Source: Candidatus Syntrophocurvum alkaliphilum (GTDB lineage: Bacteria; Bacillota; Syntrophomonadia; Syntrophomonadales; Syntrophomonadaceae). Taken from it: a DNA stretch of 64,000 nt. A program made the position numbers and the translations under genes. Positions 1 through 64,000 of the stretch are shown here, piece by piece. The stretch is taken from contig NZ_CP046457.1 of the NCBI RefSeq assembly GCF_009734445.1, positions 248,001 through 312,000 of the forward strand. The letters are read 5' to 3'. Numbering within the stretch: position 1 is the stretch's first letter; each line of letters begins with the position of its first letter. A model generated the notes under the pieces. The model did no database searches. It saw nothing but the letters and a program-made list of their open reading frames with translations, and was not told the origin of the DNA.

Positions 1-597
1 GTCGGTGAGGACTATGGTATTAGAGGAGATATAGCATTTTTCCAAGCAGCACATGAAACAGGTTGGTGGAGGTTCGGAGGAGATGCCATTGTAGATCAAA
101 ATAATTATTGTGGTTTAGGGACCACTGGTAGTGTAAAAACTGAAGAAGATATTGACATTAGGGGAGCGGATCCAAATCGAGTATGGTATAAACCTGATAC
201 TAAACATGGAGCATTTTTTGATAAACCTGTTACTGGTGTAGAGGCTCAAATGCAACATTTATTTGCGTATGCTTCAACCAAATCTTTACCCTCAGATAAA
301 GAGCTTGTAAGCCCGCGTTTTAGATTAGTTAATCGAGGAAGTGCTCCTAATTGGATAGATTTAGGAGGTAAATGGGCATTCCCGGGTTATTCAAGAACTA
401 GTTATTCTAGTTTAGAAGAAGCTATGAGTGCTAATGATACATATGGTCATACTATATTGAAGCATTATATGAAAATACCGGATCTTACTAAAGCTGTAAA
501 AGAATTAACACTGGAACAGAGGATTGAACAGTTAGAAAAAGAAAACCAAGAGCTTAAATTGGAAAATGAAAGATTAAGAGGCCTACTCTATAAATAA
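1..597 (+). CDS. Glucosaminidase-domain cell-wall hydrolase, 3' part
   Basis: The gene enters from the left edge and is open from base 1, so only the last 198 residues are visible. The part 'FFQAAHETGWW' followed by 'NNYCGLGTTG' matches the active-site region of endo-beta-N-acetylglucosaminidase (glucosaminidase, Flg_hydro/LytG-type) domains, which cleave the glycan strand of peptidoglycan outside the cell. After the domain comes a heptad-rich tail (about the last 35 visible residues, 'EQRIEQLEKENQELK') that should form a coiled coil, an unusual ending for this family that may mediate dimerisation. A strong terminator follows 12 bases after the stop. N-terminal signal and other domains lie outside the window. 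Family assignment is from motif likeness only. Confidence 0.72.
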   Translation, partial: VGEDYGIRGDIAFFQAAHETGWWRFGGDAIVDQNNYCGLGTTGSVKTEEDIDIRGADPNRVWYKPDTKHGAFFDKPVTGVEAQMQHLFAYASTKSLPSDKELVSPRFRLVNRGSAPNWIDLGGKWAFPGYSRTSYSSLEEAMSANDTYGHTILKHYMKIPDLTKAVKELTLEQRIEQLEKENQELKLENERLRGLLYK

Positions 598-605
598 ACC
601 AATAA

Positions 606-648
606 AAAAGCAGTCTAGAAGAAAACTATATCTAGACTGCTTTTTATA
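606..648. terminator. Bidirectional rho-independent terminator
   Basis: An 11-bp perfect stem (609-619 with 631-641, AGCAGTCTAGA) is flanked by an A-run on the left and a T-run on the right. It can therefore end both the hydrolase gene and the leftward LiaF-like gene that converges on it. Confidence 0.85.
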
Positions 649-679
649 TTGTCGAAAAAAGAGATGACAGACACCATAC

Positions 680-1564
680 TTAGTGGATAATATTTATTCT
701 TGATATTCCCGAACTTAATTCAATATAAATTTTCGATTCGGCTTTTTCATAATTACTTGATACCACATAATCTTCTTTTTCAAACCACTCTCCAGCCCAG
801 TTTTTTGTGGCAAGGGGGGCATTTACCTTTGCTTTAACACCTGCACTAGAAGGTACCTTGATATCAATATTGGATGCACCTGTATCTATAAATACGTTTG
901 ATTCGGTATTTTTTGCAGATAGCTTAATATCTAAATTAGTTGCTCCCGAATTAATATCTAGCTTATTTATAATAAGGTTACTTAGATCTAAATTTGCGTT
1001 TGAAGCTCCATTATTTAAAGTGATATCCCATGGGATGTTATCATAAAGGTTTAAGTTAAAAACATTCTTAACGTTATTAGCATATTTAAGCTTCATATAA
1101 ATTTTGGCTGTATCATTAATATAATCCTCATCTAATATGAAAGAACCTTGATGAGATATAATTCCAGATAATAGTTTACCCTCTGAAGAAGAAGCCATAT
1201 TTATAGTTCCTTGATCAAAATCAATAACTAATGATGATGTTTCAGCTTTTTTATCATGAGAAACAGCAAAACTTTCACTTTTAGTTGCTGGGTTTGTATA
1301 AAAATACCCTATAAATGATGAATTTGGATATGGAAAAAAATTAGCTGTTAGTGGTAATAAAATAACAACCATCCAAAGTATTATCTTGAGAACTATTTTT
1401 CTACTAAGTAAAATATTTAGGCCAATAATTATAAATAAAAGGGGCCAGTAGCTTATATAAAATGCAAGTATTGGCCAGTTTATAATATTAAATGTATTTA
1501 ATAAAAGCATGGTACCTATTACAACGAGAAGAATGCCTGCAAATAAACGATTATTGTTTTCCAT
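680..1564 (-). CDS. LiaF-like membrane protein with toastrack-type C-terminus
   Basis: A 294-residue membrane protein. Residues 1-75 hold three or four hydrophobic segments of the LiaF/DUF5668 transmembrane type ('FAGILLVVIGTMLLLN'). The remainder is a repetitive beta-strand region with alternating N/D/S-rich turns ('NNGASNANLDLSN', 'NSGATNLDIKLS', 'DTGASNIDIKVP'), as in the beta-helical 'toastrack'/DUF4097 and LiaF C-terminal domains that sense envelope stress. The start has a good site (AAAGGAA, 9 bases before ATG). It lies downstream of a PspC-domain gene on the same strand, a common envelope-stress pairing; a transposon-like repeat now separates them. Family is secure, exact signal unknown. 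Confidence 0.75.
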   Translation of the reverse strand: MENNNRLFAGILLVVIGTMLLLNTFNIINWPILAFYISYWPLLFIIIGLNILLSRKIVLKIILWMVVILLPLTANFFPYPNSSFIGYFYTNPATKSESFAVSHDKKAETSSLVIDFDQGTINMASSSEGKLLSGIISHQGSFILDEDYINDTAKIYMKLKYANNVKNVFNLNLYDNIPWDITLNNGASNANLDLSNLIINKLDINSGATNLDIKLSAKNTESNVFIDTGASNIDIKVPSSAGVKAKVNAPLATKNWAGEWFEKEDYVVSSNYEKAESKIYIELSSGISRINIIH

Positions 1565-1597
1565 AAAAAATGTTCCTTTCTAGAAGAATAAGTAGTT

Positions 1598-1829
1598 GAT
1601 TCTGCTGCAAAAAGTAACTACAAAAAACATAAGACTGAGCAAACATGTTTATCTAAGTTCTTAAGTAGCAAGGTGTGGTGAAATGATCACGTCTAAGTGT
1701 AAATAAAATAAAAATCATTTTAGATAATAAGTGCTAAGCTAAAATGGAGGTAAAGACCGATGAGTGGCGTGATAAACAAGTTAGCTCAGCCGATTCCATA
1801 GTCTAAATTTAGCTTTTCACAGTAAAACC
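1598..1829 (+). mobile_element. MITE-like element A, copy 1 (full length)
   Basis: About 232 bp with terminal inverted repeats (left end GATTCTGCTGCAAAAAG; right end degenerated to TTTTCACAGTAAAACC). It is flanked by a 7-bp direct repeat, AGTAGTT, at 1591-1597 and 1830-1836, which reads as a target-site duplication. The right duplication covers the stop codon of the PspC gene, so the insertion hit the exact 3' end of that gene. No coding content. Confidence 0.8.
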
Positions 1830-1834
1830 AGTAG

Positions 1835-2230
1835 TTACTTTCGTGCATTAACTATAATATAAATACCAAGTACAACGATTATAATAGGCCATAACTTAGC
1901 TAAAGATATATAATAAAAACTGTTTAAAAGAAAAAGAACACCAATAAGAATTAAAGCTATGCCCATAAATTTTGTTGCATTATTATTGGTATCGACATTA
2001 CTAGTATCAATATTATTAGCAGTTTGATTTGCTATATCTTCATAAGGGGAAATAGGTACAATAATCCAAGCAATCAAGTAAAAAAGCAAACCTAATCCCG
2101 CAGGGGCTAAAATAATCAAAACACAAATAAGTCTAACTAGTGTTACATCAACTTCAAAATATTCAGCTAAACCACCACAAACGCCCCCAAATATTTTTTG
2201 ACTTGAAGAACGATACAATTTCTTTTGCAT
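1835..2230 (-). CDS. PspC-domain protein
   Basis: A 131-residue protein starting at the ATG at 2230, chosen because GGGAGGAG lies just upstream; a longer reading frame upstream has no such site. Residues 1-60 are a PspC domain ('[17 protein letters not shown]', then a hydrophobic segment rich in L, A and G), followed by an N/D/T-rich linker and a LiaI/LiaF-type pair of hydrophobic segments near the C-terminus. PspC proteins sit in the cytoplasmic membrane and act in envelope-stress sensing. It is probably co-transcribed with the LiaF-like gene to its left. The stop codon is overlapped by the target duplication of a MITE-like element. Confidence 0.85.
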
Positions 2231-2431
2231 ATATATAAACTCCTCCCTGCGTTTTTTTAAGTATAACACCCTGAAATATAATAATGGTAAGGTAAACTTT
2301 AATTAATATGTTTATTATTATGCATTGAGTGAAGAATTAGTTAATTATATTAGAAGAATTGCTTGAAATGATAATTCTTCTAAAAAGATGGGTTTAACAA
2401 AGAAATAAATAATTAGAATTAGGCTTATAAC

Positions 2432-4144
2432 TTAATTACTAATATTATTTTTCAACAATTGTAGCATAGCATATAATTTGAAAAGAGTTGTAGTTGAATG
2501 GTTGCTATAGGGCTTTTCTGAATAATGTTCTAATTTATCTATATGTTTTTTAAAATCTTCAAGAAGATTTTGATCGGTATATTTATACTCACTTAATAAC
2601 TTATAAATATCTTTTTGCTTCTTTATTAAATTTGGAAAGTAGTTAAAATCTTCATGTACTAACTTTATTTCATGACTAACCTGTAGTTTAGATTCGATAA
2701 AATTTAAGTAAATATGTACTGTATCAGGTAATTCGTTTTTAGAATGAATGAAATCTAAGACAATATCTTGGCCACTAAATCTTTGTTGTGAAAAATAGCT
2801 TTCATCTTCTTCCTCTACTTCATAAATTCTAAATTTGACTTCATCAGAGTAAGGAGATAAATTATATGAACTTGTTTTATCAAGAGATATAATTTTGTAG
2901 CTTTGGTTAAAATCAAGCTCTATATTCTTAGTATCAAAAGGTATTTTTTCCAGAGATGAATTCTCATTTTCTAAATCATAAGATTCTATATAGAAATTAA
3001 AGGGATAAATACTCTTAATGTTTGAAAAATCATAATCTTTATTCTTATATGCACATAACCCTTTTAATACATTAAACTCTGGTTCTTCTGGTATTACTAT
3101 AAATACATCTTGAAAAGTATCTTGTATTAGCTCTTTTACACCAGAAGCGAGTGATCCACCTCCAACTAATAATACATAATCAAAATCGAATTTATTATCA
3201 TCAACTAATCCTAGATGTCGTGCTTTATGTAGAACACGATTATTTAGGTAATTCTCTAACCGGTTATATATTTTTTCAAGACTATTTAGGTATTGATTTT
3301 TATCAACAAACATAACTAGTGAATTATGATCATAAAAATCCGCTTCATTCAGGTAGAATTCTTCATTTGCAGTAAAATCAATTTTTAATTTTTCAGCAGT
3401 TCTTAACATACGATTAAGAATATAGCTTTGTTTAGGGTTTTTTATTTTTTCTGTGACGATTTCTTCTGGTATAACTTTTCCTGTTTGTATTGTATAAGCA
3501 GGAAATAAAATATTTCTTAATATTCCGCGATCTATCTCTGAACCACTAAAAGCATCATGGCCAGCTTGAAATTGAGTTTCTAAAACAACTTGATTATTAT
3601 CTGCGGCCACTGTTAGAAAACTAAAGTCACTTGTACCACCACCAATATCAATGCTTAAAATATCTCCAGAAAGGGGTAGGTTTGTAGAATGGTTATAACC
3701 TATAAGAGCTGCTATTGGTTCGGGTATTAAATAAACATCGTTTATGTTAAAGGCTTTTCTGATACTATGAAGCAATATATGTCTAGCATTTAATCCAAAA
3801 TAATTAGGAATTGATATACTAATAGATTGAATAGTTGCTCCTAAGGGATGTATGTATGTATTATTTAAATATACAAAAAACTTATAAATAATAGACTTTA
3901 AATTATAATTACCAAGCCTAAAATTAAGATTTCTTTTTAACTCTAACTTAAAGTATTGAGCTGTTATTGCATTTGGTTCATTTAAGCGTAAAGCAACATC
4001 ACCAAAATATAGTTTGTCTTGAATAGGTATATAAGAAACAACGCTAGGTATTGAATTGCCTTCACCTAATATATTAACTATTTTACCTTCTTCAAAATAA
4101 CCTAATTTAGTATAAGAAGTACCAAAGTCAATTCCTAAATGCAT
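2432..4144 (-). CDS. Hsp70/DnaK-like ATPase of a four-gene cassette
   Basis: A 570-residue member of the Hsp70/actin ATPase fold. Phosphate-1 loop 'IDFGTSYTKLGYF' is at 5-17, the 'PEPIAALIGY' helix at 141-150, phosphate-2 'IDIGGGTSDF' at 165-174 and the adenosine motif 'VLLVGGGSLASG' at 324-335. After about residue 370 the sequence no longer looks like a DnaK substrate-binding domain: it is a short beta-rich stretch (390-490) and a charged helical tail (500-570) without the DnaK C-terminal EEVD-like end. It is the last gene of a leftward operon with three unrecognised proteins (stops/starts at 4198, 5775, 7250). The ATPase call is firm. The role is unknown; a dedicated chaperone or switch for the neighbouring proteins is inference. 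Confidence 0.8.
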   Translation of the reverse strand: MHLGIDFGTSYTKLGYFEEGKIVNILGEGNSIPSVVSYIPIQDKLYFGDVALRLNEPNAITAQYFKLELKRNLNFRLGNYNLKSIIYKFFVYLNNTYIHPLGATIQSISISIPNYFGLNARHILLHSIRKAFNINDVYLIPEPIAALIGYNHSTNLPLSGDILSIDIGGGTSDFSFLTVAADNNQVVLETQFQAGHDAFSGSEIDRGILRNILFPAYTIQTGKVIPEEIVTEKIKNPKQSYILNRMLRTAEKLKIDFTANEEFYLNEADFYDHNSLVMFVDKNQYLNSLEKIYNRLENYLNNRVLHKARHLGLVDDNKFDFDYVLLVGGGSLASGVKELIQDTFQDVFIVIPEEPEFNVLKGLCAYKNKDYDFSNIKSIYPFNFYIESYDLENENSSLEKIPFDTKNIELDFNQSYKIISLDKTSSYNLSPYSDEVKFRIYEVEEEDESYFSQQRFSGQDIVLDFIHSKNELPDTVHIYLNFIESKLQVSHEIKLVHEDFNYFPNLIKKQKDIYKLLSEYKYTDQNLLEDFKKHIDKLEHYSEKPYSNHSTTTLFKLYAMLQLLKNNISN

Positions 4145-4197
4145 TTATATAGCTCCTTATAACGCTTTGTTTTGATAATATATAATTTATATAGTTG

Positions 4198-5775
4198 TTA
4201 AGCACTAACAACTATATAAGGAACTTCTTCTTCTATATTCTCATCTACTGTAATAATAAAAATGTCTCCTTCTTCATGCAAAACAGTATTAGGTTTTACA
4301 TTAGGAGATATTTTTGTTTCAATTCGTGCTTTATCCAATAGATATAAATAGTCACTTGGAAATTCTTTATCTTTTTCTATTTGTATTCTTTCTACTCGAA
4401 TATTAATATCTTTCCAAGTACGATTAATATTCCTTGGGGCTAACAGCCTTTCTAAGTCCCCTCTGATATTAGATAAGGTATTTAAATATACATTAAGGAT
4501 ATTAATAATATTTAAAAATTGATTAGTAACATTAGTAGAGTGGTTAACTTTTTCTTTTAGTAAATTTAATTTCGTTTCTAACAATGAAAGTTCCATATTT
4601 ACTTTTATTGTTGCTGATGAAATGATTCCAAATGATTTTAACACTGGGTTATTACTAATCATATTAAAAAATTCAGTTACATCACTAAGTTCATCTATAG
4701 TGTGTTTGGTAAAAAAATCTAGATCGGGTTCACTTGAATCAGATAAATCATTTATTATATTTTTAATTTTATCCGATGTCTTAGTGTTTTTTGATTGTAA
4801 TTTTGAAATCATAGCAAAATCTAATTGAATAACTTGGGATATGTTATCTAATAAGAACTTTTTTTCATTTGTTTCATAAACAACTGTTTTTTCAATTAGC
4901 TTAACAAAAGAAACTAGCCAATCCTCAAATTCTTGGGATATTTTAATTACTTTATCTTTATCCTTGACTTTAATATACATGGTTAATAACTCTAAGTACA
5001 TTAAAAACTGATTTTTTAGGTGATGCTCATAAAAAATTTGTAAATTAGCAGGGGTTTTTTCTTTTAATAAGTTTAAGGTGTTTTCTTTAAGCTCACTAAT
5101 AATTAATGAAGCATTGTCAATAAAATTATCATTTAAAACTTGTATTTTAACTAATAGCTTAATGTTATATTGTAGGTTAATTAGAAGTTTATTAATAGTT
5201 TCTGCTTGCTTAGAGTCACTCATATCTATTATATTAAACAGCTTGACAGCTGACACATGACCCGGATATTTATTTAAAATATTAATCAAATCTTTATCTT
5301 TATGGAATTCATTAACTAGCTTTATTAAATTATCTAGCTCGATTAAACTGTCTTCTACTTTTTTAAGTGCATATAATAATTCATATGTACGTTTATCCTG
5401 TTCGCGAATAATTTTAAGCAAATGACTATTTACACTTTCATAAGACTCAGACAACACAGACGTAATTGATTTAAGTTGGTTATATAATTTAGCATAACGT
5501 TTAATATTTGCCATAATATCTTTTTTAATCATATCTTCTTGGCGACTAATGCCATATAAAGTAGATATATCTTTTTCGATTTGTTTTTTATAAAACGGAA
5601 AAAATTCTTCATGAAAACTTTTATAGTAGAATGTGTTAATTTCATATATGTAATTATCTATATCTGAATTAGTTAATGAATTAGTTATTTTAGCCTCAAT
5701 TTCATTACTAAGCTTTTCTATAAAAATGTTTAGATTTTCTATATAATTTTTATTATCTTTTAAATTAGTGTTCAT
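4198..5775 (-). CDS. Unknown helical protein of the Hsp70-like cassette
   Basis: A 525-residue protein I do not recognise. It is almost wholly alpha-helical by composition, with long Leu/Ile/Lys/Glu/Asn-rich stretches (residues about 1-420) consistent with helical bundles or coiled coils, and no signal peptide, membrane segment, cysteine cluster or nucleotide-binding motif. Only the last 45 residues look beta-rich ('EGDIFIITVDENIEEEVPY'). Its ATG overlaps the stop of the upstream gene by one base (TAATG), so translation is probably coupled. The Hsp70-like gene follows after 53 bases. A GrpE-like or client/adaptor role for the ATPase is possible on context only. Confidence 0.6.
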   Translation of the reverse strand: MNTNLKDNKNYIENLNIFIEKLSNEIEAKITNSLTNSDIDNYIYEINTFYYKSFHEEFFPFYKKQIEKDISTLYGISRQEDMIKKDIMANIKRYAKLYNQLKSITSVLSESYESVNSHLLKIIREQDKRTYELLYALKKVEDSLIELDNLIKLVNEFHKDKDLINILNKYPGHVSAVKLFNIIDMSDSKQAETINKLLINLQYNIKLLVKIQVLNDNFIDNASLIISELKENTLNLLKEKTPANLQIFYEHHLKNQFLMYLELLTMYIKVKDKDKVIKISQEFEDWLVSFVKLIEKTVVYETNEKKFLLDNISQVIQLDFAMISKLQSKNTKTSDKIKNIINDLSDSSEPDLDFFTKHTIDELSDVTEFFNMISNNPVLKSFGIISSATIKVNMELSLLETKLNLLKEKVNHSTNVTNQFLNIINILNVYLNTLSNIRGDLERLLAPRNINRTWKDINIRVERIQIEKDKEFPSDYLYLLDKARIETKISPNVKPNTVLHEEGDIFIITVDENIEEEVPYIVVSA

Positions 5776-7238
5776 TATATTGCCCCCATCAACTTTGCTA
5801 GTACTAGTTCTAGTTTTGCGTTAGCATCTTTTTTAAGAAACAATTTAGGTTTTAATTTAAACTCAGAGAATAAGTCATTCATATTTTTCATGTTAGAAAC
5901 TAAAAATTCTGTTTCTTTGCGCAAATTATCGTCATCTTGTATTGCTAATTGATCTAAAATTTCTTTGTGTAAAAATAAGTTGCAAGGTATCCATTTCCAT
6001 AATTGATAGTAATTTTTCAAAAGACTAGAAGCTAAATAAGGGTCACTGATATTCTCTTGTTGAATTATTAATCTTAATAATTCAAAAATTACAAAAGCTT
6101 CATTTGGTAACGAGTATATCCTTTGTTCTCCTATATTTTTTAGCTGGAATAAAATATTATTATTTGGTTCATTAATATAAATATTATATAGTTCTACAAA
6201 ATCATCATGAGGTCTATAGCTATATATTTTGTTTATAATTTCTAAAAACTCATAAGATGCGAATTTGTTTATTTCATATAAATTTGTTCTTACTCTTTCA
6301 TAAATTAATAAGTAATGCAATGAAGCAGGATCTGGTGAAAACTTCTCAAACAACTTCTTATAAATCATCTGGGCATTATTGTAAGGAGAGGTAGAGCTAG
6401 CTAAAAGAGTGTAAGTGGGAACTACTTTGCGTAATAGTTTATTCATATTTTTGTATACGGTTTCTTCGTCAATAAGGTTTACTAAACGATTCTTATTACT
6501 AAAGTCTTCATATAGTTCTAACAAAGTAGCAAGAGAATCTTCTATAAGACCAACCATAAAAATATTATCACAAGCATTTAAAAGTGTGTTTACTCTTTCA
6601 GGACCATAGGGGTCTTGAAAGTTAGACACTGAACTAGAGGTTACTAAATTAATTGCACTAGAAACAAGTTCTGATTTTTTTCCAAAAGGTGTATCTTCAA
6701 ATATAGGGAGATCGTTAAGTTCAAGCAAACCATAATGATTGCTTTTAGATTGGTTAATAATATACGATTCTCGTTCTTTTAATAAGTTTTTAAAGTTTTG
6801 ATTTCCGGTTCGGGATAGTAGATAAGTGCAATTATTAATATCTAATACATTAACAATCTTAGTAAAGCTACTCAAATATTTATCTTGATAAATATTAATT
6901 AAGAAATTAAGATCCTTACCTTGTGGATTTGTTTTTATTATATGATAAGGAATAAATTCTAAAAATTCTTTGATAATAAAAGGGGTTTTTTGTAACCATT
7001 TAACTGTTATTAAATTATTCATATTATTGTATAAAATTTTATAAAAGATCTCTTTTTTATGAGAATAATAAAGAGATCTTTTTAATAGCTCAATTGTTTC
7101 TTCATTTTCAATAACTATATTATTAGGCTGTATATTAGAATTTCGGAGTTTGAGGCGAATATCAAGTTCTTTTTCCCAGATTTCAAAAAGGTTGTCCGAT
7201 TGAAGAGAGTGTTGAAACTCGGCAAGTATTTTATCCAC
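5775..7238 (-). CDS. Unknown helical-repeat-like protein of the Hsp70-like cassette
   Basis: A 487-residue protein with no family I recognise. It starts at a GTG with TAGGAGAA upstream, 11 bases after the preceding gene's stop. Composition is helical throughout, with repeated short Leu/Tyr-rich helices ('LASSLLKNYYQLWKWIP', 'LHYLLIYERVRTNLYE') that resemble degenerate TPR or HEAT repeats, although I cannot define a repeat period by eye. No signal peptide, membrane span or metal motif is seen. Likely cytoplasmic. The tight spacing on both sides makes it a core member of the four-gene unit. Confidence 0.6.
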   Translation of the reverse strand: MDKILAEFQHSLQSDNLFEIWEKELDIRLKLRNSNIQPNNIVIENEETIELLKRSLYYSHKKEIFYKILYNNMNNLITVKWLQKTPFIIKEFLEFIPYHIIKTNPQGKDLNFLINIYQDKYLSSFTKIVNVLDINNCTYLLSRTGNQNFKNLLKERESYIINQSKSNHYGLLELNDLPIFEDTPFGKKSELVSSAINLVTSSSVSNFQDPYGPERVNTLLNACDNIFMVGLIEDSLATLLELYEDFSNKNRLVNLIDEETVYKNMNKLLRKVVPTYTLLASSTSPYNNAQMIYKKLFEKFSPDPASLHYLLIYERVRTNLYEINKFASYEFLEIINKIYSYRPHDDFVELYNIYINEPNNNILFQLKNIGEQRIYSLPNEAFVIFELLRLIIQQENISDPYLASSLLKNYYQLWKWIPCNLFLHKEILDQLAIQDDDNLRKETEFLVSNMKNMNDLFSEFKLKPKLFLKKDANAKLELVLAKLMGAI

Positions 7239-7249
7239 AATAGATTCTC

Positions 7250-7969
7250 CTAAAAAATATCTTTTGACTTAGTACTAGAATATAGAGTTCTATTAAGTAT
7301 TCTACAAGCGTTTTTTGCTTTAGACTCTTCTGCTTCAGTCAAGAATATATAATAGTAGATTGATTTCTGTTTGTTAGTAAAAATTCCTCCTAATAAATCG
7401 GGGCGGATGAATTCAACTCGATCATTTTTGGCTTTATTTTTTGTTAAATAACGAATACTTTGCAAACGGGTAACGAAAGAGTAACGCCCAATTCTTTCGA
7501 AGTGTGTTTTTAAACCTTGTTCTTTATAAGGGTTAGAATCTTCATATTTATAAACTATTTCTTCTAACCGTGGTCTAGGTATATCTTCAGTTAATGAAGG
7601 ATGAAATATATCCTTAAGTTGTTCTATTGTTTCATAGTTTATGCAACCACCAAATACTTTAATAATGTATTCGTGCATGTGAGTTGGGAATAAATCATAA
7701 GTTATTGAACCATTTGTTATTTTATTTACTAATTTAGGATTAAATAACAAATGATTTATTAAATCATCAAAACCACATGTGAACTCAGTTAAATAGATAT
7801 TATAATAATCATTTAAAATCTTACTATATTTAAAATAAAAAACTCTATAAGATTCAGGAGAGTTTTCTTTTAAGTCTTTAATATAATTCATTAATTGACT
7901 ATACTCTAAACTTGATAATTGAACATGTTTATTTATCTTTCTTAATAGACTTCGCAACAAAATCACCAC
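7250..7969 (-). CDS. Unknown protein, first gene of the Hsp70-like cassette
   Basis: A 239-residue basic, Tyr-rich protein that I cannot assign. It holds a conserved-looking central stretch ('FPTHMHEYIIKVFGGC') and a C-terminal part with mixed aromatic strands ('QKSIYYYIFLTEAEES'). The start is uncertain: the longest frame begins at GTG 7969, with further GTG and TTG codons in the next few positions and no strong binding site. The upstream gap (7970-8052) is short and AT-rich and would have to hold the promoter of the four-gene unit unless transcription comes from the small gene before it. No membrane or signal sequence. Confidence 0.55.
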   Translation of the reverse strand: MVILLRSLLRKINKHVQLSSLEYSQLMNYIKDLKENSPESYRVFYFKYSKILNDYYNIYLTEFTCGFDDLINHLLFNPKLVNKITNGSITYDLFPTHMHEYIIKVFGGCINYETIEQLKDIFHPSLTEDIPRPRLEEIVYKYEDSNPYKEQGLKTHFERIGRYSFVTRLQSIRYLTKNKAKNDRVEFIRPDLLGGIFTNKQKSIYYYIFLTEAEESKAKNACRILNRTLYSSTKSKDIF

Positions 7970-8052
7970 AAGGATTTTATTTTATTGTAACTTACTTATA
8001 AAAAGTTTTATAGGATAAATAAAAATGGTTAATTTGAGAAAAAGTATTAACA

Positions 8053-8250
8053 TTAATATAAACATTTTATATCTAGTATTAATTCATCTTCAAGATTAGA
8101 AAAAGAAATAATAGTTCCATCATCAAGCATAATAGATATATGTGTTTCAGTAAATTCAATAATTTGAGTTATAGATTTATTGACTATATGTTTAGCGATA
8201 AATTTATAGTCATCTATTAAAAAACTAGATATTTTATAGGTTTGTTTCAT
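8053..8250 (-). CDS. Small protein of unknown function
   Basis: A 65-residue protein, start set at ATG 8250 because GAGGTG lies six bases upstream (a GTG at 8259 overlaps that site). It looks like a single small beta domain ('ISIMLDDGTIISFSNLEDE'). Unrecognised. It is on the same strand as, and 83 bases upstream of, the four-gene Hsp70-like cassette, and may be its first gene. Confidence 0.5.
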   Translation of the reverse strand: MKQTYKISSFLIDDYKFIAKHIVNKSITQIIEFTETHISIMLDDGTIISFSNLEDELILDIKCLY

Positions 8251-8387
8251 ATTTTTCACCTCTATTTACAGTATAAAAAAATAATTAAAAGTGTTACTAA
8301 ATAGATTTGGGAAAATGAGTAAAATGTTGATTTAACCTAGAAAAATTTTAATGTTTTATTAAAATAGATATAAAGGGGTGTATTATA

Positions 8388-8771
8388 ATGAAAGTTAAAG
8401 ATGTTATGCAAACAAATGTTATTACTGTGGATGCGCGTAAATCAATAGATGGTGCATTATGTATCATGAATGAAAATAAAATAAGGAGACTTCCTGTATT
8501 AGAAAATGATAAGTTGGTCGGTTTAATTGTTCAACACGATATAGAAAAAGCAATAAGAAGACCTGGTATAATTCCTGAGACACCAGTTGAATGGGTTATG
8601 ACTAAAAATCCATGGGTAATTGGACCTGATGATGATGTAGTCGATGCTGCCATTCTACTAAAAGAAAAGAAAATAAGTGGTTTGCCAGTTATAGAATCAG
8701 ATCAGCTTGTAGGGATTATAAGTGATTTTGATATTCTTGAGTTATTTATAAAAATTATGCAGGAAAAATAG
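8388..8771 (+). CDS. CBS-pair protein
   Basis: A 127-residue protein made of two CBS domains and nothing else: CBS1 about 1-60 ('VKDVMQTNVITVDARKS'), CBS2 about 66-125 ('VMTKNPWVIGPDDDVVDAA'). Stand-alone CBS pairs bind adenine nucleotides (AMP, ATP, NAD or c-di-AMP, depending on the member) and regulate partner enzymes or transporters; the ligand cannot be told here. AAAGGGGTG precedes the ATG by seven bases. It is monocistronic: divergent from the small gene at 8053-8250 and closed by a terminator at 8805. Confidence 0.88.
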   Translation: MKVKDVMQTNVITVDARKSIDGALCIMNENKIRRLPVLENDKLVGLIVQHDIEKAIRRPGIIPETPVEWVMTKNPWVIGPDDDVVDAAILLKEKKISGLPVIESDQLVGIISDFDILELFIKIMQEK

Positions 8772-8804
8772 ATATTGTGGTATAACAATAGAATGAATCA
8801 AATT

Positions 8805-8838
8805 AAGCCATATAGGAATTATTATCCTCATGGCTTTT
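8805..8838 (+). terminator. Rho-independent terminator after the CBS gene
   Basis: The arms AAGCCATATAGGA and TCCTCATGGCTT pair around an AT loop and are followed directly by a run of T. Confidence 0.75.
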
Positions 8839-8858
8839 TTACTTAAAGGAGATAAACA

Positions 8859-9473
8859 ATGTTGCTTAAGAAGTTGAAATTATTTGTATTTCCACTTGTT
8901 TTTATTTTTTTAACAACAATAATATTTTTTGATAATATTCATTTATTGAGCAAAAAAAATGACTCTATTATTAATACCTATATCCAAGGGGCTAAAGAAG
9001 GTAATTATGGTTATGGAAATCCTACTAATGCTAATAATAATATAAATTTCGAAAAACTTATTCTAGGTGACATTTTATTAGGTGGTTGGGAAAATTGTGC
9101 TTATGGTAGATTTTCTCATGCTGGCTTATATATTGGTAATAATATGGTTTTAGAAAGCTATATTGATTATGGTGTAACCCTAAATCCTGTACAACATTAT
9201 ACAAACTATCCTGAGATAGCAATTTTACGTGTTAATGCAGATAAAAAAGTAAGGCAAAACGCAGTTGACTATGCATTGAAGAAAGAGAATAGAATGTTTT
9301 TCCCTTTATCATTTAAAAACTCACAGCGGTATTTTAATTGTACTCATATAATATGGTTAGCCTATAATAAACAAGGTGTAAATCTTGATGAAAATAATGA
9401 TATTTTAGTTGCGCCAGATGACTATTACTATAGCACCCTAACAAAAGTATTAGAAGATAAGGGGCAATTATGA
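8859..9473 (+). CDS. YiiX-like permuted papain-fold cysteine hydrolase
   Basis: A 204-residue protein with an N-terminal hydrophobic anchor (residues 8-24), so it acts outside the membrane. The catalytic domain has the circularly permuted NlpC/P60 (YiiX/YebB) order: 'GDILLGG' at 70-76, His87 in 'FSHAGLYIG', and Cys161 in 'YFNCTHIIWLAY'. Such enzymes cut or transfer peptide or acyl groups in lipids or the cell wall; the substrate of this one is unknown. AAAGGAG precedes the ATG. It is translationally coupled (ATGA overlap) to the next membrane protein. Confidence 0.75.
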   Translation: MLLKKLKLFVFPLVFIFLTTIIFFDNIHLLSKKNDSIINTYIQGAKEGNYGYGNPTNANNNINFEKLILGDILLGGWENCAYGRFSHAGLYIGNNMVLESYIDYGVTLNPVQHYTNYPEIAILRVNADKKVRQNAVDYALKKENRMFFPLSFKNSQRYFNCTHIIWLAYNKQGVNLDENNDILVAPDDYYYSTLTKVLEDKGQL

Positions 9474-9892
9474 TGGGCATAACCATTTTAAGGTTGTTTT
9501 TTATACACCTAGGAGCTTTTTTGGCAATTATAGCTGCAACATATTTTTCAATAATTGATATTATCTTATCTTTTCTTTTTGTTTTTTTTATTTGGCATGA
9601 GGCTAAACTTGCCAAAAAACGATTAAAAGGATTTAGGTCTTTAATTGCAGTTACTATTTGGCAAATGCCAGGCTTGATAATGTCATTGCTGATTATAACG
9701 AATTTAACTGATTTATTTGGGTTTGGTGAATTTATTATTTTTTTATTGCAATTTTGGCATATGCCAATATTACCACTTTTATCAATATTGCCTGCTGTAG
9801 CTATTTTTGATAAACCCTTATATTACTATGGTATGCTAGGTTCATCATTATTTATAATTGGAGTATTTATAATAGGTTTAATGAAGAAATGA
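9470..9892 (+). CDS. Polytopic membrane protein, unknown
   Basis: A 140-residue, very hydrophobic protein with four likely membrane helices (about 5-25, 28-45, 60-80 and 115-137) and a basic cytoplasmic loop ('AKLAKKRLKGFR'). I do not recognise the family. Its ATG overlaps the stop of the YiiX-like hydrolase gene by four bases (a second ATG follows at 9473), implying coupled translation and a possible shared job at the membrane. Confidence 0.65.
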   Translation: MMGITILRLFFIHLGAFLAIIAATYFSIIDIILSFLFVFFIWHEAKLAKKRLKGFRSLIAVTIWQMPGLIMSLLIITNLTDLFGFGEFIIFLLQFWHMPILPLLSILPAVAIFDKPLYYYGMLGSSLFIIGVFIIGLMKK

Positions 9893-9903
9893 CCTGTAAA
9901 ATA

Positions 9904-10042
9904 CCCGTTGATCGGTTTTATTGCACCGAAAACTGGATCGCCCAGCAACGATGAAATGAAAACTAACCAACGGGCTATAGTAAAGCCGGAATGAGTTTAT
10001 ATATTAGTATAGCTAAAAAAAATAAACTAGTATGTCCGGCTT
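9904..10042 (+). ncRNA. Candidate structured RNA of unknown class
   Basis: The gap after the membrane-protein gene (9893-10230) holds paired segments. An outer stem CCCGTTG (9904-9910) with CAACGGG (9968-9974) encloses two small hairpins (9913-9928, CGGT/ACCG; 9933-9945, CTGG/CCAG), giving a three-way junction. A second long hairpin pairs AAGCCGGA (9983-9990) with TCCGGCTT (10035-10042) around an inner AGTTTAT/ATAAACT stem. I cannot match it to a known riboswitch or ribozyme. The sequence is less AT-rich than its surroundings. It could also be a decayed mobile element. Confidence 0.35.
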
Positions 10043-10230
10043 CTAATTCTATTTTCTCCAGGTAAAATGGTTTTATTCAGTAAATCTATATAAAACATGA
10101 CCTTTTAAATAGTGAATAATGTTACAATGAAAACATCAAAAAAATTTAGGAGGGGAATTTTTGCAATATAACTATAGCTTAACGCAACAAACAAAAAGTT
10201 GTTAGGAAAAATATTAACATTACAACATTT

Positions 10231-10457
10231 GGTTTCACTGCGAAAAGTTAAACTTAGGCTATGGAATCGGCTGAGCAAACATGTTTATCACGCCGCTCAT
10301 CGGTCTTTATCTTCATTTTTGCTTAGCACTTATTATCTAAAGTAAAATTTATTTATACTTAGCTGTGATCTATGCACCACGCCTTGCTATTCGGGGACTT
10401 AGATAAACATGTTTGCTCAGCCTTAAGTTTGTTGTAGTTGCTTTTTGCAGCAGAATC
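10231..10457 (-). mobile_element. MITE-like element A, copy 2 (full length)
   Basis: About 227 bp in inverse orientation to copy 1, with ends GGTTTCACTGCGAAAAG and CTTTTTGCAGCAGAATC. It is flanked by the 7-bp direct repeat AACATTT at 10224-10230 and 10458-10464. It is nearly identical to copy 3 on the other side of the HAD gene. Confidence 0.85.
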
Positions 10458-10497
10458 AACATTTTTAATAATAGATAATATAAACGGAGGTTTAATA

Positions 10498-10971
10498 ATG
10501 ATACATATATCAATTCCAGGAAGGGAAAAAAACATAGAAATTAAAAATCTTCTTTTAGACTTAAATGGAACTTTAACTACTAATGGAGTACTGATTGAAG
10601 GGGTTAAAGAGCGTATAGATATACTAAAAGATAAGCTGAAAATTTTTTTATTAACCGCAGATACTTTTGGGGTAGGTAAAGATATTGCAGCAGAGCTTGG
10701 AATAGAGCTTATTGCTGTTAGTGGTGATAATGGAAGCAATGATAAATTAGATTTTCTAAATACATTAAATAGGGAACATACTGGTGCTATAGGGAATGGC
10801 TATAACGATGAATTAATGTTAGGTAATGCAGCAATTTCAGTTGCTGTTATAGGAAATGAAGGTTGTTCTTTTAGAGCTTTAAACAATGCTGATATTATAG
10901 TTCATAATATTAACGATGGTTTGGATTTATTCGTTTATCCATTAAGGATAGTAGCTACTTTAAGAGGGTAA
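10498..10971 (+). CDS. Soluble HAD-fold P-type-ATPase-like protein
   Basis: A 157-residue cytoplasmic HAD-superfamily protein. Motif I is 'DLNGTLTTNG' with nucleophile Asp21, motif II 'LTADT' (Thr/Ser position) and motif IV 'GNGYNDELML'. The position two residues after the nucleophile is Asn rather than the Asp that is the general acid in most HAD phosphatases, so it resembles the phosphorylation domain of P-type ATPases more than a normal phosphatase. Start at ATG 10498 has ACGGAGG upstream; a longer frame would run into the adjacent MITE. Both flanks are near-identical MITE-like repeats in the same orientation. Substrate unknown. Confidence 0.75.
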   Translation: MIHISIPGREKNIEIKNLLLDLNGTLTTNGVLIEGVKERIDILKDKLKIFLLTADTFGVGKDIAAELGIELIAVSGDNGSNDKLDFLNTLNREHTGAIGNGYNDELMLGNAAISVAVIGNEGCSFRALNNADIIVHNINDGLDLFVYPLRIVATLRG

Positions 10972-10989
10972 TAATTATAATAAACCTTT

Positions 10990-11215
10990 GGTTTCACTGC
11001 GAAAAGTTAAACTTAGGCTATGGAATCAGCTGAGCAAACATGTTTATCACGCCGCTCATCGGTCTTTATCTTCATTTTTGCTTAGCACTTATTATCTAAA
11101 GTAAAATTTATTTATACTTAGCCGTGATCTATGCACCACGCCTTGCTATTCGGGACTTAGATAAACATGTTTGCTCAGCCTTAAGTTCTTTGTAGTTGCT
11201 TTTTGCAGCAGAATC
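10990..11215 (-). mobile_element. MITE-like element A, copy 3 (full length)
   Basis: About 226 bp, same orientation as copy 2 and almost the same sequence. It is flanked by the 6-bp direct repeat ACCTTT at 10984-10989 and 11216-11221. The different duplications show that copies 2 and 3 inserted independently. Confidence 0.85.
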
Positions 11216-11231
11216 ACCTTTTAATATTAGC

Positions 11232-12497
11232 TTAAACATCATTTAATTCAATAACATTGGCATCAATTAGTAAATTTTCAAATTCATTAACTAAGAAGCT
11301 GTCTAGTTTACCTTGAGCAGCTTCTTTTTTTAGTATATCCATAGCTTGTTTAACTGTTAATGCCTTTCGGTAGGCACGATCTGTTGTTAATGCATCAAAA
11401 ATATCTACAATTGTTATAATACGGGTTTCAAAAGAAATCTGATCAGCTTTTAATCCATCAGGATATCCGCTTCCGTCTAATTTTTCATGATGGCTCCTAA
11501 TGATTTTAGCAGTACTTTCTAATGCTTTTAATGGCCGACATATTTGTTCTCCCCAGATGGGATGCATTCTTACTTCATCTAATTCTTCTTCATCTAAATG
11601 TCCACACTTATTTAAGGTATTGGTGTTGATAGAAATTTTACCTATATCATGGATTAACCCTGCTATTCTGAGTGTTTCAATTTGCGAAGTACTTAAACCC
11701 ACTCGTTCACCTAAAAACATTGCAAATTGACTTACCCTTTCCACATGTCCTTCAGTATATTTATCTTTAGCATCTAGTGTTCTAGCAAGTGATATAATTA
11801 CATCTTCCATGTTTTCTGATTCAGCATAAGAAATTTCTTGAGCTTGCAAATTATTTTTATACATATCAATTGTTTTTATATAATCAACCTCAATTGTATA
11901 GTAGCCTAGAACTAAGAGGCCAAGTAATACAAACCATATAGTGAAATTAGTTGACTCTGGATGAAAAATAGTTGTTAATATATCGGTTCCTAATATTATT
12001 ATTGTAATTATACTAATAAGTATTTGTAACAATTTTGTTGATGTATTCGTTGTTAGATAACTGCTTTTAAAAATAATATAGAAGATAAAAAGAACTAAAG
12101 TAAGCAAGCAAAGTATGATACCTGCTTTAACAGCTAAAGAGTTTTGGTGCATTACTAAGGCGGCTAATGGAATCAAGGTGATAAGTCCAAGTAAAAGTAA
12201 ATAAATATTTTTGTTATATTTTATTAAATTATTGATGCAATACATACCTAAAATAAAAACTGCGCCTATGAGAACATAATCGAAAAATGGACTAAATACT
12301 TCAACTGGGTAATAAAGTTTAGAAAATGCCCACAAACCTATCAGAATAAAAAAAGGCAATAAATAACCATACATTTTATTGTTTCTAGTAATTATATTAT
12401 TTGTAAGTAGTCTTATAACTAGCAAAGAAGCTAGAATTATACAAAATGTTAAAATAAAAAGATATATTACATCACTCAAATTCTGAGTAAATAACAT
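11232..12497 (-). CDS. Membrane-bound HD-GYP phosphodiesterase-type protein
   Basis: About 421 residues. The N-terminal 215 residues form a block of seven or eight membrane helices; residues about 230-405 are an HD-GYP domain with 'HDIGK', 'HHEKLDGSGYPDG' and 'VDIFDALTTDRAYR'. HD-GYP proteins hydrolyse cyclic dinucleotides, chiefly c-di-GMP, at the inner face of the membrane. All metal ligands of the HD signature and the GYP triad look intact, so activity is expected. I set the start at ATG 12497 (GAGG nine bases upstream); ATG 12512 is in frame but lacks a site. No GGDEF gene is nearby. Confidence 0.88.
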   Translation of the reverse strand: MLFTQNLSDVIYLFILTFCIILASLLVIRLLTNNIITRNNKMYGYLLPFFILIGLWAFSKLYYPVEVFSPFFDYVLIGAVFILGMYCINNLIKYNKNIYLLLLGLITLIPLAALVMHQNSLAVKAGIILCLLTLVLFIFYIIFKSSYLTTNTSTKLLQILISIITIIILGTDILTTIFHPESTNFTIWFVLLGLLVLGYYTIEVDYIKTIDMYKNNLQAQEISYAESENMEDVIISLARTLDAKDKYTEGHVERVSQFAMFLGERVGLSTSQIETLRIAGLIHDIGKISINTNTLNKCGHLDEEELDEVRMHPIWGEQICRPLKALESTAKIIRSHHEKLDGSGYPDGLKADQISFETRIITIVDIFDALTTDRAYRKALTVKQAMDILKKEAAQGKLDSFLVNEFENLLIDANVIELNDV

Positions 12498-12535
12498 TTC
12501 ATAAAACCTCATTAATTATTACATATTTAATTATT

Positions 12536-12601
12536 GATTCCACTGCAAAAAGCTAAACTCAGCCTTAAGCGTGTTTGTAGTTACTTTTTTGCAGCAGAAT
12601 T
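12536..12601 (-). repeat. MITE-like element A, internally deleted copy 4
   Basis: A 66-bp derivative that keeps both ends (GATTCCACTGCAAAAAG and CTTTTTTGCAGCAGAATT) but has lost the middle. It is still flanked by the 7-bp direct repeat AATTATT at 12529-12535 and 12602-12608. Confidence 0.75.
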
Positions 12602-12703
12602 AATTATTTCTTTAGAATATCAAAAAAAAATTTATAATTCTATAAAAGTTGCCAAAAAAAGATAATGCAATCCGTGATATAGAAATTAAGGATTATATTT
12701 CAT

Positions 12704-12720
12704 AAATGTAGTATACATTT
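12704..12720. promoter_or_regulatory. Palindrome upstream of the hdr/flx operon
   Basis: AAATGTA-N3-TACATTT, a perfect 7-bp dyad about 250 bases before hdrC. A candidate promoter lies between it and the gene: TTTACA at about 12770 and TATTAT/TATAAT at about 12787-12795. The arrangement fits a repressor or activator site, but no regulator can be named. Confidence 0.35.
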
Positions 12721-12910
12721 ATTTTAATAATATCTAATATAGTATGACTATTTACAAATTTTTTACACAGATATGATGAACATTGTATTATAATAGAGTA
12801 CTAAGCACAGTATATGTTCCATCAAACATGTAGTGACATACTATGTTATTATGTTGCAATTTTCGCTATAGTCTCTTATTATTTTAACGTAAAGTAAGTT
12901 TTTTATCTGT

Positions 12911-12933
12911 GCTAGCCATGAGATAATTGGCTA
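12911..12933 (+). promoter_or_regulatory. Small hairpin in the hdr leader
   Basis: TAGCCA pairs with TGGCTA around a 9-base loop, about 35 bases before the hdrC start. There is no T-run, so it is not a terminator; it may affect leader folding or stability. Confidence 0.3.
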
Positions 12934-12967
12934 AAAACAGTTTGGGCGAGGAAAGGAGTGGAGTACG

Positions 12968-13537
12968 GTGGGAAACGCCATTAACTTAACTACAGCAAAT
13001 AAAGAAGAAAAATTGTTACTAGCAAAGGTGGAAAAGGAGTCAGGAACCAATATAAAACTTTGCTATCAATGTGGTAAATGTTCAGCTGGATGTCCCGCAG
13101 GGTTCGCTATGGACTATACCCCTAGACAAGTTATTAGGCTACTACAACTGGATTTATTTGACGAAGCTTTAAAAGCAGAGAGCATATGGATATGTGCTAC
13201 ATGTGAAACTTGTACTGCTCGTTGTCCAAGAGGAGTAGATGTTGCGTCTTTAATGGATGCTTTAAGAAGAGAAGCTTTAAGTCAAGGTATAGTAACCGAT
13301 AAAAAGGTTGCAGTTTTTAATAAGTCATTCCTAAATACAGTCAAACAATATGGCAGAGTTCACGAGGGTGAATTACTGTTAAGATATAATACCTTTACTG
13401 GTCAGTTTTTCAAGGATGCTGAACTTGGGTTACCCATGATGACAAGAGGAAAAGTACATTTACTTCCGAGTATGATTAAGGGTAAAAAAGAAGTTAAGAA
13501 GATATTTAGCAGAATTGAAGAACTAGGAGGTGAATAA
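12968..13537 (+). CDS. hdrC: Heterodisulfide reductase subunit C
   Basis: A 189-residue iron-sulfur protein that passes electrons from HdrA to HdrB. Two complete [4Fe-4S] motifs are present: Cys32/35/38/42 ('CYQCGKCSAGCP') and Cys76/79/82/86 ('CATCETCTARCP'). Length is typical of HdrC. It starts at GTG with AAAGGAG upstream, and is the first gene of hdrC-hdrB-hdrA-flxD-flxC-flxB-flxA; the next start lies inside its final codons. Leader 12602-12967 carries the promoter region. The family is well known; in bacteria with flx genes the complex is thought to couple NADH oxidation to ferredoxin and disulfide reduction. Confidence 0.93.
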   Translation: MGNAINLTTANKEEKLLLAKVEKESGTNIKLCYQCGKCSAGCPAGFAMDYTPRQVIRLLQLDLFDEALKAESIWICATCETCTARCPRGVDVASLMDALRREALSQGIVTDKKVAVFNKSFLNTVKQYGRVHEGELLLRYNTFTGQFFKDAELGLPMMTRGKVHLLPSMIKGKKEVKKIFSRIEELGGE

Positions 13538-13538
13538 T

Positions 13539-14720
13539 TTGAAGTTTGCATACTATCCAGGATGTTCACTTGGCAGCAGTGCTATAGAATATCATTTATC
13601 AACTAAAAAAGCTGCCGAATTTTTAGAAATTGAATTAATAGAGCTTGAGGATTGGAACTGTTGTGGTGCAACTTCAGCTCATAATACAAATAAACTATTA
13701 TCTCTGGCGTTGCCTGCTAGAAATCTAGCTATTGCAGAAGATACAGGTTTAGATGTATTAGCACCATGTGCTGCTTGCTATAACCGCTTTAGAGCTACTG
13801 AGCATTCTGTTCGTGAAGATGCTGAAAACAAAGAAAAAGTACAAAAAGCAATAGATATGGAATACAGTGCGAGTAATGAAACAGTATCAGTATTAGAGTT
13901 GTTTGCTCAAAAAGCAGGTGTAGATGCGATTAAGCAAAAAGTTAAGAAACCTTTAAATGGTTTAAAAGCAGTTGCTTATTATGGATGTCTTTTAGTTAGA
14001 CCAGTAAGTCATACTGGTTTTGATGATCCTGAAGATCCACAAACACTGGATGAAATTATTAAAGCCCTTGGGGCTACATCTATAGATTGGTCTCATAAAA
14101 CTGAATGTTGTAGTGCAGCTTTGGCCACATCTAGGCCTGATGTAGCAGCTCCTATGATGTATGACATTTTAAGAGCCGCAAAAGAGGCAGAAGCTGATTG
14201 TATAGTAACAGTATGTCCTCTTTGTGTGATGAATTTAGACATGAGACAAAAATCAATTAAAAACAAGTATAAACTTGATTATGATATACCTGTTTACTAT
14301 ATAACTGAGTTAATGGCCGTTGCGTTTGGTGCAACACCTCAGGAGATAAAAACTGATAAACACTTTGTAGAAGCAGTTAAACTTCTAGAAAGATTACCTT
14401 TAGAAGATAATTCTGATATGGGTGATAACAACACTGATAATAAAAAAACTAAACAAGAAGCAGCAGCTTCTAAGGATGAAGATCCTGAAGCTTTACAAAA
14501 GAAAATAAATGCTTTTAAAAAAGGGTTTGAAAAGAATCCAGAAAAAATGAGTGCAAGGTTAATTGATGATGAAGAACGGGCTAAAATACTTGCTGAAGTA
14601 GTAACTGGTGATGAGAAAAAGGTTACTAAACTAGCTGAATTTATGGCAAGTGATAATGAGAAAGCGAAAAAAGCCGCAGAGGCTTATGTTACTGGGGAAA
14701 TAAAAAAACGAAATAAGTAA
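13539..14720 (+). CDS. hdrB: Heterodisulfide reductase subunit B with C-terminal extension
   Basis: A 393-residue protein, start set at TTG 13539 (AGGAGG eight bases upstream; gives the usual HdrB beginning 'MKFAYYPGCS'). Both CCG cysteine sets that hold the two noncubane [4Fe-4S] clusters are complete: Cys9, Cys41-Cys42, Cys77, Cys80 and Cys150, Cys190-Cys191, Cys226, Cys229. These clusters split the disulfide in characterised HdrB. From about residue 290 there is an extra 100-residue charged, Lys/Glu/Ala-rich tail not found in the usual ~290-residue protein. It overlaps the hdrC region and sits 33 bases before hdrA. Confidence 0.93.
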   Translation: MKFAYYPGCSLGSSAIEYHLSTKKAAEFLEIELIELEDWNCCGATSAHNTNKLLSLALPARNLAIAEDTGLDVLAPCAACYNRFRATEHSVREDAENKEKVQKAIDMEYSASNETVSVLELFAQKAGVDAIKQKVKKPLNGLKAVAYYGCLLVRPVSHTGFDDPEDPQTLDEIIKALGATSIDWSHKTECCSAALATSRPDVAAPMMYDILRAAKEAEADCIVTVCPLCVMNLDMRQKSIKNKYKLDYDIPVYYITELMAVAFGATPQEIKTDKHFVEAVKLLERLPLEDNSDMGDNNTDNKKTKQEAAASKDEDPEALQKKINAFKKGFEKNPEKMSARLIDDEERAKILAEVVTGDEKKVTKLAEFMASDNEKAKKAAEAYVTGEIKKRNK

Positions 14721-14753
14721 TGCGAAACACTTGTTCGGAGGAGGGAGACGGAG

Positions 14754-16739
14754 ATGAAGAAACGAGTAGGCGTATTTGTTTGTGATTGTGGAACTAATAT
14801 CGCCTCAACAGTTAATACAGAGCAGGTAGCTGAATTAACCAAAAAGATGCCTGGGGTTGTATACTCTACTGTTTATAAATATATGTGCTCAGATCCAGGG
14901 CAGGATCTAATAAAGAAAGCCATTCAAGAACAGAATTTAGAACAGGTGGTAGTTGCTTCTTGTTCACCTCGTATGCATGGGGATACATTCCGCAAAGCAA
15001 CAAAAGCAGGTGGGATTAACCCATATTTATTTGAGATGGCAAATATTAGAGAACAGGACTCTTGGGTACATTCCGATGTAGAACAAGCAACCAAAAAAGC
15101 AATTGACTTAGTTAAAATGAGCGTAAGTAAAGTTGTACGTAATAAGCCTTTAGAAGTATCAACTGTACCGGTGACAAAAAAGGCTTTAGTTGTTGGTGGA
15201 GGCATTGCCGGTATGCAAGCGGCTCTAGATATTGCTGAGACCGGAAATAAAGTAATTCTGGTAGAAAAAAATGCAAGCATAGGCGGCAAGATGACTCAAA
15301 TAGATAAGACCTTTCCAACTATGGATTGCTCTGCTTGAATAAGCACTCCCAAGATGGTTGCTGTGGCACAGCATCCTAACATTGAACTGATGACTTATTC
15401 AGAAGTAACCAAGGTTGATGGTTATATAGGAAACTTTACCGCTACCATTAAGAAAAAAGCTAAGTATGTAGATTGGGATAAATGCAATGGTTGTGGTGAT
15501 TGTGAAGAAAAATGTCCATCTAAAAAGGTGGCAGATCCATTTGAAATGAACTTAGGCAAAACAACTGCTATTCGTAAGATGTTTCCTCAAGCCGTACCTG
15601 GAAAGCCTTTAATAGAGGCTGAACACTGTACAAAACTTACAAAAGGCAAGTGCGGAGTTTGTGAAAAGATTTGTCAAGCCGAAGCAATTCGTTTTGAGGA
15701 TAAAGATGAATTTATAACTGAACAAATCGGGGCTATTGTAATGGCTACTGGTTTTGAACAATTTAAATGGGAAGAAACCTATGGTGAATATGGATATGGA
15801 AAATATCCAGATGTAATAACAAGTTTACATTTTGAAAGGCTAGTTAGTTCAGGTGGACCAACTGGAGGTAAGATTCAGAGACCATCTGATGGCAAGGTGC
15901 CTGAAAGTGTAGCATTTATTAAATGTGTAGGCTCTAGAGATGACCTAAAAGGAAAAAGCTATTGTTCACGTGCTTGCTGTATGTATACTGCAAAACATGC
16001 ATCTCAAGTTAAGGAAAAACTACCTGATAGCGATGCCTTAGTTTTCTATATGGATGTTAGAACAGCAGGTAAGAGCTATGAAGAGTTTTACCAACGTTCT
16101 CTTGATGCAGGAGCTAAATATATTCGTGGTAGAGTAAGTAAGATTTACAAGCGTGGAGATAAATTAGTTCTTAAATCTGAAGATAGTTTAATCGGAAAGC
16201 CAATTGAAGCAGAAGTTGATATGGTGGTTTTAGCTGCTGGCATGATACCAGCCGAAGGTGCTAATGAAACAGCTAAGATTATTGGGTTTGGAACAGACAA
16301 GGATGGATTCTTCCAAGAAGCACATCCTAAGCTTCAACCAGTAGAAACATTTACTGCAGGAGTATATTTGGCCGGAGCATGTCAAGGTCCTAAAGATATA
16401 CCTGATTCTGTAGCGCAAGCAAGTGCTGCGGCAGTTAAAGTTGCTGGTATGTTCTCTAAAGATGAACTAGCTACTGAACCAATGATATCAGAAGTTGATG
16501 TCTGGAAATGTTCAGGTTGTGAATTATGTGTTCCTATTTGCCCATATAAGGCTATTAGTATAAAAGAATTTGAAGATAGAGGCCATCATGGTCGATTTAC
16601 TAGAAAAGTGGCTGAGGTAAATCCAAGCCTTTGCCAAGGTTGTGGGGCGTGTCTACCTGCATGTCGTACTATGGCACTAACACTAAAAGGCTTTACCGAC
16701 GACCAATTAGTATCGGAGGTGGATGCACTGTGTCTGTAG
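14754..16739 (+). CDS. hdrA: Heterodisulfide reductase subunit A, selenoprotein
   Basis: A 661-residue flavoprotein if the in-frame TGA at 15336-15338 is read as selenocysteine (residue 195). HdrA carries the bifurcating FAD. Seen: N-terminal HdrA domain ('[12 protein letters not shown]'), FAD loop 'VGGGIAGM' at 147-154, then 'TMDCSA-U-ISTPKM', where the family normally has Cys ('DCAACILTPKM'). Ferredoxin-type sites follow at Cys244/247/250/254, Cys292/300/303/307, Cys586/589/592/596 and Cys627/630/633/637. The frame is open on both sides of the TGA and full family length is recovered. A hairpin follows the TGA (15356-15376). The start has GGAGGGAGACGG upstream. Without readthrough the product would stop at 194 residues. 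Confidence 0.92.
15336..15338 (+). other. In-frame UGA, predicted selenocysteine 195 of HdrA
   Basis: TGA replaces the conserved Cys codon of the 'DCxxC' motif of HdrA. The codon sits in an otherwise intact frame, and homologous sequence continues immediately after it. Confidence 0.9.
15356..15376 (+). promoter_or_regulatory. Bacterial SECIS-like hairpin in hdrA
   Basis: Seventeen bases after the UGA, GG-U-UGCUGU pairs with ACAGCA-U-CC around a GGC loop, with a U-U mismatch low in the stem. Position and small G-containing apical loop fit bacterial SECIS elements bound by SelB. Confidence 0.7.
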
Positions 16740-17155
16740 AAAAGAATTGGGAACCTAAAGTTATTGTTTTTGCCTGTAATTGGTGTACGTATGCAGCTGC
16801 TGATTTAGCTGGCTTAAATCGCTTACAGTATCCTGCAAATGTACGTATAATAAGAGTTCCATGTTCCGGTAGAATGGATCCTCTATTTGTGCTACGTGCT
16901 TTTAATAGAGGTGCAGACGGTGTTCTGCTTTCCGGATGACATCCTGGTGAGTGCCACTATGGTAGTGGCAATTATTATAACCGTCGTCGTCACACGATTA
17001 TGAAAAGCTTAATGGAATATATGGGTGTAGAGTCTGAAAGATATAAGACTGCGTGGATCTCAGGATCAGAAGGTAATAAGTTTCAAGAAACTATGCAAAA
17101 TCTTGTAGATGATGTGAAGAAAGTAGGACCAAACAGAAAGCTGAGGGATGTGTAA
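16730..17155 (+). CDS. flxD: FlxD/MvhD-type [2Fe-2S] electron-transfer subunit, selenoprotein
   Basis: A 141-residue protein if TGA 16937-16939 is read as selenocysteine (residue 70). It starts at GTG 16730 inside the last codons of hdrA, with GGAGGT nine bases upstream. MvhD/FlxD binds one [2Fe-2S] cluster and hands electrons from the NAD(P)H or hydrogenase module to HdrA. Ligand candidates are Cys16 and Cys19 ('FACNWCTY'), Cys45 ('VPCSGRMD'), Sec70 and Cys75 in '[16 protein letters not shown]', where MvhD has 'GCHPGDCHY'. Stopping at the TGA would lose half the protein and two ligands. The stop (TAA) overlaps the next ATG by one base. Confidence 0.92.
16937..16939 (+). other. In-frame UGA, predicted selenocysteine 70 of FlxD
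   Basis: TGA stands where the MvhD family has Cys before 'HPG-[DE]-CHY'. Conserved sequence runs on in the same frame for 71 more codons. Confidence 0.9.
16952..16970 (+). promoter_or_regulatory. Bacterial SECIS-like hairpin in flxD
   Basis: A perfect 8-bp stem (TGCCACTA with TAGTGGCA) around a TGG loop, starting 12 bases after the UGA codon. It lies within coding sequence, as bacterial SECIS elements do. Confidence 0.75.
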
Positions 17156-18060
17156 TGAAAGAAATAAATGCAAAAGTAAGAGAAATAGCATCCAAGCTTC
17201 TGGGAAATGGTGATATAGATGTATTCATGGCATGGGAACAAGGAGATTATGAATATCAAAGAAAACCTTTTTTTGCTAGAAGCAAGGATGAGGTAGAAAA
17301 AATAATATTTGATGAGTATTGCATTCATAACTTATCGACTTCATTGTTAAAGTTCAGAGATAGTCAACAGAAAATTGGTATAGTTGTTAAGGGTTGTGAT
17401 TCAAGAGGGATCATAAGATTACTCGAAGATAATCAATTTTCTCGTGAAAGGTTATATATAGTAGGAATAAACTGTTCTGGGATGAAAGACCCATTAATTG
17501 CTATGAAAAGTGATTCTGGATTCCAAAAAACTTTTGAAGAAGAAGGATTAGCTGCTAAATGTTCATTCTGTGTTTATCCTAATCCAGTAATAGCAGATGA
17601 AGTATTAGGTGATGAGCAGACACCGCGCTCAAAAGATGAAAAATATGCTAAAGTAAAAGAATTTGAAGAAAAGTCAATTCAAGAGCGTTATGAATACTTT
17701 GAAAGTGTTTTATCAACCTGTATTAGATGCTATGCATGTCGTCAAGCTTGTGTAGCCTGTAATTGCAGAACTTGTATATTTGATGAAACTAAACCACAAT
17801 GGGTAGGAAGAGAAACTAGTCTAAGTGATAATATGATGTATCATCTAGTAAGGGCCTTGCATATGGCTGGTAGATGTATTGAATGTGGAGAATGTCAAAG
17901 GGTTTGTCCGGTTGATATACCTTTAATGCTAATAAATAGCAAGCTTGCTAAAGATGTGGATAATTTCTTTGGACCTTATGAAGCTGGAATTAAGTATGAA
18001 GAAGGAAGCAAGCCACCTCTTAGCAGTTATCAAGAATCTGATCCGGATGACTTTATATAA
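17155..18060 (+). CDS. flxC: Flx iron-sulfur subunit (FrhB/FdhB-like plus ferredoxin domain)
   Basis: A 301-residue cytoplasmic protein. The N-terminal part (about 1-180) resembles the FrhB/FdhB and formate-dehydrogenase-linked domains ('IGIVVKGCDSRGIIRLL'), with 'AAKCSFCVYPNP' in the middle. The C-terminal part holds two cysteine groups: 'CIRCYACRQACVACNCRTC' and 'CIECGECQRVCP', suggesting two [4Fe-4S] clusters. It is one of two Fe-S proteins linking the NAD(P)H-oxidising FlxA to FlxD. The start overlaps the flxD stop (TAATG) and the next gene follows after 12 bases with GGGGGG. Which Fe-S protein is called FlxB and which FlxC is a matter of naming. Confidence 0.82.
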   Translation: MKEINAKVREIASKLLGNGDIDVFMAWEQGDYEYQRKPFFARSKDEVEKIIFDEYCIHNLSTSLLKFRDSQQKIGIVVKGCDSRGIIRLLEDNQFSRERLYIVGINCSGMKDPLIAMKSDSGFQKTFEEEGLAAKCSFCVYPNPVIADEVLGDEQTPRSKDEKYAKVKEFEEKSIQERYEYFESVLSTCIRCYACRQACVACNCRTCIFDETKPQWVGRETSLSDNMMYHLVRALHMAGRCIECGECQRVCPVDIPLMLINSKLAKDVDNFFGPYEAGIKYEEGSKPPLSSYQESDPDDFI

Positions 18061-18072
18061 GGGGGGACAAAT

Positions 18073-19092
18073 ATGAAGGTATTAAATAAGAGCAAACTAG
18101 ATAATGTGTTTGAAAAATTATCAAAAGATACTGATCTTTATTTGCCGATGCAAAAAGGTAGGCAAACCGGATATTTTTCTTACAAAACATTAAATGATGA
18201 TACTGATGATATCGTTCTTGATATATTGAATGTATATTTGCCTCCCAAAAACATTGTCTTACCCCAAACAGAGAGAATGTATAGCTTTAAAACAGAGGGA
18301 ACCGAGGTTAATATTAACGAAGTATATGAAGTGCGTGAGCCCAAGGTGATTTTTGGAATTCGCTCTTGTGATGTAAAATCAATTGAATATCTAGACGAAG
18401 TTTTTTTCACCAAAGGTTATACAGATAATTATTATAAAGCAAGAAGAGAAGAAACAGTTATAATAGCTAATGCATGCTATTTTCCTGGTAAAAGTTGTTT
18501 TTGTGAGTCCATGGGAGTAGATCCCCTAAAGCCTGATACAGCAGATGTAATTATTCATGACACTGGTCAAGATGGCTATGTTTGGGAAGCAAAGACAGAA
18601 AAAGGGGAAGAGGTTACCAAATCAATTTCTGAGTTTTTAGAGGATAAAAATGTAGAATTACCTAAACCAACTCCTTTAAAAAGGTCAGTTAATTATGACG
18701 GTGTAGCTGAAAAGCTTAAAGATATGTTTGATCATCCTATGTGGGAAAAATTATCTGACCCATGTCAAACTTGTGGTATATGCACTTATATATGTCCAAC
18801 ATGTTATTGTTTTGATATACAGGTTAAATCATGGGGAGAAGAAGGGTATCGTTTTCGCTGTTGGGATTCCTGTATGTATGGTGAATATAGTATGATGGCA
18901 GGAGGTCATAATCCAAGAGAAGCAGCGAAAGAAAGATTTAGAAATCGCTTTTTACACAAATTACAGTTTTATAAAGAAAGATATGGGTCATCACTATGTA
19001 CTGGCTGTGGAAGATGTGTAGTAGCATGTCCAACAGGTGTAAGTATAATTAAAATAATTGATGAAGTGAAGGAGGCGAATGCGGGTGAGTAA
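18073..19092 (+). CDS. flxB: Flx iron-sulfur subunit (sulfhydrogenase beta-like)
   Basis: A 339-residue protein like the beta subunit of sulfhydrogenase and anaerobic sulfite reductase A. The N-terminal region has 'VIFGIRSCDVKSIEYLDEVF' followed by 'NACYFPGKSCFCESMG'; the C-terminal region has two [4Fe-4S] motifs, 'CQTCGICTYICPTCYC' and 'CTGCGRCVVACPTG'. These proteins work with a gamma subunit carrying FAD and [2Fe-2S] (the next gene) to exchange electrons with NAD(P)H. The GGGGGG site lies upstream of the ATG; the stop overlaps the start of flxA. Confidence 0.85.
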   Translation: MKVLNKSKLDNVFEKLSKDTDLYLPMQKGRQTGYFSYKTLNDDTDDIVLDILNVYLPPKNIVLPQTERMYSFKTEGTEVNINEVYEVREPKVIFGIRSCDVKSIEYLDEVFFTKGYTDNYYKARREETVIIANACYFPGKSCFCESMGVDPLKPDTADVIIHDTGQDGYVWEAKTEKGEEVTKSISEFLEDKNVELPKPTPLKRSVNYDGVAEKLKDMFDHPMWEKLSDPCQTCGICTYICPTCYCFDIQVKSWGEEGYRFRCWDSCMYGEYSMMAGGHNPREAAKERFRNRFLHKLQFYKERYGSSLCTGCGRCVVACPTGVSIIKIIDEVKEANAGE

Positions 19093-19921
19093 TAATTGTA
19101 ATTGCGAAAATCCTTTAGTTCCTAGTGTTGTTGAAGTTAAAGATATCGTTGATGAAACACCCGATGTCAAGACCTTCTACGTGACAGGAGAAAATGGTGT
19201 TCCTTTCAATGTTATGCCTGGACAGCTAGCTATGGTTTCATTAATGAATATTGGAGAAGGTATGTTTTCAATTTCTTGGCAGGAACAAAATGATCACCTT
19301 CAGTTTGCGATTAAGAGTGTTGGGTTAATGACTGATGAGTTGCATAGAATAGAAGTTGGTCAAAAATTAGGTGTTAGAGGTCCATATGGAAACGGTTTCC
19401 CGGTAGAAGAATGTAAGGGGAAAGATATGTTATTCATAGGTGGAGGTATAGGTTTAGCTCCTTTAAGATCATTTATAAAATATTGCTTTAAAAACCGAGA
19501 AGACTATGGAAAAATAGATATTTTATATGGAAGTCGTAGCTACGCAGATTTATGCTTTAAGGATGAGCTTTTTGACAAATGGCCTAAAGAAGAAAATACT
19601 GATGTACATGTAACTATAGACAATCCTGAAGAAGGTTGGAGTGGTAATGTAGGATTTGTTCCAGCATATTTAGAAAATTTAAATCCCGATCCTAAGAATA
19701 AAATAGCAGTAGTATGTGGACCACCTATAATGATTAAATTTGTATTAGAGTCACTTGAGAAAATGGGATATAGTGATGAACAGGTTATAACCACATTAGA
19801 AATGCGTATGAAATGTGGTATTGGTAAATGTGGAAGATGTAACATTGGTAGTGAGTTTATTTGTTTAGATGGACCAGTGTTTAATTTAGCACAATTAAGA
19901 AACCTACCACCGGAGTGGTAA
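19085..19921 (+). CDS. flxA: Flx NAD(P)H-oxidoreductase subunit (FAD, [2Fe-2S])
   Basis: A 278-residue protein of the ferredoxin-NADP reductase/dihydroorotate dehydrogenase B type, as in the gamma subunit of sulfhydrogenase. FAD-binding beta barrel about 10-100, NAD-binding domain with 'FIGGGIGLAPLRSFI' about 122-136 and 'VVCGPPIMIKF', and a C-terminal [2Fe-2S] site in 'MKCGIGKCGRCNIG...ICLDGPVF'. It is the NAD(P)H entry point of the complex. GTG 19085 is preferred because GGAGG is nine bases upstream; ATG 19079 is only three bases from it. Last gene of the operon, closed by a strong terminator at 19934. Confidence 0.9.
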   Translation: MSNNCNCENPLVPSVVEVKDIVDETPDVKTFYVTGENGVPFNVMPGQLAMVSLMNIGEGMFSISWQEQNDHLQFAIKSVGLMTDELHRIEVGQKLGVRGPYGNGFPVEECKGKDMLFIGGGIGLAPLRSFIKYCFKNREDYGKIDILYGSRSYADLCFKDELFDKWPKEENTDVHVTIDNPEEGWSGNVGFVPAYLENLNPDPKNKIAVVCGPPIMIKFVLESLEKMGYSDEQVITTLEMRMKCGIGKCGRCNIGSEFICLDGPVFNLAQLRNLPPEW

Positions 19922-19933
19922 ATGTATACCATT

Positions 19934-19964
19934 GAGGGTAAGTCATAACTTACCCTCTTTTTTT
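19934..19964 (+). terminator. Rho-independent terminator of the hdr/flx operon
   Basis: A perfect 10-bp stem, GAGGGTAAGT with ACTTACCCTC, CATA loop, then seven T. Confidence 0.93.
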
Positions 19965-20030
19965 GTGTTGAGAAACTAACTGTTTATGCAAAAAGTTAGG
20001 TAGATTTATTGAGTTTTAAACGGGTTAATG

Positions 20031-20177
20031 TTATCCAAAAATAGCTCCTCCGTACAAGTAACCGAGGTAAAATGTAAGTGCAATAATAATTACGTGAAAA
20101 ATCCACCATCCTGTTTTTAAAAAGTGAAAAGTACCAATATCCAAACCATCATCTGTTTTTACTTGATTTTCTTCCAC
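20031..20177 (-). CDS. 48-residue single-span membrane protein
   Basis: GTG start at 20177 with AAGGAGGG eight bases upstream, ending at 20031. The product has an acidic N-terminus ('MEENQVKTDDGLDIG'), then an aromatic, amphipathic stretch ('FHFLKTGWWIFH') and one membrane helix ('VIIIALTFYLGYLYGG'). I do not recognise the family. It faces the hdr/flx operon tail-to-tail, so it is a separate transcript. The strong ribosome binding site and sensible topology make it a real gene. Confidence 0.65.
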   Translation of the reverse strand: MEENQVKTDDGLDIGTFHFLKTGWWIFHVIIIALTFYLGYLYGGAIFG

Positions 20178-20295
20178 TAATTATTCCCTCCTTATATTCG
20201 ACTTAAAGTTTTAAGTTATGATTCTAATTTTTCCAAATAAATTGTTTTTATGTAAGAAATCAATTTTTTATTTTAGATTTTTATAAGTTTTACTT

Positions 20296-20426
20296 GGTTC
20301 TGTTGCTAAAAGTAACTACAAAAACTTAAGGCTGATTTGTTTATCTAAGTCTTTAAGTAGCAAGGCGTGGTAAACATGTTTGCTTAGCCAATTTATAGTC
20401 TAAGTTTAGCTTTTTGCAGTGAAACC
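20296..20426 (+). repeat. MITE-like element A, internally deleted copy 5
   Basis: About 131 bp with both ends and part of the right arm; the central third is missing. Flanks TTTACTT (20289-20295) and TTTACCT (20427-20433) match in six of seven bases, a decayed target duplication. The gap 19965-20771 otherwise holds only the small gene at 20031 and copy 6. Confidence 0.75.
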
Positions 20427-20531
20427 TTTACCTATATTTTACTTTATAACGAAATCTTTCTTGTATGTACTAATTATGCAGGTGAAAAATGTCTATACTA
20501 TTAACTAAGCAAGGTTTATCAATTAAATTCT

Positions 20532-20663
20532 GATTCTTGCCAAAAGCAACTACAAAAAACTTAAGGCTATAGCTAACTTGTTTATCTAAGTCCATAAGTA
20601 GTAAGGCGAACATGTTTGCTCAGCCGATTCCATAGTCTTAGTTTAGTTTTTTTCAGTGAAATT
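20532..20663 (+). repeat. MITE-like element A, internally deleted copy 6
   Basis: About 132 bp, diverged, with the same central deletion as copy 5 and about 105 bases after it. Ends read GATTCTTGCCAAAAG and TTTTTTTCAGTGAAAT. No clear target duplication remains. It lies about 110 bases before the aminotransferase-fusion start and could influence its leader. Confidence 0.7.
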
Positions 20664-20771
20664 ATTTCTTTATTTTAAATATTGTAGTTATGTTTGACTT
20701 TTTGCGATATAAAGGTATAATTATTGCATGCAGATACATTGCACAAATGTGTGCACAGAGGAGGAAGGAAA

Positions 20772-23456
20772 ATGTTAGATCACAAAATGGATCTACTTAA
20801 CCCTACGATATATGAGCTTTTGAAGAATTTTCAATTAGATAAGGTGTATGTAAAAGGTGAGGGAAGTTACCTTTGGGATGATGATAATAATAGGTATTTA
20901 GACTTCATAGCACAATATGGTGCTGTGCCTTTTGGCTATAATCCAAAGTTTATCTGGGATGCAATTACTGAAGTTCGTGATAAAGGCTTGCCAAGTATGG
21001 TGCAACCATCACTACCTCCTATTGCTTTAAATCTTGCTAATAGGTTGATGGAGATTACACCTGGTGATTTATGTTATACAACTTTTACTCAAAGTGGTGC
21101 AGAAGCAGTAGAAGCAGCAGTTAAATTAGCTCGTTCATCAACCAAAAAACCTGTAATAATATCAACAATTAATAGCTTTCATGGTAAAACATTAGGAGCA
21201 CTTTCAGCTACTGGTAGAGAGGTTTACCAAACTCCTTTTGGTGCACCAGTTAATGGCTTTATACAAATTCCATTCAATGATATAAATGCTTTAGAAGATG
21301 TACTTGTTAAGATGGGAGACAAAGTAGCAGCTTTCATAGTGGAACCAATACAGGGTGAAGGTGGAATGCTTACAGCTACTAAAGGTTACTTAAAAGCTGT
21401 TCAAGAGTTATGCAGAAAGCATAATGTCCTTTTTATTCTGGATGAAATTCAAACAGGGTTAGGAAGAACAGGTACCCTATTTGCTAGTGATTTTGAAGAA
21501 GTAGAACCCGATATATTACTTTTAGCAAAAGCCTTAGGTGGTGGAATATTACCTTTAGGTGTATGTATAAGTTCATCACAAGTATGGAATGATGAATTTG
21601 GTTCTCTTCATAGTTCTACATTTGCAAATAATAATGTTACATCTGCAGCTGGACTTGCAGTAATTGAGGAGCTTACTAAGGATAATCAAGCTTTAATTAA
21701 TGAAATAAGCAAAAAAGGTGACTATTTATTTAACAAAGTTGTTAATTTGAAAGAGAATTATCCTGAAATAATAAGAGAAGTACGTGGTCGTGGGTTAATG
21801 ATAGGTATTGAATTTAATGATTTTGATGATTGTGGTTCTTATGACATGACCTACTTAACCGATAAAGGTGGCTTTACAGCATTATTGGCTGGCTTTTTAC
21901 TAAATGTTTATAACATTAGAATAGTACCGTTTCTAAACAATCCTATGACATTAAGATTAGAGCCAGTTTTAACAATAAGCTATGAAGAGATTGATTATGT
22001 ACTTGATGCACTAGAAACGGTTTGTAAAATTATAGAAAAACAAGATTTTGCTCAATTATACAAATACTTGGTTGGTGACTATTCAAAGCCAAATGAAATA
22101 GTAAACTATCGCCTAAAAGGAAATAAAATAAAATCATCACAACTTATGGAAGGGGAAAAGCCATCCAAAAAATTTGCATTTATTATTCATTACCCTGCTC
22201 CAGAAGATGTTGTCCTAAATAATCCTTCTTTTGAAAGGTTTTCACGTCAACAACTATATGAATTTATGAAGTGGCAAAGTAATACTACTGAACCTGGTAT
22301 AGTATGTCATATGCCAGCAATTAAATCATTAGATGGTACAGTAGTAGAAGGGTGGTTAATAGGTGTTCCGTTTGGTGGAAGAGAGATTATGGAACTTCCT
22401 AACAATGAAGTTGTTGATGTAATTGCTAAAGCAGTTGATATTGGCAGGGATTTAGGTGCTGATATAGTTGGCCTAGGTGCTCTAACATCTGTTGTTACTC
22501 GTGGTGGAAGAGCTGTACAAGGTAGAGGTGTAGCGATAACTAGCGGAAACAGTTATACTACACTTATAGCTATGGATGCACTTTATGCAGGGGCTCAAAA
22601 AATGAAAATAGAATTAGACAATGCCCAAGGTGCAGTTTTAGGGGCTACAGGATCAATTGGTAGAGCATGTGCATTAATGTTGTCAGATCAAGTTATTAAC
22701 ATGTCACTTTTAGGTAACCCAAAGCATCCCACAAGTAGCAAAAATAGGCTATCTTCACTCGCTCAAGAAATTTTTGAACGAGGAAAGCGTAGGTATCAAA
22801 AACAAAATTATAGTGGTATAAGTCTATGGCTAAATAATCTTGTGGTGATTTTAAGTAATAAAAATAAACAAAAAGCAGATGATTTATTAATAAGAATTAA
22901 TGATAATAAAGAAGAATTAGAATTAGATTACATTAAATCTTTATGTAAATATGTTAATATTGACTTTCCGATTAAAATGAGTGTTGATATAGCTAACGAA
23001 CTAGCTAAGTCTGATATGATAGTAGCCGCAAGTAATTCACCTGACTATTTGGTTTATCCTGAGCATCTCAAATCGGGAGCGGTAGTATGTGATGTAGCTC
23101 GTCCGGCAGATGTTTCACCAAGGGTTTACGAAGAAAGAAATGATGTACTAATTTTAGAGGGAGGGCTTGTAAGCTACCCAGACAAAATAGCATTTGGTCC
23201 TAATTTGGGTTATAGGGAAGGGGTTAGTTTAGCTTGCTTATCGGAAACAGTTTTATTAGCATTAGAAGGTGATAAAAAAGATTATAGTATTGGAATGAAG
23301 CTTTCTCTTGAAACAGTTGATTATCTTCGATTTTTAGCTCAAAAACATGGTTTTGGACTAGCTGGTTTAAGGATGGGGAATGAAGAAATAGATGATAAAA
23401 AAATAGAAAAAATTTACCAAAACTCATTAAATCTCGATCAAGTAGATAATCTTTAA
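20772..23456 (+). CDS. Class III aminotransferase fused to acyl-ACP-reductase-like domain
   Basis: An 894-residue two-domain protein, start at ATG 20772 with GAGGAGGAAGG upstream. Residues 1-430 are a complete class III PLP aminotransferase: 'QSGAEAVEAAVKLAR' (108-122), 'FHGKT', 'LDEIQTGLGRTG' (223-234) and the PLP lysine Lys253 in 'LAKALGGG'. Residues 467-870 match cyanobacterial long-chain acyl-ACP reductase (AAR) along their length: 'VGLGALTSVVTRGG', 'ITSGNSYTT', NADP loop 'LGATGSIGRA' (623-632), 'DVLILEGGLV', and Cys822 in 'ACLSETVLLALEG' at the place of the AAR acyl-carrying cysteine. Expected chemistry is acyl thioester to aldehyde, then transamination to an amine. Monocistronic. The order of steps is inference. 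Confidence 0.83.
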   Translation: MLDHKMDLLNPTIYELLKNFQLDKVYVKGEGSYLWDDDNNRYLDFIAQYGAVPFGYNPKFIWDAITEVRDKGLPSMVQPSLPPIALNLANRLMEITPGDLCYTTFTQSGAEAVEAAVKLARSSTKKPVIISTINSFHGKTLGALSATGREVYQTPFGAPVNGFIQIPFNDINALEDVLVKMGDKVAAFIVEPIQGEGGMLTATKGYLKAVQELCRKHNVLFILDEIQTGLGRTGTLFASDFEEVEPDILLLAKALGGGILPLGVCISSSQVWNDEFGSLHSSTFANNNVTSAAGLAVIEELTKDNQALINEISKKGDYLFNKVVNLKENYPEIIREVRGRGLMIGIEFNDFDDCGSYDMTYLTDKGGFTALLAGFLLNVYNIRIVPFLNNPMTLRLEPVLTISYEEIDYVLDALETVCKIIEKQDFAQLYKYLVGDYSKPNEIVNYRLKGNKIKSSQLMEGEKPSKKFAFIIHYPAPEDVVLNNPSFERFSRQQLYEFMKWQSNTTEPGIVCHMPAIKSLDGTVVEGWLIGVPFGGREIMELPNNEVVDVIAKAVDIGRDLGADIVGLGALTSVVTRGGRAVQGRGVAITSGNSYTTLIAMDALYAGAQKMKIELDNAQGAVLGATGSIGRACALMLSDQVINMSLLGNPKHPTSSKNRLSSLAQEIFERGKRRYQKQNYSGISLWLNNLVVILSNKNKQKADDLLIRINDNKEELELDYIKSLCKYVNIDFPIKMSVDIANELAKSDMIVAASNSPDYLVYPEHLKSGAVVCDVARPADVSPRVYEERNDVLILEGGLVSYPDKIAFGPNLGYREGVSLACLSETVLLALEGDKKDYSIGMKLSLETVDYLRFLAQKHGFGLAGLRMGNEEIDDKKIEKIYQNSLNLDQVDNL

Positions 23457-23536
23457 AAACCTCAAGACTTATAAGCTTTGTTTATTTTGTGATAAAATTT
23501 TTGGGTAAGCAAATTTCATGTTATTGTTAAGAAAAG

Positions 23537-23569
23537 TCCATTCACTTTGCAACTTTGATAGTGAATGGA
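23537..23569 (+). terminator. Hairpin after the fusion gene
   Basis: TCCATTCACT pairs perfectly with AGTGAATGGA around a 13-base loop. The bases that follow (TTATCTATT) are only moderately T-rich, so termination is likely but not certain. The rest of the 23457-23755 gap shows nothing else. Confidence 0.5.
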
Positions 23570-23755
23570 TTATCTATTACTGTCATCCTGTTTATAAAAT
23601 AATATTAGGAAATGCAGTGATATCATTTATTTAATTTTGAAAAAATAACTGGTACAATATTACAGACAATAAACATAGCCAAAGCAAAATGGATTGTTTT
23701 ACCTTATGCTTCTAATATATTTAAAGTAATGCATGGAAAGGAATGATAATTTATT

Positions 23756-24175
23756 ATGGATATTAAAGAAATTGTGATAAAAAGTAATGGCAAATGGTAT
23801 TTTGGTGAATCAGAAATGTTTAGAAGAGAAATATTAAAGCTTTTAGCATCTAATATAACTAAAAACGATGATGGGACTTATAGTATTGTGCTAGGAGAAG
23901 AGACTAATCCTATAACAGTAGAAGATGTACCCTTTTATGCTACAGGAATTACTGAAGAGAATGACAAAATCAAATTAAGGTTTCATGACTTGCAAGAAAT
24001 TATTTTAGATAAAGAAATGAAACTTACTTTAAAAGGGGATGTGCCGTATATAGACTTTAAATGGGAGGCAGATACAAGATTAAGCAGAGGAGTATACTGG
24101 AAGCTAAGTGACTATTTCGATTTTAGAGGAGATGAAATCTACATAGTACCTCCTGGAGTTGAAAGTTCTAATTAG
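23756..24175 (+). CDS. DUF1285-like protein
   Basis: A 139-residue soluble protein. Its pattern 'GKWYFGESEMFRREILKLL...DGTYSIVLGEE-x-PITVEDVPF' follows the DUF1285 layout (a W-Y start, an R-E helix, then 'I-x-V-E-D-x-P-F'). The function of that family is not established. The site upstream of the ATG is weak (AAAGGAA about 14 bases away). The gene converges on the radical SAM gene with a shared hairpin in between. Call from motif pattern only. Confidence 0.6.
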   Translation: MDIKEIVIKSNGKWYFGESEMFRREILKLLASNITKNDDGTYSIVLGEETNPITVEDVPFYATGITEENDKIKLRFHDLQEIILDKEMKLTLKGDVPYIDFKWEADTRLSRGVYWKLSDYFDFRGDEIYIVPPGVESSN

Positions 24176-24183
24176 TTAACAAG

Positions 24184-24222
24184 AAAAAATGTGGGAAGGT
24201 ATAATAGCCCTATCCCACATTT
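24184..24222 (-). terminator. Terminator of the radical SAM gene
   Basis: AATGTGGGA pairs with TCCCACATT; on the minus strand the stem is followed by TTTTTTCTT. It may also stop the converging gene on the plus strand, though there the T-run is weak. Confidence 0.7.
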
Positions 24223-24234
24223 GGTAGATAATTT

Positions 24235-25110
24235 TTATAATCTAGATGCATCTATCTGTCTAAATCTTGATTCATCGATATCAAAGGCCTTATCTATATG
24301 ATTAAGCATTGCTTCTTTATCTTGAGGTATAATTCCTTTTACATTCCAATAGTTTGAAACATGGTCACTTAGTACTGTGGCATTTTCACAGGTTAGGTTT
24401 TCAACTAAAAGTCTAATTTCACGTAATGCTGTATGGGGGCTTAACAACTCGAATTTACCAACTTTGTAATCATCATATAGAGGTGTTCCTAGTGCGGGAA
24501 CAAAAGTTCTCAGCCTAATGAAATCAGGTTTTATAGCATTTAATACTTTAGCACTATTAATAGCATGTTCTTTTGTTCTCTCTAAGCCACCAATTCCAAC
24601 TAAATAGTATTCACTAACATCTATATCAGCTTGCCTTAACTTAATACCTGCCTCGATTAGTTCCTTTGCGGTAGTTCCTTTTTGTATTCTTTCCAGAACT
24701 ATATCATCTCCGCTTTCCATACCCATATGGAGGCGAGTAAGCCCTGCTTGTTTTAAACGTTTTATATCAGCATCTTTCTTTTTGTTTACATATCTTGCTG
24801 AACCATAAACGGTAATTCTCTTAAGGTTAGGAAAAAGAGAATGTGCATATTCAAATATTTCTACAAGCTGATCGGTTTTCATTATTATTGTGTTTCCGTC
24901 AGGTAAGAATATTGAATCTATAAAATCACCATAGTAATTTTTTGCAGTAGCAAGATCTTCTTTAATATCTTCTACAGATCTTAATTTAAATTGGGTGCCT
25001 TTATATAGTGGACAAAAAGTACATTTGTTGTGTGGGCATCCAATTGTTGCTTGAATCAACAAACTATTTGCTTCACTAGGTGGGCGATAAACTGTGCCTT
25101 CATAACGCAT
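24235..25110 (-). CDS. Radical SAM protein with CX4CX2C motif
   Basis: A 291-residue radical SAM enzyme. The cluster-binding cysteines are Cys25, Cys30 and Cys33 in 'GCPHNKCTFC', spaced CX4CX2C rather than the usual CX3CX2C. Downstream elements of the fold are visible: 'DSIFLPDGNTIIM', 'RLHMGMESGDD' and 'VGIGGLER'. Similar proteins are common in anaerobes but I know no assigned reaction. No second Fe-S motif, B12 domain or precursor peptide is nearby. AGGAGG precedes the ATG by nine bases. Cytoplasmic; single-gene unit. Confidence 0.82.
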   Translation of the reverse strand: MRYEGTVYRPPSEANSLLIQATIGCPHNKCTFCPLYKGTQFKLRSVEDIKEDLATAKNYYGDFIDSIFLPDGNTIIMKTDQLVEIFEYAHSLFPNLKRITVYGSARYVNKKKDADIKRLKQAGLTRLHMGMESGDDIVLERIQKGTTAKELIEAGIKLRQADIDVSEYYLVGIGGLERTKEHAINSAKVLNAIKPDFIRLRTFVPALGTPLYDDYKVGKFELLSPHTALREIRLLVENLTCENATVLSDHVSNYWNVKGIIPQDKEAMLNHIDKAFDIDESRFRQIDASRL

Positions 25111-25210
25111 TTTTTACACCTCCTTATCAAAATTATGTTACCAGATTAGTTAATTATTTTAAAGGGAAAAATTTTTATCTTAAGTAAATAAAAGTTTAAA
25201 TCTAAGTTAA

Positions 25211-25241
25211 ATATATTGTTTTAGAAACTAAAACAATATAT
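25211..25241. promoter_or_regulatory. 14-bp perfect palindrome between divergent genes
   Basis: ATATATTGTTTTAG, AAA, then its exact inverse. There is no T-run on either strand, so it is not a terminator. It lies in the shared promoter region of the radical SAM gene and the LytTR regulator and may be an operator. Confidence 0.5.
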
Positions 25242-25303
25242 ATTAAGAAAAAGCATATTAATGGGCGGAATATATTGGTATGCAAGCATAGGGGTATGAT
25301 AAA

Positions 25304-26095
25304 ATGTCGGTGAAAGTTATAATTGTTGATAACGACCAAAAAGAAAGAATTGTGCTTCGTTATGTGTTAGAGCAAATAAAGGATGTTGAAATTACTGATG
25401 AAGCAATAACTGGTTTAGAAGCATTATTGTTATGTCAGAAAAAAAAGGTTGATTTAGTACTTCTTGATATAGCTATGCCAGAAATGGATGGTCTAGAAAC
25501 AGCTAAGAACTTGAATGCTTTAAAAGACCCACCTTTATTTGTATTTGTTACCGTTAACCGAGATTATGCAGTTGATGCATATGAAATTGGTGCTATTGAT
25601 TACATAATTAAGCCTATTGACCAGGTAAGAATGGAAAAGACTGTTGATCGAGTAAAAAGTAAAATAGCACACAAAGATGTTGTTGATGAAGTGGTACGAA
25701 AAAAACTTAAAGAGAAAATTGATTTTATGCTAGAGCGTTATAAAAATCATGAAATCTATTCAAACAAATTGCCAATAAGGGAAAAGGGTAAAATTAGTTT
25801 ACTAAGCCAAGATTCAATAGTATATTGTGAAAGTCAAAGCAAAAAAGTATATATATATTGCTCAGATGGTGAGGGATTTCTAAGTAACTTTACATTAAGT
25901 GAATTAGAACAAAGGTTAGATAACAGTTACTTTTTTCGTGCTCATCAAGCATTTTTAGTTAACTTAAATTATGTTAAAGAAATAATTAACTTTGGAGAGG
26001 GATCATATTTGCTAAACTTAGGAATGTCCAATAAAACAATTATTTTAAGTCGATCTAGGGCTAAGATATTACGCAAGAAATTAGGTATACAATAA
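25304..26095 (+). CDS. LytTR-type response regulator
   Basis: A 263-residue regulator. Receiver domain 1-120 with acidic pocket 'VDND', phospho-acceptor Asp55 in 'LLDIAMPEMDG', and Lys in 'YIIKPID'. A charged linker (125-150) leads to a LytTR DNA-binding domain (155-260: 'YCESQSKKVYIYC', 'FFRAHQAFLVNLNYV'). It would bind DNA and change transcription once phosphorylated. No histidine kinase is adjacent, so it is an orphan. The start has AGGGGT upstream. A terminator follows at 26198. Confidence 0.9.
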   Translation: MSVKVIIVDNDQKERIVLRYVLEQIKDVEITDEAITGLEALLLCQKKKVDLVLLDIAMPEMDGLETAKNLNALKDPPLFVFVTVNRDYAVDAYEIGAIDYIIKPIDQVRMEKTVDRVKSKIAHKDVVDEVVRKKLKEKIDFMLERYKNHEIYSNKLPIREKGKISLLSQDSIVYCESQSKKVYIYCSDGEGFLSNFTLSELEQRLDNSYFFRAHQAFLVNLNYVKEIINFGEGSYLLNLGMSNKTIILSRSRAKILRKKLGIQ

Positions 26096-26197
26096 TTAGA
26101 AATATAAATAAAACGAACCAAACGCACTGAAAATTCGACAAGGCAACCTATTAAGATAGCAAATCGGTTTAAACCATTTGTGTAATTTTGTATTTTC

Positions 26198-26226
26198 AAA
26201 AACCCCTATATAAGGGGTTTTTTATA
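26198..26226 (+). terminator. Rho-independent terminator after the LytTR gene
   Basis: AAAACCCC and GGGGTTTT form the stem around TATATAA, followed by a T-run. The rest of the gap to 26519 shows only AT-rich sequence; a GGAGG at about 26401 is not followed by a convincing reading frame. Confidence 0.85.
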
Positions 26227-26519
26227 TAGAATTAATAAAAATTACTATTATAAAAGCTGTGGCTAACAATATGTAAGAAGTTAACCTTTTTACTACAAAG
26301 CATCCTACCTTAACAACAAAGTATAACTTTGATAGAGAAAAAAATCACAAAATGCTTTATAGTTAAAGTAGATATAAAATCGGTATAAAAGAATAGAAAG
26401 GAGGATAAAAGAGGAAATTAAGTTAAATAATAATTTAAGTACGTATAATAGGCAGTTGAGATGAGGTAAGAGAATAGTTGTAACTATTGGTTTCAACTAA
26501 AAAGATTGGAGAGATGCTC

Positions 26520-27728
26520 ATGATACCTTTCTACAAATTAGAGCGTTATGAAGGTAATCAAAATTTATTTGATTTAGTTATGATGTCTATAGCCTCTACA
26601 AGTGTTGGGGAACCCTTGCATTTCCATGCTGAAGGACTTAGAGGAACAGGAAAAACAACTATCATGAGAGCTGCTAGAGATATCCTACCAAATATTACAC
26701 GGATTAAGAATTGTGTATTTAATTGCAATCCACTTGACCCACATTGTCCACATCATAAGAATTTAAGTGAAGCAGAAATTAAAGAGATAGGTACAGAAGA
26801 AATACCTATGCCATTTTTAGAGATTTCTCATTCAGCAAAAGTTGGTACTATTTCTGGTAGTATTGATTTAGTAAAGTTAACAGATAATGACACGCCTGAA
26901 GCTCGCCTACTTCCAGGTTTAATTCCACAAGCACATAGAGGAATATTATTTGTAGATGAAATAAATCGTCTTGCAGATACCTCACCAGAAATTACAGATA
27001 TTTTACTTGATGTTATGGGAAACAAACCAGGTCATATACAAATCGAGGAATCAGGTCTTCCGGTAGTAGATATTCCTGTTAGTGTATCGGTTTGGGCGGC
27101 TTCAAACCCTGATGAAGAACCAGGGGCACTAGAAGAAATAAGGCGACAATTATCAGATAGGTTTGATATGGTTTGTTATATGGAACGACCTAAGTCGGTT
27201 GATGTTTTAGCACATATGTTAAAGGAAAATTCCTATGCCAATAAGATTAGGAAAAATAGAGATATCAAACAAGAAGATTATCAAAAAAATGATGAGTTTC
27301 GTAATAACATTGTAGAATGGTCAAGGCGTTATGAGGAAACTGAATTACCTGATTTTTTAAGAAATTATATAGCTAGATTGTATCTTAAACATAATTTAGA
27401 AAGCATTCGAGCGATTGAGGCTATGCAACAAGGAGCTATTTTATACAGCATAATTAAAGGTCATGATAAAGCTTTAATTAGTGATGTTACGCAAATGATA
27501 CCATTAGTTTTGAAGCATAGAGTTGATGGAGATACTTTACTTAAAGTTGTAAATGATATTGAGTCTAGAGGAACTAAAGAAGGAAGATTAGACTTTATGA
27601 AAGCACGAAAGAATAAAAAAGAACCTGAACAAGATGAAAACTACTTTCAATCAGGTCGGTCAATGAGAGATATTCCTCGTAACGATCTTATTAATACTGA
27701 GAAAACTTTAACCACAGGTGAAAACTAG
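26520..27728 (+). CDS. Magnesium-chelatase-like AAA+ ATPase
   Basis: A 402-residue AAA+ protein like ChlI/BchI. Walker A 'GLRGTGKTT' is near residue 41, Walker B 'ILFVDEINRL' near 146; an insert with 'CVFNCNPLDPHCPHH' carries three cysteines and two histidines and may bind a metal. Start at ATG 26520, about eight bases after GGAG. The stop lies 19 bases before the start of the VWA partner. I-D pairs of this kind serve as ATP-driven remodelling modules; no porphyrin-binding H subunit is near, so chlorophyll-type chelation is not implied. Target unknown. Confidence 0.82.
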   Translation: MIPFYKLERYEGNQNLFDLVMMSIASTSVGEPLHFHAEGLRGTGKTTIMRAARDILPNITRIKNCVFNCNPLDPHCPHHKNLSEAEIKEIGTEEIPMPFLEISHSAKVGTISGSIDLVKLTDNDTPEARLLPGLIPQAHRGILFVDEINRLADTSPEITDILLDVMGNKPGHIQIEESGLPVVDIPVSVSVWAASNPDEEPGALEEIRRQLSDRFDMVCYMERPKSVDVLAHMLKENSYANKIRKNRDIKQEDYQKNDEFRNNIVEWSRRYEETELPDFLRNYIARLYLKHNLESIRAIEAMQQGAILYSIIKGHDKALISDVTQMIPLVLKHRVDGDTLLKVVNDIESRGTKEGRLDFMKARKNKKEPEQDENYFQSGRSMRDIPRNDLINTEKTLTTGEN

Positions 27729-27747
27729 GGAAAGGAGGGATGCTCCT

Positions 27748-29508
27748 ATGACTAGTAAAACAAATATTGATATAGCGGTAGCTGTGGGAAACTACTTGAA
27801 TCTGTATTTTGGCCAGAATCAAGGGGTTAGATTAGGAGAAAGTGCGGTTGTAAGTTGTAAAGCTCATGCAAAAATGCCGGAAAAAAAGTTAAAAGGGCAG
27901 ATTAAAGTTTTAGCTAATCGAGATGCTGGGAAAACATACTTAGATTATGTTGATGCTGATCAAGTTGTTCATATTGATTTATTTCACCAACCAGGATATT
28001 TAGATCCAGTTAATATTGCAAAAGCTATTTTTAATAATCTAGATTCTTATATCTTAGAGAAAGATCCCCAGCTCAAATTTGCCGAAGACGAAAAGTTTAA
28101 AATATTAATTAATTATGCAAATCAAATTTATATTGCTAATAAACATGGTGCTGGAACACTATATGAATTGTATCAAAATAACGTAAAACCTTTAACTGAT
28201 GAAGAAGAAGGACATGACCATATTCATATATTAGCTCGCTTAAAAAAAGAGGAATATTACATTGTTTACTTGATAGCTACAGCGGTTGAAGAAATTATAT
28301 TAACATCTAATATTAACTTAGCAAAGGTCAGGAATATACTTCATGGAAATGAAAAGCAACAGGAAGAGAGTTTTGCAGGATATATAAAATTGCCATGGAA
28401 AAACTTTAGAGGCAAAGATGCGGCAGCTTTACCGGACAAAGAAAATGTTAATCAGCTTGTGATGAAATTAGCTGAAAAATTCGGTGGAGTAGACGAAATT
28501 GAAGAATTTATGGAGTGTTATTCAACAAACATTTTTAAGCGCAAAGGAATGGAGCAACAAAAGAAAAAATGGGGCGATGTTGAGCATTATGTAGAGCAAT
28601 TAAAAGAGTTAGATTTAATAAAAGATACACCTTTTGGTCGAGTTGTTACTAATAAAGGTTTGAAATTGAAAAATTATGTAATTAACAATAAATGTGAATT
28701 AGAAACAGAAATACGTAGAAATATCCGTAAGGCTCCTAGTGGCGGAAGTAGCAGGTTTCAAAAGCTTGGAAAGAAAGACTCTCAAGTATCTAAAGTAGAA
28801 TTTACTAATCGTAATAAGACTATAAATAATCCTGAGACTTTCAGGGGGGATTTGGCAGTACCTGAAACAGTAATTCAGGCAAAAAAGAATGCGTTTTTAA
28901 GAGGTGAAAATTGTTTAACTATACAAAGGCAAGATTTACACCACTATAAAAAGAAGAGTTATGTTCCTATAGATGTTTGCTTACTAATTGATGCTAGTGG
29001 AAGTATGGCGGGTGATAAACGACAAGCTGCGTGCTACTTAGCAGAACATCTACTATTAACTGGAAAAGAAAAAGTTGCAGTTGTTACCTTTCAAGAGCGA
29101 GAAAGTAGAATAGTTGTTCCATTTACAAGAAATCATAAATTGTTAAGTCAAGGTCTATCTACTATTTGGCCAGCTGGCCTTACTCCTCTTGCTGATGGAA
29201 TAATGACTGCTGTTAAACACATTGAAAATAGTAAAGTTAGAAACCCATTACTAGTATTAATTACAGATGGAATACCAAATGCTCCATTATGGACTGTTGA
29301 TGCGAAAACAGATGCATTAATAGCAGCAGGCCATATTGCTGAAAATAATACTAGGTTTATTTGTATAGGAGTTGAATCTAACAAATTTTATATGGAAAAA
29401 TTATCTGATAAAGCTGATGGTGCTCTATACCTAGTTGATGATTTAAATAAAGATAACTTAATAAATATAGTTAGGCATGAAAAGAAAGCCATGTTTAATG
29501 CTATGTAA
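27748..29508 (+). CDS. VWA-domain partner of the chelatase-like ATPase
   Basis: A 586-residue protein whose last 190 residues form a von Willebrand A domain with the metal-ion site 'DASGSMAGDKR' and 'GLTPLADG', as in BchD and CoxE-type proteins. The first 390 residues are unlike the usual BchD AAA+ half: helical, with 'GGVDEIEEFMECY' and a basic linker. AAAGGAGGG lies ten bases before ATG 27748. It follows the ATPase gene directly and probably forms a complex with it. A terminator lies about 100 bases after the stop. Confidence 0.82.
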   Translation: MTSKTNIDIAVAVGNYLNLYFGQNQGVRLGESAVVSCKAHAKMPEKKLKGQIKVLANRDAGKTYLDYVDADQVVHIDLFHQPGYLDPVNIAKAIFNNLDSYILEKDPQLKFAEDEKFKILINYANQIYIANKHGAGTLYELYQNNVKPLTDEEEGHDHIHILARLKKEEYYIVYLIATAVEEIILTSNINLAKVRNILHGNEKQQEESFAGYIKLPWKNFRGKDAAALPDKENVNQLVMKLAEKFGGVDEIEEFMECYSTNIFKRKGMEQQKKKWGDVEHYVEQLKELDLIKDTPFGRVVTNKGLKLKNYVINNKCELETEIRRNIRKAPSGGSSRFQKLGKKDSQVSKVEFTNRNKTINNPETFRGDLAVPETVIQAKKNAFLRGENCLTIQRQDLHHYKKKSYVPIDVCLLIDASGSMAGDKRQAACYLAEHLLLTGKEKVAVVTFQERESRIVVPFTRNHKLLSQGLSTIWPAGLTPLADGIMTAVKHIENSKVRNPLLVLITDGIPNAPLWTVDAKTDALIAAGHIAENNTRFICIGVESNKFYMEKLSDKADGALYLVDDLNKDNLINIVRHEKKAMFNAM

Positions 29509-29611
29509 TTAGTTTGACTTAGTTATACATTTTCAGATAAAATAATATTTATTACAACAAAAAATTTTTCAACTCTTGAGTTTATTATAATTTACTCCTC
29601 CTCCATAATTT

Positions 29612-29638
29612 TAGCACCATTTGGTGCTATTTTTTTTT
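29612..29638 (+). terminator. Rho-independent terminator after the ATPase/VWA pair
   Basis: TAGCACC-ATTT-GGTGCTA stem-loop followed by nine T. Confidence 0.9.
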
Positions 29639-29706
29639 AGCTTGTCATATTTTTAAGACAAGCATCGTATTCTATAGTATTAAAGTTTTTGTGAGGAGGG
29701 TTAGAT

Positions 29707-30300
29707 ATGGCAAAAAAAATTATAGTGATTTTTACTTTAATTGTATTAACAATATGCATATTAATTGGTGGTTGTTCAAATCCAGTTGAAGAGGAACTCA
29801 AAACTTGGAAAGAGCTTGTAAACATATTGCCTAAAGAAAAAGAAAAAGAAAATGAAAAAGAAAATGAAAATGAATCAAATAATATACCAACAGATTTTGT
29901 GATTGAAGAAAGTATTGATGTTACACTTTATTTTGCAACTAGTGATAAAAGTGATTTGAAGTCTGAAAAAAGAACAATTACTAAGGTTGAGGGGCTTGGC
30001 AGGAAAACCATGGAAGAGCTAATTGAAGGTCCACAATCCCCTGAGTATGTTTCGGTATTTCCTAGTGGTACTTCTCTTTTAGACATTAATGTTAAAGAAG
30101 ATGGATTGTGCATTATTGATTTAAGTTCTGAGGCTCGATTTGTAAATAATGCCAATGAAGAGATGCTAATGATATCTGCTATTGCTAATACATTATGTCA
30201 ATTTTCTACTATTGATGAAGTAGCTTTTATGATTGAAGGTGAATCAGTGAGTGCAATAGGTGGTTTTGTTGATTTATCAGAACCTGTTTCTGCAGAGTAA
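29707..30300 (+). CDS. GerMN-domain lipoprotein
   Basis: A 197-residue exported lipoprotein: signal segment 1-20, lipobox 'LIGGC' with Cys23, a Glu/Lys/Asn-rich linker ('EKEKENEKENENE', 43-57), then a GerMN domain (about 70-190: 'VTLYFATSDKSDL', 'TMEELIEGPQ', 'GFVDLSEP'). GerMN domains occur in spore-germination GerM and in other lipoproteins such as LpqB. GAGGAGGG precedes the ATG. Single gene between two terminators. Presence is compatible with a spore former but does not prove it. Confidence 0.87.
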   Translation: MAKKIIVIFTLIVLTICILIGGCSNPVEEELKTWKELVNILPKEKEKENEKENENESNNIPTDFVIEESIDVTLYFATSDKSDLKSEKRTITKVEGLGRKTMEELIEGPQSPEYVSVFPSGTSLLDINVKEDGLCIIDLSSEARFVNNANEEMLMISAIANTLCQFSTIDEVAFMIEGESVSAIGGFVDLSEPVSAE

Positions 30301-30345
30301 CATAAAATATAATACATATAAATTATAAGTAAATGTTTAGTTAAA

Positions 30346-30385
30346 ATAAAGCGATGTTTTAATAAGTTAACATCGCTTTATTTAT
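30346..30385 (+). terminator. Rho-independent terminator after the GerMN gene
   Basis: AAAGCGATGTT pairs with AACATCGCTTT, followed by ATTTATT. The remaining gap to 30642 is AT-rich and presumably holds the murI promoter; I see no other structure in it. Confidence 0.8.
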
Positions 30386-30642
30386 TAGAAATTATAAATT
30401 AATTTATGTTAAGTATAATAATAAAGAACTTTTTTATAGAATAAAGTCAATAAAAGTGATAAATTATTTATGGATATTGATATGTTATAATTGCAAAAGT
30501 TTATATGAATTTATTATCATTAATGGTTCTACTATAAAAAAGTATAATACCTCTTGTGTTTCAATAGTATTGCTAAAATCAGCGAGGTGCAGTGGAATCA
30601 ACTAATACATTAAATAATATATATTCTAATGAGGTGTATATT

Positions 30643-31449
30643 TTGAAAAATACCAGACCGATTGGTATATTTGACTCTGGTGTAGGTGGTTTAACTGTTG
30701 TTAAGGCTTTAATTGAAAAGTTGCCTAATGAAAATTTTGTATATTTTGGTGATACAGCAAATGTTCCTTATGGTAATAAGACTAAGGAACAATTAATGAT
30801 GTATGCTGAAAACATTATAAACTTTTTTATAACAAAAGAGGTTAAAGCTATTATTGTTGCTTGTGGTACCCATTCCTCTGTTACCTTACCAGAATTAAAA
30901 CAAGAATACGATATACCAATCCTAGGTGTTGTCAAGCCTGGTTCAAAAGCCGCGGTTAAAACAACAAAGAATAATCGAATAGGTATATTAGCAACTCAGG
31001 CAACTGTAAATAGTAAAGCTTATACTCATAATATTAAAGAAATTAATAGCCACTCTAATGTGCTAGAAATAGCATGTAAATCCTTTGTACCATTAGTGGA
31101 AAAAGGAAAATTAAGAGATAATGAAACTTATGAAGCTGTAAAAAAATACTTAGATCCATTAGTTAATAAAAATATTGATACTATAGTATTAGGTTGTACC
31201 CATTATCCGTTTTTAGAACCGGCAATTAAGGATTATATAAATGATAATATAAAATTAGTTGATCCAGCCGATGAAACTATTAATGAGCTTATTGAACTTT
31301 TTACTGCAAAAGACTTACTTAATAAACACAATGATCCTTTAGCTGAATTTTATGTTAGTGGGAATGATGAATCATTTTACAATGTTGGTAAGCTACTTAT
31401 GGGTGATATTATTAAAGATGTCAAAAAAATAGATTTTCAAGAGGAATAG
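30643..31449 (+). CDS. murI: Glutamate racemase
   Basis: A 268-residue protein, converting L- to D-glutamate for peptidoglycan. TTG 30643 is chosen because GAGGTG precedes it and it gives the family-like start 'MKNTRPIGIFDSGVGG'; an in-frame GTG at 30592 also has a GAGG site. Catalytic residues: Asp11 in 'DSGVGG', Cys74 in 'IVACGTHSS' (more often 'ACNTAS'), and the second Cys in 'LGCTHYPFLEP'. Followed two bases later by the dehydratase-like gene, so likely co-transcribed with it. Confidence 0.92.
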   Translation: MKNTRPIGIFDSGVGGLTVVKALIEKLPNENFVYFGDTANVPYGNKTKEQLMMYAENIINFFITKEVKAIIVACGTHSSVTLPELKQEYDIPILGVVKPGSKAAVKTTKNNRIGILATQATVNSKAYTHNIKEINSHSNVLEIACKSFVPLVEKGKLRDNETYEAVKKYLDPLVNKNIDTIVLGCTHYPFLEPAIKDYINDNIKLVDPADETINELIELFTAKDLLNKHNDPLAEFYVSGNDESFYNVGKLLMGDIIKDVKKIDFQEE

Positions 31450-31451
31450 AT

Positions 31452-32426
31452 ATGAGCAAAATAGGATTTACCACTACTGTACCTGTCGAAATTATTTTAG
31501 CTGCAGGTAAAATTCCAGTAGATTTAAATAATATATTTATAGGGCATGATAACCCACAGTCATTAGTAGATGTTGCTGAAGAGGTAGGCTATCCACGCAA
31601 TACATGTGGATGGATAAAAGGTTTATACGCAGTTTCTATTCAGGATGATTTAGAAGCGATAGTTGCAGTTATGCAAGGAGACTGTAGCAATACTCAAGCA
31701 TTAATGGAAACATTACAATTAAAAAACATTAAATTAGTCCCATTTGCATTTCCTTTTGACCGTAATAAAAATTTACTTAAAATTCAAATGCAAACATTAA
31801 TCGATTTTTTTAATGTAGATTTATCTTATGTAGAAAGAATAAGAGAAGAGCTAATTCCTGTTAGAAAATTACTACATAAATTAGACGAAATGACTTGGAA
31901 AGATAACAAAGTTAGTGGATTTGAAAACCACTATTATTTAGTTTCTTCTAGTGACTTTAATGGTGATGTTAAAAAATATAATGAAGATTTAAACGATTTT
32001 TTAGAAACAGCTAAAAACCGTGACCCTTTTAAAGAAAAAATAAGGCTTGCATTTATGGGAGTCCCACCTATAATAACTGATTTATATCAAGTTTTAGAGT
32101 CTTTAGGTGCTAGAGTTGTTTTTAATGAAGTACAAAGACAATTTTCTATGCCTTTTACGGCTTCTGATATTTATGACCAGTATATTCAGTACACATATCC
32201 ATATGGTGCTTTTGCTAGACTTGAAGATATATTACCTGAACTTGAAAAACGAAAAATAGATGGAGTTATTCATTATACCCAAACGTTTTGTTTTAGACAG
32301 ATTGAAGATATTATATATAGGGAGAATATTAAGGTGCCATTTATTACAATAGAAGGGGACAAGCCCGGTAAAATGGATGGAAGAACACGTATGAGATTAG
32401 AAGCCTTTATAAATATGCTAAAGTAA
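31452..32426 (+). CDS. 2-hydroxyacyl-CoA dehydratase-like Fe-S protein
   Basis: A 324-residue member of the HgdB/BcrC/YjiM family. It has only three cysteines (in 'NTCGWIKG', 'QGDCSNTQAL' and 'QTFCFRQIED'), the number expected for one [4Fe-4S] cluster per subunit, and too few for a double-cubane cluster. Family members use a one-electron push from an ATP-driven activator to reduce or dehydrate difficult substrates. The activator gene follows at 32499; there is no second dehydratase subunit, so it may be homodimeric. AGAGGA precedes the ATG. Substrate unknown. Confidence 0.82.
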   Translation: MSKIGFTTTVPVEIILAAGKIPVDLNNIFIGHDNPQSLVDVAEEVGYPRNTCGWIKGLYAVSIQDDLEAIVAVMQGDCSNTQALMETLQLKNIKLVPFAFPFDRNKNLLKIQMQTLIDFFNVDLSYVERIREELIPVRKLLHKLDEMTWKDNKVSGFENHYYLVSSSDFNGDVKKYNEDLNDFLETAKNRDPFKEKIRLAFMGVPPIITDLYQVLESLGARVVFNEVQRQFSMPFTASDIYDQYIQYTYPYGAFARLEDILPELEKRKIDGVIHYTQTFCFRQIEDIIYRENIKVPFITIEGDKPGKMDGRTRMRLEAFINMLK

Positions 32427-32498
32427 TTTTATAGGTGCTTTTCATCTTTGCTATTTGAAATTTGAACATTATTTAGAATTAATTAAATGGGTGATTTG

Positions 32499-33239
32499 AT
32501 GATAGGAATAGATTTGGGCTCAAGAAATGTTAAAATAATACAAATGGAAGAAAAACAAATAATAAATAAAAATATATATAATACTATTGATTTCTATAGA
32601 AAATATGGAGAAAAGGGCAGTGGAAGCCTTAAAATCAACTTGCAAGAATTAGGTTTTAAGGAAGATGATATTGTTGCAACTGGTTATGGAAAAATAACAG
32701 TTCAAGTTGATGGTGCTGAACATATACCTGAAATACAAGCTCACGTAAAGGGGGCTATATACCAAACAGGGCTGGAAAACTTTACCCTCTTAGACATTGG
32801 GGGACAAGATACTAAAATCATACAAGTTAGAAATAGTAAGATTGCGGATTTTATGACTAACGATAGATGTGCAGCGAGCTCTGGTAGGTATATGGAAAAT
32901 ATGGCTCATATTTTAGGTATAACTATGGAGGAATTGTCCAAACACTATAAAGAACCTGTGGAAATAAGCTCTACATGTGCTATTTTTGGAGAAACAGAGA
33001 TTATTGGTAGAATTGTAGAAGGTTATTCAACTGAAAGGTTAGCAGCAGCGATTAATTATGCTGTATACCGCAGATTTTCATCAATGTTAAAAAAACTTAA
33101 AAGTGATTCTATTGTTTTATCAGGTGGTGGTTCACTAAATGATGCTATTGCTAAAATAATTGAGACTGAACTTTCAACTCAAACAGTGTCATTAAGCGAG
33201 CCCCAGTTTAATGGTGCTATTGGATGCTGTGTCAAGTGA
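32499..33239 (+). CDS. ATP-dependent activator of 2-hydroxyacyl-CoA dehydratase type
   Basis: A 246-residue BadF/HgdC-family ATPase of the actin fold: 'IGIDLGSRNVKI' at the start, 'LLDIGGQDTKII' in the middle and 'VLSGGGSLND' near the end. The subunit-bridging [4Fe-4S] cysteines are present in 'NDRCAASSGR' and 'SSTCAIFGETEIIG'. It would deliver low-potential electrons to the preceding gene's product with ATP hydrolysis. Start at ATG 32499 ('MIGIDLG') rather than 32487. The stop codon is formed by the first bases of a GTCAAAGGGGACGG-type repeat. Confidence 0.88.
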   Translation: MIGIDLGSRNVKIIQMEEKQIINKNIYNTIDFYRKYGEKGSGSLKINLQELGFKEDDIVATGYGKITVQVDGAEHIPEIQAHVKGAIYQTGLENFTLLDIGGQDTKIIQVRNSKIADFMTNDRCAASSGRYMENMAHILGITMEELSKHYKEPVEISSTCAIFGETEIIGRIVEGYSTERLAAAINYAVYRRFSSMLKKLKSDSIVLSGGGSLNDAIAKIIETELSTQTVSLSEPQFNGAIGCCVK

Positions 33240-33268
33240 GTCAAAGGGGACGGTTCTTTTTGACTCAC
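33236..33268. repeat. GTCAAAGGGGACGG-type hairpin repeat, copy 1
   Basis: GTGAGTCAAA pairs with TTTGACTCAC around GGGGACGGTTCTT. It overlaps the stop of the activator gene. The same motif recurs at 53410 and 53450, and in part at 47624. Confidence 0.8.
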
Positions 33269-33302
33269 CTTGGACTTACAAATAAAAAAAGGTAGTGGTG
33301 TT

Positions 33303-34043
33303 ATGCAACTACAAGTGATTGGTTATTTGGCTCCATATCCTAAGATTAATGAAGCATGTTCGGGTTATTTGATTAAAAATAAAAATACTAATATATTAAT
33401 AGATTGTGGTCATTCAGTATTTAGTCATTTACAAAAATATATTAAATTTACTGACTTAGACGCAGTTATAATCAGCCATTTTCATCCTGATCATTATGTA
33501 GATCTATATGCCCTTAGGCATGCTTTAGGGGGTGCTACAAGATCAGGGGAAATAACATTTAAGCCAAAATTATTTATACCATCTGAACCCTCAGATTTAT
33601 ATAATTATTTTTTAGAAACAGATGAGTTTGAAGTGAACTTAATTGGAGAAAATAAGAATTACCTAGTAGAAGAGCTTGATTTAACATTTCATAAAACTAT
33701 TCATCCAAAAATGTGTTATGGAGTCAAAATACAAAATGATAATTCTAGTATGTATTATACAGCAGATACAGCCTATGATGAAAATGGTATAAAATTTAGT
33801 AAGGATGTCAACTTAATTATTGCTGAAGCTAGTTTATTAGAAGATGATCAACAATATTCTAAACAGTTAGGGCATATGACAGCTAAAGAAGTTGGTTTGT
33901 GGGCAACAAAAGCAAATACTAAAAGACTTATTCCATCACATATTTGGCCTGAATTTACAAGTGAACAAATAGTTCAACTAATTAAGCCGGTATATCAAGG
34001 AGATTTAGTTGTTCCGTATAGTGGTTTAATTGTAAATTGCTAA
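33303..34043 (+). CDS. MBL-fold metallo-hydrolase
   Basis: A 246-residue metallo-beta-lactamase-fold protein with the zinc motif 'SHFHPDHYVDL' and later ligands 'ADTAYDE' and 'IPSHIWPE'. It resembles the ribonuclease Z-like/PhnP-like group of hydrolases. Start at ATG 33303, after a modest GGTGGTG site. It lies 17 bases before the fumarase genes and may be in the same unit. Substrate cannot be inferred. Confidence 0.82.
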   Translation: MQLQVIGYLAPYPKINEACSGYLIKNKNTNILIDCGHSVFSHLQKYIKFTDLDAVIISHFHPDHYVDLYALRHALGGATRSGEITFKPKLFIPSEPSDLYNYFLETDEFEVNLIGENKNYLVEELDLTFHKTIHPKMCYGVKIQNDNSSMYYTADTAYDENGIKFSKDVNLIIAEASLLEDDQQYSKQLGHMTAKEVGLWATKANTKRLIPSHIWPEFTSEQIVQLIKPVYQGDLVVPYSGLIVNC

Positions 34044-34059
34044 AAGGAAGGATTAAATT

Positions 34060-34902
34060 ATGCGTCAAATTAGTGTGAAAAAAATACAAGAGGCTGTTAC
34101 ACAAGCTGTAGGTCAGGTGAATATATATTTACCTAGAGATATAGAAGAAGCATTAAATAAATCATTATTTAATGAAGAAAATGAGCGTGCTAAAAATATT
34201 TTAAATATTTTACTTGAAAATGCTAAGATTGCAAGAGAAGAAAAAATGGCGTTATGTCAAGATACTGGGATGGTAGCGGTAGATATTGAACTGGGTCAGC
34301 AAGTTATAATTTCTGATGGTGATATTTTGAGTGCAGTAAACCAAGGAATTAGTGATGGTTATGAGAAATACTATCTGAGAAAATCGGTAGTATCTTGCCC
34401 ATTTGAAAGAAAAAATACAGGTGACAATACCCCTGCTATTATCAATATTAGTCTTTTTCCTGATGATAGGCTAGTTTTAAATATTATGCCTAAAGGAGCT
34501 GGTAGTGAAAATATGGGGCAATTAGCTATGCTAAAGCCGGCTGAAGGTATACAAGGGGTAAAAGACTTTGTTATAAATGTTGTGAAAAATGCTTCTTCGA
34601 ATCCGTGTCCACCTATTATCGTCGGTGTAGGTATTGGAGGAAACATGGAAAAAGCAGCACATCTTGCTAAAAAGGCACTATTTCGAGATATTAATACTAA
34701 AAACAATAATAAAGAAATCGCTGTACTAGAACAAGAGCTATTAAGTAGTATAAATGCTCTTGATATTGGGCCCCAAGGATTTGGAGGAAAGACAACAGCA
34801 CTTGCAGTAAATGCTGAAACATATCCTACTCATATTGCGAGTTTACCAGTAGCAGTTAATATAGGATGTCATTGTATGCGTAGAATTAGATTAGCTTTTT
34901 AA
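34060..34902 (+). CDS. Class I fumarate hydratase, alpha subunit
   Basis: A 280-residue alpha subunit of the two-subunit Fe-S fumarase/L-tartrate dehydratase family, catalysing fumarate-malate interconversion in the cytoplasm. Visible: 'ALCQDTGMVAVDIE', 'RKNTGDNTPAIIN', 'GVGIGGNMEKAAHLAKKAL' and 'NIGCHCMRRIRLAF', which contain the cluster cysteines. AAGGAAGG precedes the ATG. The beta subunit starts 19 bases after its stop. Sequence alone does not separate fumarase from tartrate dehydratase; lack of tartrate genes favours fumarase. Confidence 0.9.
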   Translation: MRQISVKKIQEAVTQAVGQVNIYLPRDIEEALNKSLFNEENERAKNILNILLENAKIAREEKMALCQDTGMVAVDIELGQQVIISDGDILSAVNQGISDGYEKYYLRKSVVSCPFERKNTGDNTPAIINISLFPDDRLVLNIMPKGAGSENMGQLAMLKPAEGIQGVKDFVINVVKNASSNPCPPIIVGVGIGGNMEKAAHLAKKALFRDINTKNNNKEIAVLEQELLSSINALDIGPQGFGGKTTALAVNAETYPTHIASLPVAVNIGCHCMRRIRLAF

Positions 34903-34921
34903 GATTTTTAGAGGTGTAAAA

Positions 34922-35455
34922 ATGGCAACACATTATATGGGGAGTCCTGTTGACAATGCAATAATAGAAAAACTACATGTAGGTGATAAGGTAATAATAA
35001 ATGGAGTAGTTTATACTGCCCGTGATGCAGCACATAAAAGATTAATTAATAGTATACAAAAAAAAGAAAAACCGCCCTTTGATTTGAAAGGGCAAATTAT
35101 TTATTATACAGGTCCTTGTCCTGCTCCACCAGATAAGATTATTGGCTCAGCTGGACCTACAACAAGTGGCAGAATGGATCCATTTACTCCAACAATGATA
35201 GAAAATGGAATTAAAGTTTTGATAGGTAAAGGAAAGAGAGATAATTCAGTTGTAAAGGCAATAAAAAAACATAATGCTGTATATTTAGCTACAATAGGTG
35301 GTGCTGGAGCATATTTAGCTAAAAAAATTGCGTCTGTTCAGCTAATAGCTTATCCAGAATTAGGACCAGAGGCAATTTATAGGTTAGAATTAATTAATTT
35401 TCCATGTTTTGTAGCAATTGATAGTAAAGGTAATAATATTTATAATAAATTTTGA
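34922..35455 (+). CDS. Class I fumarate hydratase, beta subunit
   Basis: A 177-residue beta subunit that completes the active site of the preceding alpha subunit. Family features: 'GDKVIINGVVYTARDAAHKR', 'YYTGPCPAPPDK', 'GSAGPTTSGRMDPFTP' and 'LATIGGAGAYLAKKI'. Length is normal. The TGA stop is ordinary. After it come two repeat elements up to 35669. Confidence 0.92.
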   Translation: MATHYMGSPVDNAIIEKLHVGDKVIINGVVYTARDAAHKRLINSIQKKEKPPFDLKGQIIYYTGPCPAPPDKIIGSAGPTTSGRMDPFTPTMIENGIKVLIGKGKRDNSVVKAIKKHNAVYLATIGGAGAYLAKKIASVQLIAYPELGPEAIYRLELINFPCFVAIDSKGNNIYNKF

Positions 35456-35584
35456 ATTTAAAATTTTTAATTCTTAATTAATGATGAAAAGCAAAGCTTT
35501 TCTATATATTATTTAATATCAATAATGAAGGGAAACTTTGTTTCCCAACCTCAATTAAAAATTAAAAATTAAAAATTAAGAATT
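35456..35584 (+). repeat. AT-rich repeat C, copy 1
   Basis: About 129 bp bounded by inverted AATTCTTAATT / AATTAAGAATT tracts. It holds two short palindromes, GAAAAGCAAAGCTTTTC and GGGAAACTTTGTTTCCC. An inverse copy lies at 54952-55088 and a variant at 43555-43675. Confidence 0.7.
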
Positions 35585-35669
35585 GATTCCACTACAAAAA
35601 CATATTTGCAAAGCAAACAATGAATAATTATAAATGGACTTGCAAAAATAGTACTTCCGCAGTGGAATC
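35585..35669 (+). repeat. Short inverted-repeat element B, copy 1
   Basis: About 85 bp, ends GATTCCACTACAAAAA and GCAGTGGAATC. The ends resemble those of element A, but the interior (GCAAACAATGAATAATT region) is unlike it. It is directly joined to repeat C. Confidence 0.65.
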
Positions 35670-35737
35670 TTAAGATAACTATCATTTAGCTATCTTTTAT
35701 TTAATATAGTAAAAAAGAATATTTGGAGGAATAAATT

Positions 35738-36457
35738 ATGATAAGACCTAATGAAAGACGTACTAACCAATTAAGAACCACTAAAATTAAACAGGGTTTT
35801 TCAAAACATGCTGCTGGATCAGTAATAATAGAATCTGGTGATACTGTTGTTTTATGTTCAGCAATGGTAGAAGAAAAGGTTCCCCCCTTTTTAAAAGGCA
35901 CTAATAATGGATGGGTAACGGCAGAATATTCACTATTACCTTCCTCAACTGATACAAGGAGCCAGAGGGAAGTAAATAGAGGGAAGGTTAGTGGAAGAAC
36001 ATCTGAAATTCAAAGACTAATTGGCAGATCTTTAAGAGCAGTTGTAGACATGGAAGCTCTAGGTGAAAGAACTGTTTGGATAGATTGTGACGTTTTACAA
36101 GCAGATGGTGGTACTAGAACAGCATCAGTAACAGGAGCATTTGTGGCAATGTACCTTGCCTTTAAAGATTTAAAAGAAAAAGATATTTTGCAGGAAATAC
36201 CTATTACTGATTATGTAGCTGCAACTAGTGTCGGTATTGTAGAAGGAGTACCAGTTTTAGATTTAGAATATGTAGAGGATTCAGAGGCTCAAGTTGACAT
36301 GAATGTTGTTATGACTAGCAAAGGAGAATTTATAGAAGTTCAGGGTACTGCGGAAGGAAAACCATATTCGAAGGACGAATTGCAGCAACTATTAAACCTA
36401 GCTGAATCTGGAATTATTGAGCTTATTAAAATGCAAAAAAGTTTTTTAGGAGAGTAA
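35738..36457 (+). CDS. rph: Ribonuclease PH
   Basis: A 239-residue phosphorolytic 3'-5' exoribonuclease that trims the 3' ends of tRNA precursors. The whole family pattern is present: '[12 protein letters not shown]', '[20 protein letters not shown]', '[20 protein letters not shown]' and '[18 protein letters not shown]'. The first motif reads RPNER where RPDGR is usual. GGAGGAA precedes the ATG by eight bases. rdgB follows after three bases, the usual Firmicutes pairing. Confidence 0.96.
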
Positions 36458-36460
36458 TAA

Positions 36461-37063
36461 TTGAAAAAACATTTACTAATTGCGTCTAGAAATCAAAAAA
36501 AGAAATCAGAACTAGAAGACATTTTATCTGATATAGATGTAGAAATTATAACCTTGGATGATATAAATGAAATACCAGAAGTTATTGAAGATGGTAGCAC
36601 ATTTGAGGAAAATGCCATAAAAAAAGCAGAAATGACAGCAGAATTAAGTGGGTATATAACTTTAGCAGATGACTCTGGATTAGAGGTGGACTATTTAAAT
36701 GGTGAACCGGGTATTTATTCAGCTAGATTTGCAGGTGATAATGCTACAGATGAGAAAAATAATGAAAAACTATTAGATTTACTGCAAAATATTGAAAAAG
36801 AACAAAGAACAGCACGGTTTAAATGTGTTATAGCAATATCTATTCCTAATGGTAAAACCTATATTGCTGATGGTGAATGTAATGGGATTATAGCTGATAC
36901 ACCTCGTGGTGATGGTGGCTTTGGATATGACCCACTTTTTATACCGGATGGTTATAATGAAAGTTTTGCTGAACTTGATAAAGAAGAAAAGAATAGTATT
37001 AGTCATAGAGGAAGGGCATTAAAAAAAGCAAAAAAAATAATTGATGATATATCTATTAAATAA
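36461..37063 (+). CDS. rdgB: XTP/dITP diphosphatase (RdgB/HAM1)
   Basis: A 200-residue nucleotide-pool cleaning enzyme that hydrolyses XTP, dITP and ITP. Motifs: 'LLIASRNQKKKSELEDIL', 'FEENAIKKAEMTAELSG', 'LADDSGLEVDYLNGEPGIYS', 'GFGYDPLFIPDG' and 'SHRGRALKK'. TTG start with TAGGAGAG upstream. Co-transcribed with rph. Confidence 0.95.
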   Translation: MKKHLLIASRNQKKKSELEDILSDIDVEIITLDDINEIPEVIEDGSTFEENAIKKAEMTAELSGYITLADDSGLEVDYLNGEPGIYSARFAGDNATDEKNNEKLLDLLQNIEKEQRTARFKCVIAISIPNGKTYIADGECNGIIADTPRGDGGFGYDPLFIPDGYNESFAELDKEEKNSISHRGRALKKAKKIIDDISIK

Positions 37064-37131
37064 AAATTGAAATTGATTAAAGCTGACCCTTCGGGCGCAG
37101 ATTAACACTGTGTATATCTGAGGTGGTTTTT

Positions 37132-37623
37132 ATGAAAATTTTTGTTGTTGGAGATACCCATGGGTCTATTACAAAGGTACAAAAAAAAATTGAAAATATA
37201 AAACCAGATTACATATTTTTTACTGGTGATCATTATAGTGATGGACTTGAGTTAGCCCAGAATAATAATATTGAGTTTAAAGGAGTAGTAGGCAATTGTG
37301 ATAGGTATAGTAGTGGACCTGAGGATTCTATTATTGACTTAGAAGGGGTTAGATTTTACCTAACACATGGACATAATTATGGGGTGAAATCTAATTTAAA
37401 TAGACTCTACTATAAGGCAGAAGAATTAAATGCTAATATAGTAATCTTTGGTCATACACATATATCATACTGTGAAAAGATTAATAATATTTGGATGCTC
37501 AATCCTGGTAGTGCATCAAGGCCAAGAAAATCACCTAGAGGAACCTTTGCTTTAATAGAAATTAATAACCAAAGTATTGATATAAAAATATTAGATTTAG
37601 TGGAATCTAATAAAACTAAATAG
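37132..37623 (+). CDS. YfcE/MJ0936-type phosphodiesterase
   Basis: A 163-residue calcineurin-like metallophosphoesterase. Metal-binding motifs are 'VVGDTHGS', 'FTGDHYSDG', 'GNCDRY', 'LTHGHNYG' and 'IFGHTHIS'. Members hydrolyse phosphodiesters in vitro; the true substrate is unclear. ATG 37132 has GAGGTGG upstream. It commonly follows rph-rdgB in Firmicutes and is likely in the same operon. A terminator lies about 135 bases after the stop. Confidence 0.9.
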   Translation: MKIFVVGDTHGSITKVQKKIENIKPDYIFFTGDHYSDGLELAQNNNIEFKGVVGNCDRYSSGPEDSIIDLEGVRFYLTHGHNYGVKSNLNRLYYKAEELNANIVIFGHTHISYCEKINNIWMLNPGSASRPRKSPRGTFALIEINNQSIDIKILDLVESNKTK

Positions 37624-37756
37624 TTAGTATTATTTAGAAATTAGTTAAAACAATAATCTATATTAAACATAAGATTACAATTAGTATAAAAAATCTTACA
37701 AAACATTGAAAAAGTTATAATCGAGTTGTATAATCTGAAAAAAATTTATTTTAGGG

Positions 37757-37786
37757 TAGGAGAGGTTATTTCTCTCCTATTTTTAT
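37757..37786 (+). terminator. Rho-independent terminator before gcvT
   Basis: TAGGAGAG pairs with CTCTCCTA and is followed by TTTTTATTT. It separates rph-rdgB-phosphodiesterase from the glycine cleavage operon. Confidence 0.8.
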
Positions 37787-37886
37787 TTATCTACATAAAG
37801 TATACACACTTTAACCTAGGGAAACTATTTAAGTTAGATTATAATAACAATGTGAATAATTTAATTTATGCATAGGAGGTTAACTA

Positions 37887-38984
37887 ATGTCTTTAAAAAG
37901 AACCCCTTTATTTACAGCTCATCAAAAAAGTGGTGGTAAATTAATAGATTTTGGTGGCTGGGAATTGCCGGTACAGTATGAAGGAATAATAAAAGAACAT
38001 ATGATGGTTAGAAACAAAGCTGGTTTATTTGATGTTTCACATATGGGAGAGATTGAGATTAAAGGAGAAAATGCTGAAAAATTTATTCAGTATTTAATGA
38101 CAAATAACATAACTACGTTAAAGGATAACCAAATTCAATATACTTTTATGTGTTATGAAAATGGTGGAGTAGTTGATGATTTATTAGTATATCGCTATTC
38201 AAATACTCATTATCTATTAGTAGTAAATGCATCTAATAAAGATAAGGATTATGAGTGGATAAAAAAACATGCTATAGAGGGGGTAGAAATAAAAGATACT
38301 TCGGATTCCTATGCACAGTTAGCAATACAAGGTCCTTTAGCTGAAGATATACTGCAAAAGCTTACTAAAACAGACTTAAAAACTATAAAGTTTTTTTGGT
38401 TTGACCCCGAGGTTGAAATAGCTGGTGCAAAAACTTTAGTATCTAGAACCGGGTATACTGGTGAAGATGGATTTGAAATATATACAAGGAATGAAGATGC
38501 AGTTAAAGTGTGGGATGCCATATTAGAAGCAGGCAAAGATGATATAGCTCCTATTGGTCTTGGTGCTAGAGATACGTTAAGGTTTGAAGCTAAGCTACCA
38601 TTATATGGTCAAGAAATAGATCAAGATATTACACCACTAGAAGCAGGTTTGGGCTTTTTTGTAAAGTTAGATTCTGATGACTTTATTGGTAAAGATGCAT
38701 TAGTTAAACAAAAAGAAGCTAACCCAGACAGAATTCTAGTAGAATTTGAAATGATTGATAAGGGTATAGCACGAAGTAAATATGAGGTTGAAAAAGATGG
38801 AGTGAATATTGGTTGGGTTACAACTGGTTCACATTCACCAACTTTTGAAAAAAGTATTGGTTTAGCATTAATTAAAAGGGAATATTTTACCCCCGGAGAA
38901 GAAATAAATATTATAATACGAAATAGAAAATTAAAAGCTAAATTAACAAAAGGTTCTTTTTATAAGAAAAACACTAAAAAATAA
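37887..38984 (+). CDS. gcvT: Glycine cleavage system T protein (aminomethyltransferase)
   Basis: A 365-residue folate enzyme that takes the aminomethyl group from lipoyl-GcvH to tetrahydrofolate, releasing ammonia. Family features: 'KSGGKLIDFGGWELPVQY', 'AGLFDVSHMGEIEI', 'SRTGYTGEDGFEIY' and 'GLGARDTLRFEAKLPLYG'. ATAGGAGG precedes the ATG. First of five genes gcvT-H-PA-PB-lpd, spaced 3-15 bases or overlapping. I see no glycine riboswitch in the leader. Confidence 0.96.
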   Translation: MSLKRTPLFTAHQKSGGKLIDFGGWELPVQYEGIIKEHMMVRNKAGLFDVSHMGEIEIKGENAEKFIQYLMTNNITTLKDNQIQYTFMCYENGGVVDDLLVYRYSNTHYLLVVNASNKDKDYEWIKKHAIEGVEIKDTSDSYAQLAIQGPLAEDILQKLTKTDLKTIKFFWFDPEVEIAGAKTLVSRTGYTGEDGFEIYTRNEDAVKVWDAILEAGKDDIAPIGLGARDTLRFEAKLPLYGQEIDQDITPLEAGLGFFVKLDSDDFIGKDALVKQKEANPDRILVEFEMIDKGIARSKYEVEKDGVNIGWVTTGSHSPTFEKSIGLALIKREYFTPGEEINIIIRNRKLKAKLTKGSFYKKNTKK

Positions 38985-38998
38985 ATGGAGGGATTATT

Positions 38999-39385
38999 GT
39001 GAACATACCTAAGGATTTATACTACTCTGAGGAACATGAATGGGTAAGAGTAGAAGAGGAGAAAGTATATATAGGAATTACAGATTATGCCCAAAGCCAA
39101 TTAGGTGATATTGTATTTGTTGAACTTCCAATGGTTGATGAAGAAGTCGAAGTTGGAGGAGAAGTTGGGGTAATAGAATCTGTAAAAGCAGTTTCTGATA
39201 TGTATAGCCCTGTTAGTGGGAAAATAGTAGAAGTTAATGAAGAATTAGAAACATCACCAGAACTATTAAATGAAGATTGTTATCAAAACTTTATATTAGT
39301 TGTACAAATGGATAATCCTGATGACATAAATGAACTAATGAGTGCAGAAAAGTATGAAAAGTATTGTAGTGAATTAGAAGACTAG
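38999..39385 (+). CDS. gcvH: Glycine cleavage system H protein
   Basis: A 128-residue lipoyl carrier that shuttles the aminomethyl group between P, T and L proteins. The lipoyl-lysine site is in 'IESVKAVSDMYSPVSG'; the start 'YYSEEHEWVRVEEEKVYIG' is typical. GTG start with GGAGGG upstream, 14 bases after gcvT. Confidence 0.96.
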   Translation: MNIPKDLYYSEEHEWVRVEEEKVYIGITDYAQSQLGDIVFVELPMVDEEVEVGGEVGVIESVKAVSDMYSPVSGKIVEVNEELETSPELLNEDCYQNFILVVQMDNPDDINELMSAEKYEKYCSELED

Positions 39386-39399
39386 GGGGTTTTTATTTA

Positions 39400-40719
39400 A
39401 TGCGTTTTACTCCTAATCCAAAACCAGTTGTAGAAGAAATGTTAAAATCAATTGGTCTAAACAAAATTGATGATTTATTTGTAGATATACCAAATGACGT
39501 TAAATTAAATCGAGACTTAAATATACCTGATGAAATGTCAGAGTTAGAGTTAACCAATCATTTAAAAAAATTAGCATCCAAAAATTTAACTACTGATCAA
39601 CATGTATGTTTTATGGGTGCAGGTGCATATGATCACTACATTCCACCCGCTGTTGATCAAATGTTATTAAGGTCTGAGTTTTATACGGCTTATACTCCTT
39701 ACCAACCAGAAATTAGCCAAGGAGTACTTCAGGCAATATTTGAATATCAAACAATGATATGTAATTTAACAGGTATGGATGTATCAAATGCATCCATGTA
39801 TGATGGTGGTAGTGCACTAGCAGAAGCATGTATGGTAGCAAGTGATTCTACTCGAAGAAAAAAAATATTAGTACCTGATAGTATTCATCCTGAGTATTTA
39901 AAAACCATACAAACATATGCTATATCTGGAAAAATGGAAGTAGTGGTTGTACCTTCAAAAGATGGTATAACGGACTCAGAAGCTATTATATCTATGACAG
40001 ATAAAAGTGTTGCTTGTGTTGTAATTCAACAACCTAACTTTTTAGGCAATATTGAAGATATTACAAATATAGAAAAAGCAATACACGAAAATAAAGGGTT
40101 ACTAGTTATGGCTGTTGATCCGTTTTCATTAGGTGTATTAAAATCACCTCGTGAATGGGGAGCAGATATAGTAGTAGGTGAAGGACAGCCATTTGGCAAT
40201 AGTCTTAGTTTTGGTGGACCTCACCTTGGTTTTTTTGCAGCTGATAAAAAATTTATGAGAAAAATTCCTGGTAGAATTGCTGGACAAACCCAAGACCCAG
40301 AAGGTAATAGAGGGTTTGTATTGACATTACAAGCAAGAGAACAACATATACGTAGAGAAAAGGCAGGCTCAAATATTTGTTCTAATCAAGCTCTAAATGC
40401 ATTAGCAGCTAATATATATCTTAGCCTCATTGGGAAAGAAGGCTTAAAACAATTAGCTTTACGCTCACATCAATTAGCTATATATGCTAAAGAACAATTT
40501 GAGAAGGTAGGTATTAAGCTTAAATATAATCAACCTTTCTTAAGAGAGTTTGCAATATCTGTTAATAGTCCTACTGAATTAAACAAAAAGTTATTAGCTA
40601 GTGGCATAATAGGTGGCTATGAGCTGGATGGTGGTATGCTATTGGCCTTTACTGAGAAAAGAACTAAGGAAGAAATAGATAAGCTAGTATCTTTGATAGG
40701 TGGTGAAAACCATGGCTAG
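39400..40719 (+). CDS. gcvPA: Glycine dehydrogenase (decarboxylating) subunit 1
   Basis: A 439-residue N-terminal half of the split P protein ('[18 protein letters not shown]', '[20 protein letters not shown]', '[14 protein letters not shown]'). It forms the active site with subunit 2. The split form is usual in Firmicutes. TAGGGGG precedes the ATG; the end overlaps the region of the gcvPB start. Confidence 0.96.
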
Positions 40720-42163
40720 ATTAATATTTGAAAAAAGTGTAGCTGGAAGCAATAAATTTAAGCTACCATCGTCTGAAGTAAATGAAGTAGCATTAGAAAA
40801 TAATATTCCTGCAAATTTTTTAAGAAATGAAGACTTTATACTACCTGATATAAGTGAAGTAGAAACTATACGTCACTTTACTGATTTATCAACAAAAGCT
40901 TTTGGTGTTGATACAGGTATGTATCCATTAGGCTCTTGTACTATGAAATATAATAACAAGGTTGGAGAATGGTCAGCTCGCTTACCGGGCTTTACAAATG
41001 TACACCCATATCAGCCTGAGGAAACTGTTCAAGGAGCATTAGAATTAATGTATGAACTTGAGAGAATGCTATGTGAAATAGGTGGTATGGATCATTTTTC
41101 ACTTCAGCCAGCTGCAGGTGCTCATGGTGAAATGGCTGGAATCGTTATGATTAAAGCATATCATAACAATAAAGGAGATACTAAAAGAACAAAAATGCTA
41201 GTTCCAGACTCAGCTCATGGAACTAATCCTGCTACAGCTAATGTTGTAGGCTATGATACCATTGAAATTAAATCTAATGAAAAGGGCATGGTGGACATAG
41301 AAGACTTGCGCTCAAAAATGAGTGATGAAGTCGCAGGTATAATGCTTACTAATCCAAATACATTGGGTCTTTTTGAAGAAGATATAGTAGAAATAGCTCA
41401 AATTGTACATGATGGCGGTGGGTTATTATACTATGACGGTGCTAACTTAAATGGAATAATGGGAGTATCTAGACCTGGTGATATGGGCTTTGATATTGTT
41501 CATTATAATTTACACAAAACATTTGGTACACCACATGGTGGTGGTGGGCCTGGTTCAGGGCCAGTAGGAGTAAAAGCATTTTTAGCGGATTACTTACCAG
41601 TTCCAATGATAGAGAAAAAAGGTGATCAATATAGCTTTAATTACGATATACCAAACTCTATTGGGAAGGTTAAAAACTTCTATGGCAACTTTGGAGTAAT
41701 GGTTAAAGCTTATACTTATATTAGAGCCCTTGGTAAAGATGGATTACGTGAGGCATGTGAACATGCGGTATTGAATGCAAATTATTTAATGCATCATTTA
41801 AAGGATACTTATCATATACCATTTGATAGAGTATGTAAGCATGAATTTATTGCTACATCTAAACATCAAGTTGATAAAAACGGTGTAACAACTCTTGATG
41901 TAGCTAAAAGGCTTTTAGATTACAAATATCATCCACCTACAGTTTACTTCCCATTAATTGTAAAAGAAGCTTTAATGATTGAACCAACTGAAACTGAAAG
42001 TCAAGAAAGATTAGATAGTTTTATTGATTCATTAAAGCGAATAGCTAAAGAAGCTGAAGAAAACCCAGAGTTAGTTACAACATCTCCTCATGAAGCGGTT
42101 GTAGGTAGGTTAGATGAAGTAACAGCAGCACGTAGTCCGAAGGTAAAATGGGAGGCAACTTAA
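40712..42163 (+). CDS. gcvPB: Glycine dehydrogenase (decarboxylating) subunit 2
   Basis: A 483-residue C-terminal half of the P protein, carrying the PLP lysine in '[16 protein letters not shown]'. Also seen: '[11 protein letters not shown]', '[13 protein letters not shown]' and '[11 protein letters not shown]'. It decarboxylates glycine and loads the H protein. Start at ATG 40712, inside the last codons of gcvPA; a GTG at 40700 is also in frame. Confidence 0.96.
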
Positions 42164-42166
42164 AAA

Positions 42167-43546
42167 GTGAAGGATTTAGTTATAATAGGTGGAGGACCTG
42201 GTGGCTATGTGGCAGCAATACGAGCTAGCCAGCTTGGTCTTAATGTAGTATTGGTTGAAAAAGATAGTTTAGGTGGTACCTGTTTAAATAGAGGATGTAT
42301 ACCTACTAAGTCATACTTTCAAAATGCAAGTGTACTAAACACTGTTAAACAATTAAATGATTATAACATATCAGTAAACGATATAAATTTTGATATGGCT
42401 GGAGCAAAACAAAGAAAAGATGCAGTCGTAACTAACTTGGTAAATGGAATAGAGCAATTACTGAAAAGTAACAAAATAGAAGTAATAAAAGGTAATGCAA
42501 AAATAATAGAGCCAGGGAAAGTTAAGGTTAATGACCAAGACATTAATACTAAAAATATTATCATAGCCACTGGATCTATTCCAGTAACACTTCCTATAAA
42601 AGGTATCGAAAATAAAGGAGTTTTAACTAGTGATGAAATATTAGAAATCACAAATGTTCCTAAAAGTTTAGCTATTATAGGTGGTGGAGTAATAGGATCA
42701 GAGTTTGCATGCATATTTAATACTTTTGGTAGTGAGGTAACTGTTTTTGAGTCGCAACCAAATATTTTGGGTATGCTAGATAGTGAAATAGTAAAAAGAA
42801 TGAACATTTTACTTAAACGTCAAGGTATAAGTGTTAATACCTCAACAATAATAAATGACATAGCCCAAACAGAAAATAGATTGAATATAAATGCATCAAC
42901 TAAAAAGGGTGACATATCACTTGATGTTGATATGGTTTTAGTAGCTGGAGGTAGAAGACCTAATACAAATGGACTTGGTGTTGAAGAACTTGGTATAAAT
43001 ACTAACAATGGATTTATTAGTGTAGATGAAAACTTTGCAACCAACATTCCGGGAATATATGCAATAGGTGATGTAACAGGTGGTCAGATGTTAGCGCATG
43101 TTGCGTCTGAGGAAGGGATAGTTGCAGTAGAAAGAATTTGTGATATAGATAATGAAGTCCACTATCATGCTGTACCTAGCTGTATATTTACTTTGCCAGA
43201 AATAGCTACTGTAGGAATGAGTGAAGAAGAAGCAAAAGCTAATAATATATCATATAAAGTAGGCAAATTTCCTTTTGTAGCAAATGGCAAAGCTTTAAGC
43301 ATGGGACAAACAGATGGTTTAGTAAAGGTAATTGCGGATGATGAAAATACAATACTAGGAGTACATATACTAGGTGCTCATGCTAGTGATTTAATATTGG
43401 AAGCAACATTATGGGTTAAACAAAGACAAAAAACAGAAGATATAATAGGCACAATTCATCCACATCCCACATTAGGCGAAGCCTTAATAGAGGCAGTCCT
43501 AGACCTAAACAAACAAGCTATTCACATAGCACCAAGGAGAAAGTAA
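42167..43546 (+). CDS. lpdA: Dihydrolipoamide dehydrogenase (L protein)
   Basis: A 459-residue FAD disulfide oxidoreductase that reoxidises lipoyl-GcvH with NAD+. FAD motif 'IIGGGPGGYVAAI' at 5-17, redox-active disulfide 'GGTCLNRGCIPTK', NAD motif 'IIGGGVIGSEFA', FAD-contacting 'GIYAIGDVTGG' and the catalytic base in 'HPHPTLGEALIEA'. GTG start four bases after the gcvPB stop, with GGGAGG about ten bases upstream. Last gene of the operon; the following gap is filled by repeats. Confidence 0.95.
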   Translation: MKDLVIIGGGPGGYVAAIRASQLGLNVVLVEKDSLGGTCLNRGCIPTKSYFQNASVLNTVKQLNDYNISVNDINFDMAGAKQRKDAVVTNLVNGIEQLLKSNKIEVIKGNAKIIEPGKVKVNDQDINTKNIIIATGSIPVTLPIKGIENKGVLTSDEILEITNVPKSLAIIGGGVIGSEFACIFNTFGSEVTVFESQPNILGMLDSEIVKRMNILLKRQGISVNTSTIINDIAQTENRLNINASTKKGDISLDVDMVLVAGGRRPNTNGLGVEELGINTNNGFISVDENFATNIPGIYAIGDVTGGQMLAHVASEEGIVAVERICDIDNEVHYHAVPSCIFTLPEIATVGMSEEEAKANNISYKVGKFPFVANGKALSMGQTDGLVKVIADDENTILGVHILGAHASDLILEATLWVKQRQKTEDIIGTIHPHPTLGEALIEAVLDLNKQAIHIAPRRK

Positions 43547-43554
43547 AGGTAATT

Positions 43555-43675
43555 ACTTTCAATTTTGAATTGTTAATTTTGAATTTTTAATTAATGAAGG
43601 GAAACTATTGTTTCCCTATTTAATTATATAAAAAGGGAAACCTTGCTTCCCCACAATAATTAAGAATTAAAAATT
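43555..43675 (+). repeat. AT-rich repeat C variant
   Basis: About 121 bp with AATTTTTAATT-type tracts at the left and AATTAAGAATT at the right, enclosing GGGAAACTATTGTTTCCC and GGGAAACCTTGCTTCCC. It lies directly next to MITE-like copy 7. Confidence 0.6.
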
Positions 43676-43902
43676 GATTCTGCTGCAAAAAGTAACTACA
43701 ACAAACTTAAGGCTGAACAAACATGTTTATCTAAGTCCCGAATAGCAAGGCGTGGTGCATAGATCACGGCTAAGTATAAATAAAAAATCATTTTAGATAA
43801 TAAGTGCTAAGCTAAAATGGAGGTAAAGACCGATGAGCGGCGTGATAAACATGTTTGCTCAGCCGATTCCATACTCTAAGTTTAGCTTTTTGCAGTGGAA
43901 TC
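43676..43902 (+). mobile_element. MITE-like element A, copy 7 (full length)
   Basis: About 227 bp with well-preserved ends GATTCTGCTGCAAAAAG and CTTTTTGCAGTGGAATC. It is flanked by AAAATT at 43670-43675 and 43903-43908. Confidence 0.85.
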
Positions 43903-43938
43903 AAAATTCATAATTAATAATTGTCTCGGAGAGAGTTT

Positions 43939-44826
43939 ATGGAATTAAAGCATATTAGAGGAAATACATATTATTTTGATTTGCAAAGTGTAATTGGTGT
44001 TTACATTTTTAATGATTTATCATGTGTTTTAATTGATAGTAGTAATTCAATCAAAATAGTTAAGGAAGTACTCGAAACATTAAAAAAAGAAGGAATAACA
44101 ATACAGGGAATAATAAACACACATGCCCATGCCGATCACTGTATAGGTAATCAACTAATACAACAGGAGACTAATTGCAAAATCTATGCTTCATCAATGG
44201 AGGCAGTTTTACTAGAAAATCCAATAATGTCGCCAATGAGTTTATACTCAGCAGCCCCTTTTAAAGCATTAAAAAACAGATTTTTATTGCAGCCTGAATG
44301 TAAGGTTACAGATATTGTCGAACCTGGATTTATAAAAATTAATGATGTAGATTTTAAAATAATAGATCTTAAAGGACATAGTATTCAGCATATTGGAATA
44401 AAAACACAAGATGATGTACTGTTCTTAGGAGATAGTATAATCCACTCTAAAATTATTGAAGAATATTACTTTACATATGCAGCAAATGTTAAAGAAATGA
44501 TAGATAGCTTTACTACTATACAACAAGAAAATTATAGTGAGGTAATTGTTTCACACGGTGGAATTATAAGCGACCTTGAAAAAGCAATAAACCAAAATAA
44601 TGATTTGCTAAACAATCTTTTTGAACTAATTCTTAAGGAACTAAATACTCCCAAAACAAGAGAAGTGATAATAGCCAATGTTATTGAAAACTTAAACCTA
44701 CCTATAAATAGAAATCAGTACTTACTAATATTTGCAACTATATCAGCAATATTAACTTACCTAATAGACCTTAATAAAATTAAGGTTTACACTGATAAAA
44801 CCCATCTTATGTTCATAGCCAAATAA
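43939..44826 (+). CDS. MBL-fold metallo-hydrolase
   Basis: A 295-residue metallo-beta-lactamase-fold protein. The zinc motif 'NTHAHADHCIGNQ' is followed by 'LKGHSIQHIGIK', 'LFLGDSIIHS' and 'VSHGGIISD'. A C-terminal 90-residue helical/winged-helix-like part is typical of the lactamase-like group with an attached DNA-binding-type domain. Start at ATG 43939 after GGAGAG; a TTG at 43921 is less likely. It converges on the NHEJ genes. Substrate unknown. Confidence 0.8.
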   Translation: MELKHIRGNTYYFDLQSVIGVYIFNDLSCVLIDSSNSIKIVKEVLETLKKEGITIQGIINTHAHADHCIGNQLIQQETNCKIYASSMEAVLLENPIMSPMSLYSAAPFKALKNRFLLQPECKVTDIVEPGFIKINDVDFKIIDLKGHSIQHIGIKTQDDVLFLGDSIIHSKIIEEYYFTYAANVKEMIDSFTTIQQENYSEVIVSHGGIISDLEKAINQNNDLLNNLFELILKELNTPKTREVIIANVIENLNLPINRNQYLLIFATISAILTYLIDLNKIKVYTDKTHLMFIAK

Positions 44827-44857
44827 TGTATTACTGAAAAGGTATCTGGTGATATAT

Positions 44858-45787
44858 TTAATGAAGTGACTTATTTAGTTTAACACCTAACTCTCTAGCA
44901 GCAGAATCTAAATTTTGCTTATCACTCAATACTTCAGCAAACAAATCTCCATATTGTTCAATTCGTTTAAAAACTGTTTTAATATTAAAATCTGTAGGAG
45001 TTACTTGTGTTACCTCTTCCCAATTTAATGGTGTAGATACTGGAGCTAGGTCGCGTGGTCGCACACTATAAACAGAGCTTAATGTTTTGCCTTTGACATT
45101 TTGCAAGTAATCTATATAAACTTTAGTGCCACGTTGATTAACTTTGCGTTCTATTGTTGATATATCAGGAAGAACTTCACTTACTATCTTGGCAATAGCA
45201 TGGGTAAAAGTTCTTATATCTTCATAAGTATATTTGCTCATTATAGGAAGATAGACGTGTAATCCAGTTGCTCCAGATGTCTTTACATAACTTCTTAGAT
45301 TAAGAGAATCAAGAAGTTTTTTTAGTACTAGAGTAATTTGAATTACATTTTCGTAAGTACTGCCCTCCGATGGATCTATGTCAAACACTGCAAAATCAGG
45401 AAAGTCAAGAGATTCAACACTTGATAACCAAGGATGCATTTCAATACAGGCTTGATTAGCTAACCATACTAAATCAGATAGCTTTTCAACTAGGATAAAA
45501 TTTATATACCTTTTGGAATCACTTGAATAAATAGAATGTGTTTTTATCCACTCAGGTGTATGGGTAGGAGCATTTTTTTGATAAAAAAACTTATCAGTAA
45601 TGCCATCTGGATAACGGGTTACCACTAAAGGTCGATTTTTCAAATGATTTATTAAATAGGGTGCTATTACTGAATAGTATTTAATCAACTCACCTTTAGT
45701 AAACCCTTGATCAGGCCATAAAAATTTATCTAAATTAGATAAGGTTAACTCATTACCTTGAATTTCTATACTCTCTTTTTTTGACAT
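44858..45787 (-). CDS. ligD: LigD-type polymerase/primase domain protein
   Basis: A 309-residue stand-alone archaeo-eukaryotic primase-type polymerase of the NHEJ pathway, which fills gaps at broken DNA ends. Seen: 'NLDKFLWPDQGFTKGEL', catalytic 'FDIDPSEG', 'KTSGATGLHVYLPI' and 'SVYSVRPRDLAPVSTP'. Start at ATG 45787, with AAAGGAGAA upstream. It is the third gene of ku-ligase-polymerase. The other LigD domains are separate (ligase) or absent (3'-phosphoesterase). Confidence 0.9.
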   Translation of the reverse strand: MSKKESIEIQGNELTLSNLDKFLWPDQGFTKGELIKYYSVIAPYLINHLKNRPLVVTRYPDGITDKFFYQKNAPTHTPEWIKTHSIYSSDSKRYINFILVEKLSDLVWLANQACIEMHPWLSSVESLDFPDFAVFDIDPSEGSTYENVIQITLVLKKLLDSLNLRSYVKTSGATGLHVYLPIMSKYTYEDIRTFTHAIAKIVSEVLPDISTIERKVNQRGTKVYIDYLQNVKGKTLSSVYSVRPRDLAPVSTPLNWEEVTQVTPTDFNIKTVFKRIEQYGDLFAEVLSDKQNLDSAARELGVKLNKSLH

Positions 45788-45801
45788 AAAAAGTTCTCCT
45801 T

Positions 45802-46743
45802 TTATAATAAACACTCTGATGGATTATTGTTTGTGAAGTTAACTATTACTGGTGATCTAAGGTGCATACTTTCAGTCCATTCAACATAACTTACATTTAC
45901 TACTAATACAGGCTTTACAAAAGAAAATGTTTTATTAGGTTTTGCTTGGTAATTTACAAACGGTGAATTAGTAATTACTAACTTAGGTAATTCATTAGTT
46001 AAACTATTCCATTCATTTACTGTTAATCCGGAACCTACCCGGCCAATATAATAAAGTTCATTATCTCTATAAGCACCAAGTAATAAAGAATTGACAATAT
46101 TACTCCTACAAGTATATCCTGCTACAACACATAATTGGTTACGGCGATATTTTATCTTAAACCAATCTTTATGTTTTTTTCCGGGTATATATAAACTAGT
46201 CTTTTTTTTAGCAACTATTCCTTCTAACTCTTGTCCCTTTATAGCTTCAAATAGTTTTATTCCAGAATTAAAATCTTCTACTAACTGAACAAATTGATTC
46301 TCAATTAAAGTATCTGTAAGAATTTTTTTTCGATCTATAAGTGGAGTTTTATGAAGTGGTTTATTATCTTTAGCAAGAATATCAAAAACTAAGTATGTTA
46401 TTGGAAATAAACTTTTTAAATGATTTATTTTTTCCTTGCTTTTGGCTTTATCACGTCTAATTACTGATTCGAAACTAGGTTTACCAGCTTTAAGCACAAC
46501 AACTTCACCATCAAGAACTGTATTTTTAGCATTAACTTGATTACTGAGAGTTAATAGTTCTGGATATTGAAGTGTTTTATATTTATAATTGCGATTAATA
46601 AGCTCAACTTTATTAGAATTAATGTTGGCAATAATTCTAACTCCATCCCATTTCACTTGATAAACATAGTTTTTATCATCAAAAGGTTCGTTGTGAAGAA
46701 TAGGAAGCATTGGAGCAATTTTTATAATTTCTTCATATAGCAA
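45802..46743 (-). CDS. ATP-dependent DNA ligase (LigD ligase domain)
   Basis: A 313-residue ligase that seals ends in NHEJ. The AMP-accepting Lys31 is in 'VKWDGVRI'; 'LDGEVVVL', 'EGIVAKKKTSLY' and 'DWFKIKYRR' are further nucleotidyl-transferase motifs. The C-terminal 100 residues form the OB-fold domain. TTG start at 46743, directly after the ku stop, suggesting coupled translation. Separated from the polymerase domain, unlike the fused LigD of many bacteria. Confidence 0.9.
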   Translation of the reverse strand: MLYEEIIKIAPMLPILHNEPFDDKNYVYQVKWDGVRIIANINSNKVELINRNYKYKTLQYPELLTLSNQVNAKNTVLDGEVVVLKAGKPSFESVIRRDKAKSKEKINHLKSLFPITYLVFDILAKDNKPLHKTPLIDRKKILTDTLIENQFVQLVEDFNSGIKLFEAIKGQELEGIVAKKKTSLYIPGKKHKDWFKIKYRRNQLCVVAGYTCRSNIVNSLLLGAYRDNELYYIGRVGSGLTVNEWNSLTNELPKLVITNSPFVNYQAKPNKTFSFVKPVLVVNVSYVEWTESMHLRSPVIVNFTNNNPSECLL

Positions 46744-46745
46744 TA

Positions 46746-47588
46746 TTAACTACCTGTTTTAGCTTTCTTTTTAGTTTTCTTTTTGGTAGTCTTTTCTTTT
46801 TTATCTTCTTGATTATTTTCTTCTGCTAGTTTAACACTAGCTTTTAATGCCTCCATTAAATCAACTACATTACCTTGTTCAACATCTGGAGTAGGAGCTA
46901 CAACTTCTTTACCTACTATCTTAGCCTCTATTACTTCCCATAAAGCTTTGCGATGCTCATTTTCATATTTTTCAGGTTGAAAGTTTGTAGATAGATTTTT
47001 TATCAAGCTAACAGCCATTTTAATTTCATTATCATGTAATTTTTCTTTATCTACACCAAGGTTTAAAGATGCAGGAGAACGAATTTCGTCTGGATAAAAA
47101 ATTGTTTCCATAATTAAAACATTATCTTTTATCCTTAAAGCAGCAAGGGTTTGTTTAGAACGAATAATAACCTTCGCAATTGCAACTTTACTTGTCTCTC
47201 TCATGGCCTCAACTAATAAACTATATGCTTTGTCGCCCCCCTCAGAAGGCTCTAAATAATAGGTTTTATCAAAATAAATTGGATCAACTTCGTTTAATTC
47301 AACAAAATCTAAAATATCGATTGTCTTTGTGTTTTCTAATGGAATCTTTTCAAAATCTTCTTCATTCATAATTACATAATTTCCTTTTTGATATTCATAC
47401 CCTCTTACAATTTCTTCATTATTAATTTCTTTATCACAATTTGAACAGTATTTTTGATATTTAATTGGAGACATACATTCTTTATGCAAATAATTAAATT
47501 TAATATCTTTACGCTCTGTAGCTACATACATTTTTATAGGTATATTAACTAGACCAAAGCTTACTGCACCTTTCCATAAAGTTCTCAT
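46746..47588 (-). CDS. ku: Non-homologous end-joining protein Ku
   Basis: A 280-residue homodimeric ring that binds DNA double-strand ends and recruits the ligase/polymerase. It starts 'MRTLWKGAVSFGLVNIPIK', has 'HKECMSPIKYQKYCSNC' and the Ku core, and ends in a Lys-rich tail ('KKEKTTKKKTKKKAKTGS'), a DNA-binding extension seen in other bacterial Ku. First gene of the NHEJ unit; AAGGAG precedes the ATG. Part of a GTCAAAGGGGACGG-type repeat lies just upstream. Confidence 0.95.
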   Translation of the reverse strand: MRTLWKGAVSFGLVNIPIKMYVATERKDIKFNYLHKECMSPIKYQKYCSNCDKEINNEEIVRGYEYQKGNYVIMNEEDFEKIPLENTKTIDILDFVELNEVDPIYFDKTYYLEPSEGGDKAYSLLVEAMRETSKVAIAKVIIRSKQTLAALRIKDNVLIMETIFYPDEIRSPASLNLGVDKEKLHDNEIKMAVSLIKNLSTNFQPEKYENEHRKALWEVIEAKIVGKEVVAPTPDVEQGNVVDLMEALKASVKLAEENNQEDKKEKTTKKKTKKKAKTGS

Positions 47589-47623
47589 AATAATTACTCC
47601 TTTTCATAATATTACAAATGCAA

Positions 47624-47640
47624 TCAAAAGAACCGTCCCC
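47624..47640. repeat. Partial GTCAAAGGGGACGG-type repeat
   Basis: TCAAAAGAACCGTCCCC in the ku upstream region, inverse to the copy at 33236. It lacks the partner arm, so no hairpin forms. Confidence 0.6.
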
Positions 47641-47803
47641 ATGATTACCTATTTATTAAAAACATTTTTGATATTATGATTAATAATTATTAAAAATTTA
47701 TTCTTATAATTGTATTCAATATTAATTATTGATAAATAATTAAATTTACGGTATATTTAAGCGGGGACTGTTATGAAAATAGTCTCCAAAAATTCAAAAA
47801 GGG

Positions 47804-48997
47804 ATGTTGAGAGTGGGAAAATTACCTGATTATATTGGAATATCAGCTTTTGGTATTAAAATGGGTGTTATTATACCAGGTAGTGATGTTGTCAATATGG
47901 TTTATGAGGCATTACAAAAGTTAGAGAGTGATGGTTTATTAGATGATGGAGATACAATTTGTGTGACCGAATCTATTGTCGCAAGAGCACAAAATAATTA
48001 CGTAACTGTAAAAGACATAGCTGATCAAGTAACAAATAAACTAAATTTAAAAAAAGACAGCAAAATTGGAGTAGTTTTTCCGATTTTGAGTCGCAATAGA
48101 TTTTCTTTAATACTTAAGGGATTAGCTAAAGCTGTCCCACAAGGTGAAGTTGTAGTTCAATTATCTCATCCGTCTGATGAGGTTGGTAATCAAATTTTAC
48201 CCTATGATTTTGCGGAAAATATAGGCAAAACTAATGGGGAAATAATTACATGTCAAGACCTTGGTAATAATCGTTATAAGCATCCTATTACCAAAGTTGA
48301 TTATATAAGTCTATATGAAGAGATAATTAAAGAGCAGGGAGCACAAGCCAATATATTTCTATGCAACTCTCCTTCAAAAATAACAGAATTTAAATTAGAT
48401 GGAATTGTAGTTTCTAGTGTGCATAATAGACAGAGGGTTTTAACTAAAATAAAAGAAACTAACCAAAATAGTATTACTCTGCAAGAACTATGTAATGAAG
48501 GTGATTGTTCTTCCGAGTGGGGATTACTTGGAAGCAATATATCTGCGGGAGATAAGTTGAAATTGGCTCCTAAAGCTGCTGATGAAGTTGCTAGATTAAT
48601 ACAGGAAAAAGTCATAAAAGATATAAATAAAAAAGTAGAAGTAATAATATACGGAGATGGAGCTTACTGTGATCCAACAACTGGCATATATGAGTTAGCC
48701 GATCCTAAGCCAACATTTGGAATGACAGATGGTTTAAAAGGGAAGTATCGAGAAGGAGTGAAATACAAATATTTGGTTGATCAACTTTATAGCGAAGGTG
48801 CAGATTTAGATAATATTGAAAAAACATTACAAGCTAAAAGCAAAGATTTTGATAAATATAGTATTGAGGCAGAAGGTACTACTCCTAGAAAAACTGAAGA
48901 TTTAATAGCAAGTCTAGCTGACCTAGTTAGTGGATCAGCTGATGCAGGTACACCAGTAATTGTTGTAAAAGGATTTTTAAACGGTAGAATAAATTAA
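47804..48997 (+). CDS. CofE-like F420-0:gamma-glutamyl ligase family protein
   Basis: A 397-residue protein of the CofE/FbiB ligase fold. Characterised members add glutamate to coenzyme F420-0. Seen: 'DDGDTICVTESIVARAQN' near the start, 'VFPILSRNRFSLILKGLA', 'YGDGAYCDPTTGIYELADP' and 'GTPVIVVKGFLNG'. No other F420 genes are in the window, and most Firmicutes lack the coenzyme, so a different amide-bond role is likely. The start has AAAAAGGG upstream; GTG 47813 is an alternative. Single gene with its own terminator. Confidence 0.75.
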   Translation: MLRVGKLPDYIGISAFGIKMGVIIPGSDVVNMVYEALQKLESDGLLDDGDTICVTESIVARAQNNYVTVKDIADQVTNKLNLKKDSKIGVVFPILSRNRFSLILKGLAKAVPQGEVVVQLSHPSDEVGNQILPYDFAENIGKTNGEIITCQDLGNNRYKHPITKVDYISLYEEIIKEQGAQANIFLCNSPSKITEFKLDGIVVSSVHNRQRVLTKIKETNQNSITLQELCNEGDCSSEWGLLGSNISAGDKLKLAPKAADEVARLIQEKVIKDINKKVEVIIYGDGAYCDPTTGIYELADPKPTFGMTDGLKGKYREGVKYKYLVDQLYSEGADLDNIEKTLQAKSKDFDKYSIEAEGTTPRKTEDLIASLADLVSGSADAGTPVIVVKGFLNGRIN

Positions 48998-49004
48998 AAT
49001 ATAT

Positions 49005-49038
49005 AAAACCCGTAACCTCTATTGTTACGGGTTTTATA
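49005..49038 (+). terminator. Rho-independent terminator of the CofE-like gene
   Basis: AAAACCCGTAAC pairs with GTTACGGGTTTT around a 7-base loop, followed by ATATTT. Confidence 0.85.
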
Positions 49039-49073
49039 TTTGTCCCTTTTTCTGTTTTGCGAAACTAATTATT

Positions 49074-49299
49074 GATTCTGCTGCAAAAAGTAACTACAAA
49101 GAACTTAAGGTTGAGCAAACATGTTTATCTAAGTCCCGAATAGCAAGGCGTGGTGCATAGATCACGGCTAAGTATAAATAAATTTTACTTTAGATAATAA
49201 GTGCTAAACAAAAATGAAGATAAAGACCGATGAGCGGCGTGATAAACATGTTTGCTCAGCCGATTCCATAGCTTAAGTTTAACTTTTCGCAGTGAAACC
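49074..49299 (+). mobile_element. MITE-like element A, copy 8 (full length)
   Basis: About 226 bp with ends GATTCTGCTGCAAAAAG and CTTTTCGCAGTGAAACC. The internal arms at 49111-49129 and 49241-49258 are inverse complements. Flanked by ATTATT at 49068-49073 and 49300-49305. Confidence 0.87.
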
Positions 49300-49300
49300 A

Positions 49301-49515
49301 TTATTTAATTTTGCCAGATAGTAGCAACACATGACCGTGTCCGATACCCTCTGAGATGCAAATCTACACCAGCATCTATTGGAATATGATTCATATATTG
49401 AACTCCACCACCTATCATAACATCTCCACTAAATCCGAACATTTGTGAACCATGATTGCTTTCCTGCGTGAGCAACAGCAGTACGTGTAGTTTCTACCAC
49501 AAAAACTTTTCTCAT
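49301..49515 (-). pseudogene. Thiolase (acetyl-CoA acetyltransferase) remnant
   Basis: Read leftward from ATG 49515 (with GGAGGT before it) the sequence begins like a thiolase: 'MRKVFVVETTRTAVAHAGKQ'. It meets a stop after about 30 codons. In other frames further thiolase-like pieces follow: 'GDVMIGGGVQYMNHIPI' and, near the end, 'GHGHVLLLSGKIK'. About 70 codons remain of a ~390-residue gene, so there are large internal deletions and frameshifts. MITE-like copy 8 abuts its 3' end. Confidence 0.65.
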
Positions 49516-49770
49516 ACCTCCTATTTAAGGCTTCTTTAAACATAACAGCTCGAATTATTTTCAATTATACCTTAAACATTTTTTTGCTCATTAGTAAGTA
49601 TTAATTGAAATTTCATTTTATTTTTCGAAATAAAATCTTAAGTAGCTACAAAAAAATTGGGGATAAATTAGATTAAGTGGCTTAAATTGAATTTTAAGAA
49701 AAAAATTGAAGGAAATAGATTTGTGTTGTCGAAAATTTATTATCGTGACAAAAAATAAAAGGGGATTGAA

Positions 49771-50940
49771 ATGAGAGAATATATACTCTATTCAATACTA
49801 ATATATCTACCTATTGGCTCTTTATTAGGTTATTTTTTGTATAGATATAACTTTTCTAAAAAAAACATTTATTGCTATATTTTAGCTATATGGTTATTAA
49901 TAATGCTTTTTCCAATTAGTTTAGTTAATCTTGGTGTTTTATTAACTATGGCAGGGTATTTAATAGTTTTTAGTTTTTTGAGTTATTTTTTAATTAAATT
50001 TTCAAGCGATAATATGATTGATGTAAAAAATAAAAGAGAAGATGAAATAAAAAATGATGAAATTGATAATAACATAGAGGTTAGTGATCAAAAAAAGTTA
50101 AAAACTATTTGTAAAGAAGAAGATATAAATCTAAATACCTGTCCAAAAGAAGTAAATAATAATATATATCATATATATTCCAATGGAGTAGATAATGATA
50201 ACACAAATGAAAATAATGTTAAAAATGATGCTGAAAATGATAAAGATTTAAATAATTTGCAGGATATTATTAATAAAGAAAAATTTAATATAAGTCATTA
50301 TATAGAAGAAGTAGAAAATGCAGAACATATAGAGCATATAGAAGATGTAGAAAATACAGAAAATATAGAGCATATAGAAGATATAGAGGAAAATAAAAAA
50401 GATAATGATAATCTTAAAACAGAGGATATGAAAGATATAAATCAATTAAATGAGTCTATACCTGAAGCAGAAGAAAATATTGAATTTATGGAACATATTG
50501 AAGATATTAAGGAAGAACATATTGAGTCAGAAGAAAATAATAATCAGAAAATTGAAAGCTTACTTGAGATAGCTTTTGAACTAAAATCCAAAGAAAAACT
50601 ATTAGAAGCTAGTAAGCAATTTTATGAAGCATGGAAATTAACAAATGAATTAGATTTAAAATACATGTTAACTTGGGAGTTAATAGGTATTTATCAAGAT
50701 CAAGGTCTTTATGATGAAGTTAATGCTTTTTTAACAGAATATTTGAGTTTATTACCCCCGGATACCAGTATATATAAGGAACTACAGCATAAAAGGTTGT
50801 TTTTTGAATTCACTAAACAAGAATTAGAAAAAGTTGGTATGTCTAAGGTGCCAATATCAGACGTTCCTCGGTTAGTTCGTATTAGAGTAGCAGAGCAGTT
50901 ACACTTGCAATTAGAAGATTCTAAAGAAGGGAGTATGTAA
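49771..50940 (+). CDS. Membrane protein with acidic linker and TPR-like domain, unknown
   Basis: A 389-residue protein. Three membrane helices lie in residues 1-80; a long, very acidic, Asn/Glu/Asp-rich linker (85-260) includes repeats of the type 'EHIEDVENTENIEHIEDIEE'; residues about 265-350 form paired helices like TPRs ('LLEIAFELKSKEKLLEASK', 'ELIGIYQDQGLYDEVNAFL'). I know no family for the whole. AAAGGGG precedes the ATG. It begins a unit with a PRC-barrel protein, a G5/VanW-like protein and a 34-residue membrane protein, so an envelope role is likely. Confidence 0.65.
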   Translation: MREYILYSILIYLPIGSLLGYFLYRYNFSKKNIYCYILAIWLLIMLFPISLVNLGVLLTMAGYLIVFSFLSYFLIKFSSDNMIDVKNKREDEIKNDEIDNNIEVSDQKKLKTICKEEDINLNTCPKEVNNNIYHIYSNGVDNDNTNENNVKNDAENDKDLNNLQDIINKEKFNISHYIEEVENAEHIEHIEDVENTENIEHIEDIEENKKDNDNLKTEDMKDINQLNESIPEAEENIEFMEHIEDIKEEHIESEENNNQKIESLLEIAFELKSKEKLLEASKQFYEAWKLTNELDLKYMLTWELIGIYQDQGLYDEVNAFLTEYLSLLPPDTSIYKELQHKRLFFEFTKQELEKVGMSKVPISDVPRLVRIRVAEQLHLQLEDSKEGSM

Positions 50941-50942
50941 CT

Positions 50943-51668
50943 ATGAAAAAAAGTCAGGAAATTATTGGTCTTCCTGTTTTTTCAATCATTGATGGGAAAA
51001 AAATTGGACAAGTCAAAGATTTAGTTGTTAATCCAGAAGAAGGTAAAGTGGAATTTATTTTAGTTAGCAATGGTAGTTGGTATGTTGGCGCAAGAGTACT
51101 ACCTTACAAGGCTGTAATGGGAGTAGGGGAACATGCGGTTACAACTGAAAGCGATAATCAACTTACTAATATCAGCGAAACCAATAATGCAAATAGTTTG
51201 CTAGAAAGAAATGTAGAATTAAAAGGTAATAGGGTATTAACTAATAAGGGTAATTTAATTGGAATTATTAGTGAATATTCAATTGATGAGGAAACTGGAG
51301 AAATTTTAAGCTTAGAGTTTAAAACAGCTCAAGATGAATCAGAAACTGAAAATATAGAGGCAAGCCAAATTTTAACTTACGGGGCCGATGTTTTAGTAGT
51401 AAAGGAACAAATTGCAAGCAGTGATACAGATACAAGTAATACCAATCAAGAAAATGCTGAAGTTATTACTGAAGATAATAAGTCAGAAGGAGCTACTTTG
51501 TTTCTAGAAAAACAGAAAAACTTTTTAATGGGGAAACAAGTGACTCAAGATATTAAAAATGCTGATGGTGAAATAATTATTACTAAAGGTGCAACTGTTA
51601 CTGAAGATATTCTAAAAATTGCAGAAAATAATGATAAGTTTGTAGAGTTATCTCAATGTTGTAATTAA
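50943..51668 (+). CDS. PRC-barrel protein (two domains)
   Basis: A 241-residue soluble protein with two PRC-barrel domains: about 1-75 ('IIGLPVFSIIDGKKIGQVKDLVV') and 90-160 ('NVELKGNRVLTNKGNLIGIISEYSID'). The C-terminal 70 residues contain a further MrcB/YlmC-like strand region ('FLMGKQVTQDIKNADGEIIITKG'). PRC barrels are small interaction or regulatory domains. It starts two bases after the previous stop. A second PRC-barrel protein is encoded at 56449. Confidence 0.82.
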   Translation: MKKSQEIIGLPVFSIIDGKKIGQVKDLVVNPEEGKVEFILVSNGSWYVGARVLPYKAVMGVGEHAVTTESDNQLTNISETNNANSLLERNVELKGNRVLTNKGNLIGIISEYSIDEETGEILSLEFKTAQDESETENIEASQILTYGADVLVVKEQIASSDTDTSNTNQENAEVITEDNKSEGATLFLEKQKNFLMGKQVTQDIKNADGEIIITKGATVTEDILKIAENNDKFVELSQCCN

Positions 51669-51685
51669 ATCTTAGGAGTTTTGAT

Positions 51686-52891
51686 ATGACATATAATAAA
51701 AATTTTATACATAAGGTCATATCTTTAACATTATTAGTAGTTTTGTTAACTTTAACAAGTGTGTCGTATATATTAGCTGATCTGGACAGTAGATATTATC
51801 CATCTAATTTTTTTGTGGGTAATGTATCAGTTGCAGGTATGACCTATAACGATGCGTTTACAAAACTACAGAATGAGTTTGGGCAAAACAATTTAATAAT
51901 AAAAAATGAAAAAAAAGAAGAAAAAGTTTCATTTGACCAAATCGGAATAACATTTAAAACTAATAATACACTCGAACAATTAGAAAGTTATCTTAATAAA
52001 GAAGATTTTTTAAGACATATTAAAATTAGAGGGGAAAAACAAGTGTTTTATCCCTTATTTAATTATTGTGAAGAAAACCTATATAAAGAGTTATTAAAAC
52101 TCAAAAAGGTGTATGATAGACCTGCAATTGATGCAAAAGTTTTAATTAAGGAAAATGAATTGGTATATACACAAGAAATACATGGAAGTTTTTTAGATGT
52201 GGATGCAACTATTAAAGAACTAATAAATATTATTGAAGCTGGATATTTACGTTCAGCAAAAGCTAAAGTAATTGTTGAAGAACCTGAAATATATTATGAA
52301 GACATAAAGAATATAAAACACTTAATGGGAATATATATAGCTTCAGTGGATTCTATCAATGATAAAGAAGTAAAACAAATAACCTCACAATTAAATGAGA
52401 CGATAATAATGCCATTAGAGCATTTTTATCTAGAGAAGAAATTTTCTGAAATTGATAGCTCTAGTAAACTTAATAATATAATTAAAAAAGGTTTATATGA
52501 AGCTTCAAAAACTACAGGATTAGAAATTATAAAAAAAGATAAATATAAAAATTTAACCTTAAAGAATAATTTACAAAACCCAATAATGTTGTCAACTAAA
52601 TTTAAAGAAGATAAAATAACTATTAAAATATATGGGTATCAATCTCAAGAAGAAAAATCTATAGATGTAGTGAAAGAGATAGTTAAGCACCCAGCTGAGA
52701 TTGATTTTATTATAGATAAGCAGTTGAAGCCAGGCGAAAGGATAATAAAACAGGAAGGTGAGCCAGGTAAAGAAATTAAGACATATAAGATTATTAGTAA
52801 AGAAGGTAAAGAAATAGAAAGATCATTACTTAATGTAGATTATCAATCAGGTGAAAAAACCATAATTCTTCAAGGATCAGATAATAAATAG
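51686..52891 (+). CDS. Exported VanW/YoaR-like protein with G5 domain
   Basis: A 401-residue protein with an N-terminal signal anchor (12-32). The following 'FFVGNVSVAGMTYNDAFTKL' matches the peptidoglycan-binding-type domain found before VanW domains. The C-terminal 70 residues form a G5 domain ('IDKQLKPGERIIKQEGEPG...TYKI'), a module that binds N-acetylglucosamine-containing polymers or wall. The VanW core itself is not recognisable. TAGGAG precedes the ATG. It may be a cell-wall-attached structural protein. A related N-terminus starts at 63347. Confidence 0.7.
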   Translation: MTYNKNFIHKVISLTLLVVLLTLTSVSYILADLDSRYYPSNFFVGNVSVAGMTYNDAFTKLQNEFGQNNLIIKNEKKEEKVSFDQIGITFKTNNTLEQLESYLNKEDFLRHIKIRGEKQVFYPLFNYCEENLYKELLKLKKVYDRPAIDAKVLIKENELVYTQEIHGSFLDVDATIKELINIIEAGYLRSAKAKVIVEEPEIYYEDIKNIKHLMGIYIASVDSINDKEVKQITSQLNETIIMPLEHFYLEKKFSEIDSSSKLNNIIKKGLYEASKTTGLEIIKKDKYKNLTLKNNLQNPIMLSTKFKEDKITIKIYGYQSQEEKSIDVVKEIVKHPAEIDFIIDKQLKPGERIIKQEGEPGKEIKTYKIISKEGKEIERSLLNVDYQSGEKTIILQGSDNK

Positions 52892-52911
52892 ACTGTTTAG
52901 GAGGCAAACTA

Positions 52912-53016
52912 ATGGAAGAACTAGCTAAAAGAGTAAGACAAGATGTTATATATTCATTTGTTTGGATAGCAATTTCGATGGTGTTAGGTATAGCCTTATA
53001 CTACTATCTTTGGTAG
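52912..53016 (+). CDS. 34-residue single-span membrane protein
   Basis: ATG at 52912 with TAGGAGG eight bases upstream, ending at TAG 53014-53016. A basic/acidic N-terminus ('MEELAKRVRQDV') is followed by one membrane helix ('FVWIAISMVLGIALYYYLW'). Unrecognised. It sits 20 bases after the G5-domain gene and 53 bases before the thioredoxin gene, on the same strand. Confidence 0.6.
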   Translation: MEELAKRVRQDVIYSFVWIAISMVLGIALYYYLW

Positions 53017-53069
53017 ATTAAACATATAGTATAATATATTTATACTTACTTATTTAAGGAGGGGTTTTT

Positions 53070-53399
53070 TTGGCTGAGGTACTTACTTTAGAAAACAATA
53101 ATTTTGAAGATCAAGTAATTAATTCCGAACTCCCAGTCTTAGTTGACTTTTGGGCACCTTGGTGTGGGCCATGTAAAATGATAGGACCTATAATTGATAA
53201 TCTAGCAGTCGAATATTCAGGCAAAATAAAAGTAGGAAAATTAAATGTAGATGAGAATAAAGAGATTGCTGTACAATTTGGAATTAGAGGAATTCCCACT
53301 ATACTTTTCTTTAAAGATGGAACTGAAGTGCAAAGAGTGGTAGGAGCGAAAAATAAGGAACAGCTTAATAAACTAATTACTGAAGTAATAGGACAATAA
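53070..53399 (+). CDS. trxA: Thioredoxin
   Basis: A 109-residue thioredoxin with active site 'WAPWCGPCKM' and the cis-proline loop 'IRGIPTILFFKDG'. It reduces protein disulfides in the cytoplasm. TTG start with AAGGAGGGG upstream. It ends in front of a hairpin repeat whose T-run probably terminates it. Confidence 0.95.
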   Translation: MAEVLTLENNNFEDQVINSELPVLVDFWAPWCGPCKMIGPIIDNLAVEYSGKIKVGKLNVDENKEIAVQFGIRGIPTILFFKDGTEVQRVVGAKNKEQLNKLITEVIGQ

Positions 53400-53409
53400 A
53401 AGCAATAAA

Positions 53410-53478
53410 GCGAGTCAAAGGGGGCGGTTCTTTTTGACTCGCTTTTTTTGAGTCAAAAAGAACCGTCCCCTTTGACTC
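53410..53478. terminator. Double GTCAAAGGGGACGG-type repeat acting as terminator
   Basis: GCGAGTCAAA (53410-53419) pairs with TTTGACTCGC (53433-53442), followed by seven T. An inverse copy of the unit follows at 53450-53478, so the block can end trxA on one strand and rarA on the other. The inverse copy supplies the last codons and stop of rarA. Confidence 0.75.
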
Positions 53479-54775
53479 TTTCTTCAAGAAATTTCTTAAT
53501 TATCTCCTCATAACCATTTGAAGTTGGATTATAAAATTTATAGTCTTTAAGTTCTTCTGGTAAATAGCTTTGCTTGACATAGCCTTCGAAATCGTGTGGG
53601 TATTTGTAGCCTATTCCTTTATTAAGCAAATGGGACTTTGAGTGTGAATTATCTGCTATGTGTTTTGGCACATTTATATTACTTATGTTTTTTACAGTTG
53701 TTAAAGCATTATCAATTCCAGTTTTACTAGTATTACTTTTAGGCGCAGTAGCTAAATAAATTGTAGCTTGAGCTAATGGAATTCTTGCTTCTGGTAGCCC
53801 CACTACCTGAAGTGCATGAAAAGCTGAAGTTGCTACAACTAAAGCATTAGGGTCAGCTAACCCAATGTCTTCTGCAGCATGAACAATTATTCTACGAGCG
53901 ATAAATTCTGGATCTTCTCCACCCTGAAGCATTACTGCTAACCAATAAAGAGCAGCATCTGGGTCAGAACCTCGTATACTTTTTATAAAAGCTGAAATTG
54001 AATCATAATGATAATCACCTTTTTTATCATATTTAATTAAAGGTTGTCCTACAATCTTCTCTACTAATTCCTTATTAATGAATAAAGTGTTGTCATTTGT
54101 ATAAGAATTTGATATTGTGTCCAAAATGTTTAGAGCTGTCCGTGCATCACCTTTAGAAACTTTGCTAATTAAATCAAGACTGTTATCTTCAATAGTTATA
54201 TCTAATTTACCTAGTCCCCTAGACTCATCATTTATAGCGTTTGTTAAAACCTTACTTATATCTTCTGCCTTTAAAGCTTCGGTTATATATATTTTCATTC
54301 TAGATAATAATGCATTATTAAGTTCATACAAAGGGTTTTCAGTAGTAGCACCAATTAATATAAGAGTGCCATCTTCAACAAAGGGTAAAAGAACATCCTG
54401 CTGAGATTTATTAAATCTATGGATTTCATCTAGGAATAAAACTGTTTTTTGATTGTGGTATTTCAGTCTATCTAGTGCATCTTTAGAAATGGTTCTAATT
54501 TCTGAAACCCCACTAGTAACAGCCTTAATATAATCAAAATGTGATTTGGTTACCTGGGATATTATTTGGGCTATAGTTGTTTTTCCTGAACCAGGAGGGC
54601 CATATAAAATAAATGAATGTAATTGATCCTTTTCTATTGCTTGTCTAAGAGGGGAACCTTTGCCAACTATGTGTTGTTGTCCAACTACTTCATCTAAGTT
54701 TTTAGGACGCATTCTAAAGGCGAGGGGTGCATTTTCGTTCGTTTTGTTTTTTATATTTATATCAAATAAATCCAT
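53453..54775 (-). CDS. rarA: Replication-associated recombination ATPase RarA/MgsA
   Basis: A 440-residue AAA+ clamp-loader-like protein acting at stalled forks. Start at ATG 54775 ('MDLFDINIKNK') with AAAGGAGAA upstream. Walker A 'GPPGSGKTT', Walker B 'LFLDEIHRF', sensor 'LIGATTENPLYELN', then the RarA C-terminal domain ('GSDPDAALYWLAVMLQGG', 'AEDIGLADP', 'HFEGYVKQ'-like end). The last nine residues, 'RVKGDGSF' and its neighbour, and the stop codon are translated from a GTCAAAGGGGACGG-type repeat. Confidence 0.93.
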   Translation of the reverse strand: MDLFDINIKNKTNENAPLAFRMRPKNLDEVVGQQHIVGKGSPLRQAIEKDQLHSFILYGPPGSGKTTIAQIISQVTKSHFDYIKAVTSGVSEIRTISKDALDRLKYHNQKTVLFLDEIHRFNKSQQDVLLPFVEDGTLILIGATTENPLYELNNALLSRMKIYITEALKAEDISKVLTNAINDESRGLGKLDITIEDNSLDLISKVSKGDARTALNILDTISNSYTNDNTLFINKELVEKIVGQPLIKYDKKGDYHYDSISAFIKSIRGSDPDAALYWLAVMLQGGEDPEFIARRIIVHAAEDIGLADPNALVVATSAFHALQVVGLPEARIPLAQATIYLATAPKSNTSKTGIDNALTTVKNISNINVPKHIADNSHSKSHLLNKGIGYKYPHDFEGYVKQSYLPEELKDYKFYNPTSNGYEEIIKKFLEERVKGDGSF

Positions 54776-54876
54776 TATATTTCTCCTTTGTCTATTTATG
54801 CTCAAATTATAAAGCAGTTAATAAACTGTAACAAGCTTGATTACTATTAAAATAGATGTTATAAAAATATAATATT

Positions 54877-54951
54877 GATTCCACTGCGGAAAGTAATATT
54901 TAGGCAAAAGCATTTTCGTTTTCTTTGCAAATATGTTTTGGTAGTGGAATC
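54877..54951 (+). repeat. Short inverted-repeat element B, copy 2
   Basis: About 75 bp with ends GATTCCACTGCGGAAAG and GGTAGTGGAATC. It forms one long imperfect hairpin. It is joined on its right to repeat C. Confidence 0.65.
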
Positions 54952-55088
54952 AATTCTTAATTCTCAATTCTTAATTTTTAATTGAAGTTAGGAAACAAAG
55001 TTTCCCTTTATTATTGATATTATATAATATATAGAAAAGCTTTGCTTTTCATCGTTAATTAAGAATTAAAAATTTAAAATTCAAAATT
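54952..55088 (-). repeat. AT-rich repeat C, copy 2 (inverse)
   Basis: Inverse of the copy at 35456. It holds GGAAACAAAGTTTCCC and GAAAAGCTTTGCTTTTC between AATTCTTAATT and AATTAAGAATT tracts. Confidence 0.7.
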
Positions 55089-55176
55089 GATTTTGCTGTG
55101 GAAAATAATATTCATACAAGAACATTTAATAATTATTCATTGTTTGCTTCAATAGTAGGGTTTTTGCAGTAAAATC
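55089..55176 (+). repeat. Short inverted-repeat element B, copy 3
   Basis: About 88 bp with ends GATTTTGCTGTGGAAAA and TTTTTGCAGTAAAATC. The interior shares ATTTAATAATTATTCATTG with copy 1 in inverse orientation. It ends 25 bases before mnmA. Confidence 0.65.
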
Positions 55177-55201
55177 AATATTGTAAATAAAGGAGATAAT
55201 T

Positions 55202-56230
55202 ATGAAGGTAGCAGTATTAATGAGTGGTGGTGTTGATAGTACTATAGTTGCCTTGCTTTTAAAAGAACAAGGCTATAATATAATGGGTTTAACCATGATT
55301 AATTGGGATAAAGAGGTTGGTTATAAGGCGCAAAAGGTAGCTGCTAAGCTGGGTATAGAACATCAAATAGTTGATCTTAGCAGGCAGTTTTCTGATAATG
55401 TAGTTGACTATTTTTGTAAAAAATATAAAGAAGGTCATACTCCTAATCCATGTGTTGAATGTAACCGTAATATAAAATTTGGGGAACTGCTCAATATAGC
55501 TAAAAATTATGGTTGTGACAAAGTGGCTACTGGTCATTATGCACAAATTGAATATGATGAAAAGAAAAAAAGATATTTATTAAAAAAAGGTGTTGATACT
55601 AAAAAAGATCAAAGCTATTTTCTATATGCATTAAAACAAAACCAATTATCAAATATTATGTTTCCCCTAGGCGACTTAACTAAAGAACAAGTTAAACAAT
55701 TAGCAATAGATTATAATTTTAGTGAAGTGGCAAATTCTGCTGAAAGCCAAGAGGTATGCTTTATTACAGGGGATTATAGAGATTTTTTAAGCACAAGAAT
55801 AAATCAAAAAAGCGGAAAGATTATTGATACAGCTGGGAAATTGCTAGGAAACCATAAAGGTCTAGGTTATTATACTATTGGTCAAAGAAAAGGGCTAGGT
55901 ATAAGTGCAGGTAGGCCATTATACGTAATTGATTTAGATATAGAGCGTAATCAATTAATAGTAGGAGATGAGCACGAATTATATAAAAACAAATTAACAT
56001 CGACTAACAATAATTTTATTGCTATGAATGAATTAAACGATGAGTTGAGAGTTAAAGCTAAGGTTAGATACCGCGCTAAAGAATCTGAAGCAAATATAAT
56101 ACCGAAGCCTGATAAAACTATAGAAGTACAATTTGTAAAGCCTCAAAGAGCTATTACACCTGGACAAGCAGTTGTATTTTATGATGGAGATTATGTTGTA
56201 GGTGGAGGGGAGATAGCTAGGGAGCTCTAA
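55202..56230 (+). CDS. mnmA: tRNA-specific 2-thiouridylase MnmA
   Basis: A 342-residue enzyme that thiolates U34 of tRNA-Lys, -Glu and -Gln. ATP-binding PP-loop 'MSGGVDSTIVA' at 7-17, catalytic Cys in 'NPCVECN' and 'EVCFITGDY', the tRNA-binding 'KKDQSYFLYAL', and the C-terminal barrel ('VRYRAKE', 'AITPGQAVVFYDGD'). AAAGGAG lies eight bases before the ATG. It probably starts a new transcript after the B/C repeats. Confidence 0.95.
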   Translation: MKVAVLMSGGVDSTIVALLLKEQGYNIMGLTMINWDKEVGYKAQKVAAKLGIEHQIVDLSRQFSDNVVDYFCKKYKEGHTPNPCVECNRNIKFGELLNIAKNYGCDKVATGHYAQIEYDEKKKRYLLKKGVDTKKDQSYFLYALKQNQLSNIMFPLGDLTKEQVKQLAIDYNFSEVANSAESQEVCFITGDYRDFLSTRINQKSGKIIDTAGKLLGNHKGLGYYTIGQRKGLGISAGRPLYVIDLDIERNQLIVGDEHELYKNKLTSTNNNFIAMNELNDELRVKAKVRYRAKESEANIIPKPDKTIEVQFVKPQRAITPGQAVVFYDGDYVVGGGEIAREL

Positions 56231-56247
56231 TATGTAAATTGGTAATT

Positions 56248-56323
56248 GGTTTCACTGCTAAAAGCTAAATTTAGACTATAGAATCAGCTGAGCAAACATG
56301 CTTATCACGTCACTCCTCGGTCT
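56248..56323 (-). repeat. MITE-like element A, one-ended fragment (copy 9)
   Basis: Only the part from GGTTTCACTGCTAAAAG through the arm GAGCAAACATGCTTATCACG and on to CGGTCTTTTT remains. The other end is missing and no duplication is seen. Confidence 0.65.
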
Positions 56324-56362
56324 TTTTAAGTAGTGATTATTACAAGATAATTTAACTATAAC

Positions 56363-56393
56363 AAAAAGTGCACTTTTTAAGTGCATTTTTTTT
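56363..56393 (+). terminator. Rho-independent terminator after mnmA
   Basis: AAAAGTGCACT pairs with AGTGCATTTTT (one G-U pair) around TTTTTA and runs into a T-tract. Confidence 0.75.
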
Positions 56394-56448
56394 GTTATTT
56401 AAGGCAAAAATAGTAAATAAGATTATTCATCTACAGGGAGGTTTGCAT

Positions 56449-56925
56449 TTGAAGTTGCGCAATTTAAAAAACTTACCTGTTTTCTATAGGGATACAGCTC
56501 AGGTAATTGGAAGAGTAGAAAGAGCTATAATTGGTGATTCGTTTGAAATAGCTTATTTAATAATAAACTCAGATGATAGAACCCAAAAAATGATAAAAAA
56601 AAGTGATTTTCACATTGGGCATAATTCCATTGTAATTAATGATTTAGATTGTATTAAATCATATGCTCATGGGGAAGAATTAACAATATATGAACAAAAA
56701 ATTGGAGATACTTTATTTGATAAAGAAGGCAAAGAATTAGGTGTATTGAGTGATTTTGTAGTAGTAAAAGACCAAAAGCAAATTAGTGGTGTAGAAGTTT
56801 CTTCGGGAATAATACAAGATTTGCTTGAAGGAAGACAAGAACTCCCTTTAGATCAAATTCATTGGGCTAGTGCTAAAAGCGGTGTGATTAATGAAGAAGG
56901 AGGTGAGGAGACTGGATGGTCTTAA
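56449..56925 (+). CDS. PRC-barrel protein
   Basis: A 158-residue protein, start at TTG 56449 with GGGAGG seven bases upstream. Two PRC-barrel-like halves: 1-75 ('NLPVFYRDTAQVIGRVERAII') and 80-145 ('KIGDTLFDKEGKELGVLSDFVV'). It heads a run of short genes (zinc-ribbon protein, YtxH-like protein, permease) before alaS. Its stop overlaps the next start by ten bases. Role unknown; similar to part of the protein at 50943. Confidence 0.78.
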   Translation: MKLRNLKNLPVFYRDTAQVIGRVERAIIGDSFEIAYLIINSDDRTQKMIKKSDFHIGHNSIVINDLDCIKSYAHGEELTIYEQKIGDTLFDKEGKELGVLSDFVVVKDQKQISGVEVSSGIIQDLLEGRQELPLDQIHWASAKSGVINEEGGEETGWS

Positions 56926-57092
56926 AATGTCCAGTTTGTAGAGGTTTGCAGGTAGGTAAAGTAGGCAGTGATCAGTTTTACTGTTGGGCTTGTTTTTTAG
57001 AATTTAATTATGATAAAGGAAAAACCAATATATATGAGGTAGCTGAAGACGGTACATTATTAGCTTGGGAAAAACCATCGCAATTGTTATAA
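56916..57092 (+). CDS. 58-residue zinc-ribbon protein
   Basis: ATG 56916 to TAA 57090-57092, overlapping the PRC-barrel gene by ten bases, with AGGAGGTGAGG upstream. Two cysteine pairs, 'KCPVCRG' (Cys5, Cys8) and 'YCWACF' (Cys23, Cys26), form a likely zinc ribbon; the rest is a short beta/helix tail. Unrecognised family, probably a small adaptor or RNA/protein-binding protein. Confidence 0.68.
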   Translation: MVLKCPVCRGLQVGKVGSDQFYCWACFLEFNYDKGKTNIYEVAEDGTLLAWEKPSQLL

Positions 57093-57113
57093 CAATAAAT
57101 GGAGGTGACATTA

Positions 57114-57299
57114 GTGAAAGATTATTGGAGTGGTTTTGTATTTGGTGCAGTAATTGGAGCAGCAGCAACCATACTATATTTTAATGAAGAAAAGGATGTC
57201 AAAGCTGTAGCAAGGCAGGTAAAAGCAAAAAGTGGTCGGGCACAAAACTTTGTTAGTGAAATGGGTAATGAATTAGGTGATAGGATGAACAAAATGTAG
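57114..57299 (+). CDS. YtxH-like small membrane protein
   Basis: A 61-residue protein from GTG 57114 (GGAGGTG six bases upstream). One glycine/alanine-rich membrane helix ('FVFGAVIGAAATILYF') is followed by a charged helix ('VKAVARQVKAKSGRAQ'), the YtxH general-stress layout. It lies 21 bases after the zinc-ribbon gene and 10 before the permease. Confidence 0.65.
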   Translation: MKDYWSGFVFGAVIGAAATILYFNEEKDVKAVARQVKAKSGRAQNFVSEMGNELGDRMNKM

Positions 57300-57309
57300 G
57301 AGAATTTAA

Positions 57310-58326
57310 ATGCTCAAAAGCAAAGTTTTTCGCTATATATTTTTTGCGGTGGTGGTTACGGCCACCATTTATTTTTTATATTTGTTAAAAGAAATTGTTT
57401 TTACATTTTTTATAGCAGGTATTTTAGCATATTTAATATTTAGACCAGTAATGTATTTTGAAAAAAAGGGAATAAAAAGAGTTTGGTCTATTTTAATTGT
57501 TTATTTTATTGTTATAGGTTTTATTTTAATAAGTGTTTGGTTTGCAGCACCTAGAATAATGGATGAATTAACTGAGGTAGCTTCTATGTTGCCGAGATAT
57601 GCTGATCAGGCAGAACATATGGTTGATGAAGTGGAAAAAATGCCACTTCCACATAAGCTTGATAAGATAGTTGATGACAATATAGCTCAGATAGAAAACT
57701 ATATTTATAATGGTATAAATAATTTATTAGGGGGTGTTTATGACTTTCTAACTAGAGTAATAGCCTTAATTTTTTCACCTATTTTAGCTTTTTATATATT
57801 AAAGGATTGGGAATATATTAGAGATTCATTTCTAGAGTTTCTACCTCCAGGTGCTAAGAAAGATACAATTGTAATAGCTGACGAAATTGATAGTGTTTTA
57901 GTAGAATTTCTCAAAGGACATCTATTAGTAGCAGGAATAGTTGGCTTATTAGTGGGATTAGCAGCTGTTATAATAGGTGTAAAATATCCGGTAATTATTG
58001 GGGTTATTGCTGGAGTAAGTAATCTTGTTCCTTATTTTGGACCTATACTAGGCGGGATACCAGCCATAGGCATTGCACTTTCAGAATCCTTAGCTTTAGC
58101 TATATATATGTTTATTGCACTTGTATTGGTCCAACAAGTAGAAGCTAATGTAATAACTCCTAGAATAATTGGAGATAAATTAGGTATAAATCCATTAACT
58201 ATTGTATTCGCTCTTCTCGCTGGTGGCAAATTATTTGGTTTAATTGGATTGCTTTTAGCTGTACCAGTTATGGCATCTCTAAAAGTAATAGTGAAATTTG
58301 CATATTTAAAAATAGTTGAACAATAA
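57310..58326 (+). CDS. AI-2E/PerM-family permease
   Basis: A 338-residue membrane protein with about seven or eight helices and the family features: a soluble loop after the third helix (about 85-135), 'FSPILAFYILKDWEYIRDSFLEFLPP' and the C-terminal block 'SNLVPYFGPILGGIPA...VEANVITPRIIGDKLGINPL'. The family includes AI-2 exporters and Na+/H+ antiporters, so the substrate is open. TAGGAGA precedes the ATG. Same strand as alaS. Confidence 0.88.
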   Translation: MLKSKVFRYIFFAVVVTATIYFLYLLKEIVFTFFIAGILAYLIFRPVMYFEKKGIKRVWSILIVYFIVIGFILISVWFAAPRIMDELTEVASMLPRYADQAEHMVDEVEKMPLPHKLDKIVDDNIAQIENYIYNGINNLLGGVYDFLTRVIALIFSPILAFYILKDWEYIRDSFLEFLPPGAKKDTIVIADEIDSVLVEFLKGHLLVAGIVGLLVGLAAVIIGVKYPVIIGVIAGVSNLVPYFGPILGGIPAIGIALSESLALAIYMFIALVLVQQVEANVITPRIIGDKLGINPLTIVFALLAGGKLFGLIGLLLAVPVMASLKVIVKFAYLKIVEQ

Positions 58327-58402
58327 ACCGTCATTTATTGACAATCGGTGCCTAATAAAAGAAAATAGTATTCAAAGCGAGAGGGAAAGAGGAGGTAATG
58401 AT

Positions 58403-61039
58403 GTGTGGACTAGTAATGAAGTAAGAAAACTTTTTTTGGATTATTTTGAAGAAAGGCAACATGCGGTGGTGGAAAGTTCATCCTTGGTACCAGCAGATGA
58501 TCCAACACTGCTATTTACTAATGCTGGCATGAATCAATTTAAAGATGTTTTTTTAGGGATAGATAAACGCAATTATGATAAAGCAGCTACATCGCAAAAA
58601 TGTGTCCGTGCTGGTGGTAAACACAATGATCTTGATACAGTTGGAAGAACACCTAGGCACCATACATTTTTTGAAATGCTAGGCAATTTTTCGTTTGGTG
58701 ATTATTTCAAAGAAGATGCAATTATATATGCTTGGGACTTTTTAACTAATGTTGTTAATCTTCCCAAAGAAAACCTATGGGTAACAATCTTTCATGAAGA
58801 TGATGAAGCCAAGGACATCTGGCTAAAGGTTACTGATGTAAAAGCAGAAAGAATACTTAGACTTGGAGAAGAAGAAAACTTTTGGAGTATGGGTGATACA
58901 GGTCCATGTGGCCCTTGTAGCGAAATCATGTATGATAGAGGTGAAAAGTATTCTTGTGGACATGAAAATTGTTTAATTGGTGTGTGTGATTGTGATAGAT
59001 GGTTGGAAATATGGAATTTAGTTTTTATGCAGTTTAATCGCGAACCAGATGGAGAACTAAAGCCTTTGCCTAATCCAAGTATTGATACAGGTATGGGTCT
59101 TGAAAGGATTTGTTCGATTCTTCAACAAAAAGAAAGTAATTTTGAAACTGATTTGTTTATACCAATTATTAAAAAAATAGAAGATTTAACTGGCAAGAAA
59201 TATAAAGCAGATGAAGAAGGTTTTCCTTTTAGGGTAATAGCTGATCATAGTCGAGCCTGCACATTTTTAATAGCGGATGGAGTATTGCCTAGTAATGATG
59301 GAAGAGGATATGTTTTAAGAAGGATTTTACGTAGAGCAGTTAGATTTGGTAGGCATTTAGGGATAAAAGAACCATTCTTATATCAGAATGTTGATGTTGT
59401 TACAAGTATTATGGAAACACCTTATCCAGAACTAAATGAAAAGAAAGATTTTGTTAAAGAAGTTATTAAGATGGAAGAAGAAAGGTTTTTTGTAACATTA
59501 AATGAAGGTATTAAAAAGGTCGAAGAAATGATTTCAACTGCTAAAAGTGATAATCGTTCAACAATAACAGGTCAAGAAGCATTCATGCTGTACGATACGT
59601 ATGGATTTCCATTAGATTTAACTGAGGATATGGCAGAAGAAAATGGTTTTGAGGTTGATACTCAAGGGTTTAATCTAATGATGGAAGAACAACGTGAACG
59701 AGCAAGAAAAGCTAACAAAAGTGATGGGGCATTTGTTGAAGAACAAGTAATAAATGAAATACTTGAAAAAATACCAGCAAGTAATTTTAATGGATACAAT
59801 AACCTTGAAGAAAAGAGTACTGTGCTAGCTTTGATTAAAGATGGAGAGGCTATTTCTAATGCTAAAGATATTGAAGTAAGCATAGTTACTGAAGCAACTC
59901 CTTTTTATGCTGAAAGTGGTGGACAAGTAGCTGATAAAGGTAATATAAAAAATGCAAAATGTGATTTTGCTGTAGAAAATGTACAAAAAGTGGCAAGCTG
60001 GATTTTACATCATGGTAAAGTTTCTGGAGAAATAACTGTTGGAGATACAGTTGAATTATTAGTAGATCAAAACCATAGATTAAATACAGCTCGAAACCAT
60101 ACTGCAACTCATTTATTACATAAGTCTCTAAGGAAAGTTGTAGGAGAGCATGCTCAGCAAAAAGGGTCATTAGTTGAACCAGAAAGACTTCGCTTTGATT
60201 TTTCACACTTACATGCATTAACTGAAGAAGAATTATTAGAAATAGAAAATAAAGTAAATGAATATATATGGAGTATGAGTAATGTTGAAGCAACCAATAC
60301 AGATATTAATTCAGCAAAAGAAATGGGAGCAATAGCTTTATTTGGAGAAAAATATACTGAAGAGGTAAGGGTTGTTTCAGTTGCAGATAGCATTGAGCTT
60401 TGTGGAGGCACACATGTAAGTAATACCGGGCAAATAGGTTTGTTTAAAATACAGAGTGAGGGTAGTATCGGTTCTGGTTTAAGAAGAATAGAAGCTGTTA
60501 CTGGAAAAAATGCATTTGAATATCTGAATCAAGCTGAAGCTAAATTACAAGAAATTTCAGCTTATTTAAGAACTACTCCTCAAGAAACCTTATATAAAAT
60601 TGATGCATTAAACAAAACAATAAAAGAAAGAGAAAAAGAACTAGAATTACTAAAATCTAAACTAACTAAAGAATCTAGTGAAAGTTTACTAGACAAAGCA
60701 GTTGAAATTAATGGTATAAAGGCGTTAATTGCTCAAGTAGATGTAGAAGATGCAAATATACTTAGACAAAATGCTGAAATGCTTAAGGATAAGCTAGGTA
60801 AAGCAGTTGTAGTTTTAGGTGCTGTTACTGGTGATAAAGTAGGCTTGGTATGTTTTGCAAGTAAAGAAGCAGTTAACCAGGGTGTTAACGCTGGAAATAT
60901 TATTGGCGCAGCTGCTAAAGTGGCTTCTGGTGGCGGTGGTGGTCGTTCTGACATGGCTCAAGCAGGAGGTAAGGATGTTACAAAACTACCAGATGCGTTA
61001 TCTACTGCAAGAGAATTGGTAGAAAAAACCCTTTCTTAA
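58403..61039 (+). CDS. alaS: Alanyl-tRNA synthetase
   Basis: An 878-residue synthetase. GTG 58403 with GAGGAGG upstream gives the usual beginning 'MWTSNEVRKLFLDYF'; the longer frame runs into the preceding permease. Seen: class II aminoacylation core ('FTNAGMNQFKDVFLG', 'RTPRHHTFFEMLGNFSFGDYF'), editing domain with 'HTATHLLHKSLR' and 'CGGTHVSNTGQIG', coiled coil about 720-755 and the Gly-rich C-Ala domain ('GGGGGRSDMAQAGG'). No T-box leader is seen. Followed by ireB. Confidence 0.96.
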   Translation: MWTSNEVRKLFLDYFEERQHAVVESSSLVPADDPTLLFTNAGMNQFKDVFLGIDKRNYDKAATSQKCVRAGGKHNDLDTVGRTPRHHTFFEMLGNFSFGDYFKEDAIIYAWDFLTNVVNLPKENLWVTIFHEDDEAKDIWLKVTDVKAERILRLGEEENFWSMGDTGPCGPCSEIMYDRGEKYSCGHENCLIGVCDCDRWLEIWNLVFMQFNREPDGELKPLPNPSIDTGMGLERICSILQQKESNFETDLFIPIIKKIEDLTGKKYKADEEGFPFRVIADHSRACTFLIADGVLPSNDGRGYVLRRILRRAVRFGRHLGIKEPFLYQNVDVVTSIMETPYPELNEKKDFVKEVIKMEEERFFVTLNEGIKKVEEMISTAKSDNRSTITGQEAFMLYDTYGFPLDLTEDMAEENGFEVDTQGFNLMMEEQRERARKANKSDGAFVEEQVINEILEKIPASNFNGYNNLEEKSTVLALIKDGEAISNAKDIEVSIVTEATPFYAESGGQVADKGNIKNAKCDFAVENVQKVASWILHHGKVSGEITVGDTVELLVDQNHRLNTARNHTATHLLHKSLRKVVGEHAQQKGSLVEPERLRFDFSHLHALTEEELLEIENKVNEYIWSMSNVEATNTDINSAKEMGAIALFGEKYTEEVRVVSVADSIELCGGTHVSNTGQIGLFKIQSEGSIGSGLRRIEAVTGKNAFEYLNQAEAKLQEISAYLRTTPQETLYKIDALNKTIKEREKELELLKSKLTKESSESLLDKAVEINGIKALIAQVDVEDANILRQNAEMLKDKLGKAVVVLGAVTGDKVGLVCFASKEAVNQGVNAGNIIGAAAKVASGGGGGRSDMAQAGGKDVTKLPDALSTARELVEKTLS

Positions 61040-61095
61040 TTGAAGGAATCTAAAGTTTGTATGTAGAATGTCTTGGGTATAGAGGGGGTGTTGGT

Positions 61096-61347
61096 ATGCC
61101 TCAAGTACCGAGAGAAACTGTAAGCTTTAAACTTGACAAAGAAGGAGAAGAAAAAGTATATCAATTAATAAAGACAGTATATGAGGCGTTGGAGGAAAAA
61201 GGTTATAATCCCATTAACCAATTAGTAGGATATATGATATCGGGAGATCCTGCTTATATTACTAGTCACAACCAAGCTAGAAACTTGATTCGCAAGGTAG
61301 AACGAGATGAAATTTTAGAAATACTTATAAAAAACTACTTAAAATAA
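61096..61347 (+). CDS. ireB: IreB family regulatory phosphoprotein
   Basis: An 83-residue UPF0297/IreB protein ('[19 protein letters not shown]', '[20 protein letters not shown]'). In enterococci it is a substrate of the Ser/Thr kinase IreK. ATG 61096 follows GAGGGGG. The alaS-ireB-ruvX-DUF1292 order is standard in Firmicutes. A hairpin follows at 61360. Confidence 0.95.
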
Positions 61348-61359
61348 GTTTACATTCTT

Positions 61360-61387
61360 AAAACCCATGCTTCTAGCATGGGTTTTA
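61360..61387 (+). terminator. Rho-independent terminator after ireB
   Basis: AAAACCCATGC pairs with GCATGGGTTTT around TTCTA, followed by ATT. Confidence 0.8.
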
Positions 61388-61418
61388 TTCTGTTAGTTTT
61401 AATTTTGAGGTGAATATA

Positions 61419-62363
61419 GTGCAGTATTTGCAGTTAGGAAGTACTAACTTGATAGTATCAAAGTTGTGTTTTGGAGTATTAACAATAGGTCCATTACAAA
61501 GTAATTTATCAATTAATGAAGGATCTGATATATTATCTTATTCTATGGAAAAGGGAATCAATTTTTTTGATACTGCTAAAAGCTATAAAACTTATCCATA
61601 TATTAGAGAGGCAATTAAAAAGACTGGTATAAGGCCAGTAATAACTTCTAAATCTTATGATTATACCTATAGAGGTATGCAAAGCAGTGTCGAGGAAGCC
61701 CTTGATGAAATGCAAGTAGATTATATAGATGTTTTTATGCTTCATGAACAGGAAAATAGTGCAACCTTACAAGGACATAAGGAGGCAATTAATTATTTAA
61801 TAAAAGCTCGAGATAAGGGGATAATTAAAGCAATTGGTATTTCTACACATACAGTAGATGGGGTACTAGCTGGTGCATTTTCTAAAGATATTGAGGTCAT
61901 ACACCCATTGATTAATCGAAAAGGTATTGGAATAATAGGTGGCTCGGCAGAACAGATGATAGCAGCAATGAGCCATGCTTTTGATAAAGGAAAAGGAATA
62001 TATGCAATGAAGGCTTTAGGAGGAGGAAATTTAATTAGCGAAGCTCATAGTTCCTTTGAATTTGTAAAAAATTTAGATTGCATACATAGTATGGCAGTTG
62101 GGATGAAAAGTACTGAAGAAATAGATTTAAATATAGCTTGGATGGAAAACAAAAGAGACTTAGTTTTAGAAAAAAAGGTTTCATCAGTAAAAAGAAACAT
62201 TTTAATTGAAGACTGGTGTGAATTATGTGGGGAATGTATAAGAAATTGTAGTTATGAGGCTTTATATTTAAAAAACAGTAAGGTTGAAGTAGATTCAATA
62301 AAATGCATTCTTTGTGGTTATTGTGCTAAATATTGTGAAAATTTTTGCATAAAAATGGTTTAA
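61419..62363 (+). CDS. Aldo/keto reductase with C-terminal ferredoxin-type site
   Basis: A 314-residue protein, start at GTG 61419 (GAGGTG upstream). Residues 1-250 form the aldo/keto reductase barrel ('TNLIVSKLCFGVLTIGPLQ', 'FFDTAKSY', 'DYIDVFMLHEQ', 'IGISTHTV'). The last 55 residues hold two cysteine groups, 'WCELCGECIRNC' and 'CILCGYCAKYC', as in ferredoxins. Such proteins are common in Clostridia; the reaction is not assigned. It is inserted between ireB and ruvX. Confidence 0.85.
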   Translation: MQYLQLGSTNLIVSKLCFGVLTIGPLQSNLSINEGSDILSYSMEKGINFFDTAKSYKTYPYIREAIKKTGIRPVITSKSYDYTYRGMQSSVEEALDEMQVDYIDVFMLHEQENSATLQGHKEAINYLIKARDKGIIKAIGISTHTVDGVLAGAFSKDIEVIHPLINRKGIGIIGGSAEQMIAAMSHAFDKGKGIYAMKALGGGNLISEAHSSFEFVKNLDCIHSMAVGMKSTEEIDLNIAWMENKRDLVLEKKVSSVKRNILIEDWCELCGECIRNCSYEALYLKNSKVEVDSIKCILCGYCAKYCENFCIKMV

Positions 62364-62375
62364 GGAGCAGTAAAG

Positions 62376-62789
62376 GTGAGAATAATTGGATTAGACGTAG
62401 GTGATAAAAGAATAGGTATAGCTATAAGTGATCCGATGGGTTGGACCGCTCAGCCACATTCAGTATTAACTAGAAAAAATATAGAAAAAGACTTGGATGA
62501 AATTTTGAAGATTTGCAAAGAATATGAAGTTAATAAGATTATTGTTGGACTTCCACTAAATATGAACGGTTCATATGGGCCTAAAGCATCTGAAATAACA
62601 AATTTTAGTCAACAACTAGAGGAGTATTCTAAAATATCTATAGAGTATATAGATGAGCGGTTAACAACTAAATCTGCGGAGAGAGTTTTAATTGATGCAG
62701 ATATATCAAGAAAAAAAAGAAAACAGGTTATAGATAAGATAGCTGCTCAAAATATACTGCAAATATATCTTGATAGGTTAAATCGATAA
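62376..62789 (+). CDS. ruvX: RuvX/YqgF-type Holliday junction resolvase homologue
   Basis: A 137-residue RNase H-fold nuclease: 'IIGLDVGDKRIGIAISD', 'IIVGLPLNMNG' and 'IEYIDERLTTKSAER', which carry the acidic residues. Members process rRNA ends or Holliday junctions. GTG start 12 bases after the reductase stop, with AAGGAG upstream. Confidence 0.93.
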   Translation: MRIIGLDVGDKRIGIAISDPMGWTAQPHSVLTRKNIEKDLDEILKICKEYEVNKIIVGLPLNMNGSYGPKASEITNFSQQLEEYSKISIEYIDERLTTKSAERVLIDADISRKKRKQVIDKIAAQNILQIYLDRLNR

Positions 62790-62854
62790 ATCGGTTTGAC
62801 AATACAATAGGAAAATATTAGAATAGCTTTAGTTTTCTAGAAAGAGGTGAATTT

Positions 62855-63151
62855 ATGAGTCACGATGAACATCTACACGAAGAAATTCCTATACTCGTAC
62901 TAGTAGATGAAGATGGAGTAGAACATCAGTTTGAATTAGTAGCAGAGATGGAGCTTGAAAATGAAACTTATAGGGTTCTAATACCATTAGAAGAAAATGA
63001 GGATTTAGAAGAGCAAGAGGTAGAAGTTGTTATACTTAAGGTTGTTTATGATGAAGAAGGTACTGAGTTCCTAAGTGACATTGAAGATGACACAGAATGG
63101 GAGAAAGTAGCCGATGCTTGGCAGGAACTAGTTGAAAGCGAACAAATTTAA
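62855..63151 (+). CDS. DUF1292 protein (YrzB-like)
   Basis: A 98-residue, very acidic protein ('IPILVLVDEDGVEHQFELV', 'YRVLIPLEENEDLEEQEVE') of the DUF1292 family, normally next to ruvX and ireB. Function unknown. AAAGAGGTG precedes the ATG. A terminator follows. Confidence 0.92.
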   Translation: MSHDEHLHEEIPILVLVDEDGVEHQFELVAEMELENETYRVLIPLEENEDLEEQEVEVVILKVVYDEEGTEFLSDIEDDTEWEKVADAWQELVESEQI

Positions 63152-63156
63152 TCATA

Positions 63157-63188
63157 AAAAAAGAAGTCTAACATAGACTTCTTTTTTT
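63157..63188 (+). terminator. Rho-independent terminator after the DUF1292 gene
   Basis: AAGAAGTCTA-ACA-TAGACTTCTT with a following T-run; the A-run on the left also lets it work on the other strand. Confidence 0.88.
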
Positions 63189-63346
63189 ATGATAAGCACA
63201 GGTATATCATTTAAAAGATTTAATATATAATTAAAAAATTCTTGTTTAATTGATAAAATATTTTATAAGAATTTTAATGCTTGTGAATTTTATCTAATGC
63301 TAATTTAGTTTTGCTTTTTGGGTATGGTACATTGGGGGGATAAGGT

Positions 63347-64000
63347 TTGGATAACAAAAAATTTAAATTAGGAATTCTTTTTACAATAATTTTTCTAATA
63401 GGGATTGTTATGTCAACATCTTTATATTTTTTTAAAAACTATTATGCCCCTGAGTCTTTTTTACCAGGAGTTAAATTATCAGATGTGCCTGTACAAGGAC
63501 ATAGTATTACTACTGCTAGTGAGGAAGTTGATGATTGGTTAGAAGAAAAGTATAATAAAAAAATAATTTTTTTTAGTGATGATTATATTTATAAAACAAC
63601 TTTAGATTCTATTTGTTATCATATAAATACAGATGATTTAGTTAAAAGAGTCTGGGATCAAGAAAGAGAAAGAAGTTTAAAAGAAAAATTTTTAAATATT
63701 GATGGAACTAAAAAAATTATCTATCCTATAGAAGTAAGTTATAAAGTAGAATCTTTAAAAACATTAGAGGAACAGTTTAATGAGGAATTAAGTTTTCCCT
63801 CTAAAAACGCTAGACCCTATTATGATAATATTGATAAACAAATAAAAGTAAAACCAGGTGAAAAAGGACAGAAAGTTGATTTTGAAGCCACCTTTTCCAT
63901 ACTACCTACTAATTTAAATAATTTGGAAGATGAATTTATTAGAGTTCCGATTAAATTAAAAAAAACTGAACCGGAAATAACCAAAGAGGATTTAGATAAT
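63347..64000 (+). CDS. VanW/YoaR-like exported protein, 5' part
   Basis: TTG start at 63347 with GGGGGGATAAGG upstream; the frame stays open to the window edge (218 codons). A signal anchor (residues 7-28) is followed by 'FLPGVKLSDVPVQGHSITTA', the G-V...G pattern of the peptidoglycan-binding-type domain that precedes VanW domains, and later by 'IKVKPGEKGQKVD'. Any VanW core would lie to the right. Likely cell-surface. Confidence 0.7.
   Translation, partial: MDNKKFKLGILFTIIFLIGIVMSTSLYFFKNYYAPESFLPGVKLSDVPVQGHSITTASEEVDDWLEEKYNKKIIFFSDDYIYKTTLDSICYHINTDDLVKRVWDQERERSLKEKFLNIDGTKKIIYPIEVSYKVESLKTLEEQFNEELSFPSKNARPYYDNIDKQIKVKPGEKGQKVDFEATFSILPTNLNNLEDEFIRVPIKLKKTEPEITKEDLDN

Follow-up and report, generated by a model that had tools for sequence, protein, structure and literature searches.

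A conserved Syntrophomonadales gene cassette links an Hsp70-like ATPase, reduced in several relatives, to three protein families without recognizable relatives

In the closed genome of Candidatus Syntrophocurvum alkaliphilum B(2M) (CP046457, 2,360,781 bases; PMC7005122), we identified a cassette of four tightly packed genes coding for an Hsp70-like ATPase and three proteins that match no known family. In related genomes, the ATPase domain is expendable, while the C-terminal module of the same protein and almost always all of its partners are retained. Our tentative reading, to which we give a little less than an even chance, is that the cassette specifies a cytoplasmic complex of the Syntrophomonadales lineage with the three partners as its core, and that the Hsp70-like subunit would dock onto this core, assemble or switch it, and sometimes be reduced to a scaffold. 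The cassette runs from position 7969 to position 2432 on the minus strand of the window, that is, the whole stretch of 64,000 nucleotides that was analyzed, and its features are as follows.

Positions 7250 to 7969, minus strand: gene 1, H239, a basic protein of 239 amino acids with a C-terminal alpha/beta domain
Positions 5775 to 7238, minus strand: gene 2, H487, a protein of 487 amino acids
Positions 4198 to 5775, minus strand: gene 3, H525, a protein of 525 amino acids
Positions 2432 to 4144, minus strand: gene 4, the Hsp70-like ATPase, 570 amino acids
Positions 8053 to 8250, minus strand: an open reading frame of 65 amino acids upstream of gene 1, a candidate fifth member

From gene 1 to gene 4, the intergenic gaps are 11, −1, and 53 bases; these gaps and the gene coordinates confirm a preliminary description that had taken the four same-strand genes for one unit. 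We searched 61 genomes with genes 2 and 4, then viewed 35 flanking regions and nine further loci, many of the relatives' genomes being fragmented MAGs. The order 239-487-525-ATPase, on one strand and in single copy, was found in about 30 genomes, whose cassette proteins are 19–50% identical, and the remaining loci are cut by a contig end or have lost the fourth gene. Such a recurrence of the four-gene grouping is far beyond chance. The codes f1, f2, and f3, like the genus codes in g, are the family and genus labels of the genome search tool itself. In family f1, the neighbors are genes for a C92-type amidase, PdaA, a MerR protein, an acyl-CoA dehydrogenase, and HdrA-like proteins, whereas in family f3 they are gerABC and a rhomboid protease gene; with two such unlike flanking sets, the unit evidently stays joined while its surroundings change. 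The earlier claim that the four genes travel together therefore stands, and neither scattered, unlinked homologs nor a clear match to a known pathway was found.

Homologs of the 65-amino-acid open reading frame, which the preliminary description did not list, occur at 11 other loci of the family. Where pdaA is present, they precede it, and elsewhere they precede gene 1; the frame is possibly a fifth member of the cassette. In the window, a gene for a C92/NlpC-like amidase (positions 8859–9892, plus strand) is followed by one for a conserved protein of about 150 amino acids that has no Pfam match, and both genes are divergent from the cassette in most f1 loci. Downstream of the cassette, on the same strand, positions 680–2269 hold a PspC and LiaF-like pair, a feature of this genome only; these two genes are absent from every other locus viewed and were rejected as members of the unit. 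An Rfam scan of the window gave no match. Locus L067 was assigned to S. wolfei because the adjoining acyl-CoA dehydrogenase contains the published peptides of Swol_0384 (PMC9676460). The names Swol_0386-0389 for its cassette genes are those expected by counting from Swol_0384, and in the papers searched, the S. wolfei copies do not appear under the locus tags so counted. Stops or a frameshift interrupt gene 2 at two other loci, L073 (G028) and L078 (G040), through either true decay or an assembly error.

The product of gene 4 joins a nucleotide-binding domain (NBD, about residues 1–365) to a private C-terminal module (about residues 373–570). A PDB profile search matched about residues 3–365 to BiP/DnaK with an E-value of about 1e-25, and the Pfam HSP70 family (PF00012) was matched by 16 of 16 gene 4 members. 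The NBD carries the motifs DFGTSYTK, K66, E142, D166-GGGT171, and GG328-329. Both phosphate motifs (phosphate-1 and phosphate-2), the adenosine motif, and the catalytic Lys, Glu, Asp, and Thr are present in the window and in all 16 intact members, among which D6-G-T, K66, E142, D166-GGGT171, and G328-G329 are invariant, in agreement with the intact ATPase motifs described at the outset. The C-terminal module, with the motif IYPF.FYIE...IPFDT.NLELD..YKI.S, is another matter. In a whole-length profile alignment with DnaK, it falls in the order of the substrate-binding SBD-beta, but the module alone scores 12.3 against the DnaK substrate domain, within the range of shuffled columns (8.8–19.5), and it gave nothing usable against PDB sequence profiles. 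Among 398 genomes of the phylum, it is found only in this cassette. Gene 4 also differs from Hsp70/DnaK in sharing a fixed operon with the genes of three orphan proteins and in having an NBD that is dispensable in several lineages. Several relatives (e.g., G020, G031, G007, and G038; L122 and L123) have another Hsp70-like family, of about 500 amino acids, of which the genome of the window yielded no member.

Weaker matches of the NBD to MreB and ParM-type profiles, members of the same fold superfamily, raise the question of an actin-like cytoskeletal filament with accessory proteins, which could serve, for example, cell curvature or the placing of structures, and the long coiled coil in the model of H525 would suit such a partner. 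However, the NBD and its catalytic residues are nearer to Hsp70 than to MreB or ParM, and gene 4 has a long private C-terminal module that sets it apart from both. It also tolerates the loss of subdomain IIB and part of its N-terminal half (mostly residues 51–82, in some cases the whole start of the domain), losses that should abolish polymerization, and yet the partners persist. As the presence of the cassette showed no correlation with flagella either, we consider a filament quite improbable.

These losses are systematic. Among the retrieved loci whose fourth gene could be scored, nine have a shortened version of 343–467 amino acids. In these, the three ATPase motifs have disappeared as a set, and about residues 198–295 (subdomain IIB) have been excised at nearly one place; about residues 51–82 are also gone in most of them and the first 117 residues in two. 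Remoter versions of 395 and 425 amino acids were recognized by eye at two more loci, and G023 and G036, which belong to one genus, have lost the fourth gene but kept genes 1–3. The genus-wise pattern of intact and degenerate forms was repeated in the nine further loci. The lengths of the degenerate proteins are steady (420–426 amino acids in one genus), so these genes are not pseudogenes. In pairs of intact proteins, the NBD is more conserved than the 487-amino-acid partner by 8.5 points on average, whereas in degenerate pairs it is 2.8 points below this partner; the conservation of the C-terminal module tracks the same partner in both groups alike. That the motor is stripped while the tail and, mostly, the partners are kept suggests that the partners rather than the motor form the core of the system. 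An ATPase motif that is intact in a single genome is thus no proof that the ATPase drives the system. Together, the genomes with an intact ATPase, with a remnant, or with no fourth gene, all of which keep the partners, provide a seldom-available natural test of what an Hsp70-like protein does beyond ATP hydrolysis.

How often this reduction took place depends on the tree used. On a reference tree built from the three partner proteins, which may differ from the species tree, the degenerate genomes do not form one clade (AU p 7.1e-6), and the degenerate state needs about four changes, two of which are forced by the starred branches alone. The well-supported sisters G019/G033 (intact) and G029/G010 (degenerate) are an example. 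In the tree of gene 4 itself, a single origin of the degenerate forms is not rejected (p 0.54), so that repeated loss and loss combined with transfer are both possible; against repeated reduction, the degenerate fourth genes could descend from one loss that was spread by transfer. The intact form, because it is carried by the outgroup family f3, is suggested to be the ancestral one.

The same distribution could fit a role like that of PilM or the cytoplasmic domain of GspL, actin-fold adaptors in the machinery of type IV pili and of type II secretion. The actin fold would then chiefly join other proteins, nucleotide being secondary even in the intact members, which is in line with the fact that, in genomes spread over more than one clade of the partner tree, the motifs are lost but the partners are not. 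However, the strict conservation of the catalytic positions in all intact members argues that ATP matters there, and the sequence of gene 4 is Hsp70-like rather than FtsA-like. No segment of the window's four proteins exceeded 1.6 in a Kyte-Doolittle hydropathy scan (19 residues), which leaves no membrane-spanning candidate for a PilN-like anchor, and no secretion or pilus genes adjoin the cassette. We regard such an adaptor as unlikely.

The three partners were reported to match nothing known, and our searches of Pfam, NCBIfam, PADLOC, and PHROGs bore this out, with chance coiled-coil matches only, also when Pfam was scanned with all members of the four family alignments; profiles of the trio gave nothing usable against PDB sequences. 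H239, the most conserved of the three, contains the motifs KExGLKxHFxRLxRYxFVxRLQ..RYL and D.LGGIFTNKEKSIYYYI. Since most aligned relatives begin with MRxILRKL, its start is probably the TTG at 7960 (236 amino acids) and not the GTG at 7969. The AlphaFold model of H239 (pLDDT 87) has helices followed by an alpha/beta domain (residues ~139–230), where its conservation is strongest. A fold search with this model against the PDB and viral models gave no match with an E-value under 0.001, and a resemblance to PTB/PH-like halves, the best of a second look (Z 3.9), was set aside as not meaningful. The invariant residues of H487 are F18, W21, E24, R32, F92, K188, G230, P378, W416, P418, and F422. The H525 model (pLDDT 86) shows a helix of 124 residues (36–159), a helical bundle, and another long helix (383–445), and it ends in a small conserved beta domain (459–524) with the motif L.PRN..R.WK...G..FP...EEGD.F. 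No significant fold match was found for it; matches to TTYH, chemoreceptors, and CdvB2, with Z up to 12, were below the chance level for long helices and were rejected. The initial designation of the partners as three helical proteins agrees with the very long helices of H525 but not with the alpha/beta end of H239 or the beta end of H525, as far as these two were modeled.

Partners without known relatives had also invited the idea of an anti-phage or other defense system, the sole argument for which is one of analogy. PADLOC gave no match (the best, at E 0.0055, was partial), and the cassette occupies a syntenic chromosomal place beside housekeeping genes. Relatives of the 239-amino-acid protein were not found on plasmids, phages, or viral contigs, and neither these searches nor the flanking regions revealed a mobile or island context or patchy transfer. 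A defense role is therefore regarded as very improbable.

The cassette belongs to a bacterial class known for syntrophic fatty-acid oxidation. The 525-amino-acid gene is present in 49 of the 63 genomes of this class, including four of four in family f3 and none of five in family f2. Some complete or near-complete genomes of family f1 lack the cassette, so the complex would be dispensable; the losses concern genera g6, g7, g12, and g17 and family f2. Across the phylum, the 239-amino-acid gene occurs in 10 of 398 genomes, all in families f1 and f3, and none was found in the sampled genomes outside the class. No correlation was seen between the presence of the cassette and that of polyhydroxyalkanoate synthase or sporulation genes. 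Three families without relatives, joined throughout the history of a class, point to an as yet unnamed cellular structure or process.

We propose that the cassette specifies a dedicated cytoplasmic protein complex in which the four proteins would bind one another and the three orphan proteins would form the working core (Syntrophomonadales lineage). H525 would be rod-like, with its long coiled coil and small beta domain, and H239 would supply the most conserved surface, probably for binding or catalysis. The ATPase would use its private C-terminal module to dock onto the trio, and in its intact form, it would assemble or switch the complex by means of its ATP cycle. Several lineages may have come to do without this cycle, and their NBD would have been pared to a non-catalytic remnant with only the docking role left. 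Three points speak against this proposal: the cassette has no J-domain or GrpE gene, its C-terminal module does not score above chance against the Hsp70 substrate domain, and some complete genomes of the family have no cassette at all. Profile scans of the partner proteins indeed found no J-domain or GrpE match, and in each family, only one or two of some 30 members contain the HPD tripeptide. It is a reasonable, if minority, possibility that the cassette encodes a new machine private to the Syntrophomonadales, made of three families without relatives and a detachable Hsp70-type drive that was repeatedly turned into a dead scaffold. If true, these genomes would offer a graded set of Hsp70-like proteins, from ones that work to ones that are dead.

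A link with sporulation has to be weighed against this complex, namely, a machine made in sporulating cells that serves the cortex or germination, with pdaA and gerABC marking its regulon. One of these two adjoins the cassette at 14 loci: pdaA (TIGR02884) is directly upstream, on the same strand, at 11 loci of one family, and the genes of the GerABC receptor are beside gene 1 at three loci of a sister family. Nearly all the genomes are also those of spore formers, as judged by their SpoIVA and SASP genes. However, the clustering with spore genes that had been envisaged is seen in some genomes only, and the cassette is retained in genomes without a recognizable pdaA, including that of the window, and it is missing from spore formers in family f2 and in other families. 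No consistent match to sporulation sigma promoters was obtained when the region upstream of gene 1 was searched with regular expressions, and a model of the family's SASP promoters found nothing convincing there, a weak test in that pdaA scores no better. A spore or germination machine is thus regarded as unlikely. The SASP genes of the family (L124-L153) share a strongly conserved promoter-like element, GCATA-N14-GGAAACAATAAG, about 60–70 bases before the start, which resembles a sigF/sigG-type site.

Follow-up and report, generated by a model that had tools for sequence, protein, structure and literature searches.

The locus described here raises the question of what a protein that joins a class III aminotransferase (TA) to an acyl-ACP-reductase (AAR) domain is doing on the chromosome of a syntrophic anaerobe, and of how its gene is controlled. 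TA-AAR fusions have so far been known chiefly from alkaloid gene clusters in a small number of proteobacteria, and from their use as biocatalysts. Because the layout of the enzyme is already known, the interest of the present gene lies in where it sits. The window referred to below is the whole 64,000-nucleotide stretch of DNA that was analysed, and the host genome is that of a member of the Syntrophomonadaceae, as placed by its named relatives.

Architecture and catalytic residues of the fusion protein

Translation of the open reading frame at 20772-23456 gives an uninterrupted product of 894 aa, and direct reading of its residues bore out the coordinates and residue numbers of the first-pass annotation, which had been made from the sequence alone. 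A TTG codon at 20724, in the same frame, is unlikely to serve as an alternative start, because the operator described below and the GGAGG ribosome-binding site both precede the ATG at 20772. The gene and its features are as follows.

20760-20764, + strand: ribosome-binding site GGAGG before ATG 20772, read from the sequence
20772-23456, + strand: fusion gene, class III aminotransferase plus acyl-ACP-reductase (AAR) domain, 894 aa
20772-22043, + strand: aminotransferase domain, residues 1-424, from Pfam Aminotran_3 and fold matches
21528-21530, + strand: codon of Lys253, the PLP Schiff-base lysine, from alignment and direct reading
22149-23453, + strand: reductase domain of AAR fold, residues 460-894, from sequence and fold comparison
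22641-22661, + strand: nucleotide-binding loop GATGSIG, residues 624-630, read directly
22719-22976, + strand: helical insert (residues ~650-735) that distinguishes TA-AAR fusions from stand-alone AARs
23235-23237, + strand: codon for Cys822, the counterpart of Cys294, the nucleophile of SeAAR, from alignment and direct reading
23756-24175, + strand: DUF1285_N protein, 139 aa, downstream of the fusion (Pfam PF06938, 32 bits)

The N-terminal half is covered by Pfam Aminotran_3 over residues 25-416 (300 bits, E 2.8e-89), and fold comparison of this half returned PigE (4ppm), YgjG (4uox) and CrmG (5dds) as structural matches. The PLP domain is intact, as had been claimed. The model of the full-length fusion has a pLDDT of 87 and a pTM of 0.81.

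For the reductase half, the link to cyanobacterial AAR is weak yet significant at the level of sequence and strong at the level of the predicted fold. Residues ~470-870 align to the solved cyanobacterial enzyme (6jzq, E 3.8e-10), while the domain as modelled by AlphaFold (pLDDT 90) has 6jzy, 6jzz, 6jzq and 6jzu as its top PDB matches, with E values down to 2.5e-19, the next match after these SeAAR entries being the TAD domain of the carmabin pathway. The AAR correspondence drawn in the first-pass annotation was therefore upheld, with Cys822 falling on SeAAR Cys294, and the C294S entry, 6jzz, shows Ser at the aligned place. The NCBIfam AAR model, TIGR04058, scores the fusion at 64 bits, far under its cut-off of 449.7, and the reductase domain is thus regarded as a distant AAR relative. 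SeAAR (6jzy) has the fold, the loop and the catalytic Cys in common with this domain, whereas the structure alignment gives 19% identity and SeAAR possesses neither the helical insert nor a fused TA. The helices of the insert are visible in the predicted models of the fusion, and the spacing between the loop and the next conserved motif has a median of 128 residues in fusions versus 74-78 in stand-alone AARs.

Lys253, Asp224, the GATGSIG loop (624-630) and Cys822 were all read directly in the translated protein, and all 31 aligned fused homologues (37-65% identity) keep Lys253, Cys822 and the glycines of the loop; the loss of Cys or NADP residues among homologues, which the first-pass annotation had named as counting against its reading, was thus not encountered among the fused proteins. 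The loop that it had assigned to NADP stands as a nucleotide-binding loop, while the naming of an NADP site exceeds the evidence, since the motif fits NAD or NADP and the related PtTamH is NADH-specific. Among stand-alone AAR-like proteins of Clostridia, some have the catalytic Cys replaced (Trp-type in Thermincola, L037:2642-3757, - strand; Ser in G068/L049:2800-3816, - strand).

Characterized relatives, distribution and genomic setting

The first-pass annotation knew of no characterized enzyme of this layout, a claim of novelty which fails because PtTamH, four fusions characterized in 2024 and KecF share the layout. PtTamH, reported in 2022 from the tambjamine pathway of Pseudoalteromonas tunicata, comprises an N-terminal class III TA and a C-terminal AAR-like TR with a GxxGxxG motif and a catalytic Cys (PMC9594044), and has its domain order, GxxGxxG and catalytic Cys in common with the fusion described here. 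In vitro, it converts C12 acid-ACP to the C12 amine with NADH and L-Glu, the aldehyde being observed when L-Glu is omitted, and together with TamA the entire acid-to-amine cascade has been demonstrated (PMC9594044). It is specific for NADH, rejects acyl-CoA and NADPH, accepts acyl chains of C7-C14, and depends on TamA as a dedicated adenylation-ACP partner (PMC9594044). Whereas PtTamH is encoded within a tambjamine cluster with this ANL-ACP partner, the present fusion is a core chromosomal gene without it.

In 2024, Prout et al. characterized four TA-AAR fusions, PpKTFusion, TmFusion, TsFusion and TfFusion, for their activity as transaminases (PMC10829540). TfFusion (Tfer_2018), from the Firmicute Thermincola ferriacetica, transaminates aliphatic aldehydes with a preference for L-Glu, and its TA accepts short aliphatic as well as aryl aldehydes; the transaminase half alone was assayed, reductase activity not being reported (PMC10829540), and the open-licence literature yielded no report in which the reductase half of a Firmicute fusion had been assayed in vitro. 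TfFusion has the same domain order and belongs to the same clade as the fusion studied here, a comparison made through two MAG orthologues (L074 and L075). The one that stands for TfFusion here, L075, has Cys at residue 824, the position published for TfFusion, and the second, L074, likewise from T. ferriacetica, shares 52% identity with the present fusion over 874 aa. The Thermincola loci differ from the present one in having no operator before the fusion (3-4 mismatches), where the operator is perfect here.

KecF of the koreenceine cluster (PMC6498172) and PpKTFusion (PMC10829540) likewise have the TA-AAR order, but are linked to ACP, ketosynthases and SDRs in the making of polyketide alkaloid rings, a linkage that the present fusion does not have. 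A kec-like cluster carrying a TA-AAR fusion was also detected in Photobacterium (L173), its fusion lying within the same tree clade. PigE of the prodigiosin pathway consists of the same two domains in reversed order, reductase first, and acts on a C10 keto-aldehyde in the amine-forming direction (PMC8341465). It provides the top matches of the present fusion both in NCBIfam (NF053554, 554 bits, below the 850-bit cut-off) and in the PDB (4ppm); however, its domain order is opposite and it occupies a separate branch of the tree. A true PigE (L169) reaches 1400 bits on the same model, and PigE genes were recovered in pig-type clusters.

The tree unites the TA-AAR fusions, those of kec type among them, in a single clade (support 98/99) of 42 fusions and one split gene, which leaves out PigE and nearly all stand-alone AARs and involves two changes on the tree, with none of 500 shuffles equally low. 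Common ancestry was here tested with the kec-type fusions, and the inner branching order of the clade is unsure because L173, L171 and L175 are long branches. The split gene (L123) was seen on inspection to retain the insert specific to fusions, and it adjoins a separate aminotransferase gene, while in Natronincola and in a Halobacteroidaceae MAG the two halves are neighbouring separate genes. Natural fusions of the L171/L175 set comprise an ACP-TA-AAR protein of 980 aa in Paraburkholderia phymatum and a TA-AAR-AMP-ligase protein of 1395 aa on a Leisingera plasmid. These longer fusions and the split pairs agree with a route from acid to thioester to aldehyde to amine.

The fusion gene is present in 54 of the 63 genomes of the host's class, small genomes included; most of the exceptions are either incomplete assemblies or members of a single family that lacks the gene (f2, five genomes). 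It represents, in the Syntrophomonadaceae, a core, single-copy chromosomal gene outside any natural-product cluster. Of 399 genomes of the phylum, 244 encode AAR-type domains, about 50 of them as fused frames (~865-1,030 aa) and most of the others as stand-alone proteins (~360-390 aa). TA-AAR fusions are present too in Bacillus, Anoxybacillus, Brevibacillus and Rhodobacterales, and the fusion gene is therefore not anaerobe-specific.

The neighbours of the fusion are Hdr/Flx redox genes, DUF1285, radical SAM, LytTR regulator and MoxR/VWA genes and murI, among which no linkage of the tambjamine, koreenceine or prodigiosin type (KS, ACP, pyrrole or PKS genes) was found. Surveying the neighbours of homologues, an avenue already pointed out in the first-pass annotation, revealed an HTH-family 25 gene pair before AAR genes, as detailed below, and a DUF1285 gene after the fusion at 24 loci, solely within the host's class. 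DUF1285 was set aside as a functional partner, being class-restricted and offering no mechanism. A functional tie to the adjoining Hdr/Flx cluster, though the arrangement is common to many relatives, was likewise rejected as local synteny, because G042 (L053) and S. palmitatica (L071) carry the fusion elsewhere. Within that redox cluster, an HdrA gene at 14754-16739 is broken by an in-frame TGA (TMDCSA-U-ISTPKM), the same two ORFs recurring in relatives, and judging from its sequence it probably encodes a selenocysteine HdrA.

Promoter, operator and a candidate regulator

Upstream of the fusion gene, two control elements were identified.

20694-20721, + strand: promoter TTGACT, 16 bp, TATAAT, with 11 of 12 consensus bases, predicted from the sequence
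20740-20755, no strand assigned: palindromic operator TGCACA-AATG-TGTGCA, at about +10 to +26 of the predicted transcript

A single promoter-like site occurs within 20600-20800, and the prediction is weak by itself because shuffles average 0.9 such sites; relatives carry comparable hexamers, of the TTGACA type, in the corresponding position with respect to the operator. The operator, TGCACAAATGTGTGCA (20740-20755), sits between the predicted promoter and the ribosome site. It is the sole perfect copy of TGCACA-N4-TGTGCA in the 2.36-Mb genome, and a perfect operator arose in 0 of 100 shuffles of the window. An operator with at most one mismatch lies close to the start of 64 of the 102 non-redundant fusion genes having upstream sequence, and the genes that bear it cover the host's class and several other lineages, including Dethiobacter; 31 of the 102 have neither an operator nor an adjacent HTH gene. 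No further regulon members emerged from the genome's three one-mismatch copies of the operator, all of which lie within coding sequence.

Other upstream elements were also considered. A riboswitch or other RNA was dismissed, as no Rfam match at gathering level was present in the window, the one upstream match being at chance level (E 1.6). Two repeats of ~130 bp (20303-20424 and 20537-20661) were rejected as part of the control region because they are dispersed in the window and absent from the fusion loci of relatives; they belong to an intergenic repeat of ~130-270 bp, which is also found at 1593-1829, 10231-10459, 10990-11216, 43674-43900, 49072-49312 and 56238-56309.

The candidate regulator is encoded at 1.96 Mb, where genes for an HTH protein (family 22) and a protein of ~300 aa (family 25) are adjacent (L181:8096-9596; genome C1:1962095-1963595), the HTH gene itself being preceded by the operator with two mismatches. 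The HTH gene occupies 1963068-1963595 and the family 25 gene 1962098-1963000, both on the minus strand. An operator with no more than two mismatches was found at 26 of 30 related HTH genes, each reached in at most 1% of shuffles, and the remaining four have no recognizable operator. Several lineages without an operator at the fusion have a small HTH gene directly upstream of the AAR gene, with or without the ~300-aa gene, and in other Clostridia the HTH-family 25 pair directly precedes the AAR gene, whether fused or stand-alone. In one genome (G075), the order is coaX-dusB-HTH-family25-AAR-greA-lysS, and the operator found at its HTH gene is perfect. Family 25 occurs in 290 of the 399 phylum genomes and shares 236 with AAR (p 3e-44) and 232 with the HTH family (p 3e-51), while AAR and the HTH family share 192 (p 7e-25). 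As these Fisher tests ignore phylogeny, the co-occurrence of the three families across the phylum is a strong association only. Family 25 had no significant match in Pfam, NCBIfam or the PDB, and no relation to AAR was detectable (hhalign probability 1%). In Syntrophomonadales, family 25 is followed by a third gene, of 301 aa and unannotated function, which was rejected as a degenerate AAR for lack of an HMM match.

From the placement of these operators and genes, we infer that the HTH protein acts as a repressor of its own gene, of family 25 and of the AAR gene, whether fused or stand-alone. The fusion is accordingly placed probably under a dedicated transcription factor, a repressor, namely the HTH protein of the HTH-family 25 operon, which would be the putative binder of the operator TGCACAnnnnTGTGCA. 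A search of the open-licence part of the literature returned no report of the conserved operator or of an association with the two orphan families, and this mode of gene control, comprising both, looks to be the new element of the locus.

Proposed reaction and competing explanations

Taken as a whole, the explanation that we consider probable is that the fusion represents a TamH-type bifunctional enzyme, converting an acyl thioester to an aldehyde and then to an amine, which is encoded by a core gene under dedicated HTH control. The acyl group of a thioester, most likely acyl-ACP, would be loaded from it onto Cys822 of the AAR-like domain, hydride transfer from NAD(P)H would release the aldehyde, and the N-terminal PLP domain (Lys253) would turn this into a primary amine, L-glutamate being the most likely amino donor. 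The direction of the reaction, the chain length, the amino donor and the physiological role are all inferred. By analogy with PtTamH, acyl-ACP appears more likely than acyl-CoA as substrate, and a lipid amine is a plausible product. The host genome has two stand-alone ACP matches and three AMP-ligase matches, none of the latter fused to ACP, and a genome search found no TamA-like adenylation-ACP partner, such a partner being characteristic of the tam cluster and not of the enzyme. The interpretation offered in the first-pass annotation is thus most likely right as to the chemistry, for which PtTamH is an in vitro precedent of the same layout, and wrong as to novelty.

It is possible, if rather unlikely, that the same chemistry acts on a short or unusual acyl thioester (butyryl- or crotonyl-CoA, branched, or oxo-acyl) and yields a small amine instead of a lipid. 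These fatty-acid oxidisers have butyryl- and crotonyl-CoA as their main intermediates, a dedicated long-chain activating partner is absent from the genome, the TA of TfFusion uses short aliphatic and aryl aldehydes, and the family varies in substrate, as is evident from the C7-C14 range of PtTamH and the C10 keto-aldehyde of PigE; however, the AAR fold and the closest PDB match are those of long-chain enzymes, and fusions occur also in aerobes (Bacillus, Rhodobacterales) without butyrate syntrophy. A reversal in vivo, by which the reductase domain would oxidise an aldehyde derived from an amine so as to feed an acyl thioester into beta-oxidation, would suit hosts that oxidise fatty acids, the reversibility of transaminases, the closeness of the TA domain to the putrescine aminotransferase YgjG, and a dedicated repressor, as expected of an inducible catabolic gene. 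It is nevertheless improbable: the characterized relatives of both halves run reductively to the amine (PMC9594044, PMC8341465), the Cys chemistry of AAR is thioester reduction, no amine transporter linkage is seen, and the gene is kept in nearly all class members, even those with small genomes. Least credible, and very improbable, is a structural or regulatory reductase half in what would essentially be a transaminase; the Cys-deficient stand-alone AAR-like proteins of Clostridia (L037, Trp-type; G068/L049, Ser) and the lack of a reported reduction test for the Firmicute fusion (PMC10829540) speak for it, and the finding that none of the 31 aligned fusions departs from Cys822 or from the loop glycines speaks against it.

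Returning to the TamH-type enzyme, its carriage by most genomes of a syntrophic-anaerobe class, together with its own conserved operator, implies a general cell function, perhaps involving a fatty amine or amino-lipid which has not yet been looked for. More tentatively, and with considerable doubt, the fusion may be one output of an undescribed but widespread Clostridia regulon, comprising the HTH repressor, the ~300-aa family and AAR, alone or fused, in which fatty aldehydes or amines would be made as unrecognized membrane or signalling lipids and the ~300-aa family would act on the aldehyde or the product. Through the link to the HTH regulator and family 25, two orphan gene families become directly accessible to testing, as does the question of why an AAR-like protein is encoded by over half of the phylum genomes.

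Other lineages present different settings for the fusion. Those of Rhodobacterales (L170, L174, L115, L121 and L176) adjoin a gene for a secreted protein, with VPLPA-CTERM in L170 and L174 and the exosortase XrtD nearby in L170, and their amine product might be tied to the exosortase sorting system. Bacillus-type fusions (L076, L077 and L078) are followed by genes for DUF3419 (BtaA-like), a glutamate-dehydrogenase-like protein and an MFS transporter, loci which, from their predicted gene content, look like clusters for a small amine-derived product.
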